NCBI RefSeq assembly: GCF_013752535.1 | Contig: NZ_CP058348.1 | Location: forward strand, 1,364,001 to 1,428,000 | Reading direction: 5' to 3' | Length of the DNA: 64,000 nt | From: Bdellovibrio sp. KM01 | Lineage (GTDB): Bacteria > Bdellovibrionota > Bdellovibrionia > Bdellovibrionales > Bdellovibrionaceae | Shown: piece after piece, positions 1 to 64,000 of the stretch | Layout: each line of letters opens with the position of its first letter | Numbering within the stretch: position 1 is the stretch's first letter | Notes under the pieces: generated by a model | The model's input: the letters and a program-made list of their open reading frames with translations, nothing else | Databases searched by the model: none | Told to the model about the DNA's origin: nothing | Made by a program: the position numbers and the translations under genes

Positions 1-589
1 AGATATTGCGCGAGATCAAATCAATAACAACTTCAACACTCGTCACAAAACCGATTTGCCCTGGCATCGTAGGATGTTTGGATTCGCCACGACTGGAGTA
101 AGCCTCACGAATGTAAGTAAGTGCAGGAATACGACTGAATTCTTTCGCCATCTGATCATAGACGATGGCGTCGAATTGACCGTTGTCGCCGAAGTATAAA
201 ACCAGCTCCGGCTTTTTATCCAATAAGAGCCGACGAATTACTTTTTGTTTTAATTCGGGGTCTTGCTTGATGCCCTTATTCATATGAAGTTCAGTGACCG
301 GAAAGTGGTTTTCCTCGAGGAAATCTTCGTGCTGCTCGCCCATCAAAACCTGGGGAGCCAGGCTTACATAATGAAATTCTATATCACTATGTGAGGACTC
401 AAGATCCTGAAAGATCTCGGCCATACCCACGAACTTACTGTCATCGTCAAAAGCGGAAGTTGCGGAGCCTAATTTAGACAGAATGTGGGAGACCTTTAAG
501 GTGTCATCGATATCGGAAATAACCAGGATTTTGGCCTCTGACGTCGCTGTCAAAAACAGTACTAGGATCATTCCCATCAGATTTTTCAT
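1..589 (-). CDS. APP1/DUF2183-like phosphatase domain protein, exported (3' end outside window)
   Basis: The frame is open from an ATG at 589 to the window edge, giving 196 residues without a stop. A short hydrophobic N-terminus (about residues 1-18) looks like a signal peptide. It is followed by VISDIDDTLKVS, the DxDxT nucleophile motif of HAD-fold phosphatases in the arrangement seen in the APP1 (DUF2183) phosphatidate phosphatase-like family. A second acidic motif, LYFGDNGQFDAIVY, fits the distal HAD Asp. The start has an AGGAG ribosome site just upstream. The substrate is not determined. Export would place it in the periplasm. The C-terminus is missing because of the window edge, not because of damage. 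Family call is good; function is inferred. Confidence 0.75.
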   Translation of the reverse strand, partial: MKNLMGMILVLFLTATSEAKILVISDIDDTLKVSHILSKLGSATSAFDDDSKFVGMAEIFQDLESSHSDIEFHYVSLAPQVLMGEQHEDFLEENHFPVTELHMNKGIKQDPELKQKVIRRLLLDKKPELVLYFGDNGQFDAIVYDQMAKEFSRIPALTYIREAYSSRGESKHPTMPGQIGFVTSVEVVIDLISRNI

Positions 590-806
590 ACATCACTCCT
601 CGAAAGACACCACCGTCTAAAACATAAACAAGGCTGTAAAATTGCCCTGAAGTCCGAATTCAGCACTCATATGTTTAGTGTCAGTAAGTTCCTTCAGGAA
701 ATAGCAACATAGATGCCATGGTCTTGCCTGAGATATAACAAACCCGTCGCAAATCGCTTCACCCAATCCGTTCTCCAGAAAAGAATATTTTCTACAAGGA
801 GAACTT

Positions 807-1463
807 ATGAGCAGAAACCGAGCAACCTGGGACGCCAGCGAGTGTGCCCTTATATTGATTGATTATCAACCTGAGATGTTTAAAGGTATTGGTTCCAGCG
901 ATCCACATATGGTTGAAACTAATGTCTGTGCTCTTACAAAGGCCGCTGTGGCGTTTGATATTCCGGTGATACTAAGCACAGTGGGCGTAAAAATGGGAGT
1001 CAATCAACCGACTATCAAATCATTGCGCGCAGAACTTCCTGAGTTGCAAGAGATCGATCGCTCCAGCATGAATGCCTGGGAAGACGAATCTTTTCTGAAA
1101 GCAGTGAAAACCACGGGTCGCAAAAGACTGGTGTTTTGTGCCCTGTGGACTGAAATCTGTCTGGCTTACCCAGTTCTTGAAGCTTTGCGAGACGAGTATG
1201 AGGTGACTTTTGTTGCAGATGCTGTCGCTGGACAATCCAAAGAAGAACATGAAATGGCCATTGAGCGCATGATTCAAGCCGGAGCCATTCCAAATACTAC
1301 GATTGCCATGGTCGCAGAGTGGTTCCGTGACTGGAAGTCACCGCTGGCAGCAAAAGGCCGCGAAGTGTTTTCGTCCCTGATTCGCGAGCATCGCGCGACT
1401 CACGCAAATTCTCGCTATCAGCCGGCACCAGATTCCTATTCCAGTCAGTCCGAAATGATGTAG
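807..1463 (+). CDS. Isochorismatase-family cysteine hydrolase, YcaC-like
   Basis: A 218-residue cytoplasmic protein with the cysteine-hydrolase fold. Asp19 lies in LILIDYQ and the nucleophile Cys118 in LWTEICLAYP; these positions and the flanking NAWED segment (about 89-93) match the YcaC subgroup. Family members cleave small amide or ester-like substrates, but the YcaC substrate is unsettled, so none is assigned. The ATG has an AAGGAGAA ribosome site. The C-terminal 20 residues or so are polar and probably disordered. It stands alone, with a phosphatase gene diverging upstream and a hairpin directly downstream. Confidence 0.85.
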   Translation: MSRNRATWDASECALILIDYQPEMFKGIGSSDPHMVETNVCALTKAAVAFDIPVILSTVGVKMGVNQPTIKSLRAELPELQEIDRSSMNAWEDESFLKAVKTTGRKRLVFCALWTEICLAYPVLEALRDEYEVTFVADAVAGQSKEEHEMAIERMIQAGAIPNTTIAMVAEWFRDWKSPLAAKGREVFSSLIREHRATHANSRYQPAPDSYSSQSEMM

Positions 1464-1776
1464 TTCGAAAGCGAAAGTTGTCCAATATCGTGATTGAGGT
1501 CGCCGCGTGGGACAACTTTCTTATTTTAGTCACGGATATTCGCGGAATTATTTGCGCGAGAGTTGTCATTGCAGTTTGTGGAATTTGCAAAGCAGCCTCT
1601 GTACTCGAATCTGGTACCAGTACAGAATGAAAACGACAATTCACGCTGCGTTTTAAAAATAAATTTAGTGCCGCAGGAAAAAATCCCCACTCAAAAAAAA
1701 CGGCGCTATAAAGCCACCACCAAAGCGAGTTTGGTAAAACAAATTCGAAAAACTAAATTTGGAAAAGGTGGTAATT
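1464..1776. other. Intergenic stretch with one hairpin
   Basis: About 310 bases between the hydrolase and the lipoprotein gene. It contains the long-loop hairpin at 1473-1520 and then an A-rich segment leading into the lipoprotein ribosome site. No convincing gene was seen on either strand; the open frames here lack ribosome sites and protein-like composition. Confidence 0.5.
1473..1520 (+). terminator. Possible intrinsic terminator with long loop
   Basis: Perfect 11-bp inverted repeat (GAAAGTTGTCC at 1473-1483 with GGACAACTTTC at 1510-1520) beginning 10 bases after the hydrolase stop, loop of 26 bases, followed by a T-rich but interrupted tract. The position suits termination. The long loop and weak U-run make it less certain. 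Confidence 0.5.
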
Positions 1777-2457
1777 ATGAATTCCGTAAAATCTTTATCA
1801 GTGATCGCAGCAATCTCTTTCGCACTCGCTGCTTGTAGCTCTAGCAAAAGTGAAGATAAAAACAGTGAAGCCGTTGCCCAGGCAGAATCTTTGAACGGTG
1901 AAAACATTCACTGTGAAAACGTGGAGGTTATTTCCATTCCGGAAACCAAAGAGACTCCAGCAGTGAAGATGAAATATGAAACAATCATCGACTCTGTTCG
2001 TTCTGCCTCTAAAGACGGCGTGGTCGAAAAGATCTCCGATAAAGGTACGAAAGTATTCAAAGTCTATATGCAAAACAAGAACGGTGAATACGAATTGAGT
2101 TCTTCTCAAGACAGTACTTTCGAATCCGATGAAGCAAAAACTGTGACGACCTTGGAAAATGGTGATGTTAAGGAAGTTGGTACTTTGAAAGTATCTAGCG
2201 CTTCCGGGAGTGAACCCCAGCTCTCTGAAAATTCCTACGACCAGATCTCAAGATCAAAAGATGGCGTTAAGAAGATTGTTTATAAACTAGTAAACGGTGT
2301 TGAAGTTCCTGTTTATGACTTCGAAACGACTGAACAGGAAGTCGATGGCGTAAAAACGATCACGACTCTTTTGAAAACTCCTTATATTCAAGAATCTAAT
2401 GGAGTTAAGTCCTCAATTGAAAGCTCCCAAAGCACTTGCACGATTTCCAAAAAATAG
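1777..2457 (+). CDS. Hypothetical lipoprotein
   Basis: A 226-residue protein whose N-terminus is a classic lipoprotein signal: MNSVKSLSVIAAISFALAAC, with the lipid-modified cysteine at residue 20 in an LAAC lipobox, followed by a Ser/Lys/Asp-rich tether. The rest is polar, rich in Lys, Glu, Ser and Val, with alternating segments suggesting beta structure and a Cys near the C-terminus. The ATG at 1777 is preferred over an upstream in-frame TTG at 1759 because it has a GGAAAAGGTGG ribosome site and starts the signal directly. No known domain was recognised. Probably anchored in the envelope; role unknown. Confidence 0.8.
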   Translation: MNSVKSLSVIAAISFALAACSSSKSEDKNSEAVAQAESLNGENIHCENVEVISIPETKETPAVKMKYETIIDSVRSASKDGVVEKISDKGTKVFKVYMQNKNGEYELSSSQDSTFESDEAKTVTTLENGDVKEVGTLKVSSASGSEPQLSENSYDQISRSKDGVKKIVYKLVNGVEVPVYDFETTEQEVDGVKTITTLLKTPYIQESNGVKSSIESSQSTCTISKK

Positions 2458-2495
2458 TTCTCCCCAGAACAAGCCGTGCAAACCCATAGTCCCTT

Positions 2496-2524
2496 GGGCA
2501 TCCTCTGCGGAGGATGCCCATCTT
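2496..2524 (+). terminator. Intrinsic terminator after the lipoprotein gene
   Basis: Perfect 10-bp stem (GGGCATCCTC at 2496-2505, GAGGATGCCC at 2510-2519) with a TGCG loop and a following T-rich tract (ATCTTTTATTT). It sits 38 bases after the lipoprotein stop and just before the 3' end of the convergent rnk gene. Confidence 0.85.
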
Positions 2525-2528
2525 TTAT

Positions 2529-2906
2529 TTAAGCGCGAGCGACGGAGACCACGCGAATGCGTTTAACTTTACCGTCTGCCAACGGCCAGTCGATAGTTTG
2601 TCCCACACGAAGTCCGATCAGGGCCGCACCCACGGGGGCCAGGATCGAAACTTTGCCCATTTCCATGTTGGCATCATGGGGATAACTTAACGTCAAGGCC
2701 TGTTCCTTGCCGGAATCCAAATCAGTAAAGGTCACTGTGGAATTCATCGCTACAACATCGTTTTCAAGTTGGTCAGCCGAAACAAGTTGGGCACGGCCTA
2801 ATTCTTCTTCCAGAAGTTCTGCCACTTCAATTTTTGCAAATGAAAGAATGGCGGATATTTTTTCGTAGTCCTCGCGTGAAATGACTAATGATGGAAGTTT
2901 CTCCAT
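2529..2906 (-). CDS. rnk: Regulator of nucleoside diphosphate kinase (Rnk), GreA/GreB C-terminal-domain family
   Basis: A 125-residue protein with the Rnk layout. A short N-terminal helical region (about 1-45, with LVISREDYEKI) precedes a GreA/GreB-type C-terminal domain (about 50-125) ending in SILAPVGAALIGLRVGQTIDWPL. Rnk proteins bind RNA polymerase near the secondary channel but lack the long coiled coil with the acidic tip that stimulates transcript cleavage. The length fits Rnk (about 135) rather than GreA (about 158). The start has an AAAGGAGA ribosome site. Single gene, convergent with the lipoprotein across a terminator. Confidence 0.88.
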   Translation of the reverse strand: MEKLPSLVISREDYEKISAILSFAKIEVAELLEEELGRAQLVSADQLENDVVAMNSTVTFTDLDSGKEQALTLSYPHDANMEMGKVSILAPVGAALIGLRVGQTIDWPLADGKVKRIRVVSVARA

Positions 2907-3264
2907 AAACGGTCTCCTTTAGTAAGGGTGTATTTAATTTTTATATTTTAAATGCGACTAGATAGCGATAGCAGCCACAGAGCAGACTCTGCGGCTTAAG
3001 AAATAAACTTCAAAACCAAACCACACTGAGGTGGCAGCATTTTGGAAAAAGAATGGCTGCTAATGATCGTAAATATCATGATTCCGGCAGGGTATCATAA
3101 GTTACAGATAAGTGCTACTGAGTTTTGCTTTCTGACATAGGCGCCTTTGATTTTAAGCATGCAAGTCAATCTTCATTCGAGATTTTCTCTTTTAGAGATT
3201 CAAATCATCACTCAGACGTAAGTCGAGAGAACGAGGATCATTCATAAACTGAAAGGAAACTACT
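2907..3264. other. Divergent intergenic region, no gene seen
   Basis: About 360 bases between rnk and the secreted-protein gene, which are transcribed apart, so promoters for both must lie here. I could not pick a clear -35/-10 pair, and no small gene or structured RNA is supported. Confidence 0.5.
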
Positions 3265-4581
3265 ATGGATCGTCATTTGGCGAAGCGAGTGTTAACGTCC
3301 GCGCTGCTACTGCAAGTTCCCATGCTGGCAAAAGCAGAAACATCAATCTTTAATTCATTTGAAAAGGTCTCTGTGTTAGCGACACAGAACAAATTCGAAG
3401 GAGCTGTTCGTATCAACGATATCTCCCGTAAAAACGGGGGAGACCTTTATGCTCTGGATTTAGCAAAACCCCTCCCACTGACTTTCATTAAAGCGAAACC
3501 AAAATCTGGCAAAGTGAAAATCATCAGCGTGAATCTGATCACGGATAAGAGCGAACGCATCATCGTAAAAGCTTTTAATGGCGTTACTATCAGTGACAAT
3601 GACAAAGAGTTGTCCTCCGAAAATCTGAATTCCGCTTCTCTGATCTCAGCTATCGAAATTCAAGCCGAAGCCATGGGCGGAAGTGCCGTATTGGATTTCA
3701 ATGCGATCTCCACTCAAGAAGCACCAAAGCTGGCACTGCGTGAAAGTGGTAACAGCCCTGTTCCTCCAGGTAACGACAACGGAAGCTCTTGTAATAAGAA
3801 ATTCGATGCTGTTTTGAAAGAGAAACTGGATATCGTACAGCTTTGGGCTTCTCGTGCTGAAGGCAGTACGCAGGGATCTTGGCAGGAAAAATATGCGACG
3901 AAGGAGTTTAATAAATTCGTTGCTGATTTTATTGTGACATTGAAAGCTGATAAAACAACTTTCGCTTCGACTGATTATACTCTGACACTTTTGAATTTCT
4001 TTGCTGAGCGTCACAATTCCAGTCGTGCAGATGGGGCATTGGAGCAAGGGTATAAATTGATGGCAGACGAAACATTCGATGTGTTTATGCTATCTTTGCA
4101 AAGTGATCAAATCTGCCGTCCTGTGACGAGTGAATCTTTGATCAAGATTGCGTTGGATTTCCAAAAACGTCAGGAGGCCAACAAACCTGATAGCCGTGCG
4201 AGAAAGCTTTATGAGTCAATGATTGCCAAAATCGGTAAGCTGATTCCAACTCACTACCGCAGAGAATTGACAGCGAAAAATCTGTCTTTCCGCGCAGCCG
4301 ACTCAGAAGGTTATAAAAATCACAAACTTTTCGTAACTAGCAAAGCCGAAAGCTTCCTAAAAGGAACTTACCAGGAAATGAGCTTGAGCGCTTATGGTAT
4401 TGCAGAGCAGGCTTTGTTGCGTGAAGTGAAAGACCTCAATAACGAACAGACTTATCAGCTGATCGTGGAGTTCCAGACAAAGTACAATGATACGGCAAAC
4501 TATCCTCAGGAAGTGATGCTGAAGTATCTAACGATTCTCTCAGAGCACAGCAATTTCTTGAAATTGAACCAACGAATGTAG
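3265..4581 (+). CDS. Secreted protein of unknown function, 438 aa
   Basis: It begins with a signal peptide of about 25 residues ending AKA. Next comes a beta-rich N-terminal part (about 30-150). A short Pro/Gly/Asn/Ser linker (SPVPPGNDNGSS, near 166-177) joins this to a mostly helical C-terminal part (about 180-438) with many Lys/Glu and leucine heptad-like stretches. There are only two cysteines in the mature part, at the linker end and in DQICRP. No catalytic motif or known domain was recognised. Two-domain export suggests a periplasmic or envelope structural role. A strong terminator follows, so it is probably monocistronic. Confidence 0.75.
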   Translation: MDRHLAKRVLTSALLLQVPMLAKAETSIFNSFEKVSVLATQNKFEGAVRINDISRKNGGDLYALDLAKPLPLTFIKAKPKSGKVKIISVNLITDKSERIIVKAFNGVTISDNDKELSSENLNSASLISAIEIQAEAMGGSAVLDFNAISTQEAPKLALRESGNSPVPPGNDNGSSCNKKFDAVLKEKLDIVQLWASRAEGSTQGSWQEKYATKEFNKFVADFIVTLKADKTTFASTDYTLTLLNFFAERHNSSRADGALEQGYKLMADETFDVFMLSLQSDQICRPVTSESLIKIALDFQKRQEANKPDSRARKLYESMIAKIGKLIPTHYRRELTAKNLSFRAADSEGYKNHKLFVTSKAESFLKGTYQEMSLSAYGIAEQALLREVKDLNNEQTYQLIVEFQTKYNDTANYPQEVMLKYLTILSEHSNFLKLNQRM

Positions 4582-4585
4582 TGAT

Positions 4586-4625
4586 AAAAAAAAGCCAGTG
4601 GGAGTTAACTCACTGGCTTTTTGCT
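4586..4625. terminator. Bidirectional intrinsic terminator
   Basis: AAAGCCAGTG (4591-4600) pairs with CACTGGCTTT (4611-4620). An A-run lies on the left and a T-run on the right, so it can end both the secreted-protein gene and the convergent barrel gene. Confidence 0.9.
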
Positions 4626-4627
4626 TT

Positions 4628-5200
4628 TTAGAATCCCACACCGGCCGAGATGGTATTTTGGACGTCGCTTTTATCCCAATCGTTGTCGCGAAAGACAACC
4701 GTCGAGCTCAAGTTAATAGAAACCGGTCCGAAGTTAACCCCGATGGAAGCACCCGCATAGGGATTGTATTGAATCGGGCGCTTATCTGTCGTCATCACAC
4801 CACCGGACGTGGTTTCACGAATCGTTTGCGTGGCTTGCGCACCGGCGCGACCCGTCATATGAAACCATTCCACACGGTAGGTGGAGGAAATCCCGAGCTT
4901 TAAACGCTCATCATCGGTTTTAACTTTTTCAGGAGCTGTCGAGTAGTCTTCGGTATCAGAGGCTTTGGAGTATTCTGTTTCTAAAGAAAGCAAATCCACA
5001 CCCAGGCTAAGTCGAAGACCGTACATGGATCTTGTTTGCAAATGGGCTGTAGGATAATCGCGGTAAACTGTTTCAATACCATAGACAGGCTCGATGCGAT
5101 AACCCGTACCTTGAGCCAGAGTAAATCGTGCGGCCAGAGCTGAGTTAGTACCTATGCAAGTGCCAAGTACTACGATCCACTTCAGTGTAGATAACTTCAT
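4628..5200 (-). CDS. Small outer-membrane beta-barrel protein (predicted)
   Basis: A 190-residue exported protein: signal peptide of about 23 residues ending ALA, then alternating polar and hydrophobic strands with aromatic girdle residues. It ends in GVGF, a terminal phenylalanine typical of the BamA-recognised last strand of outer-membrane barrels. The size suggests an 8-strand barrel. The start has a GGAGGACTA ribosome site. No specific family was identified. It shares a terminator with the gene on the other strand. Confidence 0.7.
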   Translation of the reverse strand: MKLSTLKWIVVLGTCIGTNSALAARFTLAQGTGYRIEPVYGIETVYRDYPTAHLQTRSMYGLRLSLGVDLLSLETEYSKASDTEDYSTAPEKVKTDDERLKLGISSTYRVEWFHMTGRAGAQATQTIRETTSGGVMTTDKRPIQYNPYAGASIGVNFGPVSINLSSTVVFRDNDWDKSDVQNTISAGVGF

Positions 5201-5312
5201 TAGTCCTCCATGAACCTTGTTAGTTTACACAAAAAATAAGGGGGATACCCAGGCCTTTTTAAAAAAAGAGATGTTTTGGACTAGTTTGAGTCATTGCTGC
5301 TATACTGATGTT

Positions 5313-5912
5313 ATGAAAACTACAAAATCTGCTTTGACACTCTGGACCCTTATAACCTTTCTGGCATTTGGCGCTTTTGCAAAAACGGCAGAAAAAGCAA
5401 AGCCCAAGGCGAATGCTCCAACTGAAGTTTCCTACCTTGCCGGAGGATGTTTTTGGGGGATGGAAGAGTTGCTTCGCAAACTCCCGGGTGTGACACATAT
5501 TGAAGTGGGTTACATGGGAGGTAAGATTCCGAATGCGAATTACAATATTGTGCATACGGGTACTTCCAATCATGCAGAGACCGTGAAAGTCGAATTCAAT
5601 CCACAGCAGTTGAGTTATGAAAATTTGCTGCTTTATTTTTTCAAAATTCACGATCCCACCACTTTAAATCGTCAAGGCAATGACATCGGCACTCAGTATC
5701 GCAGCGCGATTTTTTACACGTCTGATCAGCAGAAAGAAACTGCTCACAAAGTGATCGCTCGGGTCGATAAATCCAAAGCGTGGGGTAAACCTGTCACCAC
5801 GGTTCTGGAAAAAGCCGGGGAATTTTGGAAGGCCGAAGAAGAACACCAAGATTATCTGCAGAAAAATCCCGAAGGTTATACTTGTCACTTTGTGCGTAAG
5901 GTGGATTTCTAA
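5313..5912 (+). CDS. msrA: Peptide-methionine (S)-S-oxide reductase MsrA, exported form
   Basis: MsrA reduces methionine-S-sulfoxide in proteins and free methionine. The GCFWG motif carries catalytic Cys46, and a C-terminal GYTCHFVR supplies a likely resolving Cys191. Conserved segments GYMGG, HAETVKVEFNP, HDPTTLNRQGNDIGTQYRS and EEHQDYL are all present. The first 24 residues or so are a signal peptide (ending AFAKTA), pointing to periplasmic repair. The ATG at 5313 is chosen over an upstream TTG at 5217 because it starts the signal peptide directly, although its ribosome site is weak. There is no MsrB fusion and no msrB nearby. At 199 residues it is normal for an exported MsrA. Confidence 0.93.
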   Translation: MKTTKSALTLWTLITFLAFGAFAKTAEKAKPKANAPTEVSYLAGGCFWGMEELLRKLPGVTHIEVGYMGGKIPNANYNIVHTGTSNHAETVKVEFNPQQLSYENLLLYFFKIHDPTTLNRQGNDIGTQYRSAIFYTSDQQKETAHKVIARVDKSKAWGKPVTTVLEKAGEFWKAEEEHQDYLQKNPEGYTCHFVRKVDF

Positions 5913-5991
5913 CGCCGCGTCCGGTGCAAAGTGTTTCTAAAATCTTCGGCACAGCAATTGCTATCTTTCTTCCTCAAGGAAGGTGAATGCC

Positions 5992-6285
5992 ATGATTACT
6001 TCAGCACGGGTTAAGCAACGTCACATCGCATCTTTTTTCATTCTAACCGTTCTCTTGGGAGCTCACTCCGCCGAGGCGAAGTCCTGCGGTTCCCGTCAGA
6101 AAGTCGTCTGCTCGGGGATTGTGACAGGGGAGAGTTCCAGTGGGAATATAACCTATGTTTTAAATCGCGTGGTTTATAATTCTTGTGGCAAAGTGGTGTC
6201 AGATAAATTCCACCGGTTGATGGGTTCTCCTGCAGACGTGGAAAATGAACTGCGCAAAGCCCGTTGTCCTGCAGACAGTTTCTAA
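5992..6285 (+). CDS. Small secreted cysteine-containing protein, unknown
   Basis: A 97-residue product: basic N-terminus, hydrophobic segment (IASFFILTVLLGAHS) and cleavage near AEA-KS, leaving a mature peptide of about 66 residues with four cysteines (SCGS, VVCS, NSCG, ARCP) that could form two disulfides. The ATG at 5992 has an AAGGAAGG ribosome site; an in-frame GTG at 5983 overlaps that site and is less likely. No family recognised. Confidence 0.68.
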   Translation: MITSARVKQRHIASFFILTVLLGAHSAEAKSCGSRQKVVCSGIVTGESSSGNITYVLNRVVYNSCGKVVSDKFHRLMGSPADVENELRKARCPADSF

Positions 6286-6382
6286 AGAAAAATTCCCCCT
6301 TTTTTAGGGGAGTTTTGGGACATTGCTTTCGTGTTTTGGCAACTTCTCGCTAATTCCGAACATATATGCTAGTGTTTTTAGG

Positions 6383-6407
6383 AAAGCCGGTTTTGCCGGC
6401 TTTTCCA
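6383..6407 (+). terminator. Intrinsic terminator upstream of yaeQ
   Basis: AAAGCCGG (6383-6390), loop TTTTG, CCGGCTTT (6396-6403), then T-rich sequence. It lies about 100 bases after the small secreted-protein gene. A weaker C-run/G-run stem with a T6 loop lies at about 6296-6312. Confidence 0.75.
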
Positions 6408-6429
6408 TTTAAGTGGCAAAGGTGGGCTA

Positions 6430-6954
6430 GTGCTCTATCGCTTTCAAATTGAACTTTCCGACATTGATCGTGGTGTGTACGAGTCCTTGGATTTTCGCGT
6501 GGCCCAGCATCCTTCGGAAACATATCCCTATATGTTAAGCCGGGTTCTGGCGTACTGCCTGTCCTATGAAGAACGTTTGGAGTTTACTCCAGGGGGCTTG
6601 GCCGATCCTGAAGCTCCCGCCTTGCGTAAGCTGGGACTTCAAAACTCTGTGAACCTGTGGATTGAAATTGGGAATCCTTCAGCACGCAAGCTGCATAAGG
6701 CTTCGAAAGTTGCAAAGCTTGTCAAAGTATATACTTATAAAAATCCCGAAGTTCTTTTGACGGAAGTTCGTGGCGGAGAAGTTCATCGCGCCCAGGAACT
6801 TGAAATGTTTGCCTTTGATCCTAAGTTTTTGGAAGCGGCCGCTGAAAAAATTGAAAAGAACAATCGTTGGACATTGTTGGTTCAACAGGGGACTTTAGAT
6901 TTAACCATCGGTCAGGAAACTCTGACCGGTGAAGTAAAGCCCGCGATTTTATAG
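6430..6954 (+). CDS. yaeQ: YaeQ family protein
   Basis: A 174-residue protein matching YaeQ along its whole length: LYRFQIELSDIDRGVYESLDFRVAQHPSE at the start, then MLSRVLAYCLSYEERLEFTPGGLADPEAPAL and WIEIGNPSARKLHKASK. YaeQ has a PD-(D/E)XK nuclease-like fold but no settled biochemical role; it was first noted as a suppressor in RfaH-related work. The GTG start at 6430 has an AAAGGTGG site close upstream. Its stop overlaps the convergent gene by 6 bases. Confidence 0.9.
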   Translation: MLYRFQIELSDIDRGVYESLDFRVAQHPSETYPYMLSRVLAYCLSYEERLEFTPGGLADPEAPALRKLGLQNSVNLWIEIGNPSARKLHKASKVAKLVKVYTYKNPEVLLTEVRGGEVHRAQELEMFAFDPKFLEAAAEKIEKNNRWTLLVQQGTLDLTIGQETLTGEVKPAIL

Positions 6955-7416
6955 GTTCTCGGGATACTGTAGGCGCGGGAATGATTTCACAGCGCTTCCG
7001 CTAAAGCCATCATCGCAATTATACACGTTGTAGGTCGTCTGCAGGTCGCCACCGTCAACCAGTGACAAAGCGAATTGCTTGTGTGCGCATAGTCCATGCT
7101 CTTTGATTTTTACGTAACCTTCATAATTTAAACTAAAGATCACACTGTCAACCGTGGCTTTCGCTGTTTGACAGCGTTCTTTCGTGCAAACGGGGGATCC
7201 ATCAAATTGAAAGACTTGTTTTTCCGGAGAGATCACGATCTCGCCCTTTTTGGTTGTAAAACCATTCCAGCGAATCAAACGAGTGCACTCATCACTTTGA
7301 AATTGAACCACAGCTCCCTCAGCCATTTGATAGAGACCTGTCAAATCAGGGCAATTGTTAGCAAAAGCAGTAGTGGAAGTCAGAAGTCCGAAGGTGAAAA
7401 TTATATTTCGCATCAT
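6949..7416 (-). CDS. Secreted six-cysteine protein (paralogue of the 7489 gene)
   Basis: A 155-residue exported protein with a signal peptide of about 20 residues ending AFA. The mature part begins NCPDLTGLYQM and has six cysteines spaced 21, 32, 4, 27 and 23 residues apart. The divergent neighbour shares the C-x(n)-TGxYxM start, an exact CxxxxC pair and a C-terminal TxTY-type strand. This suggests a small disulfide-stabilised beta-sandwich or lipocalin-like fold, though no family was recognised. ATG pairs at 7416 and 7413 both follow GGAGG. The 3' end overlaps yaeQ. Confidence 0.72.
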   Translation of the reverse strand: MMRNIIFTFGLLTSTTAFANNCPDLTGLYQMAEGAVVQFQSDECTRLIRWNGFTTKKGEIVISPEKQVFQFDGSPVCTKERCQTAKATVDSVIFSLNYEGYVKIKEHGLCAHKQFALSLVDGGDLQTTYNVYNCDDGFSGSAVKSFPRLQYPENL

Positions 7417-7488
7417 GAGTCCTCCGTTTAAGCCTGACACAGTGGAAATTCGCTGGCTACACTTATTATTTTAAGAAATGGGGGAGTC

Positions 7489-7962
7489 ATGCGAAATATC
7501 TTGGTGTTAGCGGCATTGCTTTTCGTCGATGGAGCTGCAGAAGCTTGCGTTGGCTTTACGGGATCCTATTCCATGTTTCGTCCTGTTGCCGGGAAATATC
7601 ATGTCTTGGTGCTTGATCAAAATGATTGCAAGGCGGTGGCGGCGGGTTCTTTTCAGTTAGACGAAAAAACCAGTGCCGTTACCGACGAAGTCGAACCCAA
7701 AGTATTTTATGTCGAAAAAAACCATACCAAGCTGTGTGAACTATCGGCTTGTCGAGTATTTACAACAACAGCAAGTGGTTTGGAGTTTGCGGAAAGCGCT
7801 TCGATATATATCGATGGAATAACGTGCCGATATGATCGTGTTTCCTGGTCGCGCCAAGATACTTGGGATTTAAAGGTCACTTACCGAATTACAGACTCCT
7901 CGTCAGCTTGTCGCAAATACCGGGGCGCTGCGAGTGTCATTCTAAAAGATATCAAACACTAG
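7489..7962 (+). CDS. Secreted six-cysteine protein (paralogue of the 6949 gene)
   Basis: A 157-residue exported protein with a signal peptide of about 18 residues. The mature part starts at ACVGFTGSYSM and has six cysteines spaced 26, 35, 4, 24 and 27 residues apart, the same order and central CELSAC pair as the divergent neighbour. Sequence identity outside the cysteines and the TGxYxM motif is low, so the duplication is old. A GGGGGAG-type ribosome site precedes the ATG. The 3' end overlaps the convergent transpeptidase gene by 4 bases. Function unknown. Confidence 0.72.
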   Translation: MRNILVLAALLFVDGAAEACVGFTGSYSMFRPVAGKYHVLVLDQNDCKAVAAGSFQLDEKTSAVTDEVEPKVFYVEKNHTKLCELSACRVFTTTASGLEFAESASIYIDGITCRYDRVSWSRQDTWDLKVTYRITDSSSACRKYRGAASVILKDIKH

Positions 7963-8705
7963 TTGAGCGGCAGATTTTTTAAGTTTGCAGAAATATTTTC
8001 GTAAAGCTTTGGCACCCAGGGTTTAAAAATTTTGGGTTCCGGCGCCGTTGTGACCTTTCTGAAGTCCACGGGCGATAAGATCACCTTCCAGTTTTTATAG
8101 TTACTTTGTGCCGCCAGAACGAAAAGTTCTTCGATGGCTTCATCACCTATTGCGATACATCCAATCGAAACACTTTTCCCATGGATCATAATGTCAGAAC
8201 CAAGCTTTTTTCGACCTTCCTCTTTGGCCATCTGTTTATCGAAATCTGTCGGGTAGTTAATTCGCAATGCCAGGTGATAGGCGCTATTGGGGTTGAGACT
8301 TTCAATTCCATAAAGGCCTTCAGGAACTTGGTTATCGCCTTCCTGTAGTTTTGGTCCGGATTTTCCGCTGGCAGCATACACGGGATAGCTTTTAATGAAT
8401 TTTGGATTTCCATTTTGATCGGTTGAAAATAAGGATAAATTTTTTTGCGCTTTAATATAAAGCAGAGTGATATCTTTGGGTGGGTAGATCACTCCCTTTG
8501 CGAGGAATAAAGGTTTCAGGTTCGCATTTACTTTGGGGCCGTATTCTTTTAGTCGTTTTTGCACGGTGGATTTGCCGAGCAGTTGGAGTTTGATGCTATT
8601 GAAGAGCGGCAATTCCAGCGTGATATAAGCGACGGTCAGCAAAGCGCAGCCGTAGAAAAGTCCCTTTGCGACATTCATTATTGAGACTTTTAAATTGAAT
8701 TTCAT
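7959..8705 (-). CDS. L,D-transpeptidase (YkuD fold)
   Basis: A 248-residue protein with one N-terminal membrane segment (about residues 11-32) and a YkuD catalytic domain in the C-terminal half. The signature MIHGKSVSIGCIAIGD carries the catalytic cysteine and its His partner, and VPEGLYGIESLNP is the usual substrate-cleft strand. Such enzymes act on the peptidoglycan side chain, forming 3-3 crosslinks, attaching lipoproteins, or trimming. Placement is periplasmic, tethered by the N-terminal segment. The ATG at 8705 has a GGGAG site and is preferred to an in-frame ATG at 8726. Bdellovibrio relatives carry many such enzymes for prey-wall modification; assigning that role here is inference. Confidence 0.88.
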   Translation of the reverse strand: MKFNLKVSIMNVAKGLFYGCALLTVAYITLELPLFNSIKLQLLGKSTVQKRLKEYGPKVNANLKPLFLAKGVIYPPKDITLLYIKAQKNLSLFSTDQNGNPKFIKSYPVYAASGKSGPKLQEGDNQVPEGLYGIESLNPNSAYHLALRINYPTDFDKQMAKEEGRKKLGSDIMIHGKSVSIGCIAIGDEAIEELFVLAAQSNYKNWKVILSPVDFRKVTTAPEPKIFKPWVPKLYENISANLKNLPLN

Positions 8706-9069
8706 GAAGCTCCCACCCCAATTCATTGTATAGACTCACATTAGGATTGGCGAGAGTAAATCAATGCGAACAATTGCTCGGGATCTGTTCCGCAATTTTT
8801 TTGGAGTCACTGCGCTCGTGAATACTCTGAATAAACCGCAAATGGTCGTTCATACTCCAAATGAAAGTCTTGAACTTCGAAAACGGATTAAAAGCTTATT
8901 GCGACCAATGTATTCGAATACAGGAATCGCAAGATCAAGGTAGTGCCTTTTCGATCTCTTAATGTCTTTTCGAGACAGCCGTAAAAGGCCGAGGAAAATT
9001 CCACATTTTGGATTCAATAATTGCTCAGCTTCTATCGCGAAATTTACTCCTAGGGCCGATAGGAAAGGC
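8706..9069. other. Divergent intergenic region, no gene seen
   Basis: About 360 bases between the transpeptidase and the large lipoprotein, which are transcribed apart. An in-frame extension of the large lipoprotein reaches 8962, but it lacks a ribosome site, encodes a basic low-quality stretch, and would bury the lipoprotein signal. No structured RNA recognised. Confidence 0.5.
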
Positions 9070-12000
9070 ATGGGAACGCACGTACGTACTGGAAAACCAT
9101 CGCTACTGCGCGCACGATCAAATACATGGATCGTGGCGATTTCCCTATTTCTATCCGCATGTTCTATGGATGCGGTGATTGGTGATTTCAATAAGATCTC
9201 CACCAACAGTATCACGGGTTACATCGCGAACTATTCTGCAAATTCCAGCCAAGCGTCGGCGCAAAGTCTAACGACTTGTACAACGCCCGTTGTGAATCTT
9301 TATAAATTGGATTCGAATGGGGAGAGAATTCAACCTGCCGCTGCCTCCACGGGAGTAGATGCATCCGGTGCCTATACAATTAATCTTCAAAGTGCGGGTT
9401 TTGAAACCGAGGCGTTAAAGTCAAATCCGATGCTTATTGAAGTGAATGGATGTGCGGCGGGAGTTTTCTTTAGACCCATCACGGGATACTCCGAGCAAAA
9501 CGTCAATATGTCGTCGTCCCTGTTAGGCTTCATGGTTAACACGGATTACAAAGCAAAGCTTTCAGCTGCACTTCAGGATAATGCCGCTGATTTGCAATCG
9601 TTGATGCTGATTTTAGGTTCGCCAGATACAATGCAGAAGTCCTATGACATCTTGGTGGCGAACACCGAGGCCACTGATAAATTTACGCAGATCTTTGGCG
9701 TGGGGCCTGAGGCCTTGTTGGATGCCTCACCTGAAGTGACTTATGTGAATGTGCCATCTTTGCTGCAGGAGCGTGTCTCCTATCAGCTGGAAGCAGATTC
9801 GTCGCATTGGTCGCAAACGTATACCACGATATATGAATGGAAAAGGAATGCTTCAGTCCTTGGGGCCGGGAAGTCCTTTTCTTTTGCTCCGGGTGGAAAT
9901 GCGCAAGGAAACCATACGGTGACATTGTTAGTGGGGCAGGATGATGGTTCCGGTCATGTGAATACGGCAAAGCCAAACAAAGTCTTTACTGTTCCACTGG
10001 AGATTACGAACAACATTCCTCCGCAGCCACCGAACTTTACGGTGACGTCTCCGTCGATCGCAGGTGGGCAACCTGTGAATACGCGCAATTTGGTGATTGG
10101 TATTCAAACGGGCGCTTCCCTTGCAAACTGCGATACTTTTAGTTCCTTGTTAATGACTGAAAGTTCAGCGATGCCAAGTGAATCTACGAACTTCCCGATT
10201 GTGTGTACTCAAAATGTCACGCAAAGTTTGAATTTTACTCTGTCCGCTGGTGAAGGTACAAAAACACTTTATTTATGGGCAAAAGACGCTTCAGGATTGA
10301 TTTCGACAGTTCCAACCACATTGACGGGTGTTCTGGATACGGTAGCACCGACGGTTGCGATTTCAACTCAACCCTTGACGCAAAGTAAATCCAGCTCTCA
10401 AGTCTTTGCTTTCACGGGCAATGATGGCAGCGGCTCAATCGATCACTTTGAGTGCAAGCTCGATGCAGATGTCTGGGCTTCATGTTCAAGTCCTTTGTCG
10501 CTTGCGGGTTTAACGGAAGGCGATCACACCTTTAATGTCAGAGCGGTCGATACGGCGGGGAATATTTCCACTCCGGATTCTAAAACGTGGCATATCGATT
10601 TAACGGCACCGACTTTGATGCTGGCAGGACCTTCGGCAATTACTAATTCTTTGTCCTCGGTTTTCACTCTGACAGGAGTGGATACGGGGGGCTCTGGCAT
10701 GGGCGGCTATCAATGCAGTTTGGATTCTGGTGCCTATGCAAGCTGTACTGCCGTGATTAACTATGTCTTGGCAGCAGGCAGTCACACGTTTAAAGCGCGA
10801 GCCTATGATGTCGCCGGAAATGTTTCTAACATTCTGACTCACTCGTGGACTATCGATACAACTCCACCGACTGTGACTATTACTTCGAAACCTTCAGCGA
10901 CGACCAATGCCACAACGGCGGTTTTTGGTTTTGTCGGTACGGATTCGGGTGGTGCAAGTATATCGGGTTACGAGTGTGAACTTGATGCCGCGGGCTTTAC
11001 AGCTTGTACAACAGGTAAAACTTATTCCGCATTGGCTGATGGCAGCCATACGTTTAAAGTTCGTGCAACAGACACTGCGGGAAATATGAGTGCTGTCACG
11101 ACATATACGTGGGTAATTAATACTGTCACTCCGATGGCTTCCATTACGTCATCACCAGACAGTATTACGAATCAAACTTCAGCGACTTTCGCCTTCTTTG
11201 CCACTCCGCCATCGGGCGGTTCGATCGCAAGTTATCAGTGTAAATTGGATGGTGGTGCCTTCAGTGCTTGTACTTCTCCACACACTTATAATGGATTGGT
11301 GCAGGGAACTCATACCTTCACGGTTCACTCCGTGGATAATCTGGGTAATGACAGTGATGATACATCCTATACTTGGGTTATCGATACCACGAATCCGACT
11401 TTAACTATTACCGATCAACCTGCTTCAAGTACAAACTCTGCGACGGCGCAGTTTAAATTTACGGGTGTCGATACGGGTGGCGGCGCCATTGAGAAGTACT
11501 ACTGTGATATCGATGGTGGTGGCTTTGCAGAATGCGCAAGCCCTAAGAATTTGACGTCATTGACTGAGGGCTCCCATACGTTCCAAGTGAAAGTCATGGA
11601 TACGGCGGGTAATACGTCGGCAGTGGCAAGTTATACGTGGTCGGTGGATTTAACTCCGCCGACACTGACGCTGCTTACGAAACCAACCAGTTTAACGAAT
11701 CAAACGACCGCGGCGTTTACGTTCAGTGGCGCTGATGCCGGAACTATTGCAGGCTATGAATGTAAAATTGACGGTGGAGCGGCGAGCTCATGCGTATCGG
11801 GTGTATCTTATTCTTCTTTGACCGCCGGCGCACACAGTTTTGAAGTGGTTGCGATTGATGATGCCGGAAATTATTCGTCTTCGATTTCCTATTCTTGGAC
11901 GATTGACTTAACTCCACCGACAGTGACGATCACAGCGAAACCCGCAACTAATTCGAACTCGTCGACCGCGACATTCAGCTTCACGGGTATGGATACGGGT

Positions 12001-15000
12001 GGTGGTGCAGTTGCCGGCTTTAAATGTAAACTTGATGGTGGGGCTTATTCGTCTTGTCTGTCGGGTGGATCATACAACTCGCTTTCTGAAGGCAGCCATA
12101 CTGTTTATATTTATGCGACAGACACTGCTGGTAACGACGGTACGCCACTTTCTTACACGTTCACGGTAGATACCGTTGTTCCGACGTTGACGATTACGAC
12201 ACCCGCAAGCAATGGCTATGTGATTCCGGTTGGAAATATTTCTGCTGTTACTTTCAGTGGTGCTTGTTCTGAAGAAGGACTTGCAGTTACTTTGACTGGC
12301 GTCAGTGTGGTCCCAGTTTTGTGCTCTGGTGGCGCCTACACGATTGTTGCCAATATGTCTTCGCTGCCAGATGGTACTTATACGATCGCCGCAGTCCAAG
12401 TCGATGCCGCTGGAAATAGTGGTGCATCTTCCAGCCGTACTGTTATCAAAGATGCGACAGCACCCACGATCACGGTGACAACTCCGAGTGTGGTTAAAGG
12501 CGGGGGAGTCATCTCTGCAACTTGGACGAACACAGAAGCGAATGTGGCTAGTGGTTCTTCGTTCACAGTGGAACTTTATGATGGCACCACATGGACAAGT
12601 GTGGGGACTAAAACTGCGACAGCAGGGGCAAACAGCTCTGTGAGCTATTCGCTGTCGGGAATTGTGGTTCCCGTTGTCAATACGGGTGTGGCAAAAATTC
12701 GTGTTTCTTTAACGGATGCTGCGGGCAATTCAAAAACTTCGACTTCGGGTTCTTTTGCTATCGACAGCAGTGCACCCACGCTTTCAAGTTTCACTGTAAA
12801 CGGTGGGGCCGCATCAACAAGTAATAACAACGTCTTGATCGGTTTTAATGGTACGGACAGCTACAGTAATATCTCAAAAATCTGTATGCAAATATCTGCA
12901 ACGGCGCCGACGGCCTCCAGCAGTTGCTGGATCCCGGTGAGCTCTTATGGTCTGACGGCAGCGAAAAGTCTGGTGACCTCTTCGATTTACTATAACGTGG
13001 GTTTAGTTTCTGGAACATATACCATCTATATCTGGTTAATGGATGCCGTAGGCAATATGTCGACGAATGCTTCCACCGCTGGTGTCGACAAGGGCACAGT
13101 GGTTTATAACTCACCAAACCCTCCGTCGATCAGTGCGATTCAATTAACTTCGACCGATACACCTAATTCACCTCCGTCAGGAGCTGATCTGGTAGTGGGT
13201 TCGGGTCAGGCAATTTACTTGAAATGGAATATTACAAGTACAACAGGACTCGCCACGAATCCAATCAAAGTGACTTATACTACGGACGACGCCACAGAGG
13301 GTGGAGTGCTTTCTTCAGGGCTGGCAAATGCCGGCAACGGTGGTTGTAACGTCACTGCAGGTTACACAGGTTGTGCTGTGTTCACTGCTCCGGTGGGTAC
13401 ATACTTCCGTTTAAAAATTCAGGCGACGGATTCTCAAGGTTTCTTTACGACGATTGCAAGCAATCCGCTGAATTCCGGTAAGATTAATTTCTTAGCGGGC
13501 AATACAGATTTGGGCCTTAACTCCAGTGCGAAATCCGCAATTATCAAGCCAACAGGGACTTTCTCTCTGGCAGTTCTTGATGATGGTCGCATCTTTGTGA
13601 TCGATACACGCGGTCTTGCATGGGTAAATCCGACGACGGGTGTGTATGAGATTTTGGCGACGACGGCAGCCTCGTCTTCGGGTGACGGTGGTGCCTTGAC
13701 CAGTGCCAAGTTCAAATCTCTGAATGGTATCTGGGTTGATAATAACAATGACGTGCTTGTTGCAGATAATAACTACATCAGAAAGATAAACACCAAAGTG
13801 AGTCCAATGACGATCTCTCGCTTTATCGGGGGCGGAACTGATACAAGTTCCTATGTCGCGGTGGCGACAAACTATAAAGCGAGTGTGATGAGACATCTGA
13901 CCGTGGCTTCGAATGGTGATATCTATTTCACCGGTGAAAATGGCTTGAAAGTGCGCAAGTACACGGCGGCCACAGGTGCGATCAGTCTGATCACTCTGTC
14001 CGGTACTGGTAATAGCAGTTCCTCCACTCAGAATAATGCCCTTTGTACTTTCAGTAATTACTTTGTGAGTTTCGATTCTTCCGGTATTGCGGAAAGAATG
14101 GGTTGGTCAATGGCTTCGGGTAATGCCTCTTCATCTTGTCCATTGGGTTCAACATCAGAAACAAGAGCCTACGCCCAAGTGGACCCAACGACAGGTGTGT
14201 CGCAGCTGCCAGCCCCATCCCGCGTGAACTCTTCAACGGGTTACCGCGAGTATGTTGACTTCTATAATGATAAGAGCGGCAACCTGTATACCGGCTACTC
14301 CAATTCGACCAATGCGCAGGGCATTTTTAAGTTTGAGCCTGTTTCAATGACATGGACTCGTATCTATGGCAGCACCAATTTCGGAACTTGTGCTGATGGG
14401 ACCGCTCATGAAAATTGTGGTATCGTAGCGGCTTCTATCGCCTTTAACAGTCAAGGACAGCTATTCTACATCGATGGTAAATCTAATGCGGTTCGGACTA
14501 TTGACTATGAAGGCAAGGTCAGAACTCTGGTGGGGGACCGTCTGGGATCTGATGACGGAAAAAATGCCTTAGTCAGCCGTTTTGCAAATTTGACGGATGT
14601 GAAGGGTTGGACGTCATCTGGTACGAACTATATTACGATGTATGACTTTGATGACGTGCGCATCCGCGAGTTCACTCCTGGTGGATCTTTAACGACGCTT
14701 GCGGGCCTGCAGTATTCAAAAATGCCGACCAATGGATCGACCGCAGCCACGAATCCGCTAACGAATGTGTATGATGCCGCTCCGACGCGATTTGTGTTAG
14801 GCGCGAACGGAGACATTTACATGCCGAGAACCGCTGCGACTATCGCGAAGATTTCGCGTGCCACCGGTAATTGGGAAGACATCAATACGAATGGAGTTTA
14901 CGGACCGGGTCCTGTGGCTCTGAGCGGAAACAAACTTCTGGTATCGACGTTTTCTTATAACGGAACTCTAAATGCCCTGGTGGATTCGCGTTTAAGTATC

Positions 15001-15498
15001 GTGGATACCGTTGCGAAAACAATTGGTCGTGCTGCTTATGACGGCAGTACAACGATTGGAAATACGATTTGCGCCGATGGTTCCCTTGTAAAGGGCGGAT
15101 GTGCTGTTACCGGGCTTGCGAACGATAACGGTTATCAGGGCGCTTTCGACGTGGCCACGAACAGCTGGGTCGTCGCGGATACCAATGGCTACCGTATTGC
15201 CAGTTTTGCCTTAGATGCTTCAGGCAATATGGGCACCCTGTTTACGGCTCCGCGCGCGTTCTCCAAATTTGCGATCAACCGCACCTCCAACTTGTCTGTG
15301 AATCACGTCTATATCTGCTCTGGCGGTTCACTATATAAATACGACTTGAATAATGCCGGAGCCGAGACGTTGTTGGCACTGCCAAATTCGACATTTACCT
15401 GTGATGGACCGATCTCTTACGATAGCAACCGCAATAGCTTGCTTTTCGTCTATAAGCAAAATGGCCTTCAGGGTGTGGCTGAAGTCGTAAGCCCTTAG
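9070..15498 (+). CDS. Giant surface lipoprotein with Ig-like repeats and NHL-type propeller region
   Basis: A 2143-residue protein. The N-terminal signal ends in a LSAC lipobox (lipidated Cys31). Residues of about 40-425 form an Asn/Ser/Thr-rich region with a PKD/Ig-like segment. Residues 428-1038 are seven Ig-like repeats of about 87 residues, each with two cysteines (YxCxLDGGxxxxC) and ending in a TxxxTWxID/P boundary. Three more divergent Ig-like units reach about 1350. From about 1475 to the end are NHL/beta-propeller-like strands (GRIFVIDTRG, NDVLVADNNYIRKI, GQLFYIDGKSNAVRTIDY). The ATG at 9070 follows AGGAAAGG. The architecture suggests a long stalk holding a binding head outside the cell; adhesion is inference. 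Apparently monocistronic. Confidence 0.88.
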   Translation: MGTHVRTGKPSLLRARSNTWIVAISLFLSACSMDAVIGDFNKISTNSITGYIANYSANSSQASAQSLTTCTTPVVNLYKLDSNGERIQPAAASTGVDASGAYTINLQSAGFETEALKSNPMLIEVNGCAAGVFFRPITGYSEQNVNMSSSLLGFMVNTDYKAKLSAALQDNAADLQSLMLILGSPDTMQKSYDILVANTEATDKFTQIFGVGPEALLDASPEVTYVNVPSLLQERVSYQLEADSSHWSQTYTTIYEWKRNASVLGAGKSFSFAPGGNAQGNHTVTLLVGQDDGSGHVNTAKPNKVFTVPLEITNNIPPQPPNFTVTSPSIAGGQPVNTRNLVIGIQTGASLANCDTFSSLLMTESSAMPSESTNFPIVCTQNVTQSLNFTLSAGEGTKTLYLWAKDASGLISTVPTTLTGVLDTVAPTVAISTQPLTQSKSSSQVFAFTGNDGSGSIDHFECKLDADVWASCSSPLSLAGLTEGDHTFNVRAVDTAGNISTPDSKTWHIDLTAPTLMLAGPSAITNSLSSVFTLTGVDTGGSGMGGYQCSLDSGAYASCTAVINYVLAAGSHTFKARAYDVAGNVSNILTHSWTIDTTPPTVTITSKPSATTNATTAVFGFVGTDSGGASISGYECELDAAGFTACTTGKTYSALADGSHTFKVRATDTAGNMSAVTTYTWVINTVTPMASITSSPDSITNQTSATFAFFATPPSGGSIASYQCKLDGGAFSACTSPHTYNGLVQGTHTFTVHSVDNLGNDSDDTSYTWVIDTTNPTLTITDQPASSTNSATAQFKFTGVDTGGGAIEKYYCDIDGGGFAECASPKNLTSLTEGSHTFQVKVMDTAGNTSAVASYTWSVDLTPPTLTLLTKPTSLTNQTTAAFTFSGADAGTIAGYECKIDGGAASSCVSGVSYSSLTAGAHSFEVVAIDDAGNYSSSISYSWTIDLTPPTVTITAKPATNSNSSTATFSFTGMDTGGGAVAGFKCKLDGGAYSSCLSGGSYNSLSEGSHTVYIYATDTAGNDGTPLSYTFTVDTVVPTLTITTPASNGYVIPVGNISAVTFSGACSEEGLAVTLTGVSVVPVLCSGGAYTIVANMSSLPDGTYTIAAVQVDAAGNSGASSSRTVIKDATAPTITVTTPSVVKGGGVISATWTNTEANVASGSSFTVELYDGTTWTSVGTKTATAGANSSVSYSLSGIVVPVVNTGVAKIRVSLTDAAGNSKTSTSGSFAIDSSAPTLSSFTVNGGAASTSNNNVLIGFNGTDSYSNISKICMQISATAPTASSSCWIPVSSYGLTAAKSLVTSSIYYNVGLVSGTYTIYIWLMDAVGNMSTNASTAGVDKGTVVYNSPNPPSISAIQLTSTDTPNSPPSGADLVVGSGQAIYLKWNITSTTGLATNPIKVTYTTDDATEGGVLSSGLANAGNGGCNVTAGYTGCAVFTAPVGTYFRLKIQATDSQGFFTTIASNPLNSGKINFLAGNTDLGLNSSAKSAIIKPTGTFSLAVLDDGRIFVIDTRGLAWVNPTTGVYEILATTAASSSGDGGALTSAKFKSLNGIWVDNNNDVLVADNNYIRKINTKVSPMTISRFIGGGTDTSSYVAVATNYKASVMRHLTVASNGDIYFTGENGLKVRKYTAATGAISLITLSGTGNSSSSTQNNALCTFSNYFVSFDSSGIAERMGWSMASGNASSSCPLGSTSETRAYAQVDPTTGVSQLPAPSRVNSSTGYREYVDFYNDKSGNLYTGYSNSTNAQGIFKFEPVSMTWTRIYGSTNFGTCADGTAHENCGIVAASIAFNSQGQLFYIDGKSNAVRTIDYEGKVRTLVGDRLGSDDGKNALVSRFANLTDVKGWTSSGTNYITMYDFDDVRIREFTPGGSLTTLAGLQYSKMPTNGSTAATNPLTNVYDAAPTRFVLGANGDIYMPRTAATIAKISRATGNWEDINTNGVYGPGPVALSGNKLLVSTFSYNGTLNALVDSRLSIVDTVAKTIGRAAYDGSTTIGNTICADGSLVKGGCAVTGLANDNGYQGAFDVATNSWVVADTNGYRIASFALDASGNMGTLFTAPRAFSKFAINRTSNLSVNHVYICSGGSLYKYDLNNAGAETLLALPNSTFTCDGPISYDSNRNSLLFVYKQNGLQGVAEVVSP
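10351..12183 (+). repeat. Seven tandem Ig-like domain repeats (about 261 bp each)
   Basis: Seven in-frame units of 86-88 codons encode the motif order TxTITxxPxxxTN, FxFxGxDTGGG, YxCxLDGGxxxxC, SLxxGSHTFxVxAxDTAGN, YTWxIDxTxP. The repeats are clear in protein but diverged in DNA, so expansion is not very recent. Confidence 0.9.
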
Positions 15499-15593
15499 AT
15501 CATTTTCTAAAGCGTAATTTTCTCGACTGAATCAGTACTTTTCAATGGCGCCTCTGGGGGTAGACTTAAGCTGCATCCATGTAAGGAGGTCTT

Positions 15594-15977
15594 ATGAATG
15601 CCCAAGCACAACAGGACACCTTAGCTGTCGGTAAGAAACTCGTCGATTACTGTAAACGCAATAAAGTGGTCGAAGCCATTAACGACCTTTATGGAAAAGA
15701 CATTGAAAGCCGGGAAGCATTCGAAACACCTGGCATGCCCGCGGAATCCCGAGGGATAGAAAATGCGCTTAAAAAAAACAAACAGTGGGAAGAAACTATG
15801 GAGGTTCATTCCTCCCAAATTGATGGGCCATTTCCTTTAGATGATCGATTCGCAGTCCATTTTAAATATGATGTTACAGATAAAAAAACTCAAAAAAAAT
15901 GGGCAATGGAAGAAGTGGGAGTCTATACAGTGAAAGACGGAAAAATTGTGAAAGAGGAATTCTTTTACTCAATGTAG
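15594..15977 (+). CDS. SnoaL-like / NTF2-fold protein
   Basis: A 127-residue cytoplasmic protein with the SnoaL-like pattern: N-terminal helices (about 1-45), AESRGIENALKKNKQW, then antiparallel strands (MEVHSSQIDGPFPLDDRFAVHFKYDVTD, EEVGVYTVKDGKIVKEEFFY). NTF2-fold proteins of this type range from isomerases to ligand-binding proteins without activity; no catalytic set was identified. The ATG has an ideal AAGGAGGT ribosome site, so expression may be strong. A terminator follows within 25 bases. Confidence 0.85.
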   Translation: MNAQAQQDTLAVGKKLVDYCKRNKVVEAINDLYGKDIESREAFETPGMPAESRGIENALKKNKQWEETMEVHSSQIDGPFPLDDRFAVHFKYDVTDKKTQKKWAMEEVGVYTVKDGKIVKEEFFYSM

Positions 15978-15996
15978 GTTTCTGATATTTAGAAAT

Positions 15997-16031
15997 AAAA
16001 AAGGCTGCATTGAAAGGCAGCCTTTTTTTAT
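15997..16031. terminator. Bidirectional intrinsic terminator
   Basis: AAGGCTGC (16001-16008) pairs with GCAGCCTT (16017-16024), flanked by an A-run and a T7 run. It ends the SnoaL-like gene and can also end the small gene on the minus strand. Confidence 0.92.
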
Positions 16032-16048
16032 TTCAAATTTTTCTTTGA

Positions 16049-16183
16049 TTAATGGTGGTCAAGTCCACCCAGTTGAGTCGGCGTGTGAGTTTCTTCGCGA
16101 ACGGTGCAATTTGAATAAAACAAGCAAATGAAGAGATAAATTGCAGATAGAGTTAGAAAACCTTTTACTCGGATTTTAGCCAT
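16049..16183 (-). CDS. Small membrane or lipoprotein-like ORF, 44 aa
   Basis: A 44-codon frame: a basic start (MAKIRVKG), a hydrophobic segment (FLTLSAIYLFICLFY), then SNC and a polar tail ending GGLDHH. The FYSNC segment resembles a weak lipobox. A GGGAG ribosome site lies 8 bases before the ATG, and the stop is 18 bases before a bidirectional terminator, both supporting a real gene. It is too short for homology judgement by eye. Could be a small anchored peptide. Confidence 0.5.
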   Translation of the reverse strand: MAKIRVKGFLTLSAIYLFICLFYSNCTVREETHTPTQLGGLDHH

Positions 16184-16525
16184 TCCATAATCTCCCATGC
16201 GGCCAGTTCTTTAATATTCTCGTCTTTTTTGCGTCATTTAACGATAGCTAAAGATGCAAAACTGCTCCGTATTCTCAAACTGAAACGTACGAGTGTTAAA
16301 TGCGATTTGCTTTCGAATTTCATTTAAGCAATTTCGCGTAGATAGAAAATACTTACGTGTCACAAAATTTTAGCAACGACGATTCGTGATGAGAATGCTT
16401 AGTGACATATTCCAGAGCAAGGTCCAGTTAATTTTTAGGAAAATGACGACGAATTTTACAGCTTCTTCATGAGAGCTGCGCGGGGAGCTGAAAAGCTGTC
16501 GGATGTTGCGTGTAACGAAATAAAA
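16184..16525. other. Intergenic region, no supported gene
   Basis: About 340 AT-rich bases. Only tiny frames (13 and 27 codons) without ribosome sites are present on the + strand. An sRNA ending at the 16526-16553 terminator is possible but nothing specific supports it. Confidence 0.4.
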
Positions 16526-16555
16526 AAAAGCCGAGTGCAGGGACTCGGCTTTTTT
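16526..16555. terminator. Bidirectional intrinsic terminator
   Basis: AAAAGCCGAGT (16526-16536) pairs with ACTCGGCTTTT (16543-16553), with an A-run before and a T-run after. It lies 26 bases beyond the stop of the minus-strand secreted-protein gene. No coding gene lies upstream on the + strand. Confidence 0.9.
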
Positions 16556-16581
16556 ATCTATTTATGGGGATAGAACAAAGT

Positions 16582-16977
16582 CTAGCGGCAGATCATTTTG
16601 GAAACAGTGTTGCTGTATTCGTAACCAGAGTCGTTCTCGTCGTACTCTAGAGTCGAATTAGCTTTTCCCAAATCGCCCAGAGAAAGTTTCGCCCATTTCT
16701 CGGCACGTGAACCTAAAGAACCCGTGATAGATTTGTCACCAGAAGATTCGCCCAGGTTGTAGGAGCCAACATCGGCAGTCCACACATCAGTGTAGTCTTC
16801 AGAATTTTTGGACTTCGTTTTCTCTGTTTTATAGTCGAAGGACACGCCGTTGTTTAAAGAAACTTGTACATTCACTTTGCTGCCATTTTTATCGATTCCC
16901 GTGCAAGAAATTGTTCTGGCTTGGGAAGTCGCTACGGCAAGGAGAGTTGTGGCAACTAAAAGAGATTTCATTTTCAT
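16582..16977 (-). CDS. Small secreted protein, unknown
   Basis: A 131-residue exported product: signal MKMKSLLVATTLLAVATSQA, mature part starting RTISCTG and ending SKMICR. The two cysteines, near each end, probably form one disulfide closing a beta-rich domain (alternating VNVQVSLNNGVSF, TDVWTADVGSYNL). The ATG at 16977 follows GAGGTG; longer in-frame starts have no ribosome site. No family recognised. Own terminator downstream. Confidence 0.72.
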   Translation of the reverse strand: MKMKSLLVATTLLAVATSQARTISCTGIDKNGSKVNVQVSLNNGVSFDYKTEKTKSKNSEDYTDVWTADVGSYNLGESSGDKSITGSLGSRAEKWAKLSLGDLGKANSTLEYDENDSGYEYSNTVSKMICR

Positions 16978-17232
16978 ATACACCTCGAAGAATAAGTTCG
17001 AAAAAGATGCGTTGTTATACTGCGAATTAAAAAAAAAGTGGGGGACGATAAGTGCCAAGTGAAAAACTGGTAGGAGTGTCGCAAAAATTGACACCTTTTC
17101 AGGGTGATCCCTAAGGCCTTATTAGTCCTATTTCTAGAAACGCCCTTTTTGGATCAGAACAAGACTCGACACTCACATCAGTAGTAAATAGCGTCTTGTT
17201 AAAGCACAATTGTTAATAGGGGATGCACACAT

Positions 17233-19032
17233 ATGAAATCTATCTGGAAAAAACGCCAACGTATAATGTCGTATACGGCACTTCTTGCGCTGATGCTCCT
17301 GTTCCAAAACTGCTCCAGTACAGGTTTCGAAACACCGGCTAGCACCACAGGCAGCCAATCAACGCCAGGGACAACTCCCAGCCCCTCTCCTACCGTAACC
17401 CCTTCGCCGACGGCAAGTGCTTCGCCAACGGTTTCTCCTACAGTAAGTCCTACTGTCAGCCCGACAGTGTCGCCAACCGTGAGTCCGTCACCAACGACAA
17501 CACCGCTTCCAGCTGCCGATGTGACCTTTAATATTGATGTGAACTTAAATCGTCACACGATTTCTCCTTATATCTATGGTTCAAATTATGAAACCAGCTT
17601 GTTCAATAATATTGGTTCCTTCCGCATGGGGGGGAATCGATGGACGACTTATAACTGGGAGAATAACGCGACCAATGGTGGTACCGACTATAACAACTCC
17701 AGCGGTAACCGCGTTTGTGAACTTGTGAACTGCGGTAATAACAGTGAGGTTCCGGGTGAGGCTGTGCGCCTGGGTGTTTTGTTGGCCTATAAATATGGAG
17801 CCGCTCCGGTTGTGACGATTCCGATCGTTGACTATGTGGCTGCGGATAAAAATGGGACGATCACAGCGCCAGCCTCGGATACGAATACACGCTTTAGAAG
17901 AAATCTAGATCGTAAGCCTTCATCGGTGACGACTCCCGTAGCAAGCCTTAATGATAACTTCGTTTATCAAGACGAGGCCGTGACCTACTTTCAGAATGCT
18001 TTTAAAGCGGAGCTAGCGGCGGGCAAGAAAATCCACTATATGCTCGATAATGAACCGGCAATTTGGAAAACCACTCATCCGTTGATTCATCCGCAAAAAA
18101 CTTCCTATGCGGAGATGAAAGAAAAGACGATTCGTTTTGCTAGCATGATTAAAGAAAAAGCCCCGAACGCGATGGTGTTTGGTCCTGTGGCTTATGGCTT
18201 TAACGAAATGATGAGCTTGCAAGACGCCGACGATCGCAGCAATGGCGAATACATGTCCTGGTACTTGCAACAATTGGCAGCAGCAGAGAAAACTTACGGC
18301 AAACGCCTGGTGGATGTTTTGGATATGCACTGGGGTTCTGAGGCTCGCGGTGATGGCAATCGAGTGCTTGATGAGACGGTCGCGCAGACGGCGGGCTTGA
18401 TTGCGGCACGCTTGCAGGCTCCGCGTTCTTTGTGGGATCCCAACTATAAAGAGACTTCCTGGATTGTAGATGACTATTTAAAGGCGCCTCTCAAGTGGAT
18501 TCCACGCTTAAAAGAGCGTATTGCAACTTATTACCCGGGCACAAAGATTTCTTTTTCTGAATACAATCACGGTGGTGGCGGCATCATCTCTGGTGGTATC
18601 GCGGAAGCTGATGTGTTGGGTATCTTTGGTCGTGAAGATGTATATCTTGCGACTCACTGGGACCGGGAAGATTCACCATACATTTACGGTGCGATGAGAT
18701 TATTCGTGAATTACGACGGAGCGGGTGCCCGCGTTGGTGATATCTCGGTAAAAGCTGTTTCTACAAGTGATGACAAGTCTTCGGTGTATGCGATGCAGTC
18801 ATCCACAGACAGCAAGAAGCTTTACATTGTGGCGATCAATAAAACATCCGCAGCGCTAAGTACGAATATCAGTATAGCGAACGCCGGCTCCTTTACCAAA
18901 TACTCGCGCTATATGATCTATGACGGTGTCTCCACTCCTAAGAGCATGGGTGACACGCCAATCAGTGGCAGCGCTTTTAATTATTCGATGCCGGCGATGA
19001 GTGTGACGACGATGGTTCTGTCGGCACCGTAA
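17233..19032 (+). CDS. Glycoside hydrolase family 44-like lipoprotein
   Basis: A 599-residue protein. The N-terminal signal ends near Cys27 (LLFQNCSS), a likely lipid anchor. Residues 35-95 are a Pro/Thr/Ser linker with five TVSP units. The catalytic part (about 97-599) shows GH44 hallmarks: FRMGGNRWTTYNWENN (130-145), LDNEPAIW with probable acid/base Glu274, LDMHWGS (363-369) and ISFSEYNHGGG with probable nucleophile Glu443, then a C-terminal beta-sandwich. GH44 enzymes hydrolyse beta-1,4-glucans, including xyloglucan. A lipid anchor plus flexible linker would display the enzyme from the envelope. The real substrate is open. The 3' end overlaps the convergent DUF3750 gene by 56 bases. Confidence 0.85.
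   Translation: MKSIWKKRQRIMSYTALLALMLLFQNCSSTGFETPASTTGSQSTPGTTPSPSPTVTPSPTASASPTVSPTVSPTVSPTVSPTVSPSPTTTPLPAADVTFNIDVNLNRHTISPYIYGSNYETSLFNNIGSFRMGGNRWTTYNWENNATNGGTDYNNSSGNRVCELVNCGNNSEVPGEAVRLGVLLAYKYGAAPVVTIPIVDYVAADKNGTITAPASDTNTRFRRNLDRKPSSVTTPVASLNDNFVYQDEAVTYFQNAFKAELAAGKKIHYMLDNEPAIWKTTHPLIHPQKTSYAEMKEKTIRFASMIKEKAPNAMVFGPVAYGFNEMMSLQDADDRSNGEYMSWYLQQLAAAEKTYGKRLVDVLDMHWGSEARGDGNRVLDETVAQTAGLIAARLQAPRSLWDPNYKETSWIVDDYLKAPLKWIPRLKERIATYYPGTKISFSEYNHGGGGIISGGIAEADVLGIFGREDVYLATHWDREDSPYIYGAMRLFVNYDGAGARVGDISVKAVSTSDDKSSVYAMQSSTDSKKLYIVAINKTSAALSTNISIANAGSFTKYSRYMIYDGVSTPKSMGDTPISGSAFNYSMPAMSVTTMVLSAP
17428..17487 (+). repeat. Five 12-bp in-frame repeats encoding TVSP
   Basis: Five tandem codon quartets encode (TVSP)5 at residues 66-85 of the GH44 protein. 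Third-position changes differ between units, so the peptide pattern is kept while the DNA has drifted. It acts as an extended linker. Confidence 0.85.
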
Positions 19033-19759
19033 AGACGGGTTTATCTGACATCCCTAAACGCCCGACAAATGGCAACTTCAAAGCCGGTCGGGCAAAGTCG
19101 ATTCCAAAATTCATTCCTAAAAGATTGATTTCTATTCCCTCGGCGAGTCCCACCGTGGCTCCCAGCATTCCAAATAATGAAAGCTGCACACCCGTACCGG
19201 ATTCGGTGATGCCCACCGGTTGGGCGCGACCGATCCAGTCCTTGCCAATCGCGTGCGGGGGCAAGTCGGTATAAATGCCCGGAGTATTTCTCATTACATA
19301 AGACACAAAGGTGTTGCTGTTGGGGCCGGGATAAACGCGGTAAGAGTCCGGGTAAGGATAGCTTTCCACGGCTTTCAAAATATTCGGAATCATCTCAGTC
19401 GCGGCGTCTCCACGGATATCCAAATGCAAAGTCGGCTCATTGCCAAACCATCTTTCGTCAGGTTGACGGTGAGTCAACCGCACCACAGGCCATCCACGAT
19501 TCGCGTAGTAGCCAATGACCTCATAGATACTCCACTGACGGGCATCTTTTTCTTTATAGGCGATCCACGAGTGGACGGCGAGATTGCCTTTCCATCCATA
19601 AGTTCGTGCAGAATAGATCTGCACAACCGCGCGGGATTCTTGTTGTGGAGTCGGAGCTATGCCGATCGAGCTGCGATCTGCAGTACGCCAGTCGCTGGCA
19701 GCGGCTAAGAAAGATTTAAAAAACAAAATACTTACTAGTAACAGCGATTTTTTTTTCAT
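18977..19759 (-). CDS. DUF3750 family exported protein
   Basis: A 260-residue protein with a short signal (MKKKSLLLVSILFFKSFLAAAS). It has the DUF3750 pattern: AVVQIYSARTYGWKGNLAVHSWIAYK, YEVIGYYANRGWPVVR, and the ESYPYPDSYRVYPGPNSNTFVSYVMR segment, with well-kept His, Trp, Tyr and Asn positions. Proteins of this family have no established reaction; the conserved His/Asn/Pro-Gly-Pro-Asn segment is reminiscent of a binding or hydrolytic pocket, but that is speculation. The start at 19759 has no good ribosome site; longer forms dilute the signal. It overlaps the GH44 gene tail to tail. Confidence 0.8.
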   Translation of the reverse strand: MKKKSLLLVSILFFKSFLAAASDWRTADRSSIGIAPTPQQESRAVVQIYSARTYGWKGNLAVHSWIAYKEKDARQWSIYEVIGYYANRGWPVVRLTHRQPDERWFGNEPTLHLDIRGDAATEMIPNILKAVESYPYPDSYRVYPGPNSNTFVSYVMRNTPGIYTDLPPHAIGKDWIGRAQPVGITESGTGVQLSLFGMLGATVGLAEGIEINLLGMNFGIDFARPALKLPFVGRLGMSDKPVFTVPTEPSSSHSSPASNN

Positions 19760-19879
19760 GCTGATCAGAATAACTGATAACTGCGGAAAGGGACAGCCAT
19801 GGAGTGCCATGGGACAGACCAAGGTAGGCTGCGAGATCCGCGCCCACCTTGAAAATCAAGTGATTCTATTGTTCCGGCA

Positions 19880-20230
19880 TTATTCAGGGCGTGGAGTTTT
19901 TTGTAAATTGCAACCACCAACGAGTTGGTCATTCCAAACTCCTTCGTACTGATAAACAGTGTCTGACATACCATCACTGCCTTTTTTATTCAGTTGAATG
20001 CGAAGCTTCGCCTCTCCATTTATGGATTTGGCAGTTAGGAAATTTCCCATTTTGGTGTGAGTAGACGGCCAAGTCACAAGCTCCTCATTTGGACGAGTCA
20101 GAGCCAACTCATGCATCTCGGTGTCGTAAGTGACCTGTTGAAAGGGCTCCGTAAAATTACACCAATATGTGGTCGCAAAAGCTGTTGGTGCAAAGATGAT
20201 GGTCATAAATCCGGCTAGGATATGCTTCAT
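19880..20230 (-). CDS. Small secreted protein, unknown
   Basis: A 116-residue exported protein: signal of about 19 residues ending AFA, mature part starting TTYWCNFTEPFQQV and a second cysteine near the C-terminus (VGGCNLQ), probably one disulfide. Composition suggests a compact beta fold. The ATG has a textbook AAAGGAGAACCT ribosome site. No family recognised. It lies upstream of the DUF3750 gene with a 120-base gap, so co-transcription is possible. Confidence 0.75.
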   Translation of the reverse strand: MKHILAGFMTIIFAPTAFATTYWCNFTEPFQQVTYDTEMHELALTRPNEELVTWPSTHTKMGNFLTAKSINGEAKLRIQLNKKGSDGMSDTVYQYEGVWNDQLVGGCNLQKTPRPE

Positions 20231-20510
20231 AGGTTCTCCTTTTTGTATTTGTTGTAGGAGGAGATTAAGGGCAGAGTCCTTGTTTGGTGTACTAACAACT
20301 CGGTAATCCGGTCTTTAAGTGCTGAGAATCATAGGGCCTCGTGGGGCATTTAATGGATGGCAAACAGGGGGTGCCTATTTTGTCGTTTGTTTTGGAAAGG
20401 ATTTCCCGGTTTATGGGGGTGGAAACTGGTCAGCTCGAATTTAGACGGACAAGACCTCTCGGCATAGAAAATGGATAGTGGTCTCTATCAACCTTAATAA
20501 GGAACCATTT

Positions 20511-21317
20511 ATGTCTAAACGTTATACAAAAATCTTTGCAGCTTCTGTTTTGATGATGATTATGGGTCTTTCCAATGCGCATGCGGCGATGGATAAAGAC
20601 AATGCGATCGACGCTCAATCTGATGTTGAAAGCGCTTTTGCAAATCTAGATGAAGCTCAAGGTGGCTTTGATGAATCCGTATCTGAGCTTGGTACTGCGA
20701 AAGCTGATTTGGCGGATCGCACTCGTGAACATAAAGACACAACTCAACGCACTCGCCGCGAAATCAAACGCTTGCAAATGGAAGCAGATCGTAACTCCAA
20801 ACAAACGACTCGTTTGATTAGTGAAGCGATCACTTTGCGTAAGCAAATTGAAAAAATGGACTCCCAAGAAAACGATGCTCGCAATAAATTGGCGCGTATC
20901 AATGAAAAATTGAATAAGGCCAAGGCCGATCGCGATCAGTCTCAAGACAGAAAAATGCAGATGACGGCTCAGATCAATGCAACTCGTAACGAAACAGCTC
21001 GTACGAATGCGGCTTTGAAAACAGAGCAAGCCAAATTGGCTCGTGCTAAAAATGAAGAGCGTCAATCAGCAGCGATGCTTAAGAAAACGGATGCTGATTT
21101 CTTGAAGGCTCGTGCAGCTTATGAACGTGAATCTAAAAAGCTTGAGCAACAAACGATGGCGGCTTTATCAAACGCTGACAAGCACAACAGAAAAGCTCAA
21201 CAAAACATCGAAAAAAGAAAACAGCTACAAGATAAATTGAATCAAAAACGTCAGAAGTTGAGTGAAGCGAAACAAAAGCAAAAACAAGCTTTGGCCCGCT
21301 TAAGCACATTGAACTAA
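20511..21317 (+). CDS. Exported coiled-coil protein
   Basis: A 268-residue protein: signal peptide (about 1-26, ending AHA), then an almost continuous heptad-rich helix from about 40 to the end. It is full of Lys, Glu, Arg, Gln and Ala with no Pro, Cys or Trp (for example KEQIEK-type segments and repeated NKAKADRDQ patterns). Predicted to form a long periplasmic coiled coil, perhaps a spacer or scaffold in the envelope. The ATG at 20511 has an AAGGAACC site; a GTG further upstream is less likely. No enzyme domain. The + strand terminator at 21385 probably ends it. Confidence 0.8.
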   Translation: MSKRYTKIFAASVLMMIMGLSNAHAAMDKDNAIDAQSDVESAFANLDEAQGGFDESVSELGTAKADLADRTREHKDTTQRTRREIKRLQMEADRNSKQTTRLISEAITLRKQIEKMDSQENDARNKLARINEKLNKAKADRDQSQDRKMQMTAQINATRNETARTNAALKTEQAKLARAKNEERQSAAMLKKTDADFLKARAAYERESKKLEQQTMAALSNADKHNRKAQQNIEKRKQLQDKLNQKRQKLSEAKQKQKQALARLSTLN

Positions 21318-21331
21318 AACAAACTGGCCCC

Positions 21332-22216
21332 TCACTGTGTGGTGGCCAGACGTCTATTATGCTCCAAAGCATACAGCGCAATATGCCCGGCTAACTCGCC
21401 GGGCTTTTTCGTTGTGCACCACGTTTTTCTTATCAATCGATTAATATTTGCCCGCAACATTGCAAACGTATGATTTAGCGAGAATATCGGATCCCACTTT
21501 AACTTTTTCAATTCTCCCTGGCCAACTACTGCTCCTCGGCCACCCAAAACAGTTTCGTGTCTCGCATAGGGAAAGAATCTTTTTACATCTGCGGGATATG
21601 AAGGATTAGAATCCGATCTTATTACGGCGTATGGATGAACGAATTCTTGCACATCTTGAAAGAGCTTCGCCCTCGCTAGGGGGCGGTGATCCGTTCGAAG
21701 GCCGTACTTCTTTTTTGCGTAATGAACGATACGGCCCTTAGGGGGCATTTGGGCAACCTCGAATCCCAAAATTCTGCGCGTGGAATACTCCACTATTAAG
21801 GTTACTGAAAGAGGCTTGTACTTCGTGTGTTCGAAGGTTTCAAGATCGTCGAACTCCACCTCTGTGGAAGGCCCGAAATTTTTATTCCAGTTAGCGAGCT
21901 CGGTTTTTGCTGTGGCGGTCGCAAAACGAAATTTTCTAACAACCGTTTTCCGATTGATCTTCAGTACTCGCGCGATTTCACGTTGACTCATTTCGCCTGT
22001 TAAAAGATCGCGTATGAGCTTATTTAAATGTCGTTTTTTTTGCCATTTTGCTCGGCTCGTTGTAGCTGCAGAAAAGCTTTTGCCGCAGCGAACACACCAG
22101 AATCTGGTGAGGTATTGACCGTCGGACTTGCGATAATACTTTCCAAGTTTACGAATCGTCCGAACGGCGTTTTGAGGATCTCTTTGCAGATGGCAATGTG
22201 GGCATTTTAGTTTCAT
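21332..22216 (-). CDS. Transposase, zinc ribbon plus HTH plus DDE-like domain (IS1/IS1595-like)
   Basis: A 294-residue protein. A zinc ribbon is formed by Cys5/Cys8 and Cys41/Cys44. A helix-turn-helix lies at about 75-95 (SQREIARVLKINRKTVVRKF). A catalytic core follows, with candidate acidic residues Asp123 (VEFDDLETF), Asp202 (VIRSDSNPSYP) and Glu285 (YALEHNRR). The C-terminal MLRANINRLIRKTWCTTKK is typical of this broad transposase group. The frame is intact, so it may be active or domesticated. Exact IS family cannot be settled by eye. The ribosome site (AGAGG) is unusually close to the ATG, suggesting low translation. Confidence 0.75.
   Translation of the reverse strand: MKLKCPHCHLQRDPQNAVRTIRKLGKYYRKSDGQYLTRFWCVRCGKSFSAATTSRAKWQKKRHLNKLIRDLLTGEMSQREIARVLKINRKTVVRKFRFATATAKTELANWNKNFGPSTEVEFDDLETFEHTKYKPLSVTLIVEYSTRRILGFEVAQMPPKGRIVHYAKKKYGLRTDHRPLARAKLFQDVQEFVHPYAVIRSDSNPSYPADVKRFFPYARHETVLGGRGAVVGQGELKKLKWDPIFSLNHTFAMLRANINRLIRKTWCTTKKPGELAGHIALYALEHNRRLATTQ
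21385..21410 (+). terminator. Intrinsic terminator on the + strand inside the transposase gene
   Basis: GCCCGGC (21385-21391), loop TAACTC, GCCGGGC (21398-21404), then TTTTT. It lies 68 bases past the coiled-coil gene stop but within the antisense transposase coding sequence (codons for about residues 272-278). Confidence 0.75.
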
Positions 22217-22290
22217 GCCTCTTGTCTAAGGCAATTCCAGGGCCACCAGAGAGCATCAACTAGACACAATTTGGTGGGCCAGGTTGATTT

Positions 22291-23046
22291 TTATTCGTAG
22301 TGGTGATATTTTTTGCGGAACTCAGATTCGATTTTTTGATAAGTTCCATTGGCAATGATGGTTTGCATACCCTTTTCAAAGACAGCTGCATATTTAGAAC
22401 CGTCTTTGTGTTTTTTCGAGAAGTTTACGTACAAGGAATCTCGGGAAACTCTTCCCAAGGCTTTTACTTTCTGCCTTAGTTCTGGGTTCTTTTCCAGAAT
22501 CGACTCTCCCGTTAAGCCCCACAGGACGGCGTATTGAATGCGACCGGCTGCTACTTTTTGCAGCTGGGATTTTTCATTCGGCCCGTTTTCCGTTTTGATG
22601 CTCTTGTTCGCGATAAATTCTGAAGGGTACGTGTAACCAATTGTGGTTCCAACCACTTTACCCTGAAGATCCGAAAGCTTTAAGCCAGCTTTTTCATTTT
22701 GGCGGCCATAAATAAGCATATCCGCTTGGAACAAGGGGGTCTCATGAAAGATATAATTATCTTTGGTGTTCTGATTGATAAGAGTGTCAAAGCAGCCAAT
22801 AGAATTGCCTTTGTCGACTTCCATCATACAGCGAGTAAAAGGCATAGGGCGTATGATTGCCGTCACACCTTGTGACTTAAAAGCTGCACGCACGATGTCG
22901 GGAGCAAGGCCCTGAACATCTTTATAATCCTGAGTGGCAGAGGAATATGGTGCCCAGTCGTCTTCGCCCACCAGAGTGATGGTTTCGGCCTGGGAAGGTC
23001 CCGAAAAAAGCAATGCAAGAAGAAATATCCAACGAGAAGAGATCAT
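22291..23046 (-). CDS. Periplasmic solute-binding protein, family 3 (amino-acid type)
   Basis: A 251-residue exported protein with a signal of about 20 residues ending SQA. The SBP family 3 order is clear: ITLVGEDDWAPYSS, LAPDIVRAAFKSQG, PFTRCMMEVDKGNSIGCF, LSDLQGKVVGTTIGYTYPSEF, LQKVAAGRIQYAVLWG and the final ANGTYQKIESEFRKKY. Such proteins bind amino acids or related small polar molecules for ABC import or sensing. No permease or ATPase gene is adjacent, so it may serve a distant transporter or act as a stand-alone sensor. The ATG at 23046 is preferred to the preceding TTG, with a GAGGTAG site upstream. Confidence 0.87.
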   Translation of the reverse strand: MISSRWIFLLALLFSGPSQAETITLVGEDDWAPYSSATQDYKDVQGLAPDIVRAAFKSQGVTAIIRPMPFTRCMMEVDKGNSIGCFDTLINQNTKDNYIFHETPLFQADMLIYGRQNEKAGLKLSDLQGKVVGTTIGYTYPSEFIANKSIKTENGPNEKSQLQKVAAGRIQYAVLWGLTGESILEKNPELRQKVKALGRVSRDSLYVNFSKKHKDGSKYAAVFEKGMQTIIANGTYQKIESEFRKKYHHYE

Positions 23047-23168
23047 CAAAATAAACTACCTCAAAAATAGAACTAATCATACTAGAATTTGTTCATGTCC
23101 AGTTATACGAGACATCATCATCTTTATAACTGATGTACAAGCGGTTGCCTTCGTAATAAGATGCCCCC

Positions 23169-24869
23169 ATGGACACAGACAACTCCCAGAAACGACCGGT
23201 TTATATTCCTTATTCAGGAACTTTTCTTTTGGACATTTCTTTACTGAACAAAGGAAGCGCATTTTCTGAAGAAGAAAGAGGTAACCTCAATCTTCATGGA
23301 CTTTTGCCTGAACACATCGAAACTATTGAAGAGCAGGCAGCTCGTGCTTACAGTCAATTTTCGCTGATCAAAAACAATCTTGATCGCCATGTTTTTCTAC
23401 GACACTTGCAAGACACTAATGAAACTCTGTTCTATTACTTGGTTGTTAGGCACATCACTGAAATGTTGCCCGTGATTTACACTCCCGTGGTGGGGGAAGC
23501 CTGCGAGCACTTTTCAGAAATCTATCGTGCGCACCGCGGTTTATTTATTTCTTACTCACACCGGGATCGTATTGATGAAATGCTTCGCAACGTAACGAAG
23601 CAAAAAGTAAAAGTGATCGTGGTCACAGATGGTGAACGAATTTTAGGTCTAGGCGATCAAGGCATCGGCGGAATGGGAATTCCAATTGGAAAGTTATCCC
23701 TGTACACGGCGTGCGGCGGAATTAGTCCTGCGTACACTTTGCCTGTGGTTTTAGATGTCGGGACGAACAATCAAACATTAATCAACGATCCACTTTATAT
23801 GGGTTGGAAACATCCACGTATTTCTGGTGATGAGTATTATCAGTTCGTGGATGAGTTCATTGAAGCCGTCAAACGTCGTTGGCCCGATGTGCTTTTGCAG
23901 TTCGAAGATTTCGCGCAGAAAAACGCTTCGCCACTTTTGAAAAGATATCGTGACGAGATTTGCTGCTTTAATGACGACATTCAAGGGACAGCCTCTGTTG
24001 TCGTGGGCAGTTTGATTGCTGCCAGTCGCGCAGCCGGTGGTCAACTTCGTGATCAAAAAGTAGTATTCCTGGGTGCCGGTTCCGCGGGATGCGGAATTGC
24101 GGAGCAAATCGTGGCACGCATGAAGCAAGAAGGACTTTCTGAACAAGAAGCCCGTGCCCGTGTCTTTATGGTGGATCGTTACGGTCTTTTGACAGACAAA
24201 ATGCCAAATCTTTTAGAGTTCCAGGCTCCTTTGGTGCAACCAACTGAATCTCTGCAATCCTGGGGGCTTCCTGAGGGCGAGATTTCTTTATTGGAAACTG
24301 TACGTCATGCCAAACCGACTGTGTTGATCGGTGCCTCGGCTCAGCCGGGATTATTTACCGAAGAAATCATTCGCTTGATGCACAGTCATTGTGCTCGTCC
24401 GATCGTGATGCCTTTGTCGAATCCGACATCTCGTGTGGAGGCTTTGCCAGAAGATATTATTCGTTGGACCGAGGGGGCGGCATTGGTTGCAACCGGCAGT
24501 CCTTTTGCGCCAGTGGCTTTTAACGATAAAATCTATCCTATTGCTCAATGTAACAACTCATACATTTTCCCGGGAGTGGGGTTGGGGGTGATCGCTTCGG
24601 GGGCTCGTCGTGTGACGGATTCAATGATGATGGCGGCAAGCGAAGCTTTGGCAGATTGCTCTCCGATGGCTATTTCTGGAGAGGGTGTTTTATTGCCTGA
24701 ACTGAAAGACATTTCTTCTGTTTCAGTTGAGATCGCTTTCCGAGTGGGTAAGGCTGCTCAAACCGATGGCGTTGCCGTTAAAATGACGGATGACGAGCTA
24801 TTGGCAGCGATCCAGCATAACTTCTGGAAGCCGGAATACCGCATATACCGCCACAGAGCTGCTACTTAA
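23169..24869 (+). CDS. maeA: NAD-dependent malic enzyme
   Basis: A 566-residue enzyme close to E. coli MaeA (565 residues) along its full length. It converts malate plus NAD to pyruvate, CO2 and NADH. Recognised segments include [44 protein letters not shown], the nearly invariant [31 protein letters not shown] with [10 protein letters not shown] for metal and substrate binding, and [11 protein letters not shown] for the dinucleotide. It feeds pyruvate from amino-acid-derived C4 acids, useful for a cell living on protein. The ATG at 23169 has no convincing ribosome site. Confidence 0.95.
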
Positions 24870-24953
24870 GGGGATCAATTTAAATAGCTGTCTAAAAAAT
24901 AGTCGAAAAACAGAATTCAGAAATTTCTGATAAGAACGAGTAAACTAAGTTCT

Positions 24954-25811
24954 ATGATTCAGGAACTTTGGCACTCATTCCCCAGAACGTTAGTCGAAAG
25001 AATTAATTCCCTGCTGGACGAGGCTGAACCTAGCCAGGCCAAAGCATTTCAGCTCTATAAAAGCTGTCAAGCCGACGGCCTGTGGGACGAGTCGTTTGAA
25101 AAGTTTCAGAAAAAACTAAATGCCTTTTACTCACTGCCGAAACACGATCGTCGCAAAAGCGCCATGGATCAGGTCTTGAACGGCCCCCTGCCTTCAGCGA
25201 CCTTTGCAGATTTTCATCTGAACTTTAGAAATGCCGCCATCGATAATCGTTCTTTGCAAACGCTGGCAAGTTGGACACATCATCTTTTGCGCGTGGGTGG
25301 CAAATATACCAGTGTCGTGATTGCCGAAGATATTATTTCCAAGACTTTGAATTATATCACTCAGCCGCCGGCGTTTGAAAAATCCTCGAACATTGATTTC
25401 GATGATTTTTGCGAAGCCTGGAGAAAAACGGTTTTTAAAAATTATGGAAAGTCTCATGACGCCGAGCTGACTCGGATTGTGGGGGAGTTGCGTTATTTAA
25501 ACAGTCAGCTCTTGATTGAAGAACAGCAACGCCGGGACCGTCCGGTGATGATACCCACGATCTATCTGACTCAGACAGAAATCGATTGGACCATGGCCGT
25601 GATGGAGGCCGCGGAAGAAAACTTGGAAATGCCCAAGTATCCACTTTCAAAAGGTCCACAGAAGCCGCGTCTGATTGAGCTCTTGCGTGTGGTGCAGCTG
25701 TATAAAATCGTCCAAAACACGCAGCTTCCAGAGTTTGTGAAACACCGTGAAAGCATTCGAGCGACGATCCTGGATCGCTGTCAGCGACTGCTTGTCGACA
25801 AAGCAAGTTAG
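24954..25811 (+). CDS. Conserved-looking cytoplasmic protein of unknown function
   Basis: A 285-residue protein without signal peptide or membrane segments, mostly helical, rich in Leu, Glu, Arg and Gln, with two His-rich helices (SWTHHLLRVGG, about 110) and a Trp-containing helix (TEIDWTMAVMEAAEENLEMPKYP, about 215). No motif assigns a reaction. The ATG has only a weak GAGTAA-type site. It stands 84 bases after maeA and 135 before the PLP enzyme on the same strand, so co-transcription with maeA is possible but not shown. Confidence 0.68.
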   Translation: MIQELWHSFPRTLVERINSLLDEAEPSQAKAFQLYKSCQADGLWDESFEKFQKKLNAFYSLPKHDRRKSAMDQVLNGPLPSATFADFHLNFRNAAIDNRSLQTLASWTHHLLRVGGKYTSVVIAEDIISKTLNYITQPPAFEKSSNIDFDDFCEAWRKTVFKNYGKSHDAELTRIVGELRYLNSQLLIEEQQRRDRPVMIPTIYLTQTEIDWTMAVMEAAEENLEMPKYPLSKGPQKPRLIELLRVVQLYKIVQNTQLPEFVKHRESIRATILDRCQRLLVDKAS

Positions 25812-25946
25812 CGATTTCAATCCTCTAATCTATCCAATAGCACTTGGTAAACCTCGGGCCGTTGTCGCCTGAAGTCATGCCTATCTCTCCTCTAGAACCT
25901 GTGCTCTATTTTTGAGACCTGACTATCAGTTTCTCGAGGGGGAATC

Positions 25947-27227
25947 GTGACTAAAAAGTCCGCTCGTAAAAAGTTATCGCCACGCACGCAAGCCATTCAT
26001 GGTGAGGCACTTTCAAAATCCTGGGAGTTCTCGCATCACTTGATTCCGCCAATGACGGCATCAACAACATTCCGCTTGGGTTCTTTAACTCGTGGTGCAG
26101 AAGGCTTTAGCACTTTCGCCGGACCACAAAATTCTGATCAGCCTATTTGGATTTACGATCGCCTGGAAGAGCCAACGACCAAAATGCTTGAAGACCAACT
26201 CGCTATTTTAGAAAAAGGTGATTGTGCCGTGACGTTTGGTAGCGGCATGGGCGCGATCTCTGCGACCTTGATGACTTTGATGAAAACGGGTCAGAAAGTG
26301 GTTTCTCATAAAACTCTTTATGGTTGCACGTACAGTTTGATCACGAACTGGTTGCCACGTTTTGGTATCGAACATTCCTTGATTGATGTGAATAACTTTA
26401 AAACTCTGGAACAAGAACTGAAAGATCCAAAAACGCGCGTGGTGTATTTTGAATCTGTTTCGAATCCTATTCTGGAAGTCGCTGATTTGGAAAAAATTGC
26501 GGAGCTGGTGAAAGCTGCCAATAAAAAACGGAAGGCCGACGATCGCATCTACACGGTGGTGGATAATACTTTCGCGACGCCGTGGTCTTTGCGTCCCATC
26601 GAATGGGGAATTGATTTCGTTATTCAAAGTTTGACTAAAAATATCTCGGGTTTCGGGACCGAGATGGGTGGGGCCGTGATCTGTCCTAAAGCTTTCGATG
26701 GCCAACTGCGTGTGGCTCGTAAAGACTTTGGCGCGATCATTCATCCATACTCTGCTTGGCATATCCTGGTTTACGGGATCTCGACGCAAGCGATTCGCTT
26801 TGAACAACAACAGGCGACAGCTTTGAAAGTCGCTCAGTTTCTGGAAAAACATCCAAAAGTTGAGAGCGTGACTTATCCGGGCTTAAAGTCTCATCCACAA
26901 AGCAAATTGGCTCGTAAATATCTGGTGTCTCCAGAAAACAACTTTGCTCCGGGCACGATGATCTCCTTTAGACTTAAAGGCGATATGAAGCGTTGTCAGA
27001 AGTTTGTCGACGATGTTGCGCAAAATTCTTATTCGATTACTTTGGCGGTTTCCTTGGGGCTTACGAAAACTTTGATCGAAGTTCCCGGATTCATGACTCA
27101 TTCAGCGATTCCGGAAAACAAGCGTGGAGAAAGTAAAATTGACCCGCGTGCGATCCGCCTCAGTATCGGTCTTGAAAGTGTGAAGGATATTATTGGGGAC
27201 CTTGAAGCCTCGTTGAAACAAGTCTAA
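25947..27227 (+). CDS. Cys/Met metabolism PLP-dependent enzyme (trans-sulfuration family)
   Basis: A 426-residue fold-type I PLP enzyme. YDRLEEPTTKMLEDQLA and TFGSGMGAISATLM form the cofactor phosphate region, VDNTFATPWSLRP carries the PLP-ring Asp206, and VIQSLTKNISG holds Schiff-base Lys231. The family includes cystathionine gamma-synthase, cystathionine lyases, methionine gamma-lyase and O-acetylhomoserine sulfhydrylase; residues visible here do not separate these. The usual SxTKYxxGH is changed to SLTKNISGFG, which is a noticeable departure. The GTG start has a GAGGGGGAA site. An N-terminal basic extension of about 12 residues precedes the usual start of the fold. Confidence 0.87.
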   Translation: MTKKSARKKLSPRTQAIHGEALSKSWEFSHHLIPPMTASTTFRLGSLTRGAEGFSTFAGPQNSDQPIWIYDRLEEPTTKMLEDQLAILEKGDCAVTFGSGMGAISATLMTLMKTGQKVVSHKTLYGCTYSLITNWLPRFGIEHSLIDVNNFKTLEQELKDPKTRVVYFESVSNPILEVADLEKIAELVKAANKKRKADDRIYTVVDNTFATPWSLRPIEWGIDFVIQSLTKNISGFGTEMGGAVICPKAFDGQLRVARKDFGAIIHPYSAWHILVYGISTQAIRFEQQQATALKVAQFLEKHPKVESVTYPGLKSHPQSKLARKYLVSPENNFAPGTMISFRLKGDMKRCQKFVDDVAQNSYSITLAVSLGLTKTLIEVPGFMTHSAIPENKRGESKIDPRAIRLSIGLESVKDIIGDLEASLKQV

Positions 27228-27236
27228 GAAATCCTA

Positions 27237-27265
27237 TTGACCTGACTTCCTGATTGCGACATAAA
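27237..27265 (+). promoter_or_regulatory. Sigma70-like promoter for the TPP-riboswitch transcript
   Basis: TTGACC (27237-27242), 17-base spacer, CATAAA (27260-27265). Expected transcript start is near 27272, which coincides with the 5' edge of the TPP aptamer. Confidence 0.65.
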
Positions 27266-27271
27266 GCTCAG

Positions 27272-27358
27272 CACAACTAGGGGTGCTGCTATTCGTTGTT
27301 GAATGGCGGCTGAGAAATACCCTTTGAACCTGTTTGAGTTAGAACTCGCGTAGGGAAG
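27272..27358 (+). promoter_or_regulatory. TPP riboswitch (THI element)
   Basis: Contains the conserved blocks of the thiamine pyrophosphate aptamer in order: CTAGGGGTGC, a 10-bp P3 stem (27285-27294 with 27301-27310, two G-U pairs, GTTGTT loop), GGCTGAGAAATACCC, TTTGAACCTG, a short P5 (GAG...CTC) and GCGTAGGGAAGTCAC. The latter half matches the E. coli thiM aptamer closely. The ATG of the receptor begins 5 bases after the end of the aptamer, so the AGGGA near 27352-27356 doubles as ribosome-binding site and aptamer 3' strand. Ligand binding is therefore expected to block translation directly. Confidence 0.95.
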
Positions 27359-27362
27359 TCAC

Positions 27363-29453
27363 ATGAAAATACCCGTTCTCTTGGTGTCCGCTATTCTTGG
27401 TGGATTAAGTTTTGAAGCCCGCGGGCAGGAATCCTCTGCCGCCATCCAATTACAAACCGTTTTAGTGAATGAGACTGCAGATACAGATGCTTCTGTGCTG
27501 GGGTTTCCTGGATTTTCTTTGCAGGAAATTCCACTGTCGGCCTCGAGTTACGATGAGGGTGAGCTTCAAAAAAATCGGATTCATCGTCTTTCGGATTTGA
27601 CGACTTTAGACGCATCTCTGACGGATAGTTACAATGCCACGGGTTACTGGGACATGGTTTCTATTCGGGGTTACACCCTGGACAATCGCAATAACTTTCG
27701 CCGGGAAGGTTTGCCGATCAATGCCGAAACCTCCATCCCTTTGGACAATAAGGCTAACGTGCAAGTATTAAAAGGTCTTTCAGGAGTGCAGGCGGGCATC
27801 AGTGCTCCCGGCGGCATGATCAATTATCTGGTCAAGCGTCCCACGGAAAAAAGATTTATCAATCTGCGCTCTGATGTCAGTGATTCTGGAGATTTCCTGG
27901 TATCGGCTGATGCGGGCGGGGCGTCTGCAGAGAATTTAAGTTACCGGGTCAATGTCGCGCAGGAGTACCTGTCGCCACATTTAGATAACGCCAAGGGCTC
28001 AAGAACGTTGCTTGCCGGGGCGGTCAGCTATCGGCTTTTTAACGCAAGTTTATTGGACCTGGAATTAGAGTGGTCCCAGCGCTCGCAACCCAGTCAGGCC
28101 GGGATGAGTTTATTGGGGGCAAGTCTGCCAGCGGTGTCTGATCCAAATATCAACTTGAACAATCAGTCTTGGTCTCAACCGGTGGAGTTTACGGCACTCA
28201 CAGGGACTTTGCGTTACAGTCAGACTTTCGCTGAAAATTTAAATTGGGTGACATCACTGGGTGGCCAGAGCCTGCTTAGCGGAGATCATTTGGCTTATCC
28301 ATTCGGTTGCACGAAAGAGGGAAATTTTGATCGCTATTGTTCGGATGGAACTTTTGATTTCTATGACTTTCGCAGTGACGATGAAAAGCGCGATACTCTA
28401 GCTCTGCGCACATCCTTGGATGGAAAGCTACAAGCGGGCGCTTTGGTGCACTCTTGGAACTTGGGAATAATGGGATGGAAATCTAAAGAGCGGTATCAAA
28501 AACAAGCCTATAATTTTGTGGGCGAGGGGAAAGTTGATGGTTCGGCTGTCGTTCCTGCCGATCCATCCTTGACGGATGAAAGTACGAATCGTGACTCTGA
28601 TAATCTTCAGATTTTTGTATCTGATTCGATTCAACGGGATAAGTGGACGGGATGGTTAGGGGGCAGTTGGAATGGCATCGAGCGCAGCACTGTGCGCACT
28701 GACGGTTCGCGCCCCACAAACTATTATCAAAGTTTTGTCCTGCCGTGGGCGGCCTTGTCTTATCAGTTTGAACAATTGATGGCTTACGCCAGTTATGCCG
28801 AAGGTATGGAGTCTTTTGTCACTCCAAACCGAAACACTTATACTCGTCCAGGTGAATTTTTGGCGGATGTGAAATCCCATCAATACGAAATTGGATTGCG
28901 CGGGGGACGAGATATTCGCTGGGGTTCGGTGCTATTTGAAATTCATCGGCCCGTCGTGATCGACCAGGCACCACTTTATCAAGTGGATGGAAGTGATGTC
29001 CATCGCGGGATTGAGGTGGATTTGCTGCAAGATCTGCAAAGATGGAGCTGGAATTTTAGCAGCCTACTTTTGGAAACGAAGCGCGAAGGCAGCGCTGTGA
29101 ATCCTGTGCTGAATGGAAAAAAGGCCGTCAATGTTCCAGAGGCAACTGCGCGCCTAAGGGTGCAATATCATCTGGTAAGCGTGACCGGTATGTCCATAGG
29201 TGGGCGTATGGTTTATGAGGGTCCTCGAGCCGTCTTGCCCGATAACTCGATCATGTTGCCGGGCTGGGTGCGCTGGGATGCGGGGGTGAGCCTTCAGAAA
29301 AATTGGGGATCCATACCGGTGAAGGCGGAAGTCTTGGTCGAGAATTTGCTGGATCGGAAATATTGGAGAGAATCTCCCACGCAGTATGGCCACGTGTATT
29401 TGTATCCCGGAGCTGAAAGGCTTTTTACTTTGAGTTTTCTGGCGGAAATCTAA
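27363..29453 (+). CDS. TonB-dependent outer-membrane receptor, predicted thiamine or thiamine-precursor uptake
   Basis: A 696-residue receptor: signal peptide (about 1-21, ending ARG), a possible TonB box near LQTVLV (about 30-35), plug domain (about 50-165) with SIRGYTLDNRNNFRREGLP and VQVLKGLSGVQAGISAPGGMINYLVKRP, then a 22-strand-type barrel ending LFTLSFLAEI. The plug order matches siderophore-type receptors, so older annotation by homology would say iron. The TPP riboswitch upstream argues instead for thiamine, its phosphates or precursors. No tonB/exbBD, thiamine ABC or pnuT-type gene is adjacent. Regulation: repressed when TPP is high. A terminator follows directly. Confidence 0.9.
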   Translation: MKIPVLLVSAILGGLSFEARGQESSAAIQLQTVLVNETADTDASVLGFPGFSLQEIPLSASSYDEGELQKNRIHRLSDLTTLDASLTDSYNATGYWDMVSIRGYTLDNRNNFRREGLPINAETSIPLDNKANVQVLKGLSGVQAGISAPGGMINYLVKRPTEKRFINLRSDVSDSGDFLVSADAGGASAENLSYRVNVAQEYLSPHLDNAKGSRTLLAGAVSYRLFNASLLDLELEWSQRSQPSQAGMSLLGASLPAVSDPNINLNNQSWSQPVEFTALTGTLRYSQTFAENLNWVTSLGGQSLLSGDHLAYPFGCTKEGNFDRYCSDGTFDFYDFRSDDEKRDTLALRTSLDGKLQAGALVHSWNLGIMGWKSKERYQKQAYNFVGEGKVDGSAVVPADPSLTDESTNRDSDNLQIFVSDSIQRDKWTGWLGGSWNGIERSTVRTDGSRPTNYYQSFVLPWAALSYQFEQLMAYASYAEGMESFVTPNRNTYTRPGEFLADVKSHQYEIGLRGGRDIRWGSVLFEIHRPVVIDQAPLYQVDGSDVHRGIEVDLLQDLQRWSWNFSSLLLETKREGSAVNPVLNGKKAVNVPEATARLRVQYHLVSVTGMSIGGRMVYEGPRAVLPDNSIMLPGWVRWDAGVSLQKNWGSIPVKAEVLVENLLDRKYWRESPTQYGHVYLYPGAERLFTLSFLAEI

Positions 29454-29490
29454 AAAAGGAAAGGACGGCGAGAACCGTCCTTTCTTGTAT
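29452..29490. terminator. Bidirectional intrinsic terminator
   Basis: GAAAGGACGG (29459-29468), loop CGAGAA, CCGTCCTTTC (29475-29484), with A-rich and T-rich flanks; shared by the receptor gene and the convergent alkylsulfatase gene. Confidence 0.9.
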
Positions 29491-29493
29491 GAA

Positions 29494-31503
29494 TTATTCG
29501 TTTACGTTCGCCATGCGATCGTCTTTGGTTGTTTTTTCTTCGACGGGGGTGACCAGATTGAAACCAGGGTCAAATGTGTCGAGCATGGCAACTAAATCGC
29601 CCATGGCCTTGGCTTGTCCGTCATACTTAACTCGTCCAGAGCGTTTTAATTCCTCCGTTGTTGTGAGCCCACCCAATAGAGACCCCAGATCTGCTGAACT
29701 CATCGAGTAAGAAGCATCCACCTTTTCACCGCTATTCATTTTACGAAGATGCAAAACGGAATTGTTAAGCTCCAGAACTTGCTTGTCTTTGGTTCCACTT
29801 ACAGTAAGTCCAAGTTTCATGGATTTGCCTTGGGTTTTTTCTGGATTTAAGCGAAGGCCCGTATAGTCGATCAGCATCGCCAAAGGTAAAGATCTTGGAT
29901 CCAGTAGTGGAGGTGTTGCGATACTATCACCGGTTCTAAGTTCAGCAGCGCCGGATAAATAAACATCACGCCATGGGCCGCTTTCGGCTTGAAATCCTAA
30001 TTGTTCCAAAGCCGCGGCTTGCAGTTTTTTAGCCTCCTTGTTGCCAGGCTCTGCGTAAACCAGATGATTGACCAATTCAGCGGTCCAACGATAATCGCCC
30101 TTGTCGAAGGACTCGCGGCCCATTTTTAGGACCTTGCTTGCTCCACCCATTGCGGTGACATAGCGTTTGGAGGATTCAACGCGAGGATGTCGGTGAAGAG
30201 TTGCTGGATTTCCGTTATAAAATCCTAGATATAATTGAAAAGTCGCTTTCACATTGTGACTTAAAGTTCCGTAGTAGCCGCGATTATAAAATTCTTTGGC
30301 CAAAGTATCAGGCAGCTTCATTTTTTCCGCTATTTCCTCAGCATCGTAACCTTGATTGGCAAGACGCAAAGTTTGGTCATTAATGAATTTGTACATGTCG
30401 CGTTGCTTAGTCAGATGCTCCGTAACTTTTGCATTTCCCCATCTTGGCCAGTGATGAGAGGCAAAACTTACGTCAGTTTTATCTCCAAACATGTCCAAAG
30501 TTGTATTAAGCGCTGTCGACCAGACGAGGGGGCTGCGTACCTTTGCACCACGAAGCGTGTAGAGATTGTGCATCGTCGAGGTCGCATCTTCGGAAAGACA
30601 CAATGCTTTCATCTGAGGGAAATAGAAAAGCATTTCGGATGGAGCTTCGGTACCAGGAGCCATTTGGAAGACAATGTCGATGCCGTCGACATTCATTTTT
30701 TCGCCGGTCTTAGTAATTATTTTGGTCGGAGGAATGAGATTTGAAGTTCCCAACGAAGTACCAGGCCCCAGCCCGGTGCCCAAATTGCCGATCGGAGAGT
30801 TTGTCATGACTCTGCCGTACATGTAGATCGCTCGGCGACCCATGGCGTTTCCTGCATACAGATTTTCGCTTGTCGCTTCCTCCATAAATCCATCAGGTGC
30901 TATGATTTGAGTTTTTTTTGCTTTGATATCTGCTTCCGAAGTCACTCCTAAAACTCCGCCAAAGTGATCGATGTGACTGTGGGTATAGATCACCGCTTTG
31001 ACGGGTCGTTTGCCAAGTTTTTCGTTCGCTAATTTTAAGCCGGCGGCTGCGGTTTCAGAAGAGATCAGCGGATCGATAACAATCCAGCCGGATTTGCCTT
31101 CGATCAATGTCATGTTGGAAATATCAAAGCCGCGGATTTGATAGATTTTGTCTGTTACTTTAAACAATCCATGAATGCGCGTGAGTTGCGATTGTCTCCA
31201 TAAACTTGGATTCGCAGTGTCGGGTGCTTCAGTGTCTTTAACAAAATTAAAGGCGTTCAGATTGTAAACTGTTTTGCCTTCGGCATCTTTGATCATTGGA
31301 TTATCAAGTGTCGCAATGAAGCCTTTTTGCGCAAACTCGAAATCTTCTTTATTCGAAAAATCTAACATCTTACTATAGCTTTGGTTGATTCTTCTAGTAG
31401 TTTCAGTAGCTTTTCCTTCAGGTAAATCTGCTGCAGACGCGACAGAGGCCGTGAAAGCGAATACAGTCGCGCTGAGAGCAGTGCTGCTCAAAAAATTCTT
31501 CAT
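29494..31503 (-). CDS. Alkyl sulfatase (SDS hydrolase type), metallo-beta-lactamase fold
   Basis: A 669-residue exported enzyme: signal of about 25 residues ending ASA, MBL catalytic domain with the zinc motif THSHIDHFGG (174-183), later ligands in TEAPSEMLFYFPQMKALCLSEDA and FASHHWPRWG, a helical dimerisation domain (about 380-530, YYGTLSHNVKATFQLYLGFYNGNP) and a C-terminal SCP2-like domain. These match SdsA1/YjcS-type alkylsulfatases, which cleave long-chain alkyl sulfates to alcohol and sulfate. The ATG at 31503 follows AGGAGGAAATT. Role could be detergent detoxification or sulfur/carbon scavenging. Divergent from the SNF2 helicase gene with a 63-base gap. Confidence 0.92.
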   Translation of the reverse strand: MKNFLSSTALSATVFAFTASVASAADLPEGKATETTRRINQSYSKMLDFSNKEDFEFAQKGFIATLDNPMIKDAEGKTVYNLNAFNFVKDTEAPDTANPSLWRQSQLTRIHGLFKVTDKIYQIRGFDISNMTLIEGKSGWIVIDPLISSETAAAGLKLANEKLGKRPVKAVIYTHSHIDHFGGVLGVTSEADIKAKKTQIIAPDGFMEEATSENLYAGNAMGRRAIYMYGRVMTNSPIGNLGTGLGPGTSLGTSNLIPPTKIITKTGEKMNVDGIDIVFQMAPGTEAPSEMLFYFPQMKALCLSEDATSTMHNLYTLRGAKVRSPLVWSTALNTTLDMFGDKTDVSFASHHWPRWGNAKVTEHLTKQRDMYKFINDQTLRLANQGYDAEEIAEKMKLPDTLAKEFYNRGYYGTLSHNVKATFQLYLGFYNGNPATLHRHPRVESSKRYVTAMGGASKVLKMGRESFDKGDYRWTAELVNHLVYAEPGNKEAKKLQAAALEQLGFQAESGPWRDVYLSGAAELRTGDSIATPPLLDPRSLPLAMLIDYTGLRLNPEKTQGKSMKLGLTVSGTKDKQVLELNNSVLHLRKMNSGEKVDASYSMSSADLGSLLGGLTTTEELKRSGRVKYDGQAKAMGDLVAMLDTFDPGFNLVTPVEEKTTKDDRMANVNE

Positions 31504-31566
31504 AATTTCCTCCTGGATAATCAATTATGGTTTAGTGTCGGTCAGAGAGCCAATCTGCTATGGACA

Positions 31567-34500
31567 ATGTGCGAAAAATCACCCATAATGTTCGATGCCC
31601 ATTCAAGTGGTCATACTGACAAAGGACAAAGCGTGTTTCTTGCTCCTCTGAGTCTTCAAAATGTTGCTCAACTTCGCCATCCGAGTGAGCGTGTTCCCGT
31701 AGGTGAGCAGCGTGAATTCGCCGAAGGCTTGGAACTGATCGCCGATAATGGATTTGATGGTTATGAAATGCACCAAAGTCCCAGCGGTTCCATGCAGCTT
31801 AAAATCTTCATGGATGACAAAAAGGACGCGGGTCGTTGCACTGTCAAAGTTTTGCAGGACGAGACATCCGGCGTACTGGATTTTCGTTGTGACCAATGTG
31901 GCACCCGCGGCGATACTAAAATCACTTGTTCTCACCAATTTGCGGCCTATGTGATCTTGTGGCAGGCGCTGACTTTGGAAGAAGATGCTCCGGCAGATCC
32001 ACGCATTGAAAAACTCGCCGAAGACCTAAGAGGCCCCAGTCAACGTTCGCGCCATGGCGTCACTCCCGGTTTGGAAGCGGAAGCGACGGGATTTCTTCAA
32101 TCAATCACACTTTATTCCGAGGAAGCACCGGTTCTTCGCGGGGAGACTTTAAGTTCTCTGCTCAATGAGACCGAGAAACCACATCGCCTGATTGATGTTT
32201 CTAAGGAGCAAGAAAGCCTGGCGCCTTCTTTGTGGAATTTGCCAGATGTGTTTCGCAGAAAGCTGACAGCTTATTCTGAAAATTATTTTAACGAAGTAAA
32301 TGAACAAAACCGCATTGCCGGGATGGTTCGTTATAACTTTAGCAATGGTGTGCAGATTTCTGCCAAAGATATCCTGCGCCATCCGCTGTATAAAAGTGTT
32401 CCCAAAGATTTATTGCCGCAACCGCGTAAGCCAGATTCTGCATTTGATAAATGGCCTCTGACGTTACAGCGTGACAGCCTTTTCATCAGTCAAGGCTTAC
32501 GTGAAGTTGAAGAGATCATGCAAGTGGTTCTTTCTAATGTGGCGACGAAGCTGAATCAGGGACAGCTTGAAGTTTACATTCAAGGCAAGAACTCTCAAAA
32601 AACATTGCCGGTACGTTATATCGATTTCGATATGAGCCGGGAATTCGAGTGGCGCGTGGATTTTACCGACAAAGAAACGCTGACTGCTCGCTTTGCTTTG
32701 ACCAGTCCCGAGCGCAAAAAGCCTTTTGCCTTTTTCGAGTCTTTTGCCTTTGAGGCAGAAGAGGGCGTTTTGGCCGTACATCCCTGGTACCGCGAGTGGA
32801 GTCAATTCGTTCAGGTTCTGACGGATATCTATGACGATGCTTTGCAATTTAGCCTGAGCTCTCAAGATTATCCACGGGTGGAGATCGAAGGGGAGCTTGA
32901 AGCGAAACGTATGGTGAAACACCTGCGTTCGCGCACGATCCCTTTGCATATCACCGGGGAAACAAAAGTTCTGCCGGAGTCGCAAAGTATCACAGGTATT
33001 TATTTAACTGAAAACGGTAGCTTTCATTTGCAACATGAAGCTCGTGTTGTGGGACAAAAGGATCTAGCCCGTGCGGGTTGGACAGCGCGTTCCTCTTTAT
33101 ACCTTCATGTCTTGTCTGAAGGCCTGCCATACTTTCTGGGTGCAGATGCCAAAGATGTGGCGACCCGTGCTCGTGGAAAAAGAGACTGGGATCTAAAACT
33201 TCTTCGTCACTTGGGTGTGCTTCAATATCTGACTTTGGAAACCTTGAACTGGCACTTTGCGGGTGAGCTGACCGATGGTCGTATCGTCGAGGAAGACGAA
33301 ATCTTTAAAATGGTTCAAGACAACATCCAGGCCCTGTTAGTCAGTGGTACGGGCGTTGTTCTGGCTCGTGATATGTCTTTGCAGGAGCTTTGCTCGCGTA
33401 ACGTTCTGGTTTATTTCGATGACTACGTTTCTAAAACTCTCGCAGCCTTAAAATCCAGCGAATCCTTTTATTCTGAATCCGGCGAAGTGATTTTAGAAGG
33501 CGCTGTCGAGCGCGAGTTCCGCCTGATCTATGAAATGCTGAAGCGTCTGGTGTCGACGACAAACGGGGATGCCTTTAAGAAATCTCGCACGTCATTCCTG
33601 TCAAAAATCTGGAATGGTGAACCCGAGAAGGATCCAACTTTGCGCACGGGATTGTTCCAATTCCCGAATGTGCGCAAAGAGGGATCTCATACGCATGATA
33701 CTATTGAATCTCTTCAGGCACTTTTGCCATTCGGCTTTAAGATTTACTACAAAGGCCAGGCTCTTCAGGAATTGAATGAAGATGACTTCCAAGTGGATTT
33801 CCTTTTAACCAGCGATGCTTCCGAAAAGTATTTCAACTGGTTTGAACTTAATCCAAAGTTCTTCCTGAAAGGTCAGGAGATCGACGCTCAAGCCATGACC
33901 GGTTTCGGCGGCGGAGGAGTGATCGAGTACGACGGTAAGCTTTATCTGGTGCCTAAAAAACAAATGCCAAGCCTGCGTCGTCTGGAAAACTTCTGGCGCA
34001 AACTTCAGGGCGGCAAAACAGATGCAAAAGCCAAAGGTGGCATCGGAGAAAGAGTTTACAAACTGCCACGCCATCAGATTTTGGAACTGTTGGCATTGCG
34101 TGCTTCCGGTGTTGCAATTCGTGGGGATCACGAATGGAAAAAGATTTGCGATTTCTATGATGGATTGGGGCAGGGGCCTCGCCCGGTACATATTCCTAAG
34201 ACGGTGAAGGCGGAGCTTAAACAGTATCAGGAATACGGCGTGCAGTGGTTGCAGGATCTTTATAATCTGCGCCTGGGAGCTTTGCTGGCAGACGATATGG
34301 GGTTGGGTAAAACATTGCAGACTCTGACCTTCCTGGAAGATCTGCGCGTTAAAGAAGAGCTGGGGCAGGTATTGATCGTTGTCCCATCATCCTTGATCTT
34401 TAACTGGCAAAGTGAAGTGCAAAAATTCGTTCCAGATTTGCCTTTGGAGGTCTTTACCAATAAAGACCGCGATCGCTTGGGTAAGAAACTTTTCACCAAG

Positions 34501-35631
34501 CAGGATTGTGTCCTGATCACAACTTACGGTCTTTTGATGGAGCACGAGGACTTCTTGTCCCAAGTTCACTGGAAGACTTTGATCTTCGATGAGGCGCAAA
34601 ATCTTAAAAATATCACGACGAAACGCACCAGTGCGGCTCGTTCTTTGAATGCGCAATTTAAAGTCTGCCTGACTGGTACGCCGATGGAAAATCACTATGG
34701 CGAGTTCTATTCTTTGGTGGATATTCTGGTTCCGGGCAGCCTTGGTAAAATTGAAGACTTCCGTCGTCAGTTCGTAAATACCGAGATGGTCACGCGTGAA
34801 GAGATGGATGATCTGAAACTAAAGATCAAACCTTTGCTTCTTCGCCGTACTAAAAAAGAAATCCTGGATCAGCTTCCAGAAAAACAAGAAACTAAGATGA
34901 GCATCGCTTTTGAAGACAAGCAGATGGAAATCTATCGTGACATCGCACTGTCTTATAACCAAAAGGTTCAAGAGGCGATGACGACAAATGGTGAAGCAAG
35001 CGTGCAACTGCAAATGTTGACGGCTCTTCTTCGTTTACGTCAGGCGTGTTCGGATCCTGCAGGCTTGCCAAATGTTCGTTACGAAAAAGTCCCACCGAAA
35101 TTGGAAACTTTACTGGAATCTATCAGTGAGATCGTGGAATCCGGCGAAAGTGCTTTGGTATTCACACAGTTCCTGCAAACCCTGGAACACACAGCCAGAC
35201 TTCTGCATGAGGCAGGAATCCCAGTCTTTGTGCTTCACGGTGGAGTACCAACAGCACAGCGCCAAAAGATTTTGGCCGAGTTCAATGCGACGAAAGGTGG
35301 CGCCGTATTGGTGATGACTTTGAAAACGGGTGGTGTGGGTTTGAATTTGACCAAAGCCAGCTACGTCTTCCATTTAGAACCATGGTGGAATCCGTCAGTG
35401 GAAAACCAAGCAACGGACCGTGCGCACCGTTTAGGGCAAAGCAAAGCCGTTCAGGTCTTCCGCTATATCATGCATGAATCTTTAGAAGAAAAAATCGAAG
35501 TTCTGAAAAACCGCAAGGGCGTTAAATTCCAAAACCTGTTCGGCAATGCAGAATCAACAACAGATTTAGGCGGCAGCGCAAGCGGCGCTCTAAGCAAAGA
35601 GGATTTCGATATCTTATTAGGACTGAAATAA
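31567..35631 (+). CDS. SWIM zinc-finger SNF2/Rad54-family helicase
   Basis: A 1354-residue protein. The N-terminal region contains a SWIM-type zinc motif at about 108-123 (CDQCGTRGDTKITCSHQ), then a long poorly conserved middle (about 140-870). The C-terminal SNF2 ATPase has DDMGLGKT (Walker A, about 913-920), FDEAQNLKN (motif II), LTGTPMENHYGEFYSLVDIL, and helicase-C motifs VFTQFLQTLE, LHGGV and TDRAHRLGQSKAVQVFRY. Such enzymes remodel DNA-protein complexes, often in repair or transcription restart. Start is uncertain: the ATG at 31567 lacks a ribosome site, whereas an in-frame GTG at 31633 has AAGGAC 5 bases before it. Divergent from the alkylsulfatase. Confidence 0.9.
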   Translation: MCEKSPIMFDAHSSGHTDKGQSVFLAPLSLQNVAQLRHPSERVPVGEQREFAEGLELIADNGFDGYEMHQSPSGSMQLKIFMDDKKDAGRCTVKVLQDETSGVLDFRCDQCGTRGDTKITCSHQFAAYVILWQALTLEEDAPADPRIEKLAEDLRGPSQRSRHGVTPGLEAEATGFLQSITLYSEEAPVLRGETLSSLLNETEKPHRLIDVSKEQESLAPSLWNLPDVFRRKLTAYSENYFNEVNEQNRIAGMVRYNFSNGVQISAKDILRHPLYKSVPKDLLPQPRKPDSAFDKWPLTLQRDSLFISQGLREVEEIMQVVLSNVATKLNQGQLEVYIQGKNSQKTLPVRYIDFDMSREFEWRVDFTDKETLTARFALTSPERKKPFAFFESFAFEAEEGVLAVHPWYREWSQFVQVLTDIYDDALQFSLSSQDYPRVEIEGELEAKRMVKHLRSRTIPLHITGETKVLPESQSITGIYLTENGSFHLQHEARVVGQKDLARAGWTARSSLYLHVLSEGLPYFLGADAKDVATRARGKRDWDLKLLRHLGVLQYLTLETLNWHFAGELTDGRIVEEDEIFKMVQDNIQALLVSGTGVVLARDMSLQELCSRNVLVYFDDYVSKTLAALKSSESFYSESGEVILEGAVEREFRLIYEMLKRLVSTTNGDAFKKSRTSFLSKIWNGEPEKDPTLRTGLFQFPNVRKEGSHTHDTIESLQALLPFGFKIYYKGQALQELNEDDFQVDFLLTSDASEKYFNWFELNPKFFLKGQEIDAQAMTGFGGGGVIEYDGKLYLVPKKQMPSLRRLENFWRKLQGGKTDAKAKGGIGERVYKLPRHQILELLALRASGVAIRGDHEWKKICDFYDGLGQGPRPVHIPKTVKAELKQYQEYGVQWLQDLYNLRLGALLADDMGLGKTLQTLTFLEDLRVKEELGQVLIVVPSSLIFNWQSEVQKFVPDLPLEVFTNKDRDRLGKKLFTKQDCVLITTYGLLMEHEDFLSQVHWKTLIFDEAQNLKNITTKRTSAARSLNAQFKVCLTGTPMENHYGEFYSLVDILVPGSLGKIEDFRRQFVNTEMVTREEMDDLKLKIKPLLLRRTKKEILDQLPEKQETKMSIAFEDKQMEIYRDIALSYNQKVQEAMTTNGEASVQLQMLTALLRLRQACSDPAGLPNVRYEKVPPKLETLLESISEIVESGESALVFTQFLQTLEHTARLLHEAGIPVFVLHGGVPTAQRQKILAEFNATKGGAVLVMTLKTGGVGLNLTKASYVFHLEPWWNPSVENQATDRAHRLGQSKAVQVFRYIMHESLEEKIEVLKNRKGVKFQNLFGNAESTTDLGGSASGALSKEDFDILLGLK

Positions 35632-35633
35632 TC

Positions 35634-35654
35634 AAAAGGTACGCCGTACCTTTT
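35634..35654. terminator. Hairpin between convergent helicase genes
   Basis: AAAAGGTAC (35634-35642), loop GCC, GTACCTTTT (35646-35654), directly after the SNF2 stop. The T-run is part of the stem, and no long U-run follows, so strength is uncertain in both directions. Confidence 0.6.
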
Positions 35655-35681
35655 GGGGGTGCGGCGCAGAATCGAATTATA

Positions 35682-37079
35682 CTATTTTACGATTTTAACT
35701 TGGAACTTTTGCGCTTTGATTTTGCCGTTGCGAAGGCTGTTTAAAGCGTGATTTGCTTGATCCGTTCGGATCGCAACGTATGTATAGGTATCGTACATTT
35801 CGATTTTGCCGATATCGCCGGCTTGCAAACCGCCGGAAGCACCGGTCAAGGCACCCAGAATATCTCCCGGACGGATTTTGTTCTTGCGACCGCCAGAAAT
35901 CATCAGTGTTTGCATCGGGGCTTGTTTCCATTCCCAGTTCAAACCGAATTGGTTTTTGAAACCTAAGTTAGGTTTTTGGAATTTACGACCCGTGATGTTT
36001 TCAATTTCAATCAATTTCAAAGTATCGCGAGCTGATAGCAATGTCACAGCTACACCGGACTTACCAGCGCGACCCGTACGACCGACACGATGAACGTAGG
36101 TTTCTGGCTGCAGAGGGAAGTCATAATTCACCACCAGTTCAAGATTTTCAATATCCAATCCGCGGGCGGCAACATCGGTGGCTACCAAAATTTTGGCGCT
36201 GCCATTTTTAAACAAAGCCATAACGCGTTCGCGATCTTTTTGCTCAAGGTCGCCATGCAGGCAGGTGGCGCTGGCTTTTAGTTCCGCGAACTTCGTCATC
36301 AAATCATTGACGGTGTTTTTAGTATTACAAAAGACGATGCAAGACTCAGCTTGATGCTGTTGTAAAACGCGCATCAGGTTTCCGGCTTTGTCTTTTTCTT
36401 CCGAGTCATAAGTGACTTCTTCGATTTGTAAAGCCTCGGCGCCTTCTTCGATGGATACTTTTTGCGGATTTTTTTGATAGCGTTTGCTTAAATCTAAAAC
36501 GGCATCGGTGAAAGTCGCTGAAAACAAAACTGTTTGGCGATTCACGGGAAGCTCTCGCATAAGATTTTTAATTTCGACAATAAAGCCCATATCAAACATC
36601 TTATCGGCTTCATCAAGCACGACAGTTTTGACATCATCCAAGAACAAGCGCTCCTTCGAGGCCAGATCTAAGATACGCCCTGGAGTTCCGACAGCGATCT
36701 GTACGCCTTTTTCAAGTTCAAGCTGTTGTTCGCGACCTGTTTGACCTCCGCCAGTCAGAGCAATCGTTTGTAAGCCAGGAAGCCCACGGCCCAACTTACG
36801 GACCTCGGCAAGTACCTGGATCGCCAGTTCGCGAGTCGGGCAGATGATGAGGGCTTGCAAAGTCTTTTGGTTGATTTCCAGTTGTTGCAAAATCGGCAAT
36901 AAGAATGCCGCCGTTTTTCCACTGCCAGTTTTGGATTGGCCGATGACATCTTTGCCCGCCAGAAGCACCGGAATACTCTTTTCTTGAATAGGAGTCATAG
37001 AGCTAAAACCCAGTTCTTCGACGACAGTCAAAAGCTCAGGTTTTAAATTTAAAGCGGAAAAAGAATTCGTCGTATTCAA
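35682..37079 (-). CDS. dbpA: ATP-dependent RNA helicase DbpA
   Basis: A 465-residue DEAD-box helicase (E. coli DbpA is 457). Motifs: FSSMTPIQEKSIP (Q motif), SKTGSGKTAAF, PTRELAIQV, VLDEADKMFDMGF, FSATF, ATDVAARGLDIENL and HRVGRTGRAG. The last 75 residues, from TLMISGGRKNKIRPGDILGALTG, are the DbpA RNA-binding domain that in E. coli recognises hairpin 92 of 23S rRNA, directing large-subunit maturation. Start ATG at 37079 is in a normal context. Convergent with the SNF2 gene. Confidence 0.95.
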   Translation of the reverse strand: MNTTNSFSALNLKPELLTVVEELGFSSMTPIQEKSIPVLLAGKDVIGQSKTGSGKTAAFLLPILQQLEINQKTLQALIICPTRELAIQVLAEVRKLGRGLPGLQTIALTGGGQTGREQQLELEKGVQIAVGTPGRILDLASKERLFLDDVKTVVLDEADKMFDMGFIVEIKNLMRELPVNRQTVLFSATFTDAVLDLSKRYQKNPQKVSIEEGAEALQIEEVTYDSEEKDKAGNLMRVLQQHQAESCIVFCNTKNTVNDLMTKFAELKASATCLHGDLEQKDRERVMALFKNGSAKILVATDVAARGLDIENLELVVNYDFPLQPETYVHRVGRTGRAGKSGVAVTLLSARDTLKLIEIENITGRKFQKPNLGFKNQFGLNWEWKQAPMQTLMISGGRKNKIRPGDILGALTGASGGLQAGDIGKIEMYDTYTYVAIRTDQANHALNSLRNGKIKAQKFQVKIVK

Positions 37080-37138
37080 TGAAGGCTCCCGGAATGGAGC
37101 CTAATATAGCAGAACTTAAGGGGAAATTCTAGTACGCA

Positions 37139-39703
37139 CTAGTTTTGAAGGCCACTCAGGGCTTGCAGCCAAGGGCTCGTAATCTTTGACAATTGTACAT
37201 TGCTCTCGACCGGGAGGTGAGGCGCAAGCTCCATTAATGCCAAAAGAGTGACGACTTTTTGAGGGAAATCCAGGGTTGTCCCGTCGCCATTCACGTAGAA
37301 CTGCTCCTTGGTGCTAAAGAGCTGTTTGTTCATGGCATAATAGATTTCCTGGGCACTCCAAAGGTAAGCATCAATCTTAGTCAGCTTCCAGGCCGCCAAG
37401 AGCGCACGAATAGCATAAGCTTGCTCGTAAGCTCGGTAAGGAACCTCGGCAGAGCGCTTAAATTCTTTAAGCTTATATTGCGACTGAACCAAAGAGTCTT
37501 CGTTGATCAGTTGATTGGAAATAAAGTTCGCTAAAGACACAATCAAAAGTTTCAGGTCCCGACGGCCCTCAATTAAGTCATCCAAGTTCGAGCGACCGTT
37601 GCTGTCTTTTTCAAGCAGGATGCTGGACTTTGTTTTTTCAACTCCATCGGTCGCCACTAAGAACTCATTCAATGAAAGCAAAAACTTCGCGACATCGACA
37701 GATCGAACGATGTTGGATTTCACACCGTCTTTCATGTCGACAATGCCACCCATAATGGCAGTTTCATTGCTGGTGGAGTATTGGTCTGCCCAAATGATGT
37801 TATCATCCAAAGTCACCAAAAAGACCGGAGTGGCTTTCTTTGTAATGTCTTTCAAAAGAACCGCAACATCACCCACGTTCAAGGCAAAGAACATGTCTTT
37901 CGGAAACAGGGGACGCGCGAATTCTGAAGACTGAATGTCTTCGATTAATTCCTGGGCTTTAATATTTCCCAAGTACTTATCAAAGCTGCTGACTTTCCAG
38001 TCCGCAGTGATTTTCAGCATCTGACTTAAGCCATCGATCTGTTCGGCAAAGGATGCCGCTGAAAAATCTTTGGCGTAATCCATTCCAGGATTCACGTGGA
38101 AAGGATCCTGAAGAGTCACTTGATCAGGGATGCGGTACGAATACGGCATCTCGGAAAGTTTCATTATGTCCAAAGGATGTTTTACTTTCTCAACTGGAGA
38201 AAGCAACGCGGGCACCAAGCGGTCATTGATGTCACGGTACCCACCGATAGTGATAAGCTTATTTATTTGAGAAAGAGCCGTTTGCAGCCCCAGACTTGCG
38301 TCGTCGGTATTTTCCATCAGTAGGGATCGCGCCATCACTGAAGAACCCGCCGTATTGGCTCTTAGAGATGCCGGGGAGCCCACACCTTGAATTTGCAAAG
38401 GTGATTTCTTAGTCAGTTGCAGTTGAATAGAAGGCGTCTCAAAGCCCGCAACTTTACCGTCATAAGAGTTCATTTTCCTAACTGACCACTTATGCAAAAG
38501 ATCTTTTACGTAAGGTTCATAGTTGTTTTGAACGTCACGAATATCCGCGGCTTTCTTTGTGATGCCGTTATCAATGTTATCAGCGAAGATACCTGGGATT
38601 TCATGTACGAAGCCCAAAGCAAAATTCTCAACCACGCCGATCAGAAATTTTAATGCCGTGTCGTTTAAAGTATCGCGGATTTTCAAAACACCGAATTTTT
38701 CGATCTTAGGAAGGATAAAGACTTTTTTAGTAATACCATCAATCAGGCCACCACGGCAGCCGGGTGTGCGCAGGCAATCCAGATCTTTTTCATTTTGCTT
38801 ACGAAGAAAATCATAAAGCGTTTCATTAGCCGACCCATAGTACTTCTCTCGCTCTTCGGGGGTCAGTGTTCTCCATACATCCACCAGAACCGTCAAGGCG
38901 CCTTGAGCGTCACTAATGACTTCAATGCCATGACCGATTTGCAAACCTTGGTTCAGCTGTTTGCTGTACTCGTCAGGCAAAGTGACTTCGAACTCTTTAA
39001 GAAGTTGTTGAATCAGGCCTAAGTTTTTATAGAAGTTCGTGGATTCGTAAAAGGACTTGGTAAAAGCCGCCATTTTCGAAAAATAAGGCCTAGTCTGAGC
39101 CGAGATTTCACTGATCAGGCCTTCTTCCACAGGGGCGCTTAATCCCAACGAAGGAATTTGCGCGAGGAAAGTCTCGGTGAAGTTTTCGACTTCCTTAATT
39201 AAAATCTCCACGCGAACCTGACGAGTGGCCCACGGAAACTGCTTACCAATAGTCATCAATCTTTCGCGAAGTTGCACTTTGGCGCGGCTTAAATCACTTT
39301 GAATAGTTTCAAGGCTGGACGTGACTTCCGTCTTTGTCTGCGCAATTGCGAGTCCCGCATAGGGTGCGAGTGCCAATGCCTGATAGGACGTCGTTTTTGG
39401 TTGAGAATAAAATTTCTTAATCCAAGTCAGACCCTTTTGGCGCAAAGTAGGATTGTTCGTTAATAAACCCAAATTATAAACATTTTGGGCCTGGCGAAAG
39501 AAATTTGAAGTCGCAACTTCACCTTGCCAGGAGATGTCTAGTTTCGTGGCATCAGATTCACGCAAACCTTCGCGCAAATTCACATCTGAAAAACGGGGAC
39601 CGAAATTTTGAGTTCCACCACCCAGGCTTGGCGATTGAACTTTAGGAGCGCACGCGGCTAAAAGCAGAGTCATCGCTAAGGAAAGGCATAATGTTTTTTT
39701 CAT
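37139..39703 (-). CDS. Large lipoprotein, helical, unknown function
   Basis: An 854-residue protein with an LLAAC lipobox (lipidated Cys18), followed by a Ser/Gly tether. Most of the mature part is predicted helical, with amphipathic repeats. A C-terminal segment (about 760-850) has the look of helical-hairpin repeats (YRAYEQAYAIRALLAAWKLTKIDAYLWSAQEIYYAMN). No catalytic motif was recognised. The ATG at 39703 follows AGGAGGG. It starts 9 bases after the upstream barrel gene ends, so the two are a translationally close pair: a barrel in the outer membrane with a lipoprotein partner. Confidence 0.8.
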   Translation of the reverse strand: MKKTLCLSLAMTLLLAACAPKVQSPSLGGGTQNFGPRFSDVNLREGLRESDATKLDISWQGEVATSNFFRQAQNVYNLGLLTNNPTLRQKGLTWIKKFYSQPKTTSYQALALAPYAGLAIAQTKTEVTSSLETIQSDLSRAKVQLRERLMTIGKQFPWATRQVRVEILIKEVENFTETFLAQIPSLGLSAPVEEGLISEISAQTRPYFSKMAAFTKSFYESTNFYKNLGLIQQLLKEFEVTLPDEYSKQLNQGLQIGHGIEVISDAQGALTVLVDVWRTLTPEEREKYYGSANETLYDFLRKQNEKDLDCLRTPGCRGGLIDGITKKVFILPKIEKFGVLKIRDTLNDTALKFLIGVVENFALGFVHEIPGIFADNIDNGITKKAADIRDVQNNYEPYVKDLLHKWSVRKMNSYDGKVAGFETPSIQLQLTKKSPLQIQGVGSPASLRANTAGSSVMARSLLMENTDDASLGLQTALSQINKLITIGGYRDINDRLVPALLSPVEKVKHPLDIMKLSEMPYSYRIPDQVTLQDPFHVNPGMDYAKDFSAASFAEQIDGLSQMLKITADWKVSSFDKYLGNIKAQELIEDIQSSEFARPLFPKDMFFALNVGDVAVLLKDITKKATPVFLVTLDDNIIWADQYSTSNETAIMGGIVDMKDGVKSNIVRSVDVAKFLLSLNEFLVATDGVEKTKSSILLEKDSNGRSNLDDLIEGRRDLKLLIVSLANFISNQLINEDSLVQSQYKLKEFKRSAEVPYRAYEQAYAIRALLAAWKLTKIDAYLWSAQEIYYAMNKQLFSTKEQFYVNGDGTTLDFPQKVVTLLALMELAPHLPVESNVQLSKITSPWLQALSGLQN

Positions 39704-39712
39704 CAAACCCTC

Positions 39713-40930
39713 CTAAAAGAAAAGCATCAGGTTTAATTCCTGAGCCAGTTGACGTTCCACATTTACACCCGCGACATAATCAGAAATTTCCAAAGAAGCG
39801 ATCATCGGGAGCAGAGATTTCTTTTTAAAATAAGATGAGACTGTCGAATACACAATCTGCGCTTTCACTTTATGAAAGTTCGATGCTGTGTATTTGGAAA
39901 GCATGTCGTAACGAAGACCGCGGGAACCACTGAAGGAATCGGCCTCTTTATTTCCGTACTCGTATCCTGTTCCTAGGCTTAGCTGATCATTCCAATCATA
40001 AAACAGATTGCTGCCCACGATTTGAGAATTTCCAATTTGACGATGAATGCGTTCTTTGTTGACTGCATCGGGCAACGTGTCGTCTTCATTTGAGGGAACA
40101 CGCTCCGTGATTTGATCTGGAACGTTCAAGATATAACTTGCGAATGGAACGGCCGTCATTTTCCAGAACTTGTACGAGTAGGCAATGGTGTTATTGATAT
40201 TCGTACGACCAAAGTTATTCAATGCCGCCAAGTCATCACAATCATATTGTGGACCTGTCGGTAAATTGATTTGCGCCTGATAGATCAAGGCGGTTCGAGA
40301 ATCATCAAAGAATTTGTAGATGCTGACCAATTGAACGTCTCCCACAAAGGAATCGTTATGGTCTTCAAGTTTCTTATAGCCTTTTTGCGCTAAAGTATCG
40401 TTGGTCGCTTTTCCCAAATCTGTATTAAGAGCTTCATCCAGTTCCGGGCTTAAGCCAGAAAATTGACTGCGGTAATAATCGATATTTGAAAATTGCTGGG
40501 ACAACTTAATACGATTTGTGTAGTTCACGAACGGAACACCGGCCGCCACGGTCCACTTGGACGTCACTCCACGGGCAAAAACGGGTGCGAAATAGTTCAC
40601 ATGGGGTTGAGTGTCGACGTGTAAGACACCCAGGTTAAATTTATCACCCAAACCAGAGGCACCGAATTTGTTTAAAGCCGTGATCAGCTTACGGGCATCG
40701 GCATTGAATTTTTGCAGGGTTTTCGCGTCGAAGTTAACAGACTTATAGTCACCCAAAGTGATAAGGCTGCCGTCGTCTGTATATCTTTCACCAATGCCGT
40801 CAAGATTGCCATAGCGGAAGGAGGGACTATTGATGCCCTCTGGGAGAGTCTCTGTCGATAGCAGAGCGAAGGCACGGGAGGCACCCAAGAAAAGGCTACT
40901 TGCTATGAGTAGAATGATCACTACTTTCAC
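39713..40930 (-). CDS. Predicted outer-membrane beta-barrel protein, operon with the downstream lipoprotein
   Basis: A 405-residue exported protein: signal peptide (about 1-22, ending AFA), then a strand-rich body with many aromatic residues (WTVAAGVPFVNYTNRIKL, VSIYKFFDDSRTALIYQAQINLPTG, LSLGTGYEYGN) and a terminal Phe-Phe, typical of outer-membrane barrels. The GTG at 40930 is preferred: GAGGA lies 5 bases before it, while the GTG at 40942 overlaps that site. First gene of a two-gene operon. The substrate or role is not visible; transport or assembly are both possible. Confidence 0.75.
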   Translation of the reverse strand: MKVVIILLIASSLFLGASRAFALLSTETLPEGINSPSFRYGNLDGIGERYTDDGSLITLGDYKSVNFDAKTLQKFNADARKLITALNKFGASGLGDKFNLGVLHVDTQPHVNYFAPVFARGVTSKWTVAAGVPFVNYTNRIKLSQQFSNIDYYRSQFSGLSPELDEALNTDLGKATNDTLAQKGYKKLEDHNDSFVGDVQLVSIYKFFDDSRTALIYQAQINLPTGPQYDCDDLAALNNFGRTNINNTIAYSYKFWKMTAVPFASYILNVPDQITERVPSNEDDTLPDAVNKERIHRQIGNSQIVGSNLFYDWNDQLSLGTGYEYGNKEADSFSGSRGLRYDMLSKYTASNFHKVKAQIVYSTVSSYFKKKSLLPMIASLEISDYVAGVNVERQLAQELNLMLFF

Positions 40931-41075
40931 TTTTATCCTCACCAGAATGCGACTTGGGTGTTATAGCCGGATTGCATAAAAAAGTCTTGTAGAAAGGTAT
41001 CTTTTTACAGAATGTAAACTATGAGTTCCCACTGTGCTGGCTTAAACGCAGAATTTCTGCTAGAGTCCGTACACT

Positions 41076-42095
41076 ATGACGACACTTAAGGTATTTCTTT
41101 CCGACTCATTTCATCCGCAACTAAATCTTGCGACTGAGGAATGGATTTTCCATAACCTGGATCCTTCCAGTCAGATTTTATTTTTGTGGAGGAACGAAGA
41201 GACTGTCGTCATCGGTCGCAATCAAAATCCCTGGTCGGAGTGCAATCTGGCACAAATGAAAAACGATAATGTTCACTTGGCTCGTCGAACGACGGGCGGT
41301 GGCGCTGTATTCCATGATTTGGGAAACACTAACTTTACTTTTCTATCTCCCAAAGATGGCTACCGCCGCGAGAACAACATTCAGATTATCTTTGATGCTT
41401 TGAAAGAGTTCGGCATCCAGGCCGAGGCGTCAGGTCGTAACGACTTGACGGTACCTTTCCATGATGGCCCCCGTAAATTCAGCGGCAGTGCTTATCGTGA
41501 AAAGAAAGACCGCGCTTTCCATCATGGTACTTTGCTTTTGCATGCCGACCTCACGCGCCTGGGGAATTACCTGACCCCGAATCCTAAAAAGCTTCAGGCC
41601 AAGGGTAAAGAATCAGTTCGCGCGCGCGTGACGAATTTGAATGAGCTTTATAAAGACATCAACCATGACAAAGTGTCAGAGGCGATGATTCGTTCTTTTG
41701 AAAAGTTCTATGGCGCTAAAGCTGAAGTGATCATGCTGAACCTTGAAAGTCTGCCTAAGATTCCGGAATTGAAAGAGCAATATGATATTCTTTCTTCCTG
41801 GGAGTGGTTGTACGGATCGACTTTGGAGTTCACTCACAAAATGGATGAGTACCTGAGCCTGGGATTCTTTGATTTTCATTTTATCGTCGATGATGGTGTC
41901 ATTAAAGATCTAAAGATTTATACGGATTGCCTGTATCCGGCACTTATCGAAAGCATGCAACACTCGCTGATTGCAAAACACTATTCCGGTAACAGCGTAA
42001 AAAACGCCTTCACAGAAGTCGTTCAAAAGTTTCCGGACCTTGAGCCACAGATCAATGAACTTGAATCGTGGCTTGTAAAGAATATTGAAATTTAA
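41076..42095 (+). CDS. lplA: Lipoate-protein ligase A
   Basis: A 339-residue enzyme (E. coli LplA 338) that activates lipoate with ATP and transfers it to E2 and H-protein lysines. Seen: LATEEWIF, NEETVVIGRNQNPWSECN, the RRTTGGGAVFHDLGNTNFTF lipoate/ATP loop, KFSGSAYREKKDRAFHHGTLL with the adenylate-binding Lys, and a C-terminal accessory domain (about 245-339). Salvage of free lipoate is consistent with living on host or prey material. The ribosome site is weak. The cvfB-like gene starts 10 bases after the stop. Confidence 0.94.
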   Translation: MTTLKVFLSDSFHPQLNLATEEWIFHNLDPSSQILFLWRNEETVVIGRNQNPWSECNLAQMKNDNVHLARRTTGGGAVFHDLGNTNFTFLSPKDGYRRENNIQIIFDALKEFGIQAEASGRNDLTVPFHDGPRKFSGSAYREKKDRAFHHGTLLLHADLTRLGNYLTPNPKKLQAKGKESVRARVTNLNELYKDINHDKVSEAMIRSFEKFYGAKAEVIMLNLESLPKIPELKEQYDILSSWEWLYGSTLEFTHKMDEYLSLGFFDFHFIVDDGVIKDLKIYTDCLYPALIESMQHSLIAKHYSGNSVKNAFTEVVQKFPDLEPQINELESWLVKNIEI

Positions 42096-42105
42096 GGATG
42101 TCCCT

Positions 42106-42939
42106 GTGCAAGTTGATATTGGTAAACTAAATAAATTAAAAGCCGTAAAAAAAGCTGAATTCGGAATGTTTCTGGATGGCGGTGATGATGGGGAGATTCT
42201 ATTGCCTCGTCGTTATGTCCCTGACGATTTGAAAGTCGACGATGAGATCGAAGTGTTTGTGCATTTCGATTCCGAGGACCGCCTTATTGCTACGACTGAA
42301 AAACCGAAAGCCATGGTGGGGGAGTTTGCCCATTTGATGGTAAAGTCCGTGGAAAATGTCGGTGCCTTCCTGGATTGGGGCTTGGGTAAAGATCTTTTTC
42401 TGCCTTATGCGGAAATGACCCGTGACCTTCGCGCGGGTCAAGCGGTGGTTGTGTTTGTTTATTTAGATAAATCAGATCGTATCGCTTCCTCCATGCGTCT
42501 GGATCGCTATATCTCCAAAGAGCCAGGTGATTACAAAGAAGGCCAACAGGTCGATTTATTCATCGGCGCAGAGACGGACCTGGGCTTTAAGGCCATCATA
42601 AATGGCAAGCACTGGGGTATGATCTATGCCAATGAAATCTTTGATCGTCTGGTGCATGGTCAAAAGCTCAAAGGTTATATCAAGAAAGTCCGTGAAGACG
42701 GAAAAATTGATTTAAGCCTGCAAAAGATGGGGCATCAAAGTTCTGAAGATATCGGTCCTTTGATTTTGCAACGCCTTCGTGAAGAGGGGGGATTTTTGCC
42801 GATCAATGATAAAACCGCAGCCGAACTTATTTATGACATGTTCGGCGTCAGCAAAAAGAAGTATAAAATGGCCTTGGGTGATCTCTATAAAAAACGTGTG
42901 ATCACAGTGAAGGACGACGGAATCTATCTTAATAAATAG
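42106..42939 (+). CDS. cvfB: CvfB-like S1-domain RNA-binding protein
   Basis: A 277-residue protein with tandem S1-like OB domains and a C-terminal winged helix, the CvfB/YitL layout: KAEFGMFLDGGDDGEILLPRRYVPDDLKVDDEIEVFVHFDSEDRLIATT, VGAFLDWGLGKDLFLPYAEM, GYIKKVREDGKIDLSLQ and the final AELIYDMFGVSKKKYKMALGDLYKKRVI. CvfB family proteins bind RNA; regulation of virulence genes is known in Staphylococcus, but the role elsewhere is open. The GTG at 42106 has AAGGA 7 bases before it; an in-frame TTG at 42085 would overlap lplA. Last gene of the lplA pair. Confidence 0.88.
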   Translation: MQVDIGKLNKLKAVKKAEFGMFLDGGDDGEILLPRRYVPDDLKVDDEIEVFVHFDSEDRLIATTEKPKAMVGEFAHLMVKSVENVGAFLDWGLGKDLFLPYAEMTRDLRAGQAVVVFVYLDKSDRIASSMRLDRYISKEPGDYKEGQQVDLFIGAETDLGFKAIINGKHWGMIYANEIFDRLVHGQKLKGYIKKVREDGKIDLSLQKMGHQSSEDIGPLILQRLREEGGFLPINDKTAAELIYDMFGVSKKKYKMALGDLYKKRVITVKDDGIYLNK

Positions 42940-44275
42940 ATTCCGAATCGACTTTGGCCAATGACGGTTGTTTCACCAATCCCGGTGGAAAATAGTTGCC
43001 TTTTACGACCTCCTTGGTGGGACCATAGAATCTGAAAGTTAGACTGTAATTACCGGCGGCTGGTGTCGGCAGCCAGTTCTCTTGTGGTACACCCTGCGGT
43101 AACTTGCTCGCAAAATACAACGTCACAGATCCATCCGAATTTGGTTTTACGTTCGTTTGATTGTTGATTACGAACTTGTTCGCGGGATTCGGGATCACCC
43201 TATAGTTTTTTGAATCCACATTGGTAATGCTCCAGAAATATTTCGCGCGAGTAGAGGGAAGTTTATCTTTGGGAAAAGTCACAGTGTAAACCGCACTGCC
43301 ATCTAAAAGCTCTCCCTTGGCATCGTTTCGAGTCGCATAATAGACGGCCTCCTTATTGTTATTAGCCCAGATTCCACCATAGTTAACGAAAGCCCGAGCC
43401 TGATAGTCGTTTCCGTAGTTCCCAAATCGTCGCACCAAGGCCCAACCATTTTTCGTCCGTTCGACTTTTTCTCTGAGGCCAAAGAATGCTGGAATGGCTT
43501 TTTCCTTGATAATTTTCGCTGTGGCTTCACGGGAGTTCTCATGTTTAGCAGTCCTTTCCACAGCTAGAACTTTTATTTGCAGCCCCCCCATATTCGGATT
43601 TATGTCTTTTTCAGAAGCTAAAATCGATGCCGCGTTGTCAAAGATTTCAATGCCTGGAAGCTGATCGTGCTCAAAGTCAACGACCTTGGGGGAGTCGGTG
43701 ATATCCGGTTTTCCAGTCGGGTACATTTTAATCTGTCGTTGCAGTCTCACTGCCTCCGTCGGATCTTTTCCCAGTTCCACGCGCGCCAGTACCCGAGATT
43801 TTTTCGATGGCAGAATCACCTTTTGTACATCAGGTGCCAAGGTCACTTGCGAGTCCTTTAAACACACAGCGAACTTTCCAAATGGATGCTGGGGATAAGT
43901 TCGTTCATTCAGATTGGCTGTGGTTTCACCCCAACCATTTAAAAATTGGACCGTGTAATAGCGGCCTTTGATTTCAGGAATTTCCACCATCGTGCAACTG
44001 TTTTCGTCAATTGCCACCCAGGCTTCACTGTAGGCGACGTCCAAATTAGGATTAGCCCACTGAACTCCTCCTACATCGCGATGTTTTATTTCATTCCACT
44101 GCATGTCCTCTTTGCTGAAATCCAAATTTTCCTGACGCAGCACTAGAACTCTGGTCATCAGATACTGATAGGCATCGATGACCTCTTTGTCGGTGATGTT
44201 TTTTACAGGACGAGCCAGGGATGGTGTGGTGAATAGCAATGATGAAGCGACAAAAATCATCGATACAGTTTTCAT
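42929..44275 (-). CDS. DUF1254/DUF1214 domain exported protein
   Basis: A 448-residue exported protein with a signal of about 21 residues ending SLA. N-terminal DUF1254 region: DAYQYLMTRVLV, ANPNLDVAYSEAWVAIDENSCTMVEIPEIKGRYYTVQFLNGWGE. C-terminal DUF1214 region: GSAVYTVTFPKDKLPSTRAKYFWSITNVDSKNYRVIPNPANKFVINNQTN and PQENWLPTPAAGNYSLTFRFYGPTKEVVKG. These domains always travel together and are found in many bacteria and some viruses, but their reaction is unknown. Ribosome site AAGGAGAG. Divergent from a barrel gene; the 3' end overlaps cvfB by 11 bases. Confidence 0.9.
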   Translation of the reverse strand: MKTVSMIFVASSLLFTTPSLARPVKNITDKEVIDAYQYLMTRVLVLRQENLDFSKEDMQWNEIKHRDVGGVQWANPNLDVAYSEAWVAIDENSCTMVEIPEIKGRYYTVQFLNGWGETTANLNERTYPQHPFGKFAVCLKDSQVTLAPDVQKVILPSKKSRVLARVELGKDPTEAVRLQRQIKMYPTGKPDITDSPKVVDFEHDQLPGIEIFDNAASILASEKDINPNMGGLQIKVLAVERTAKHENSREATAKIIKEKAIPAFFGLREKVERTKNGWALVRRFGNYGNDYQARAFVNYGGIWANNNKEAVYYATRNDAKGELLDGSAVYTVTFPKDKLPSTRAKYFWSITNVDSKNYRVIPNPANKFVINNQTNVKPNSDGSVTLYFASKLPQGVPQENWLPTPAAGNYSLTFRFYGPTKEVVKGNYFPPGLVKQPSLAKVDSESIY

Positions 44276-44426
44276 AAAAAAGGTCTCTCCTTAATTGATT
44301 ACACCGTTTATTGTAAAAAATGATCTCGCATTTACCTACATGCTTATTGGCAACGCTAAACAGTTCTAAGTGCACTTGACGCGCAAAATTTATCATCATG
44401 TATTTCAGAATAAACGGGAGGATTTT

Positions 44427-45209
44427 ATGAATCGCATTTTGCTGGTCGTCTGCATTTTTTTACAGGCTTGGTTCGCGATGGCCGAGGTCACCAGCGAAGA
44501 TATGAATAAATCCAACAGTCCTTTGACGCCGTTGGCGGCTGTGAATCTTCATGATTATGTACAAAGCTCGGTCTACTCCACGGATGAGACACTGAATACA
44601 GCGTATCTGCGAATCGCTTCGCCATTAATGTTAGGAGGTCATGCGCAGTTGGCGCGCATGACAATTCCATATTCCGTTTCCGCTTTAGAAACTCCGACCA
44701 CGACAACTTCGGGGGTGGGGGACGTCAGTATTTTTGACTTATTCTTACTTAAAGGAAGGGGCACCATGGAATTCGGTGTAGGGCCCTTGTTGGTTCTGCC
44801 TACGGCTTCGAAAGATGAGACCGGTGCTGGCAAATGGCAGATTGGGGCTGCGGGAGTCGTCATGGCTCCACAGTTTTGGGGCCTCTTAGGAGCTTTGATA
44901 ACTTATCAACATGATTTCGCTGGGGACAGTGATCGTCCGACACAAAATCTGGCAACTGCCCAGCCCTTCGTGATTTGGAATATGCCCGCCGGGTTCTATT
45001 TAAGATCCGCGGGTATTATGCTCTTTAACTGGGAAACCGGGGATTACAATATACCGTTGGGTGCTGGGCTTGGTAAGGTTTGGAAGCTTCAGGGGGGAAC
45101 TACTATAAATTTTTTCGCGGAACCTCAGTGGACGGTGGCTCATGTGGGAGATTATACCCCAAACTTTCAAACGTTTGTTGGTTTGAACTTCCAGTTCCCT
45201 TTGAAATAA
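44427..45209 (+). CDS. Outer-membrane protein, MetA-pathway phenol degradation-like family (predicted)
   Basis: A 260-residue exported protein: signal of about 19 residues ending AMA, then barrel strands. The region GVGDVSIFDLFLLKGRGTMEFGVGPLLVLPTAS and the later GAALITYQHDFAGD-like strand, WNMPAGFYLRSAGIMLFNWETGDYNIPLGAGLGKVWK, match the PF13557-type barrel family often annotated as transporter. The family function is not established. The ATG at 44427 follows GGGAGGATTTT. It is divergent from the DUF1254/1214 gene; a shared promoter region of about 150 bases suggests co-regulation. Confidence 0.75.
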   Translation: MNRILLVVCIFLQAWFAMAEVTSEDMNKSNSPLTPLAAVNLHDYVQSSVYSTDETLNTAYLRIASPLMLGGHAQLARMTIPYSVSALETPTTTTSGVGDVSIFDLFLLKGRGTMEFGVGPLLVLPTASKDETGAGKWQIGAAGVVMAPQFWGLLGALITYQHDFAGDSDRPTQNLATAQPFVIWNMPAGFYLRSAGIMLFNWETGDYNIPLGAGLGKVWKLQGGTTINFFAEPQWTVAHVGDYTPNFQTFVGLNFQFPLK

Positions 45210-46325
45210 TCAGTAATTCACAGATGACGAATACATAAAACCCAAGGTGTCGGAGTTGCTCGCTCCGACTTCGTCATTTTTTGAGTACTTGTAATATAAT
45301 CCGAAATTAGCTTCATAGGTTCTGTTGTTATAGTTGATACCTGTTGAAAACATCGAAATGGATTGATTCGACATTTGCGTAAAACTTCCTCCGCCCATGA
45401 AGCGAACACTTCTGAAGGGTATTTTAATTCCCGTCGAAATATTGAAGAGGCTAAGATCAGATTCTTGTTGAATCGGAGTCGAGGGCAGTGCGTATTGAGG
45501 TGCATAACTTAGATCCAACAGAAAAGTCTTATCATTGAAATGAAAGACCTGACCGACTGTCACTCCCAGTATAGGATCGGTATGGGGAGTGTAGCGGCCA
45601 AAAGTTTCTGTGGCTAGCGTGTCCCCCGTACTTAATTGATTCTGATAGAGGTCTCCTTCGGAATACAGATTCAAAGCACGCCATTGTACAGTTGCACCGA
45701 TGCTATAGTCATCCCGGGCGCGCCAAACGAATCCGGGATTTAAAGCGATATAGTTTTGTTGCTCGAATCTTTTTTGATTTAAAGACGTGGTCGTTCCCGC
45801 CGAAACCGTATTGGTGATCGAATCCGATGTTAGTTCATTCCAGGTAAAGGCGATGGAAAATCCCCAGGCCAAGGACTCATCAATCAAGCCGCCATAGGAA
45901 AGCCCTCCTTGAGCAAACTGAAAGCGCACATCTTTGGCTGTCACTCCCCCTGAGGCATCTTGTATCCGAAAGGTGTTGTCGACATTGGCGGGATAGGAAT
46001 AGAAAAACCCTGTTTTAATTTTTTCATCAACACTGAAGACAGCTGACGTCATTAAAGTCGAAGAAGTGAAGGAGCCCGTTTGATTGTGAAATGCCGGGTC
46101 CTGCATTTCTTGGTAGGCAATACCAGTGCCGGAAACAGTCAGGTTCAGTTCATATTCACAAAACCCCAAGCCTGCGGGATTATACAGGGGGCTGCCGGCA
46201 GAGCATAAAAGCCCCACGCCAGCATTTCCCAGAAAAGCTTCCTGACTGCCCACAGGGGAGAAAGAGTAAGAAGCCCGACTGAAAGCGGGACTTAGGAATA
46301 AAAAAAGTAAAATGAAATACTTCAT
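45210..46325 (-). CDS. FadL/OmpP1-like outer-membrane transport protein
   Basis: A 371-residue exported barrel: signal (about 1-17), then the family-typical N-terminal hatch SPVGSQEAFLGNAGVGL and SPLYNPAGLGF, followed by about 14 strands (VTVGQVFHFNDKTFLLDLSYAPQY) and a terminal Tyr. FadL-type channels import hydrophobic compounds such as fatty acids. Lack of the complete conserved FadL set makes the substrate uncertain. Third gene of the operon 49033 to 45210, 21 bases after the previous gene. Its stop directly abuts the convergent gene end. Confidence 0.78.
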   Translation of the reverse strand: MKYFILLFLFLSPAFSRASYSFSPVGSQEAFLGNAGVGLLCSAGSPLYNPAGLGFCEYELNLTVSGTGIAYQEMQDPAFHNQTGSFTSSTLMTSAVFSVDEKIKTGFFYSYPANVDNTFRIQDASGGVTAKDVRFQFAQGGLSYGGLIDESLAWGFSIAFTWNELTSDSITNTVSAGTTTSLNQKRFEQQNYIALNPGFVWRARDDYSIGATVQWRALNLYSEGDLYQNQLSTGDTLATETFGRYTPHTDPILGVTVGQVFHFNDKTFLLDLSYAPQYALPSTPIQQESDLSLFNISTGIKIPFRSVRFMGGGSFTQMSNQSISMFSTGINYNNRTYEANFGLYYKYSKNDEVGASNSDTLGFMYSSSVNY

Positions 46326-46346
46326 TCCAAGTCCCGCATTCTTAAA

Positions 46347-46910
46347 CTAATCCAGTGAGAACATCAGGTTAAGACCCACGGATTTATAATCAGCAAGTCC
46401 TTTTGCCATCGCTGAGTTGTTGGCATCAAAATAAAGATCCAATCCCCAGCGGGAATTGAATTTAAATGTTGAACCAAAAATGAACGGAAATGATGGCGTA
46501 TCAATGCTTGATATTTTGCAGTTCGGATCCCCTGAACAAGAGCTGGCAATATTGATCGAGGCAATAAAGCCCAGATAGATTCCAAATTTTTCCTGTGGCT
46601 TAAACAGGATTGTGATTGGAATGTCCAGATAGTCCAAATTGAAATCAATCTTAGTTCCCGAGTCACTTTCCGTTTGCAGGGGTCTTTGTGTGTACAGAAG
46701 ACCTGAGCGGAAGTGGGCGATATTTCCCTCTAAGGGCATGTGCACAAAGGCGCCAGCCTGCAAACCGGTGCGAGCATGTGTCGAGATGCCGGGACCATAG
46801 GCATAGCCGTTTTGTTGACGAGCCCCTAATTCAAGTCCGTAATCCAAAGCGGCTTGAGCCGTGGATGTAAATATGAAAGCAGCAACGAGCGAAATAAAAT
46901 ACTTTTGCAT
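46347..46910 (-). CDS. Outer-membrane beta-barrel protein, PorT/OMP_b-brl-like
   Basis: A 187-residue exported barrel with a signal of about 20 residues ending AQA. Strands include GLQAGAFVHMPLEGNIAHFRSGLLYTQRPL, DFNLDYLDIPITILFKPQEKFGIYLGFIASI and the last YKSVGLNLMFSLD. The LDIPI-LFK centre is typical of small 8-strand barrels of the outer-membrane beta-barrel domain family. A two-Cys insert (SSCSGDPNCK) is probably a surface loop disulfide. Ribosome site AAAGGAGAACATTC. Middle gene of a three-gene operon. Confidence 0.78.
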   Translation of the reverse strand: MQKYFISLVAAFIFTSTAQAALDYGLELGARQQNGYAYGPGISTHARTGLQAGAFVHMPLEGNIAHFRSGLLYTQRPLQTESDSGTKIDFNLDYLDIPITILFKPQEKFGIYLGFIASINIASSCSGDPNCKISSIDTPSFPFIFGSTFKFNSRWGLDLYFDANNSAMAKGLADYKSVGLNLMFSLD

Positions 46911-46930
46911 GAATGTTCTCCTTTGGTTAA

Positions 46931-49033
46931 TTAACGACGAAAGCCACCACCGCCACCACGAAATCCACCGCTTGCACGCATGCCGCCACCTCCGTGCAGG
47001 GCTGGAGCACCACCAGTGCGTTGCATGTCAGCCGCTGGTTGGCGAGGCTGTGGTTGAGGCGCACGGCCTTCATGGGAACGTTCCAAATTTTGAATGTTGT
47101 CGGGTTTGCTGACGGGAGTCCAAGTGTCGGGACCATTGTATTTGGACCAGTCGCCTTTGCCATTTCGACGATATACGCTGCCATCATGTCCCGCATAGAC
47201 CGTGTTACTATCAAGACCCCGGGCAAACTTGGTATTGCCGATCGTATTGATGGCAACTCCATGACCGCCGGAACCCGTGATCACCGTGCGTTTGCCCCAG
47301 TTGTGATAGGTGTTGTCGACATTGATGTTCACATAGGTCGGACCCCAGCAGCAGGATCCCCAACCCCACGGATACATCACGGCACCCATGGAAAAGCCCA
47401 TGTAAAATCCTGCATCATATCCCCAGCCATATCCCACGCCAAATCCGTAAGTGTAGGGTGGAGGATACCAGGCAGACGAAGACGTATAGGCGCTATAAGC
47501 ATAACCAGTTCCATACACGATTGTGCCATCAGCAGAGACGAACGTGCCGTGATAACCTGGCGTATAGCCAACAATCACATACTCTCCGTTCGTGCCGTAA
47601 ACACGCACGTAAGTGACGTAATATAACGGTGATGACGGAGGAATTTGATAAATCTGATCAGGAACTGCGATTGAAACGTCCCAAGGTCCCTTCGCCGTCG
47701 TTGAGTTAAACCAAACACCATCTTGAACCACATAGAACAAACTTGGATTCAACATCAGCATCGGAGTGTTGCAATTTTCTGCATACTGCATTGAAGTCCC
47801 AGAAATCTTTTGCCATTTGATTTCGCCATCACACACCAAGTTCTTTGGTTTTAGCGTACGAGGCACCTGTGCTGTTTGGGGAATTTGGCTGGTAATCAAA
47901 GCTTCTTTGGCTTGCGGAGTTCCTGGTACTGAAACCAAAACCTCGGCGACCTGACTGGTCACAGGAATTTTCGCAAAATCCTTCGGCAGATCTTTGCCTG
48001 TCGCAAAACTCCAGGGTCCTTCCAGAGATTTCGCCGTGAACCAACGACCAGAAATCAAAGTGTAAAACTGTTGTGAAGAAGATTCCAGAAAGATGGAGTT
48101 AGGGGAGTTCGAAACATAAAGCAGGCCCGTGTTTTCAACCGCCGAATATTTTGGTGTGCCTTCGGACTGCAAAAGCTCCGTCGGGCGAGTCGCGATAAAG
48201 ACTTTAGGAATGACTCCCGGTGGGAAGATCGAATTGCCATCCGCTGTTCTGCCTTCCAATGGATCAACGGTTTTTGCCTTTAGCAACTCCTCTTTTGCCA
48301 GCACAAATTTTGACGAGGGCTCAGACTTGGTCACATTAAAAGGACCGGTCGCACTCGGTGCAGAGAACCATTTCCCCAAAGCCCAGAGGTAATATTCCTT
48401 GTCGCTGTTTTTTAAAATCAGCGCGCTCGTATTTACCACACGCTGTACGTTTTTTTCTTTGCCAGCAGGCCCAATAACCGGCTCACCGGAAATCATGATT
48501 AAAAGGCTTGGCTGAGTCGCAAAAATCACCTGTGGTGGATCGTTTTTTAATTCTGGAGATTTTCTTTTTTTACTCGAAGAAAAGACTTCTAAATTTGAAA
48601 CCACATTGTGATAGGGGATTACATAGTTTTTGCCGTTCAGTGATTTCTCAAGTCGTCCTTTAAGCTCCTCGCGTTTGGCGGCGTTATCGGGAAACTGCAG
48701 GTCCGTGACTTTGATCGTTTGCATCGTCAGGGTGTCGTCGCCCTTGTCGATCAGTGTGCTGGCCTTTAATTGGAAAGACCCATATGAATCTTTGCCGTCT
48801 TTTTGGTACTTAAAGGCAGCACGGGCAGTGATGACGTTGTTATCAAGGGATTCGACTTGCGGCTGAAAGACAGTGATTTTTTCTTTCGCTGCTGTCTCTA
48901 CATCACGCGGCCAGGTGACCGTCGTCGCGGCAGGAGGCGTTTGTGCTTTGGTGTTTTTAGCTTCAGGAGCTGCACGAGTGGCCAGTCCAATTAAAAGTAC
49001 AATGCAAACAGCAGCTGAAAACTCCAGTCTCAT
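46931..49033 (-). CDS. Secreted protein with repeated WFxAxSxxGPW modules and Gly/Tyr-rich tail
   Basis: A 700-residue exported protein (signal about 1-22). It has two complete copies and one partial copy of a module of about 62 residues: residues 171-232, 280-341 and 399-451, each ending in a WF-x(7)-GP[FW] motif with Trp at 221, 331 and 441. Then comes a strand region (YYVTYVRVYG, 471-480), a Tyr/Gly/Trp-rich stretch with SCCWGP, and a Gly/Arg-rich C-terminus (GGFRGGGGGFRR). Proteins of this layout occur in many bacteria without known role. First gene of an operon with two barrels, so it may be a periplasmic or surface partner. Ribosome site AGGAGGACGCG. Confidence 0.8.
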   Translation of the reverse strand: MRLEFSAAVCIVLLIGLATRAAPEAKNTKAQTPPAATTVTWPRDVETAAKEKITVFQPQVESLDNNVITARAAFKYQKDGKDSYGSFQLKASTLIDKGDDTLTMQTIKVTDLQFPDNAAKREELKGRLEKSLNGKNYVIPYHNVVSNLEVFSSSKKRKSPELKNDPPQVIFATQPSLLIMISGEPVIGPAGKEKNVQRVVNTSALILKNSDKEYYLWALGKWFSAPSATGPFNVTKSEPSSKFVLAKEELLKAKTVDPLEGRTADGNSIFPPGVIPKVFIATRPTELLQSEGTPKYSAVENTGLLYVSNSPNSIFLESSSQQFYTLISGRWFTAKSLEGPWSFATGKDLPKDFAKIPVTSQVAEVLVSVPGTPQAKEALITSQIPQTAQVPRTLKPKNLVCDGEIKWQKISGTSMQYAENCNTPMLMLNPSLFYVVQDGVWFNSTTAKGPWDVSIAVPDQIYQIPPSSPLYYVTYVRVYGTNGEYVIVGYTPGYHGTFVSADGTIVYGTGYAYSAYTSSSAWYPPPYTYGFGVGYGWGYDAGFYMGFSMGAVMYPWGWGSCCWGPTYVNINVDNTYHNWGKRTVITGSGGHGVAINTIGNTKFARGLDSNTVYAGHDGSVYRRNGKGDWSKYNGPDTWTPVSKPDNIQNLERSHEGRAPQPQPRQPAADMQRTGGAPALHGGGGMRASGGFRGGGGGFRR

Positions 49034-49108
49034 CGCGTCCTCCTGATCTTATTTCAATCAGGATAGGGGATCAGACCGGAATTAGGGCGGTCCTGTGGTA
49101 ATAAACAC

Positions 49109-49212
49109 ATGAGTGTCGCCAGATAAGTTTTCTCTGCGTTGCTGCGTCTTCGCTGTACTGTTAGTACAGCTTCATCCTGGCGCCTTGATAAAACTTATCT
49201 GGCGACGCTCAT
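49109..49212. repeat. 104-base near-perfect palindrome (long hairpin)
   Basis: The outer stem pairs 49109-49131 with 49190-49212: 23 consecutive pairs, one of them G-U. The apical stem pairs GCTGTACT (49152-49159) with AGTACAGC (49163-49170) around a GTT loop. Between them lies an imperfect section. It sits between the asparaginase-like gene and the 700-residue protein gene, both on the minus strand, and has no U-run. It resembles an extragenic palindrome or a small transposable remnant. Confidence 0.8.
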
Positions 49213-49228
49213 GCTTAAGGGGACGGGG

Positions 49229-49750
49229 TTAGGAGATTTCTTCGAATGTGCCTTTTTCGCGGTTTTTGCGAACGTTCGGAACTTTGAAAATCTGATTATG
49301 GAAGGAGATATAGAATCCTGGCGGCAAAAGTTTGGCAGCTAGCATAGCTTCCGTCACATTTTGTGTGGCATCACTGTCATCAAAGCCCATCGGAATCATG
49401 GCGCCTGTGAAAACCACGGGAACTTTCGGTGTGCCGATTTCTTTAAAGCAGTATTCAGCTGACACATGCATCGTGTCTGTTCCGTGCAATAGAACGATCG
49501 GGCAGCCACGTTGCATTTGATCTTTGACTGTGACCGCAATCAGGGCGCGGTCTTCATCGTTCATGTAAAGTGAATCTTTGCTGAGTAGGGGGTAAACCAA
49601 AATATTGGTGTAAGGCAAACGCAGCTTGGAAAGAATGCGATTTTTGATGCTGGTGCCACGATTTTCCAACGAGCCATCAAACTCGTTGTAGGTTTTTTCA
49701 ATCGTGCCACCGGTAGTGATAATGACGACGTCTTGTACTGGAGTTCCCAT
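49229..49750 (-). CDS. Single-domain asparaginase-like protein
   Basis: A 173-residue protein equal to the N-terminal domain of type I/II asparaginases: ITTGGTIEKTY with the nucleophilic-Thr motif, LLHGTDTMHVSAEY with the second Thr-Asp pair, and VVFTGAMIPMGFDDSDATQNVTEA. The C-terminal domain (about 150 residues) that completes the active site in ordinary enzymes is absent, and the frame ends cleanly. Short forms of this kind are known as asparaginase-domain proteins. Activity is therefore uncertain. It follows the tolC-like gene by 38 bases, likely in the same transcript, with a hairpin over its ribosome site. Confidence 0.85.
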   Translation of the reverse strand: MGTPVQDVVIITTGGTIEKTYNEFDGSLENRGTSIKNRILSKLRLPYTNILVYPLLSKDSLYMNDEDRALIAVTVKDQMQRGCPIVLLHGTDTMHVSAEYCFKEIGTPKVPVVFTGAMIPMGFDDSDATQNVTEAMLAAKLLPPGFYISFHNQIFKVPNVRKNREKGTFEEIS

Positions 49751-49753
49751 ATG

Positions 49754-49780
49754 TCGGAGATCCTATGCTAAGATCTCCGA
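49754..49780 (-). promoter_or_regulatory. Hairpin covering the asparaginase-like ribosome site
   Basis: Perfect 9-bp stem (TCGGAGATC at 49754-49762 with GATCTCCGA at 49772-49780) directly upstream of the minus-strand ATG at 49750. The only Shine-Dalgarno-like AGGA lies within or beside the stem. No U-run follows, so control of translation or processing is more likely than termination. Confidence 0.55.
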
Positions 49781-49788
49781 ACTAGCTA

Positions 49789-51165
49789 CTAATTTTCGCT
49801 AACTTGCTGACCACAAGCTTCGTCCAAGCTGATGGAATCTTTTTTAGGATTAAAGATACGACCCAATTTACCAGTCAAACCGCCAGTGCCCTTTTTGTAG
49901 ACTTGGCATTTTTTGATCAAACCGAAGTGGTCAGAAATCATCATGCGGTGCAAACCAACACGCAATGTATCAAGGCTTGTTTGAGCTTTTACGCGATTAG
50001 TGTACGCTGCCGTCAAAGAGTTGCCCGCATTCAAAACGTGTAACAAATCTGTCATACCCATTTTGAATTTTTTAACTTCATTTTCGTACAAAGCTTCCAA
50101 GTTGGCCTCTGCCTGGCGAGCCAAGTTTAACTGCATTTGGCTTTCACGCAAAGAACCCACAGTCGTCTCTACGATCTTAATTTGATCCTGATCAATTTGC
50201 TTTTTCTGCAAACGAATCGCATCAAGTTCGCGGTTTCCGATTTTCAAAATCAAGAAGTTACCGAAGTTAAAGTTTGCAGAGCCTGCACCCTCAGCATCAG
50301 AGAATGCACCCGTTGGTCCACGAGAGGCACCCAAAGTTGCTCCCGTCAGGAAAGACCAGAACGCACTCCATTTCGCGGCTTCAGTTGCTTTCAACATGGA
50401 AGCCAGCTGACGCAGCTCTGGAGATTTGGCCAGGGATTGGTCGATCGTCGTTTGCATGGATTGTTCTTCTGCCGGAGAAGAACCAATATGGAAAGCTTCG
50501 ATTTTGATATCCGTGGAAAGAGGCAACGCCAACATATCGCGAATCGCCGCTTTTTCCTGAAGAATCAAAACGTCCATTTGTGAAACTTGGATCTTAGACA
50601 ATTGAGTTTGTGCCTCAGCCTGCAGAAGCTCTGCTTTTTCTCTCATCCCGGCATTCACTGCCATCCGGATCATGTCTTCAATACGTTTGTAGTTTTCATA
50701 TTGGTATTGAATGATCGCGCGAAGTTCCATATCGCCCTGGATGGTGGAGTACAGTGCGTAAGCTGACGAATACGTATTCAACTGAGCGATGTAGTACGCT
50801 TCACCTTGAGCATTCAAAAGATGTTGGTTTTCACGAAGATCCAACCATTTGCTTGGAAGCAAGAATGGCAAAAGCATCGTTACAGACGCCAACGAAAAGC
50901 TGAATGTGCTGTCGATGGCCGCTCCAAGGTTGATCCCTGGAAGCAGATTTCTGCGGGCGCGGTCGACGCTGTCTTTCGCTTTGTAAACGTTGTTCAATTG
51001 AACAGCCAATTCGATATTGCTTTCGAGCAGGCGTGTTTTCAAGGTGCGTGGATTGATCGTGATTGTAGTTGGTGCAGGTGCAGCTTTTGGAGCGGCAACA
51101 GCTGTTGCGGTCATGATAGTTGCAAGAGCAAGCGCCGCCAAATTTCTCATTTTGAACTGAAACAT
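49789..51165 (-). CDS. TolC-family outer-membrane efflux protein
   Basis: A 458-residue exported protein: signal (about 1-24, ending VAA), Ala/Pro-rich tether, then the two OEP repeats of long coiled-coil helices: RTLKTRLLESNIELAVQLNNVYKAKDSVDRARRNLLPGINLG with the typical LLP, EKAELLQAEAQTQLSKIQVSQ, and second-half ELDAIRLQKKQIDQDQIKIVETTVGSLRESQMQLNLARQAEANLEALYENEVKKFKMGMTDLLHVLNAGNSL. Members form trimeric outer-membrane ducts for RND or ABC exporters. No pump or adaptor gene is adjacent. ATG 51165 follows AAGGGGA. Confidence 0.85.
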   Translation of the reverse strand: MFQFKMRNLAALALATIMTATAVAAPKAAPAPTTITINPRTLKTRLLESNIELAVQLNNVYKAKDSVDRARRNLLPGINLGAAIDSTFSFSLASVTMLLPFLLPSKWLDLRENQHLLNAQGEAYYIAQLNTYSSAYALYSTIQGDMELRAIIQYQYENYKRIEDMIRMAVNAGMREKAELLQAEAQTQLSKIQVSQMDVLILQEKAAIRDMLALPLSTDIKIEAFHIGSSPAEEQSMQTTIDQSLAKSPELRQLASMLKATEAAKWSAFWSFLTGATLGASRGPTGAFSDAEGAGSANFNFGNFLILKIGNRELDAIRLQKKQIDQDQIKIVETTVGSLRESQMQLNLARQAEANLEALYENEVKKFKMGMTDLLHVLNAGNSLTAAYTNRVKAQTSLDTLRVGLHRMMISDHFGLIKKCQVYKKGTGGLTGKLGRIFNPKKDSISLDEACGQQVSEN

Positions 51166-51373
51166 TTGAGTTCCCCTTCGAATGGGTGAAAAATTATTCG
51201 GCGCCTAACTATAAGTCAAATCTTCTCTGAAAAATAAGAACTAAACGGCCCTAAACATCATAAGTCATTCGCGTTTACGTACCCCTTTGAGAACCGCTTC
51301 GGGGAAGACTTTTAAAGAGAAAATGAGCTGCTAAAATGACCTTAGGAAAACATCGATTTCGAGGAGCGGTACG

Positions 51374-51742
51374 TTGGAAGATCAGAAGTCGTTTAATTAC
51401 AGTATAAGTCATAAAAACAAGATGCTTGTTGTTTCCTTTACCGGAGAAGAAATGAGTTCCGTCGTGGTCCCAGCTTTGGAGGCCGTACGAGCTGAAATTC
51501 TTGCTAAAGAGGAAGTCGTTCAGGTCGTGTTTTATTTTCAAAATATCGATCGCATATCAAACGAGGCGCTGGCCAGTTTTGCCCAACTACAAAGAGATGT
51601 GCGCGCCAAACCTGCAGATCTAAGGCTCTGTTCCCTTAAAGAGTCCTTGCGTGAAAAGCTGTTGAGAATGGGTGTGGTCCGCGGGCTTGAGGTTGCAGAA
51701 GATTTAAAGAGTGCCCTCTTGTCTTTCCCACGGTCAGCCTGA
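51374..51742 (+). CDS. STAS-domain protein (anti-sigma antagonist-like)
   Basis: A 122-residue cytoplasmic protein with the STAS pattern: strand KMLVVSFTGEEMS, helix, strand VVQVVFYFQNIDRISNEALASFAQLQRDVRAKPADLRLCSLKESLREKLLRMGV. The phosphorylatable Ser of anti-sigma antagonists lies in the DRISNEA position here, so control by a kinase is possible. No anti-sigma kinase gene adjoins. The TTG at 51374 is chosen because GAGGAG lies 7 bases before it. A hairpin and the cytochrome gene follow, perhaps in one transcript. Confidence 0.8.
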   Translation: MEDQKSFNYSISHKNKMLVVSFTGEEMSSVVVPALEAVRAEILAKEEVVQVVFYFQNIDRISNEALASFAQLQRDVRAKPADLRLCSLKESLREKLLRMGVVRGLEVAEDLKSALLSFPRSA

Positions 51743-51748
51743 TACTGT

Positions 51749-51771
51749 TGACTCCTTCCCTGAAGGAGTCA
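51749..51771 (+). promoter_or_regulatory. Hairpin containing the ribosome site of the cytochrome b gene
   Basis: Ten-bp stem (TGACTCCTTC at 51749-51758, GAAGGAGTCA at 51762-51771) with a CCT loop. The right arm holds the only AAGGAG before the ATG at 51779, so the site is hidden when folded. No U-run, so it is not a standard terminator. It may couple translation to the upstream STAS gene, whose ribosomes stop at 51742. Confidence 0.6.
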
Positions 51772-51778
51772 GCTGCTT

Positions 51779-52423
51779 ATGAACGAAACTACCTATAGCT
51801 TTAGAAAGTACCAGCCTGCCAGCTTGCGCTGGTGGCATTGGTTGAATGCTTTGGCGATCCTGGCTTTGCTGGGAACGGTACTGTTGCGCAAAACCTTTTT
51901 AAGCTGGCGCACGAATGCCGCCTTCATTAAAGCCAAAGTTGAAGAAGGTGCGGGTTCCGTAACACCGGAAGTGGCAGAATCTATCGCCAAGGGGCTTCGC
52001 GATGTGATGTGGCAATGGCATTACTGGATCGGCTTCGCGTTGGGAGCTTTATTACTTGCCCGCATTCTGATTGGTTTGTTCGTCGTTAAAAAATGCCCAG
52101 CAACCCAAGCCGTGCAAAGTGCCGTGGGTCTTAAAGAGGTCCCAAAAACAAAGAGAATCGGCGCTGTTCACTATACGTTGGTGAAAACCGGTTACGCGCT
52201 TTTTTACCTGATCACTTTGTACATGGTGCTTTCAGGTATTCTTTTGTATTTCAAGAAAGACCTAGGGTTGGTTAAGGATCTAGCAGAATTCCTTAAAGAA
52301 GTGCATGAATGGCTGATGTGGTTCTTCGTGGCATTCGTGGTCGGTCATATCGCCGGCATCTTCATCGCAGAAAACCGCGGTGACAAAGGCCTCACCTCAG
52401 ACATGATCAATGGTGGGGAATAA
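51779..52423 (+). CDS. Cytochrome b561-like membrane protein
   Basis: A 214-residue protein with four membrane helices (about 18-37, 80-103, 134-157, 176-198) and histidines suited to heme b ligation: His20 and His81 in the first half, His131, His176 and His190 in the second (WWHWLN, QWHYWIG, VHYTLVK, VHEWLMW, VGHIAGI). The pattern fits the cytochrome b561 / NiFe-hydrogenase b-type family, which pass electrons between quinone and a soluble or periplasmic partner. No catalytic partner gene is adjacent. Translation may be controlled by the hairpin over its ribosome site. A strong terminator follows. Confidence 0.87.
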   Translation: MNETTYSFRKYQPASLRWWHWLNALAILALLGTVLLRKTFLSWRTNAAFIKAKVEEGAGSVTPEVAESIAKGLRDVMWQWHYWIGFALGALLLARILIGLFVVKKCPATQAVQSAVGLKEVPKTKRIGAVHYTLVKTGYALFYLITLYMVLSGILLYFKKDLGLVKDLAEFLKEVHEWLMWFFVAFVVGHIAGIFIAENRGDKGLTSDMINGGE

Positions 52424-52460
52424 AGGGCTTCGCTGTATAACTTAAAGTGAAAGTTCAAAT

Positions 52461-52491
52461 AAAAAAGGCTGTCTGGAAGACAGCCTTTTTT
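52461..52491. terminator. Strong bidirectional intrinsic terminator
   Basis: AAAAAAGGCTGTC (52461-52473), loop TGGAA, GACAGCCTTTTTT (52479-52491). Perfect 13-bp stem; ends both the cytochrome gene and the convergent lysozyme-like gene. Confidence 0.94.
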
Positions 52492-52509
52492 GCGTTTTAG
52501 AATCTGAGA

Positions 52510-53289
52510 TTACTTATTTGGAGCGCAATAGTCGCGAATCGCGATTTTGATCAGACTGGCTCCATTAGCTTTGTTGGCGCGAATATGGCTGCGAAGCACC
52601 GTCGGAACTTGTTGCTTGGGTTTTGCGTTGTTTTGCAAAGTCTCCCAGTATGTTTCACCATTTCCCCTGTTTGGAAACAGCTTGTTGCTGATTTCAACGT
52701 AGCGGTTCAAAGTCGACAAAGTACATTGCATCATACGACCATTTTTTGGATTTGAATCGCCCGGTCGACAAACGCGGCCCTCATCGTAATCAGGCTCTTT
52801 ACCTTTATGAAGTTGGAAAAATCCAAAAAGAGTTCCGTTCGGTCCTTGAGCTTTGACGTATTCGCGGCAAGTGCTTTCATAGAAAGCCATGCCCCCTAAT
52901 ATGACAGTGTACAGTTCTACTTTTTCGTCATTTCTCATTTGATCAAAGCGTGGGCACACTTTTCTTAAGTCAGCAGTACCTTTGAGTAAACTATCAAAGT
53001 TATTACCTTGGAAGGCACGTTTAATTTCCTCGCCATATTTACCCAGGCCATTTTGGGTGGCGAACTTGCTGCATGCCTTGTCAGCATCGAGGATCGCCAA
53101 TGCATCAGCCACGTCTTGAGCTGCAGCTTCTTCTTCGCTGGTTTCAGTGCGTTCAAATTTACGATCCACGATCGTAGTCGCTTTGAAAGACGTCGCCTGA
53201 GCATAAGCCGTTGTTCCCAAAAGGGAAGTTAAAAGGGAAGCTGCCAGAATGATAGTTTTGGTGTTCAAACTTTTCATGTTTGGATTCAT
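52510..53289 (-). CDS. Secreted lysozyme/transglycosylase-like protein (predicted)
   Basis: A 259-residue exported protein with signal ending AYA (about residue 30). An acidic helical region (about 45-110) precedes a segment, MAFYESTCREYVKAQGPNGTLFGFFQL (about 134-160), that resembles the catalytic Glu-Ser and the downstream G-x-FQL of SLT/goose-type lysozymes; Glu138 would be the catalytic acid. Seven or so cysteines suggest disulfides. This is inferred from motif shape, not from a full family match. Start is uncertain: 53289 and 53277 are both ATG with weak ribosome sites. Possible role: cutting cell-wall or prey peptidoglycan. Confidence 0.65.
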   Translation of the reverse strand: MNPNMKSLNTKTIILAASLLTSLLGTTAYAQATSFKATTIVDRKFERTETSEEEAAAQDVADALAILDADKACSKFATQNGLGKYGEEIKRAFQGNNFDSLLKGTADLRKVCPRFDQMRNDEKVELYTVILGGMAFYESTCREYVKAQGPNGTLFGFFQLHKGKEPDYDEGRVCRPGDSNPKNGRMMQCTLSTLNRYVEISNKLFPNRGNGETYWETLQNNAKPKQQVPTVLRSHIRANKANGASLIKIAIRDYCAPNK

Positions 53290-53397
53290 TTGCAGAGAAA
53301 ATGCCACCCTAAACAGGTTTGTATGAGCCCGAGGATTGAGAAGGGCTGTCTAAGTTTGAGACACCGACAAACTTTGCGTTACCGGTCCCTTGGAGTC

Positions 53398-53431
53398 AAA
53401 AAACAAAGGGCCAGTGATTACTCACCGACCC
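53398..53431 (-). terminator. Intrinsic terminator of the RGG helicase gene
   Basis: On the minus strand: stem GGGTCGGTGA/TCACTGGCCC (10 pairs with two G-U), GTAA loop (53408-53431 on the + strand), followed by TTTGTTTTTT (53398-53407). Located 37 bases after the helicase stop. Confidence 0.8.
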
Positions 53432-53467
53432 TCGAAGTCGCCCACATAGTTGACTTGAAATATCTAA

Positions 53468-55387
53468 TTAATCACGGAAACGACGGGGAGCTGAAGAGCC
53501 GCCACCTGGGCGAGATCTTTTGATCCCTGGGTGATCCGCGCGCTCAGAACGCTCAGGGCGGTTGCCACGATTTTCATCGCGGTCGCTGCTGAATGAACGT
53601 TTGCGGAAAGAACGTTCGCCGCCACCGTTGTCACCAGCAGGTGCGCGGTTACCACGGCCTTCTTCACGGTCATAACGTTCCGTGCGTGCGCTGCTACTGC
53701 GTTCTGCACGAACTTCACCACCAGCATCAGCACTGCGGAATGCACTGCTTGCGCCAGGAGCACGGCGCGGAGCCGAAGCACCTTTACCGTTGTTGTCATG
53801 TTGGTAACCACCGTCGTTAAAACGAGGACGGTCGCCATCATCACGACGGTTGCTACGGAAACCACCACGGTCACCACGGTAGCCGCCACCAGTGCGAGGA
53901 CGGTCACGGTAACCACCACGATCACCACCACCGTCACGGTTAGAAGTGAAGCGGTTGTTGTTCGGGTCACGAGGCAACAATTCACGAGGGATGCGGTCGC
54001 CCATGTAATCAAGGATCAAATCTTTTTTAACAAATACGTCTGGGAAGTAAGCCACGATAAAGCGAGCTAGCAAATCCTCAGTTGAAAGATCCTTGAAGTT
54101 AATGTCATCAGCTTGAACCAAGTCCTGGATCAAATCCGCTGCTAAAAGCAAAGATGGATTGGCAACGTCCATTGAACCAACTTTGTCCAATACGTTTTTG
54201 ATTTTAAGACCAGCAACTTCATCAGCAGAAGGTACAACACCCTTCGTGAAAGTCGCTTTCGTCGTATTCATGATACGGCGAAGAAGAGTCAATTGATCAG
54301 AGTTCACCAAAGTGATCGCTGTTCCTTTTTGACCGTTACGACCTGTACGACCGATACGGTGAACATAAGATTCAGCATCCCATGGCAAGTTGTAGTTTAC
54401 CACGTGAGTAAGGTCTTTGATGTCCAAACCACGAGCGGCTACGTCTGTTGCAACGATGACTTTGACTTGTTTAGATTTGAATTTTTTCAAAGTCGCTTCG
54501 CGCTCTTGCTGGGATTTATCACCATGCAAAGAGTCTGTTGGAAATCCACGTTGAGCTAAAATGTCAGAAAGTTCAGCAACTTCCATTTTAGTTTGGCAGA
54601 AGATGATACCGTAGAATTCAGGCAAAGTTTGCAACAAGCGAGAGATAACCTCTGTTTTGTGCATGTTCTTAACCGTGTAGTAAACTTGGTCAATAGTGTC
54701 AGCCGTAGAGCCGACTTTGTTCACAGCCACTGTTTCTGGATTTTCCAAATACTTTTCAGTGATACGGCGAACTTCAGTGGACATCGTTGCAGAGAACAAC
54801 CAAGTTCTGCATGCTGCGCGCTCATTTGAAGCAGCGTCGTCTGGATGTGTTGCAGACAAGATGAAATCCAAAGCGTCTTTGAAACCCATCGAAAGCATTT
54901 CGTCAGCTTCGTCAAGGATCACAGTTTGAACTTTAGAAAGTTTCAACATTTTTTGTTCAAGGAAATCAACCAAACGGCCTGGTGTCGCTACCACGATGTG
55001 GGCGCCACGTTTGATGCCATCGATCTGTGTGCGGTAGGAAGCACCACCGTAGATTGTGACTACGCGGATGCCTTTTTTCTTACCAAGCAAAGCCAATTGC
55101 TCTGCCACTTGCAGCGCCAACTCACGAGTTGGAGAAAGAACAAGAGCTTGAGTGTCTTTGATTGTAGCGTCTAGATTTTCGATAAGAGGAATACCGAACG
55201 CAGCAGTTTTACCAGTCCCTGTAGATGCAAGACCGATGAAATCGTTCGCACCGCCTAATAGCAAAGGAATAGCTTGTTTTTGAATGGGCGTCGGAGTTGA
55301 GAAGCCCATGTCTTTCATCGCGTCCATCAACGGAGCGCTAAGACCAAAGCTTTCAAATGTATCGACAGTAGTTAAAGGAGGAGTCAC
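53468..55387 (-). CDS. DEAD-box RNA helicase with long RGG-rich C-terminus
   Basis: A 639-residue helicase. Residues of about 1-370 have all DEAD-box motifs: FGLSAPLMDAMKDMGFSTPTPIQKQAIP, LASTGTGKTAAFG, SPTRELALQV, VILDEADEMLSMGF, FSATMS, ATDVAARGLDIKDL, YVHRIGRTGRNG. Residues of about 480-639 are Arg/Gly/Asp/Asn-rich (RDGGGDRGGYRDRP, RTGGGYRGDRGGFRSN), typical of RNA-annealing tails. The layout resembles DeaD/CsdA-type helicases active in ribosome assembly and mRNA decay, often cold induced. The GTG at 55387 has AAAGG 6 bases before it and gives a helicase start at the usual place; the longer frame has no ribosome site. Confidence 0.9.
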   Translation of the reverse strand: MTPPLTTVDTFESFGLSAPLMDAMKDMGFSTPTPIQKQAIPLLLGGANDFIGLASTGTGKTAAFGIPLIENLDATIKDTQALVLSPTRELALQVAEQLALLGKKKGIRVVTIYGGASYRTQIDGIKRGAHIVVATPGRLVDFLEQKMLKLSKVQTVILDEADEMLSMGFKDALDFILSATHPDDAASNERAACRTWLFSATMSTEVRRITEKYLENPETVAVNKVGSTADTIDQVYYTVKNMHKTEVISRLLQTLPEFYGIIFCQTKMEVAELSDILAQRGFPTDSLHGDKSQQEREATLKKFKSKQVKVIVATDVAARGLDIKDLTHVVNYNLPWDAESYVHRIGRTGRNGQKGTAITLVNSDQLTLLRRIMNTTKATFTKGVVPSADEVAGLKIKNVLDKVGSMDVANPSLLLAADLIQDLVQADDINFKDLSTEDLLARFIVAYFPDVFVKKDLILDYMGDRIPRELLPRDPNNNRFTSNRDGGGDRGGYRDRPRTGGGYRGDRGGFRSNRRDDGDRPRFNDGGYQHDNNGKGASAPRRAPGASSAFRSADAGGEVRAERSSSARTERYDREEGRGNRAPAGDNGGGERSFRKRSFSSDRDENRGNRPERSERADHPGIKRSRPGGGSSAPRRFRD

Positions 55388-55835
55388 GAGTAGCCTTTCA
55401 GTTAGTGGAGCACTTAACCAAAGGGCCAAATTCGTTTGGGGTATTGGTATATGCTCTAGGAATGGCGCAAGATACACGATGTTAGGGGTAAAAGCTCAGG
55501 ATATATTCCAGCTCTGTAAGAATAATGAACTATTTGCAGAAACTGAGAGTATTTCAGACACTTACATTGCTCTCGTCAATTATAGCGCTCCTCGGGGAAT
55601 TCCAGTATCTAAGGGCCACTCGCGATAGGTGATTCCATTCTGGCACTCTCCTTCAAGGCTAGATCTGGCGCGACCTTCAGGGGGCTTGGACTTTAGAGTT
55701 CTAAAGAATCTCAAAATTTCAGATATACTTTTGGAGTTGCCTAAATTCCTGGCAGGGAGCCTGTGGTTGCCCCCTCGGTGTAAATAATTAAAAATTTTGG
55801 CGCATCTGGTGAAAAATCGCGATATACAGGGGACC
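55388..55835. other. Long divergent intergenic region with an inverted repeat
   Basis: About 450 bases between the RGG helicase and ABC-F genes, which diverge. CTTTAGA-GT-TCTAAAG (55691-55706) is a 7-bp inverted repeat that could be an operator. Long leaders are common for both cold-induced helicases and ABC-F genes. No small gene or known riboswitch was recognised. Confidence 0.45.
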
Positions 55836-57467
55836 ATGATTCATTTATCCAACATCACAAAGCAGCAGGGGAACAAAGTTCTCTATCGTAACGGTTCATT
55901 CCAAATCAACGACGGCGAAAAAATCGGTCTGGTCGGTTTGAATGGTACTGGAAAAACCACTATCTTCCGCATCATCACAGGTGAGGAAGGTTACGATGGA
56001 ACAGTTTCTAAATCCGATAAAACTGTGATCGGATACTTCTCTCAAAATATCGAAGATATGCGTGGCAGATCTGCCATCGAGGAAGTGAAATCTGCAATCG
56101 GCAATATCGGTAACATGCAGGTGAAAATGCAGGAGTACGAAGCAAAGCTTTCCGACCCTGATTTGGATCCAGATGAAATGATGAAGATCCTGGAAATTTA
56201 TGGGGAGATGCAAGGGGAGTTCGAACGCCTGGGTGGCTACGATCTGGAATCCCGTGCCGCAGAGATCCTGACAGGTCTGGGGATCGGTCCTGAGGACTAT
56301 CATCGTCCGACTGAGAGTTTCTCGGGCGGTTGGAAAATGCGTATCGCTTTGGCGAAAATCCTGGTGTTGAATCCGCAAGTCTTGCTGATGGACGAGCCGA
56401 CGAATCACTTGGACGTGGAATCCATCATCTGGCTTGAAGAGTGGCTGGTGAATTTCAAAGGCGCGATTTTGATGACGTCGCATGACCGTGACTTTATGAA
56501 TCGCATCGTTGGTAAAATCGTAGAGATCGCGAATAAAACGATCACAGTCTACGGTGGTAACTATGACTTCTATGAAAAGGAGCGCGACATCCGCAAAGAG
56601 CAGTTGATCGCAGCTGCAAAACGTCAGGAAGACATGTTGGCCAAGGAAGAAGAGTTCATCGCTCGCTTCGCAGCCCGTGCCTCCCATGCGGCACAAGTTC
56701 AATCCCGTGTTAAAAAACTAGAAAAAATTGATCGCATCGAAATTCCTGAAGAGGAATCTGAAATCAAGTTCGTATGGCCCGTGCCTCCACGTGGTGGGGA
56801 TGAGGTTGTACGTTTTGAAGGCCTTTCCAAAGTTTGGAAACGCGATGATGGCAAAGAGAAACAAGTGTTCTCGGGGGCTCAGGCCTTGGTAAAACGCATG
56901 GACCGCATTGCGGTGGTCGGCGTGAATGGTGCGGGTAAATCGACATTGCTTAAAATTATCGCGGGTGAGGTTGAACCTACCGCTGGTACTTGCACTTTGG
57001 GGGCCTCCATCAATCTGGGGTACTTCTCTCAGAACTCTTTGGATGTCTTGGATCCTAAAATGACTATCGTGGACGAGGTGCATTCACGTATGCCGACAGC
57101 CGGTATGGGAACGGTGCGCTCGCTTTTGGGAGCATTTAAGTTTTCCGGCGAAGAAGCTGAAAAGAAAATCTCGATCCTTTCCGGTGGTGAGAAGTCCCGT
57201 GTTGTTTTGGCGACAATCCTGGCGCAACCCGTGAATCTTTTGATCCTGGATGAGCCGACGAATCACTTGGACATCGTTTCTCGTGAAGTTTTGCTGGACG
57301 CTATCAAGCAGTTCCCGGGAACTGTGATGATCGTATCGCATGATCGCCACTTTTTGCGTGAAGTGACGACTCGTGTATTCGAAGTTGATAAAAATCAACT
57401 GCGTATCTACGAAGGTGATTACGATTACTATATCCACAAAAAGAAATTAGAAGCAGCCGGAAAATAA
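55836..57467 (+). CDS. ABC-F family ATPase
   Basis: A 543-residue soluble protein with two ABC domains. First: GLNGTGKTTIF (Walker A), FSGGWKMRIALAKIL (signature), LLMDEPTNHLDVESI. Second: GVNGAGKSTLL, LSGGEKSRVVLATIL, LILDEPTNHLDIVSR. They are joined by a charged linker (about 240-310), the ABC-F ribosome-contacting region. There are no membrane segments. ABC-F proteins act on the ribosome, relieving stalls or conferring antibiotic protection; sequence by eye is nearest the housekeeping YbiT/Uup-like class, but not enough to name. ATG 55836 follows AGGGGACC; a longer in-frame start lacks this. The next gene starts 12 bases after the stop. Confidence 0.92.
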   Translation: MIHLSNITKQQGNKVLYRNGSFQINDGEKIGLVGLNGTGKTTIFRIITGEEGYDGTVSKSDKTVIGYFSQNIEDMRGRSAIEEVKSAIGNIGNMQVKMQEYEAKLSDPDLDPDEMMKILEIYGEMQGEFERLGGYDLESRAAEILTGLGIGPEDYHRPTESFSGGWKMRIALAKILVLNPQVLLMDEPTNHLDVESIIWLEEWLVNFKGAILMTSHDRDFMNRIVGKIVEIANKTITVYGGNYDFYEKERDIRKEQLIAAAKRQEDMLAKEEEFIARFAARASHAAQVQSRVKKLEKIDRIEIPEEESEIKFVWPVPPRGGDEVVRFEGLSKVWKRDDGKEKQVFSGAQALVKRMDRIAVVGVNGAGKSTLLKIIAGEVEPTAGTCTLGASINLGYFSQNSLDVLDPKMTIVDEVHSRMPTAGMGTVRSLLGAFKFSGEEAEKKISILSGGEKSRVVLATILAQPVNLLILDEPTNHLDIVSREVLLDAIKQFPGTVMIVSHDRHFLREVTTRVFEVDKNQLRIYEGDYDYYIHKKKLEAAGK

Positions 57468-57479
57468 GGCTGACAAGCA

Positions 57480-58280
57480 ATGAAGCTCGCCTTTGATTTG
57501 CGCGATTTTAAAATTCCTGTGGACCGACTGGCTCCGCAGGAAGCTTTTCGCACCCGTCAAAAGGATGTCCTCTCCTATCGATTCTATCCCACGCGTTCTG
57601 AAAATTTGGTGATCTTGTATCATGGTGTTGGAGGTGACAGTCGCTATCTGTGTGCTTTGGCGAGTGCTATTGCCAAGGCGGGTATTGCCCAGGTGGTCAC
57701 TCCCGATTTTCGCTGTCATGGGGTAAGTCTTGGCGCTTCTGACGTCATTGCTGCCAATCAACTTGAAATCGACCTCGAAGAACTCATTATACACTTGAAG
57801 ATGAAGTTTTCGATTAAGAGCATGATTCTTTCCGGTCATTCCTTGGGTGGTGGTTTTGCATTAAGAGTTGCCGCATCGGATGTCGGCAGGCAGTTCTCTA
57901 AATTTGTGGCCTTAGCGCCTTATCTGCCGGAATCGTTCCATGCTCTGACGCCTGATTTGGGTGGCTGGATTTTTATGGATAAAGACGGCGAAGGCATTAA
58001 CGTCAATTACCCCGAGATCTTTAAATCCGGTGAGGAAAAGACTCATTACAGTTCTGAATTTGTTCGGGCAGCTGTGGTTCCTGAGGATTTACTATTTCGT
58101 CTTCATAAAGAAAACGTTTCCCTTTGCATTGCGACCGGGGACAGAGACGAGGTGGTCATTGGGTCTCGACATGTAGAGATCTTTGAAGGAATCGCCTCTG
58201 GCGTCGTTTTAGAGAAGGGTTTGAACCATCTTACGATTGTCTCAAAACCATCAGTCATCTTGTCCCTGTATGAGTCGTAA
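57480..58280 (+). CDS. Alpha/beta hydrolase
   Basis: A 266-residue cytoplasmic hydrolase. It has the oxyanion-hole strand LVILYHGVGGDS (about 43-54), GHSLGGG with nucleophile Ser121, a late ATGDRDEVV carrying the probable acid, and LNHLTI with His250. The lid region (about 140-200) is short. This is a serine hydrolase of the lysophospholipase-like type; the substrate is unknown. It starts 12 bases after the ABC-F stop, so the two probably share a transcript. Confidence 0.85.
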   Translation: MKLAFDLRDFKIPVDRLAPQEAFRTRQKDVLSYRFYPTRSENLVILYHGVGGDSRYLCALASAIAKAGIAQVVTPDFRCHGVSLGASDVIAANQLEIDLEELIIHLKMKFSIKSMILSGHSLGGGFALRVAASDVGRQFSKFVALAPYLPESFHALTPDLGGWIFMDKDGEGINVNYPEIFKSGEEKTHYSSEFVRAAVVPEDLLFRLHKENVSLCIATGDRDEVVIGSRHVEIFEGIASGVVLEKGLNHLTIVSKPSVILSLYES

Positions 58281-58398
58281 TTGCGACCGTAAATATGATT
58301 AATTTCACTTAAGCTGAGAAAAGTCCTGCCGATAAGTTCAACAGAAAATTGAAGATTACAGAACTTATATAACCAAATCTTGAACGTAGGCGGGGGTT

Positions 58399-58629
58399 AT
58401 GAATTCTGAACTGGGAGTGTTCGCACTCCGTCAGATTGTTTCGTCCATGGTAGTGCTGGGGCCACTGATTGTGATTGCAGGGGCCTTTAGTTACGTCTTT
58501 AATCAAAATCGCAAAGCCGTGATAGCTTATGTCGTGATAGGTTGTATTCTGACCATCATCGGCGGTCTGAATCTCTATCATGATTTCGCTGCCAAGAAGA
58601 CTGGTGAAATAGCACGCGAAAAAGAATAG
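58399..58629 (+). CDS. Small membrane protein with two transmembrane helices
   Basis: A 76-residue protein: short polar start, helix 1 (about 15-33, SMVVLGPLIVIAGAFSYVF), a basic turn (NQNRKA), helix 2 (about 41-57, VIAYVVIGCILTIIGGL), and a charged tail. The positive-inside rule puts the turn in the cytoplasm. A G-rich ribosome site precedes the ATG, and a strong terminator follows 8 bases after the stop. No family recognised. Confidence 0.7.
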   Translation: MNSELGVFALRQIVSSMVVLGPLIVIAGAFSYVFNQNRKAVIAYVVIGCILTIIGGLNLYHDFAAKKTGEIAREKE

Positions 58630-58636
58630 TGGTGGG

Positions 58637-58666
58637 AAAAGGCTCGCAACGATGCGAGCCTTTTTT
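58637..58666 (+). terminator. Strong intrinsic terminator
   Basis: AAAAGGCTCGCA (58637-58648), loop ACGA, TGCGAGCCTTTT (58653-58664), then more T. Ends the small membrane-protein gene. Confidence 0.94.
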
Positions 58667-58717
58667 ATGACACGATGTGGGTTCCCATTCGATAGCAAAC
58701 TATGGTCTTCTTTTGTT

Positions 58718-59977
58718 ATGGAAAATCGCAAAAAGAAAATCCTTAGTTGGGCCCTGTATGATTGGGCGAACAGCACCTACTCCACCACGGTGATGGCGGG
58801 ATTTTTCCCGGTCTTTTTCAAAATGTATTGGAGCCAAGGCGTGGATGCGACGGTCTCCACGGCACGTCTGGGAACGGCAATTTCCATTTCCAGTCTGGTG
58901 ATCGCATTTATGAGTCCTACTTTGGGAGTCGTGGCCGATCTTCGCGGGCTAAAAAAACTTTTCTGTCTTTCCTTTATGTTGATCGGGGTTATCGCTTGCG
59001 GGTGGATGACTTTCATTCCGTTGGGAGATTGGTGGAATGCGATCATGGCGTACAGTATCGCAATGATGGCCTTTAATGCGAGCTGCGTATTTTATGAATC
59101 CCTTATGCCTTTCGTCGCTGAACCCAAGGAAATGGATTACGTGTCCTCGTTAGGATATGCCCTGGGGTACCTGGGTGGCGGTATTTTATTTTTGATCAAT
59201 GTTCTGATGCATCTTTTCCCGGAATGGTTTGGATTGCGAGACGGTGTTCAGGCCGTGCAGGTTTCCTTTATGACCGTGGCCGTGTGGTGGTTCGTGTTTT
59301 CGATTCCTCTCGCGCGGAATGTTCCAGAACCAGCGGTGCCAGTTTCCAAAGACAACATCTGGAAACTTACCAATCGCAGTATTCTGACGTTACAGGCGAC
59401 CTTTAAGGAGCTGATGACGAAAGAGCGCAATCTGCTGATCTTTATGATCGCCTATTGGATGTATATCGATGGTGTTTACACGGTCATGACGATGGCAGTG
59501 GATTACGGAATGTCGATTGGCTTGGGCTCGAAAGATTTGATAGCGGCCCTTTTGATCACGCAGTTTATCGGATTTCCCTGTGCTTACTATTTTGGAACGG
59601 TGACCAAGCGTTTTGGCGCAAAGTTACCGGTCCTGGTGTGCATCGGAATTTACTCCGTCACGGTGGTTGCTGCCATGTGGATGAGCCAGGCTTGGCATTT
59701 CTATTTACTGGCGGTGATTATCGGAATGGTTCAAGGAGGCGTGCAGTCTTTGAGTCGTTCATTGTTTGGAAAGATGGCGCCGAAACATCAAAGTGGTGAG
59801 TACTTTGGTTTGTTCAATCTGGTGGGCCGATTTGCCTCGATCCTGGGGCCACTGATTGTTGCCTTTACGGTGACGATAACTGGGAATTCTCGTGTGGGAA
59901 TGGTGGGCTTGCTATTGCTGTTTATAGTGGGGGGAGGACTCCTTATGAAAGTTAAGGAGCCTCAAGAGCACGGTTAG
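58718..59977 (+). CDS. MFS transporter, UMF1 family (Atg22-like)
   Basis: A 419-residue membrane protein with about 12 helices. The N-terminus KKKILSWALYDWANSTYSTTVMAGFFPVFF is the UMF1/Atg22-type signature, and later GVVADLRGLKKLF, DYVSSLGYALGYLGGG and GMVQGGVQSLSRSLFGKMAPKHQSGEYFGLFNLVGRFASILGP match this family. Fungal Atg22 exports amino acids from the vacuole, and bacterial members are presumed amino-acid or small-molecule transporters. The ATG at 58718 starts at the family's usual N-terminus; an in-frame start at 58652 would lie inside the terminator. Its stop overlaps the convergent small gene by 4 bases. Confidence 0.9.
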   Translation: MENRKKKILSWALYDWANSTYSTTVMAGFFPVFFKMYWSQGVDATVSTARLGTAISISSLVIAFMSPTLGVVADLRGLKKLFCLSFMLIGVIACGWMTFIPLGDWWNAIMAYSIAMMAFNASCVFYESLMPFVAEPKEMDYVSSLGYALGYLGGGILFLINVLMHLFPEWFGLRDGVQAVQVSFMTVAVWWFVFSIPLARNVPEPAVPVSKDNIWKLTNRSILTLQATFKELMTKERNLLIFMIAYWMYIDGVYTVMTMAVDYGMSIGLGSKDLIAALLITQFIGFPCAYYFGTVTKRFGAKLPVLVCIGIYSVTVVAAMWMSQAWHFYLLAVIIGMVQGGVQSLSRSLFGKMAPKHQSGEYFGLFNLVGRFASILGPLIVAFTVTITGNSRVGMVGLLLLFIVGGGLLMKVKEPQEHG

Positions 59978-60171
59978 TGCTTATTGTTGGAATCAGCTTT
60001 GGATTCGTCTGAAGCTGAATGCTGCTCGGAAGGGGGAGATTGTTGCTCTTCGATGATTTTTTTGGCTTTTTTGCCAGTGATACCCATCCATTCCGGCAAA
60101 AAGACGGCAACGGCCACAAAAATCATGGTGATAATAACGAAGAAAATGCTCATGCTAAGAATGAGTTCCAT
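59974..60171 (-). CDS. Small single-span membrane protein
   Basis: A 65-residue protein: N-terminal transmembrane helix (about 2-24, ELILSMSIFFVIITMIFVAVAVF), short amphipathic turn (LPEWMGITGKKAKKIIEEQ), and a Ser/Asp/Glu-rich disordered tail ending NNKH. The start at 60171 has a GGAGG site 5 bases before the ATG. No family recognised. Convergent with the transporter gene. Confidence 0.65.
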   Translation of the reverse strand: MELILSMSIFFVIITMIFVAVAVFLPEWMGITGKKAKKIIEEQQSPPSEQHSASDESKADSNNKH

Positions 60172-60275
60172 GTGGGCCTCCAAAGAATGTATCTTTTCTA
60201 GTCCATTCGCGCCCAAAAGGGAATGTGAAATTTAATAATGGACTTTGCCCTCTGAACACGACATAAACCTTCGAT

Positions 60276-60869
60276 ATGACTTACAATCCACGCGATAGAT
60301 ACTTTAAAAAAGCAAAAGAAGAGGGCTTTGCGGCTCGTTCTGTTTTTAAGCTTGAAGAGATCGACAAGAAATACAAAATTTTTAAAGGCAGTGGCCAGAC
60401 CGTTTTGGATTTGGGTGCTTCACCAGGCTCCTGGTCTCAGTATGCTTCCAAAGTGGTCGGTGCCAAGGGGCGCGTTTTGGGTGTGGATTTAAGCCCGGTG
60501 ACAGTGAAATTGCCAAACGCGGTGTTCATTCAAGCCGATCTTCGTGACTTGAACCTTGAAGACACATTCAGAGATCATGGCTTTCATCCTCCGTTTGATA
60601 TCGTCATGTCAGACATGGCGCCTAAAACTACGGGTATTCGCATGACTGACCAGGCTCGTTCGATGGAGTTGTGTGAACTGGCGTTGGACGTGGCTCGCAA
60701 ATTCTTAAAAAAAGACGGGCACTTTGTCTGCAAGCTTTTCCATAGCGATGACTTTGCCAAGCTTCGTGATGAAATCAAAAAGTCCTTTGCTAAATGCGAA
60801 GTGATGAAACCTGATTCCACACGCAAAATTTCTAAAGAAATCTTTTTGATCGGTCTTAATAAAAAATGA
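60276..60869 (+). CDS. rlmE: 23S rRNA (uridine-2'-O-)-methyltransferase RlmE (FtsJ/RrmJ)
   Basis: A 197-residue enzyme that 2'-O-methylates U2552 of 23S rRNA in the A-loop, a late large-subunit assembly step. SAM motif LDLGASPGSWSQYAS (45-58), and the catalytic tetrad is visible: Lys25 (VFKLEEI), Asp113 (SDMAP), Lys153 (CKLF) and Glu188 (SKEIFLIG). Length matches E. coli (209). The next gene starts within its stop codon (ATGA overlap), so the two are translated together. Confidence 0.95.
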   Translation: MTYNPRDRYFKKAKEEGFAARSVFKLEEIDKKYKIFKGSGQTVLDLGASPGSWSQYASKVVGAKGRVLGVDLSPVTVKLPNAVFIQADLRDLNLEDTFRDHGFHPPFDIVMSDMAPKTTGIRMTDQARSMELCELALDVARKFLKKDGHFVCKLFHSDDFAKLRDEIKKSFAKCEVMKPDSTRKISKEIFLIGLNKK

Positions 60870-61543
60870 TTCGAATCGTTTTTGAAAATTCCCATTTCGT
60901 GATCTGCGATAAACCGGCAGGGGTGCTTTCCACTCCCAGCCGTATGGGAGCTGAAGACGAGCGCAATTGCCTGGGGATTGCCTTACAAAAGCAATTGGGT
61001 CTGCAAATCTATCCCGTGCATCGTCTGGATTTTGAAGTGTCAGGTTTGGTGATGTATGCGAAAACAGCGGAAGCACATCGTAAAGCCAATGCCTGGTTTG
61101 AACACAAGCAAGTCAGCAAAACTTATCGTGCTTTGACAACCTCTCAAGATTTTTCCCATATTCCGGTGAACGTTAAAAACTCCCGCGAAAAATTCTCGAT
61201 AGTTGCCGGTCAGAAGTTTGCATGGAAGTCGCGCATCTTGCGTGGCAAGCGCCGTGCCTTTGAAAGCCCCGAGGGTAAAGACTCTTTGACCCTGGCAGAG
61301 TACTTAGGAACGAATGCTGACGGCTTGTTACAATGGGATCTGCAACCTGTGACGGGTCGTTCGCATCAATTGCGTTTTGATTTAAGCCGTCATGGTTTTC
61401 CGATTGTGGGCGATGCTTTGTATGGATCTAAAGTTCCAGGCGAAGGCAAAGACGCGATCGCCTTACGAGCGTATAAGATTGATTTTAGTAAAGCCCCGGG
61501 TCACCAGGAGCTTCAACTGCCCAACGTTATTCAATTGCCCTGA
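60866..61543 (+). CDS. RluA-family pseudouridine synthase
   Basis: A 225-residue enzyme without the S4 domain. The catalytic motif PVHRLDFEVSGLVMYAKT places the nucleophilic Asp at residue 55. DKPAGVLSTPS at the front and PVTGRSHQLRFDLSRHGFPIVGDALYG at the back complete the RluA fold. The target uridine (rRNA or tRNA) cannot be read from the sequence; TruC/RluA-type small members act on either. Coupled to rlmE by a 4-base overlap. The 3' end overlaps the convergent gene by 13 bases. Confidence 0.9.
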   Translation: MIRIVFENSHFVICDKPAGVLSTPSRMGAEDERNCLGIALQKQLGLQIYPVHRLDFEVSGLVMYAKTAEAHRKANAWFEHKQVSKTYRALTTSQDFSHIPVNVKNSREKFSIVAGQKFAWKSRILRGKRRAFESPEGKDSLTLAEYLGTNADGLLQWDLQPVTGRSHQLRFDLSRHGFPIVGDALYGSKVPGEGKDAIALRAYKIDFSKAPGHQELQLPNVIQLP

Positions 61544-63429
61544 GAGATTGGCGCCACGGCTTTCTTAGGATGGCCGTCGACTCGGAACTGGAACAAGAAA
61601 TACGGCGGAACACACGAACCGCGATTGCTTTCAAAACTTTCCGCACAAATATAATCATCACGGCAAGGGTTTAGTTGGTCACAACCACGAAGTCCCACAC
61701 CCAAAGAGTACTCTTTTAAACAAGCATCAAAGTTTTTAGTCCCGATACAAGCATTGAACCCCGGGCGAGCGGCTGGCAAGGGGCCACAGCTGGCTTCCGC
61801 AGGCAAATTGTCGCAGCTAAGCGTTCTGACGTTCCCGTTCAAGAAGCCACCGGTGCGCGTGCCTGGCATTTGGCTTTGTGGCGAGCACATTGCGTTTGGA
61901 AGTGTCACAGTCAGTTTGTCAGAAGTACGGATGTACTTATCCTTACCGAAAGCGGACGTTACGATCTTACCCATTTCGCAAGGGTCACCGACTTGTTGAG
62001 TTTCAGCCAAGCAAATGCCTAAGCCTAAGCTGTCCTCTTTTTCCAAAAGTGTTTTGCACGTAAGTCCCTGGGCGCATGTCCAACCACTGAAGGATGGATC
62101 TTTACCTGTCGAACAATGTGCACCCCAACCGTTCATTAAGCCCGTGCCGATAAGTTTTTGAGAACGGCGCTCCTGAGGGCGGGCGGCAAAGCCGCGGGAG
62201 TAGTCGATCTTTTCGTTTCGCGCAAAAGCATCGACGATTTCGCGACGACGAGCCAAGTCCCCCATAAAATGGGCTGAACCGGGAAGGAAGACCGAGTTGC
62301 CAGCATATTTTCCTTGAGGGTCACGGCCGGTGAAATGAAAGCCACCAATGGCCCGTGTTTGATGGCAGCCCACGCAAGTGGATTCATTTAGACGGCGTAA
62401 AAGTGCGGTGCTGGATTTGATGTTCTCAAGATTTTGCGAATGAATTGAATCTGTTGCTGCAGATGGGAGCAAGCCATAGAACAGACGGTTGCCGGAACGG
62501 TTGATGCCACCTGGGGCAATGGAAATAGCGCTTTTTGCGAGGAATTTTTTAGGCAGAATCATCGTGCCGTCATCAATCGTTTTTAGATTTTGTGGGTCCT
62601 TGATCCAGGCCACAAGTTCGCTCATAAGGGAGGGCTCAGCTTGCAAACGAGCGCGGTCGATTTGGTTTTCCAAAGTCGTTTCTGCGAAACCTTTGCCAGT
62701 CCATTCGTAAGCTTTAAGCAGGTATTCTGCATGGCCACCAAAATCGGGACGCTCAGAAGCGGCCATTCGAGAGATCTGCATATTGATCTCTAGATCTTTT
62801 AACTGGGCAGGATTGAATACGGCCGGATTCAATGGGCCAGACGTCAAAATATCCTGAGCCGTGGATTCAGAAGTCACAGTCTGCCAACGTTGAGCGATAC
62901 CCAAGCAACCTTGCTGAGAATTTCTGCTGCCTTGGTGAAGAAGCAAATTGATGGTGATCGGCAGACGAGAAGCGACGTTCACGCCTTGGCTTTCCACCAT
63001 ATAGGCCAAGCGATAGATGAAACGAATTTCGCCACAGTAGTTTGGATTTTTATAACCCACATCCATGCGATTGATCACGCCGACCAAAGCAAAACGGGCG
63101 CGAGCATGGGTGAGATAATTTAAATCAAAAAGTCTTTGTCCAAACGCCAAACCCACACCAGAGGTGGGGTTGTTTTTTTGATAGATATCCATTTCAGTTC
63201 TTAAACTATCCAAAATCACTTTGAAGTTGGTTTTAGAAAGAACTGAATTATCGACCACGCCTAATTTTTGACCTGGATTGACCAAATCAGCCAAAGCGAA
63301 TCCTTGGGACTCGAGAGATTTTAAAACCTCGGGCTTAGAAATGCTGAGTGCATTTTCTAAATTTTCGGCGGCCTGAACCGTTGCCGAAAATAAAAGGATC
63401 GTAAAAAGGCGAAGAAGTGAGTGAGTCAT
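61531..63429 (-). CDS. Secreted CxxCH protein with cysteine-rich C-terminus
   Basis: A 632-residue exported protein (signal about 1-20, ending VQA). The middle contains CVGCHQ (352-356), a single c-type heme attachment motif, followed by GGFHFTGRDPQG. The C-terminal 170 residues have about 18 cysteines, with spacing like small disulfide-rich repeats (CDQLNPCRDDYICAES). No peroxidase or oxidase motif was identified, so the electron role is uncertain; heme attachment needs a cytochrome c maturation system elsewhere. The start is one base after the stop of the upstream gene (TAATATG), so translation is likely coupled. Confidence 0.78.
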   Translation of the reverse strand: MTHSLLRLFTILLFSATVQAAENLENALSISKPEVLKSLESQGFALADLVNPGQKLGVVDNSVLSKTNFKVILDSLRTEMDIYQKNNPTSGVGLAFGQRLFDLNYLTHARARFALVGVINRMDVGYKNPNYCGEIRFIYRLAYMVESQGVNVASRLPITINLLLHQGSRNSQQGCLGIAQRWQTVTSESTAQDILTSGPLNPAVFNPAQLKDLEINMQISRMAASERPDFGGHAEYLLKAYEWTGKGFAETTLENQIDRARLQAEPSLMSELVAWIKDPQNLKTIDDGTMILPKKFLAKSAISIAPGGINRSGNRLFYGLLPSAATDSIHSQNLENIKSSTALLRRLNESTCVGCHQTRAIGGFHFTGRDPQGKYAGNSVFLPGSAHFMGDLARRREIVDAFARNEKIDYSRGFAARPQERRSQKLIGTGLMNGWGAHCSTGKDPSFSGWTCAQGLTCKTLLEKEDSLGLGICLAETQQVGDPCEMGKIVTSAFGKDKYIRTSDKLTVTLPNAMCSPQSQMPGTRTGGFLNGNVRTLSCDNLPAEASCGPLPAARPGFNACIGTKNFDACLKEYSLGVGLRGCDQLNPCRDDYICAESFESNRGSCVPPYFLFQFRVDGHPKKAVAPISQGN

Positions 63430-63430
63430 A

Positions 63431-64000
63431 TTACAAACCATCCGCTTGCAGGGCTCTGAATCCATTTAAAAGGTGCAAGTATTCCTGTGCCAACGTGCTG
63501 GAGTTTTTAGATACCCGGTTCGTCACTTGGCACGTGTGATCATCACAAGTCATCACCGACTGACAAGACTTCATGGAACAGCTTAACTGAGCATCGTTTA
63601 CCACGAAGGAAATCAGCATATTGCCACGGCCCGCTTCGATTTCATCAAGGGCTTTGTAACACTCGTCCACAGTTTTTCTGGTTTTATAAACGGGGCACAA
63701 CCACTCTTTGGCTACTTGGCTAAATTCAGCTGCACTGGAGTTGCGTTGCAGAGATCTTTCTGCCAGGAAACCGTAAAGGGATGCTGCCATCGCTTTTTGA
63801 CAGTCTCTTTCGTTCAATTGGCAGAAGAATTTGTAATGGCTAAGCAGAGGGCCCTGGAAATTGCCCCATTTGCCAGCATAGTGTGAAAACATCGTCCGCA
63901 TACGAAGGCAGCCACCTTCGGAACATTTCACATTAAAATCAGGATTGAAAGTGGCCCAGTCTTGATTGGGGGCGCGGTTTTCCTCGTCGACATAAAAATG
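63431..64000 (-). CDS. Cysteine-containing protein, 5' end outside window
   Basis: The frame is open from the window edge to a stop at 63431 (189 codons visible). A GTG at 63931 exists but the frame continues upstream with protein-like sequence (DEENRAPNQDWATFNPDF), so the real start lies beyond 64000. About a dozen cysteines are spread through the visible part (CQLNERDCQK, WLCPVYKTRKTVDECYK, CSMKSCQSVMTCDDHTCQ), suggesting an exported disulfide-rich protein. It is the upstream partner of the CxxCH gene, separated by one base. No family recognised. Confidence 0.7.
   Translation of the reverse strand, partial: HFYVDEENRAPNQDWATFNPDFNVKCSEGGCLRMRTMFSHYAGKWGNFQGPLLSHYKFFCQLNERDCQKAMAASLYGFLAERSLQRNSSAAEFSQVAKEWLCPVYKTRKTVDECYKALDEIEAGRGNMLISFVVNDAQLSCSMKSCQSVMTCDDHTCQVTNRVSKNSSTLAQEYLHLLNGFRALQADGL

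Follow-up and report, generated by a model that had tools for sequence, protein, structure and literature searches.

A TPP riboswitch predicted to hold the Shine-Dalgarno sequence of a TonB-dependent receptor gene within its aptamer in Bdellovibrio sp. KM01

The first catalogue of THI-element mechanisms was reportedly that of Rodionov et al. in 2002 (JBC). The class termed direct translation attenuation, in which the ribosome-binding site (RBS) is buried in the aptamer core, has TPP riboswitches as a main case (Barrick & Breaker 2007, PMC2258182). Membership requires a start codon no more than 15 nt past the aptamer core, whose end is usually that of P1, and the survey that defined the class found it most often in Actinobacteria and Cyanobacteria (PMC2258182). 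One TonB-dependent transporter of thiamine, OMthi (BT2390) of Bacteroides, is under the control of a TPP riboswitch (PMC5613172). Because both this class and the control of Bacteroides TonB receptors by TPP have been published, the element of KM01 belongs to a known class, that of direct translation attenuation; taken alone, the KM01 locus is ordinary by kind.

The 3.96-Mb genome was searched with the Rfam TPP model (RF00059), and a single TPP riboswitch was found, at 27269-27373 (+) of the window, by which we mean the whole 64,000-nt stretch of DNA that was analysed. The match scored 60.3 bits (E 2.4e-9), above the gathering score of 54.3, and the model was aligned end to end (model positions 1-105). 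An earlier note on this DNA had claimed an aptamer with complete THI blocks and had named an Rfam covariance search as a check; the score exceeded the threshold and the blocks were intact in the alignment. The range given in that note opens at the -35 box (27237) and thus spans the promoter as well as the aptamer (Table 1). P1 consists of three standard pairs only, the two outer consensus pairs being non-standard in the Rfam alignment. A possible 6-bp hairpin, CAGCAC/GTGCTG (27269-27288, +), would compete with P1, P2 and P3 and requires bases 5' of the predicted transcript start.

Table 1. Features of the riboswitch locus, in positions of the window
Feature	Position	Strand	Basis or remark
Predicted promoter	27237-27265	+	-35 TTGACC 27237-27242, 17-nt spacer, -10 CATAAA 27260-27265
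TPP aptamer core (THI element), P1 to P1	27276-27359	+	RF00059 above gathering score
P1 strands, ACU / AGU	27276-27278 / 27357-27359	+	Rfam alignment
CTGAGA	27310-27315	+	Inside aptamer core
P4/P5 arm	27329-27354	+	Rfam alignment, pairs checked; P4 pair 2 covaries in the phylum
P4, CCUG paired with UAGG	27329-27332 / 27351-27354	+	
CG junction of P4/P5 arm	27349-27350	+	
AGGGA, Shine-Dalgarno sequence in aptamer 3' strand	27352-27356	+	AGG in P4, GA in junction before P1
TonB-dependent outer-membrane receptor, 696 aa	27363-29453	+	Pfam Plug, TIGR01783 below cut-off, PDB relatives, orthologues

The AGGGA (27352-27356) is separated by 6 nt from the ATG at 27363, which itself follows the end of P1 (27359) after a gap of 3 nt, and no other Shine-Dalgarno sequence lies within reach of this ATG. 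The 3' end of the genome's own 16S rRNA gene is GGATCACCTCCTTT, and pairing of the leader with this anti-Shine-Dalgarno sequence was calculated at ~ -6.1 kcal/mol. Both the position of the start codon and the placement of the RBS in the core are those of direct translation attenuation. In frame, the nearest later start codons are a TTG and a GTG 18-21 nt 3' of the ATG, and initiation there would drop much of the signal-peptide-like N-terminus (MKIPVLLVSAILGG). Since the ATG follows P1 by 3 nt, there is no space for a separate expression platform, and control by an intrinsic terminator between the aptamer and the receptor gene was ruled out on the same ground. The earlier note had placed the sole Shine-Dalgarno sequence in the terminal strand of the aptamer and had left no room for a platform, both of which agree with these distances; it had also put the ATG just past the aptamer, correctly, except that the distance of five bases given there is 3 nt when counted from P1.

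The pattern TTGAC-N18-CATAA occurred once in the window, against 0.20 occurrences expected. A stricter sigma-70 scan did not list TTGACC-17-CATAAA because its -10 element lacks the final T. In most of the 19 leaders of the genus, a TTGAC-17/18-CATAA-like element ends 8-12 nt 5' of P1, the leaders that deviate in this element being L032, L036, L039, L045 and L047. From this position across the genus, the KM01 transcript is predicted to start at ~27272, ~3 nt 5' of P1. Of the clean promoter that had been claimed for the locus, the element and the predicted start at the aptamer edge thus stand. An ORF at 25947-27227 (+) stops 10 nt short of the -35 box; it encodes a PLP enzyme of Cys/Met metabolism, similar to methionine gamma-lyase, and read-through transcripts from it into the riboswitch are possible. 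Elsewhere in the window, an ORF on the other strand (21332-22216, -) has a CxxC-rich start and a helix-turn-helix-like stretch and resembles an insertion-sequence transposase (putative).

The gene downstream encodes a TonB receptor, as had been proposed. Its Pfam Plug domain scored 37.4 bits against a cut-off of 23.9, and TIGR01783 (TonB-dependent siderophore receptor) was aligned to residues 55-691, covering a receptor-length barrel region after the Plug, with a score of 186.3 bits that does not reach the curated cut-off of 223.5. The PDB sequence relatives are FemA, BauA, FhuA and FoxA, and the sequence resembles siderophore receptors. Orthologues were found in 20 of the 24 genus genomes.

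It is likely that this receptor, which probably imports thiamine or its phosphates, is controlled by a TPP riboswitch through direct translation attenuation. Direct translational occlusion, the mode of action proposed in the earlier note, is the best-supported mechanism, and we infer from it how the leader would respond to TPP. Transcription would begin a few bases 5' of P1. At low TPP, both the P4/P5 arm and P1 would be loose enough for the 30S subunit to bind UAGGGA as the Shine-Dalgarno sequence and to initiate at the ATG, 6 nt downstream. In published TPP-riboswitch structures, TPP contacts the CG next to P4 and the UGAGA. Bound TPP would lock the P4/P5 junction through its pyrophosphate, at the CG adjoining UAGGGA, and P1 would close; the Shine-Dalgarno sequence would then be held within the folded aptamer (P4, junction and P1), the 30S subunit would be excluded and translation would drop.

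The ligand-free ensemble computed with ViennaRNA gave the AGG an unpaired probability of about 0.02-0.2. The AGG was paired in the predicted secondary structure both with and without the TPP-bound fold, tertiary effects lying outside such a prediction, and an ON/OFF model based on secondary structure gained no support for this locus. Since the AGG is predicted to be paired in both states, switching would have to come from the closing of P1, from locking at the tertiary level or from co-transcriptional timing. Opening energies for the bound state were left out of this argument, as they compare unlike ensembles.

Alternatively, TPP might act mainly at the RNA level, through Rho-dependent termination or decay, inside the ORF, of mRNA left untranslated once the RBS is blocked or the aptamer has folded, with direct occlusion as a first or minor step. 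Some translational riboswitches are known to be coupled to Rho, and because the 3 nt between aptamer and ATG offer no space for an intrinsic terminator, any transcriptional effect would sit inside the ORF. However, no sequence sign of a Rho site was seen, and an effect of this kind would supplement the occlusion model and not supplant it. We consider it unlikely that the RNA level is the main site of control.

The case for occlusion draws on a sample of 88 TPP leaders from the phylum, genus included, in which leaders were called direct when the start codon lay within 18 nt of the AGGGA box; L084 was counted as distal although its ATG lies 5 nt past its box. Direct leaders made up 66 of the 88, and most leaders of the Bdellovibrio phylum are therefore of the direct design, which is not special to the KM01 locus. 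The start codon lay 4-9 nt after the box in 55/88 leaders as against 2/440 control anchors, which excludes chance as the source of the AGGGA-start spacing as a family feature. Outside the genus, where leaders counted as direct if no more than 9 nt lay between box and start, the strand read AAGGA(G) in 29/52 direct leaders vs 2/18 others (Fisher 0.001). The second pair of P4 was C-G in 56, U-A in 31 and U-G in 2 of 89 cases and was mispaired in none. The compensated change from C-G to U-A, which makes AGGGA into AAGGA(G), was present in 31 phylum leaders, 30 of which start within 18 nt, and because the pair is never mispaired, the rewritten strand keeps the helix. The U-A leaders belong to families f1, f4, f9, f12, f15, f28 and f29, and the genes that follow them are unrelated, with SSF symporters, a PnuC-type transporter and solute-binding proteins among them. 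Spacing, sequence tuning and compensation agree in marking the AGGGA strand as the RBS.

The same data bear on the idea that AGGGA is conserved as aptamer core alone, with Shine-Dalgarno-independent initiation at an A-rich start and an incidental spacing. The KM01 start context is ATGAAAA, and TPP aptamers conserve AGGGA irrespective of where the start lies, as the 10 distal leaders of the genus also do. Nevertheless, the concentration of starts at 4-9 nt across the phylum, and the rewriting of the strand to canonical AAGGA(G), with P4 compensated, almost only in near-start leaders, make this idea very improbable.

Direct leaders were far rarer in a Gammaproteobacteria-centred sample, at 13/67 under the same rule as the 66/88 of the phylum (p 3e-12), and U-A at the second P4 pair was found in 2/67, both with distal starts. 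This comparison sample was the class of a Methylovorus genome, with ORFs picked mechanically. We take that class to be Gammaproteobacteria in GTDB. Two leaders of family f12, L027 and L080, stand before a Bdellovibrio-type receptor with direct spacing in genomes of this distant family (G091 and G086). Their aptamer 3' halves are near-identical to the Bdellovibrio type, which, together with the type of receptor, suggests that riboswitch and receptor moved jointly by horizontal transfer.

Of the 19 leaders of the genus, 9 were direct, while in the other 10 the start codon stood 47-83 nt past the box. Direct and distal leaders are intermixed on the receptor tree: L042 (distal) has L044 (direct) as its sister, with support 100/100, and L041 (distal) is sister to the direct group that contains the KM01 locus. 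This mixing indicates that, as read from the tree, the design of the leader changed more than once while the receptor gene behind it stayed the same, several changes being needed. The distal leaders of other Bdellovibrio species (L032, L034, L035, L037, L038, L040-L043 and L045) share with KM01 the aptamer family, the orthologous receptor and mostly the same promoter element; unlike KM01, they have their own Shine-Dalgarno sequence. That the KM01 aptamer is degenerate, has lost its ligand response and is kept as an RBS alone is hardly credible, despite the short P1 with its two non-standard outer pairs, given the intact THI blocks and the retention of the aptamer with the receptor in 19 of the 20 receptor-bearing genus genomes. 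One receptor orthologue, L092 (G150:C47:4704-8200), lacks a TPP riboswitch: its ATG stands shortly behind another ORF and has its own Shine-Dalgarno sequence, and the switch may have been lost in nature when the gene became part of an operon.

Two distal leaders, L041 and L043, contain a CCCT segment with two mutually exclusive potential partners, the AGGGAA of the aptamer and the gene's own Shine-Dalgarno sequence. Antisequestor complementarity beat dinucleotide shuffles in these 2 of the 10 distal leaders, and we therefore claim an antisequestor for them alone; such pairing was rejected as a general trait, the other eight doing no better than shuffles. In L043, an 11-bp hairpin (GAAAACAGAAA/TTTCTGTTTTC) 3' of the aptamer sets CTTCCCTGC beside the aptamer's GCAGGGAAG, and its CTTCCCT is also able to pair with the gene's AGGGAA, a textbook antisequestor. 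For the phylum as a whole, we lean toward a history in which the TPP aptamer was adopted as an RBS and tuned by the compensated AAGGA(G) in P4, with repeated switches between direct and platform designs in Bdellovibrio.

Neither ThiC nor thiamine pyrophosphokinase (TPK) was found in the 24 genus genomes. ThiL (TMP to TPP) scored over the cut-off in 20/24, including KM01. Matches to ThiG and ThiE in the genus were weak and partial-length, fell in overlapping stretches of the same ORFs and were treated as an unrelated barrel enzyme. Riboswitch and receptor occurred together in 19 of the 24 genomes, with 4 having neither and 1 the receptor only (Fisher 0.0005); for ThiL and the receptor the counts were 19 both, 3 neither, and 1 and 1 (Fisher 0.0076), the genomes in both comparisons not being independent. 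Published modelling of B. bacteriovorus likewise has thiamine synthesis incomplete (PMC7529429). Because ThiC and TPK are missing and ThiL is mostly present, a role of the receptor in the salvage of thiamine or its phosphates is probable, judging from the ligand class and the missing pathway. The presence of ThiL without TPK favours TMP or TPP as the cargo; the genus may also have an unrelated thiamine kinase. One genome (G137) has receptor and riboswitch, yet neither ThiL over the cut-off nor TPK, and may import TPP itself. The receptor may thus be a route by which predatory Bdellovibrio, without key thiamine synthesis genes, takes vitamin B1 from its prey.

The published HD100 transcriptome paper makes no mention of TPP, thiamine or TonB, and in open-access texts we did not find the phylum-wide prevalence, the compensated AAGGA(G) or the repeated design change in Bdellovibrio described. 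The leader family makes a clear comparative case that selection can favour a ligand-binding RNA core as an RBS in its own right, and within the genus it shows the same switch gaining or losing an expression platform. If this reading is true, the Bdellovibrio leaders are a natural series for how expression platforms arise and vanish.

Compared with known systems, the KM01 leader resembles OMthi (BT2390) in that a TonB-dependent outer-membrane receptor is preceded by a TPP riboswitch, a likeness in arrangement (PMC5613172). B. thetaiotaomicron differs in making thiamine and in having synthesis and pnuT operons under TPP control (PMC5613172), whereas KM01 has one TPP riboswitch and its genus is without ThiC. 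With the class of Barrick & Breaker (PMC2258182) the leader shares a purine-rich 3' strand as Shine-Dalgarno sequence, an RBS in the core and the lack of an expression platform; what differs from their survey is that the Bdellovibrio phylum has the design in most of its leaders and that many members carry the P4-compensated AAGGA(G).
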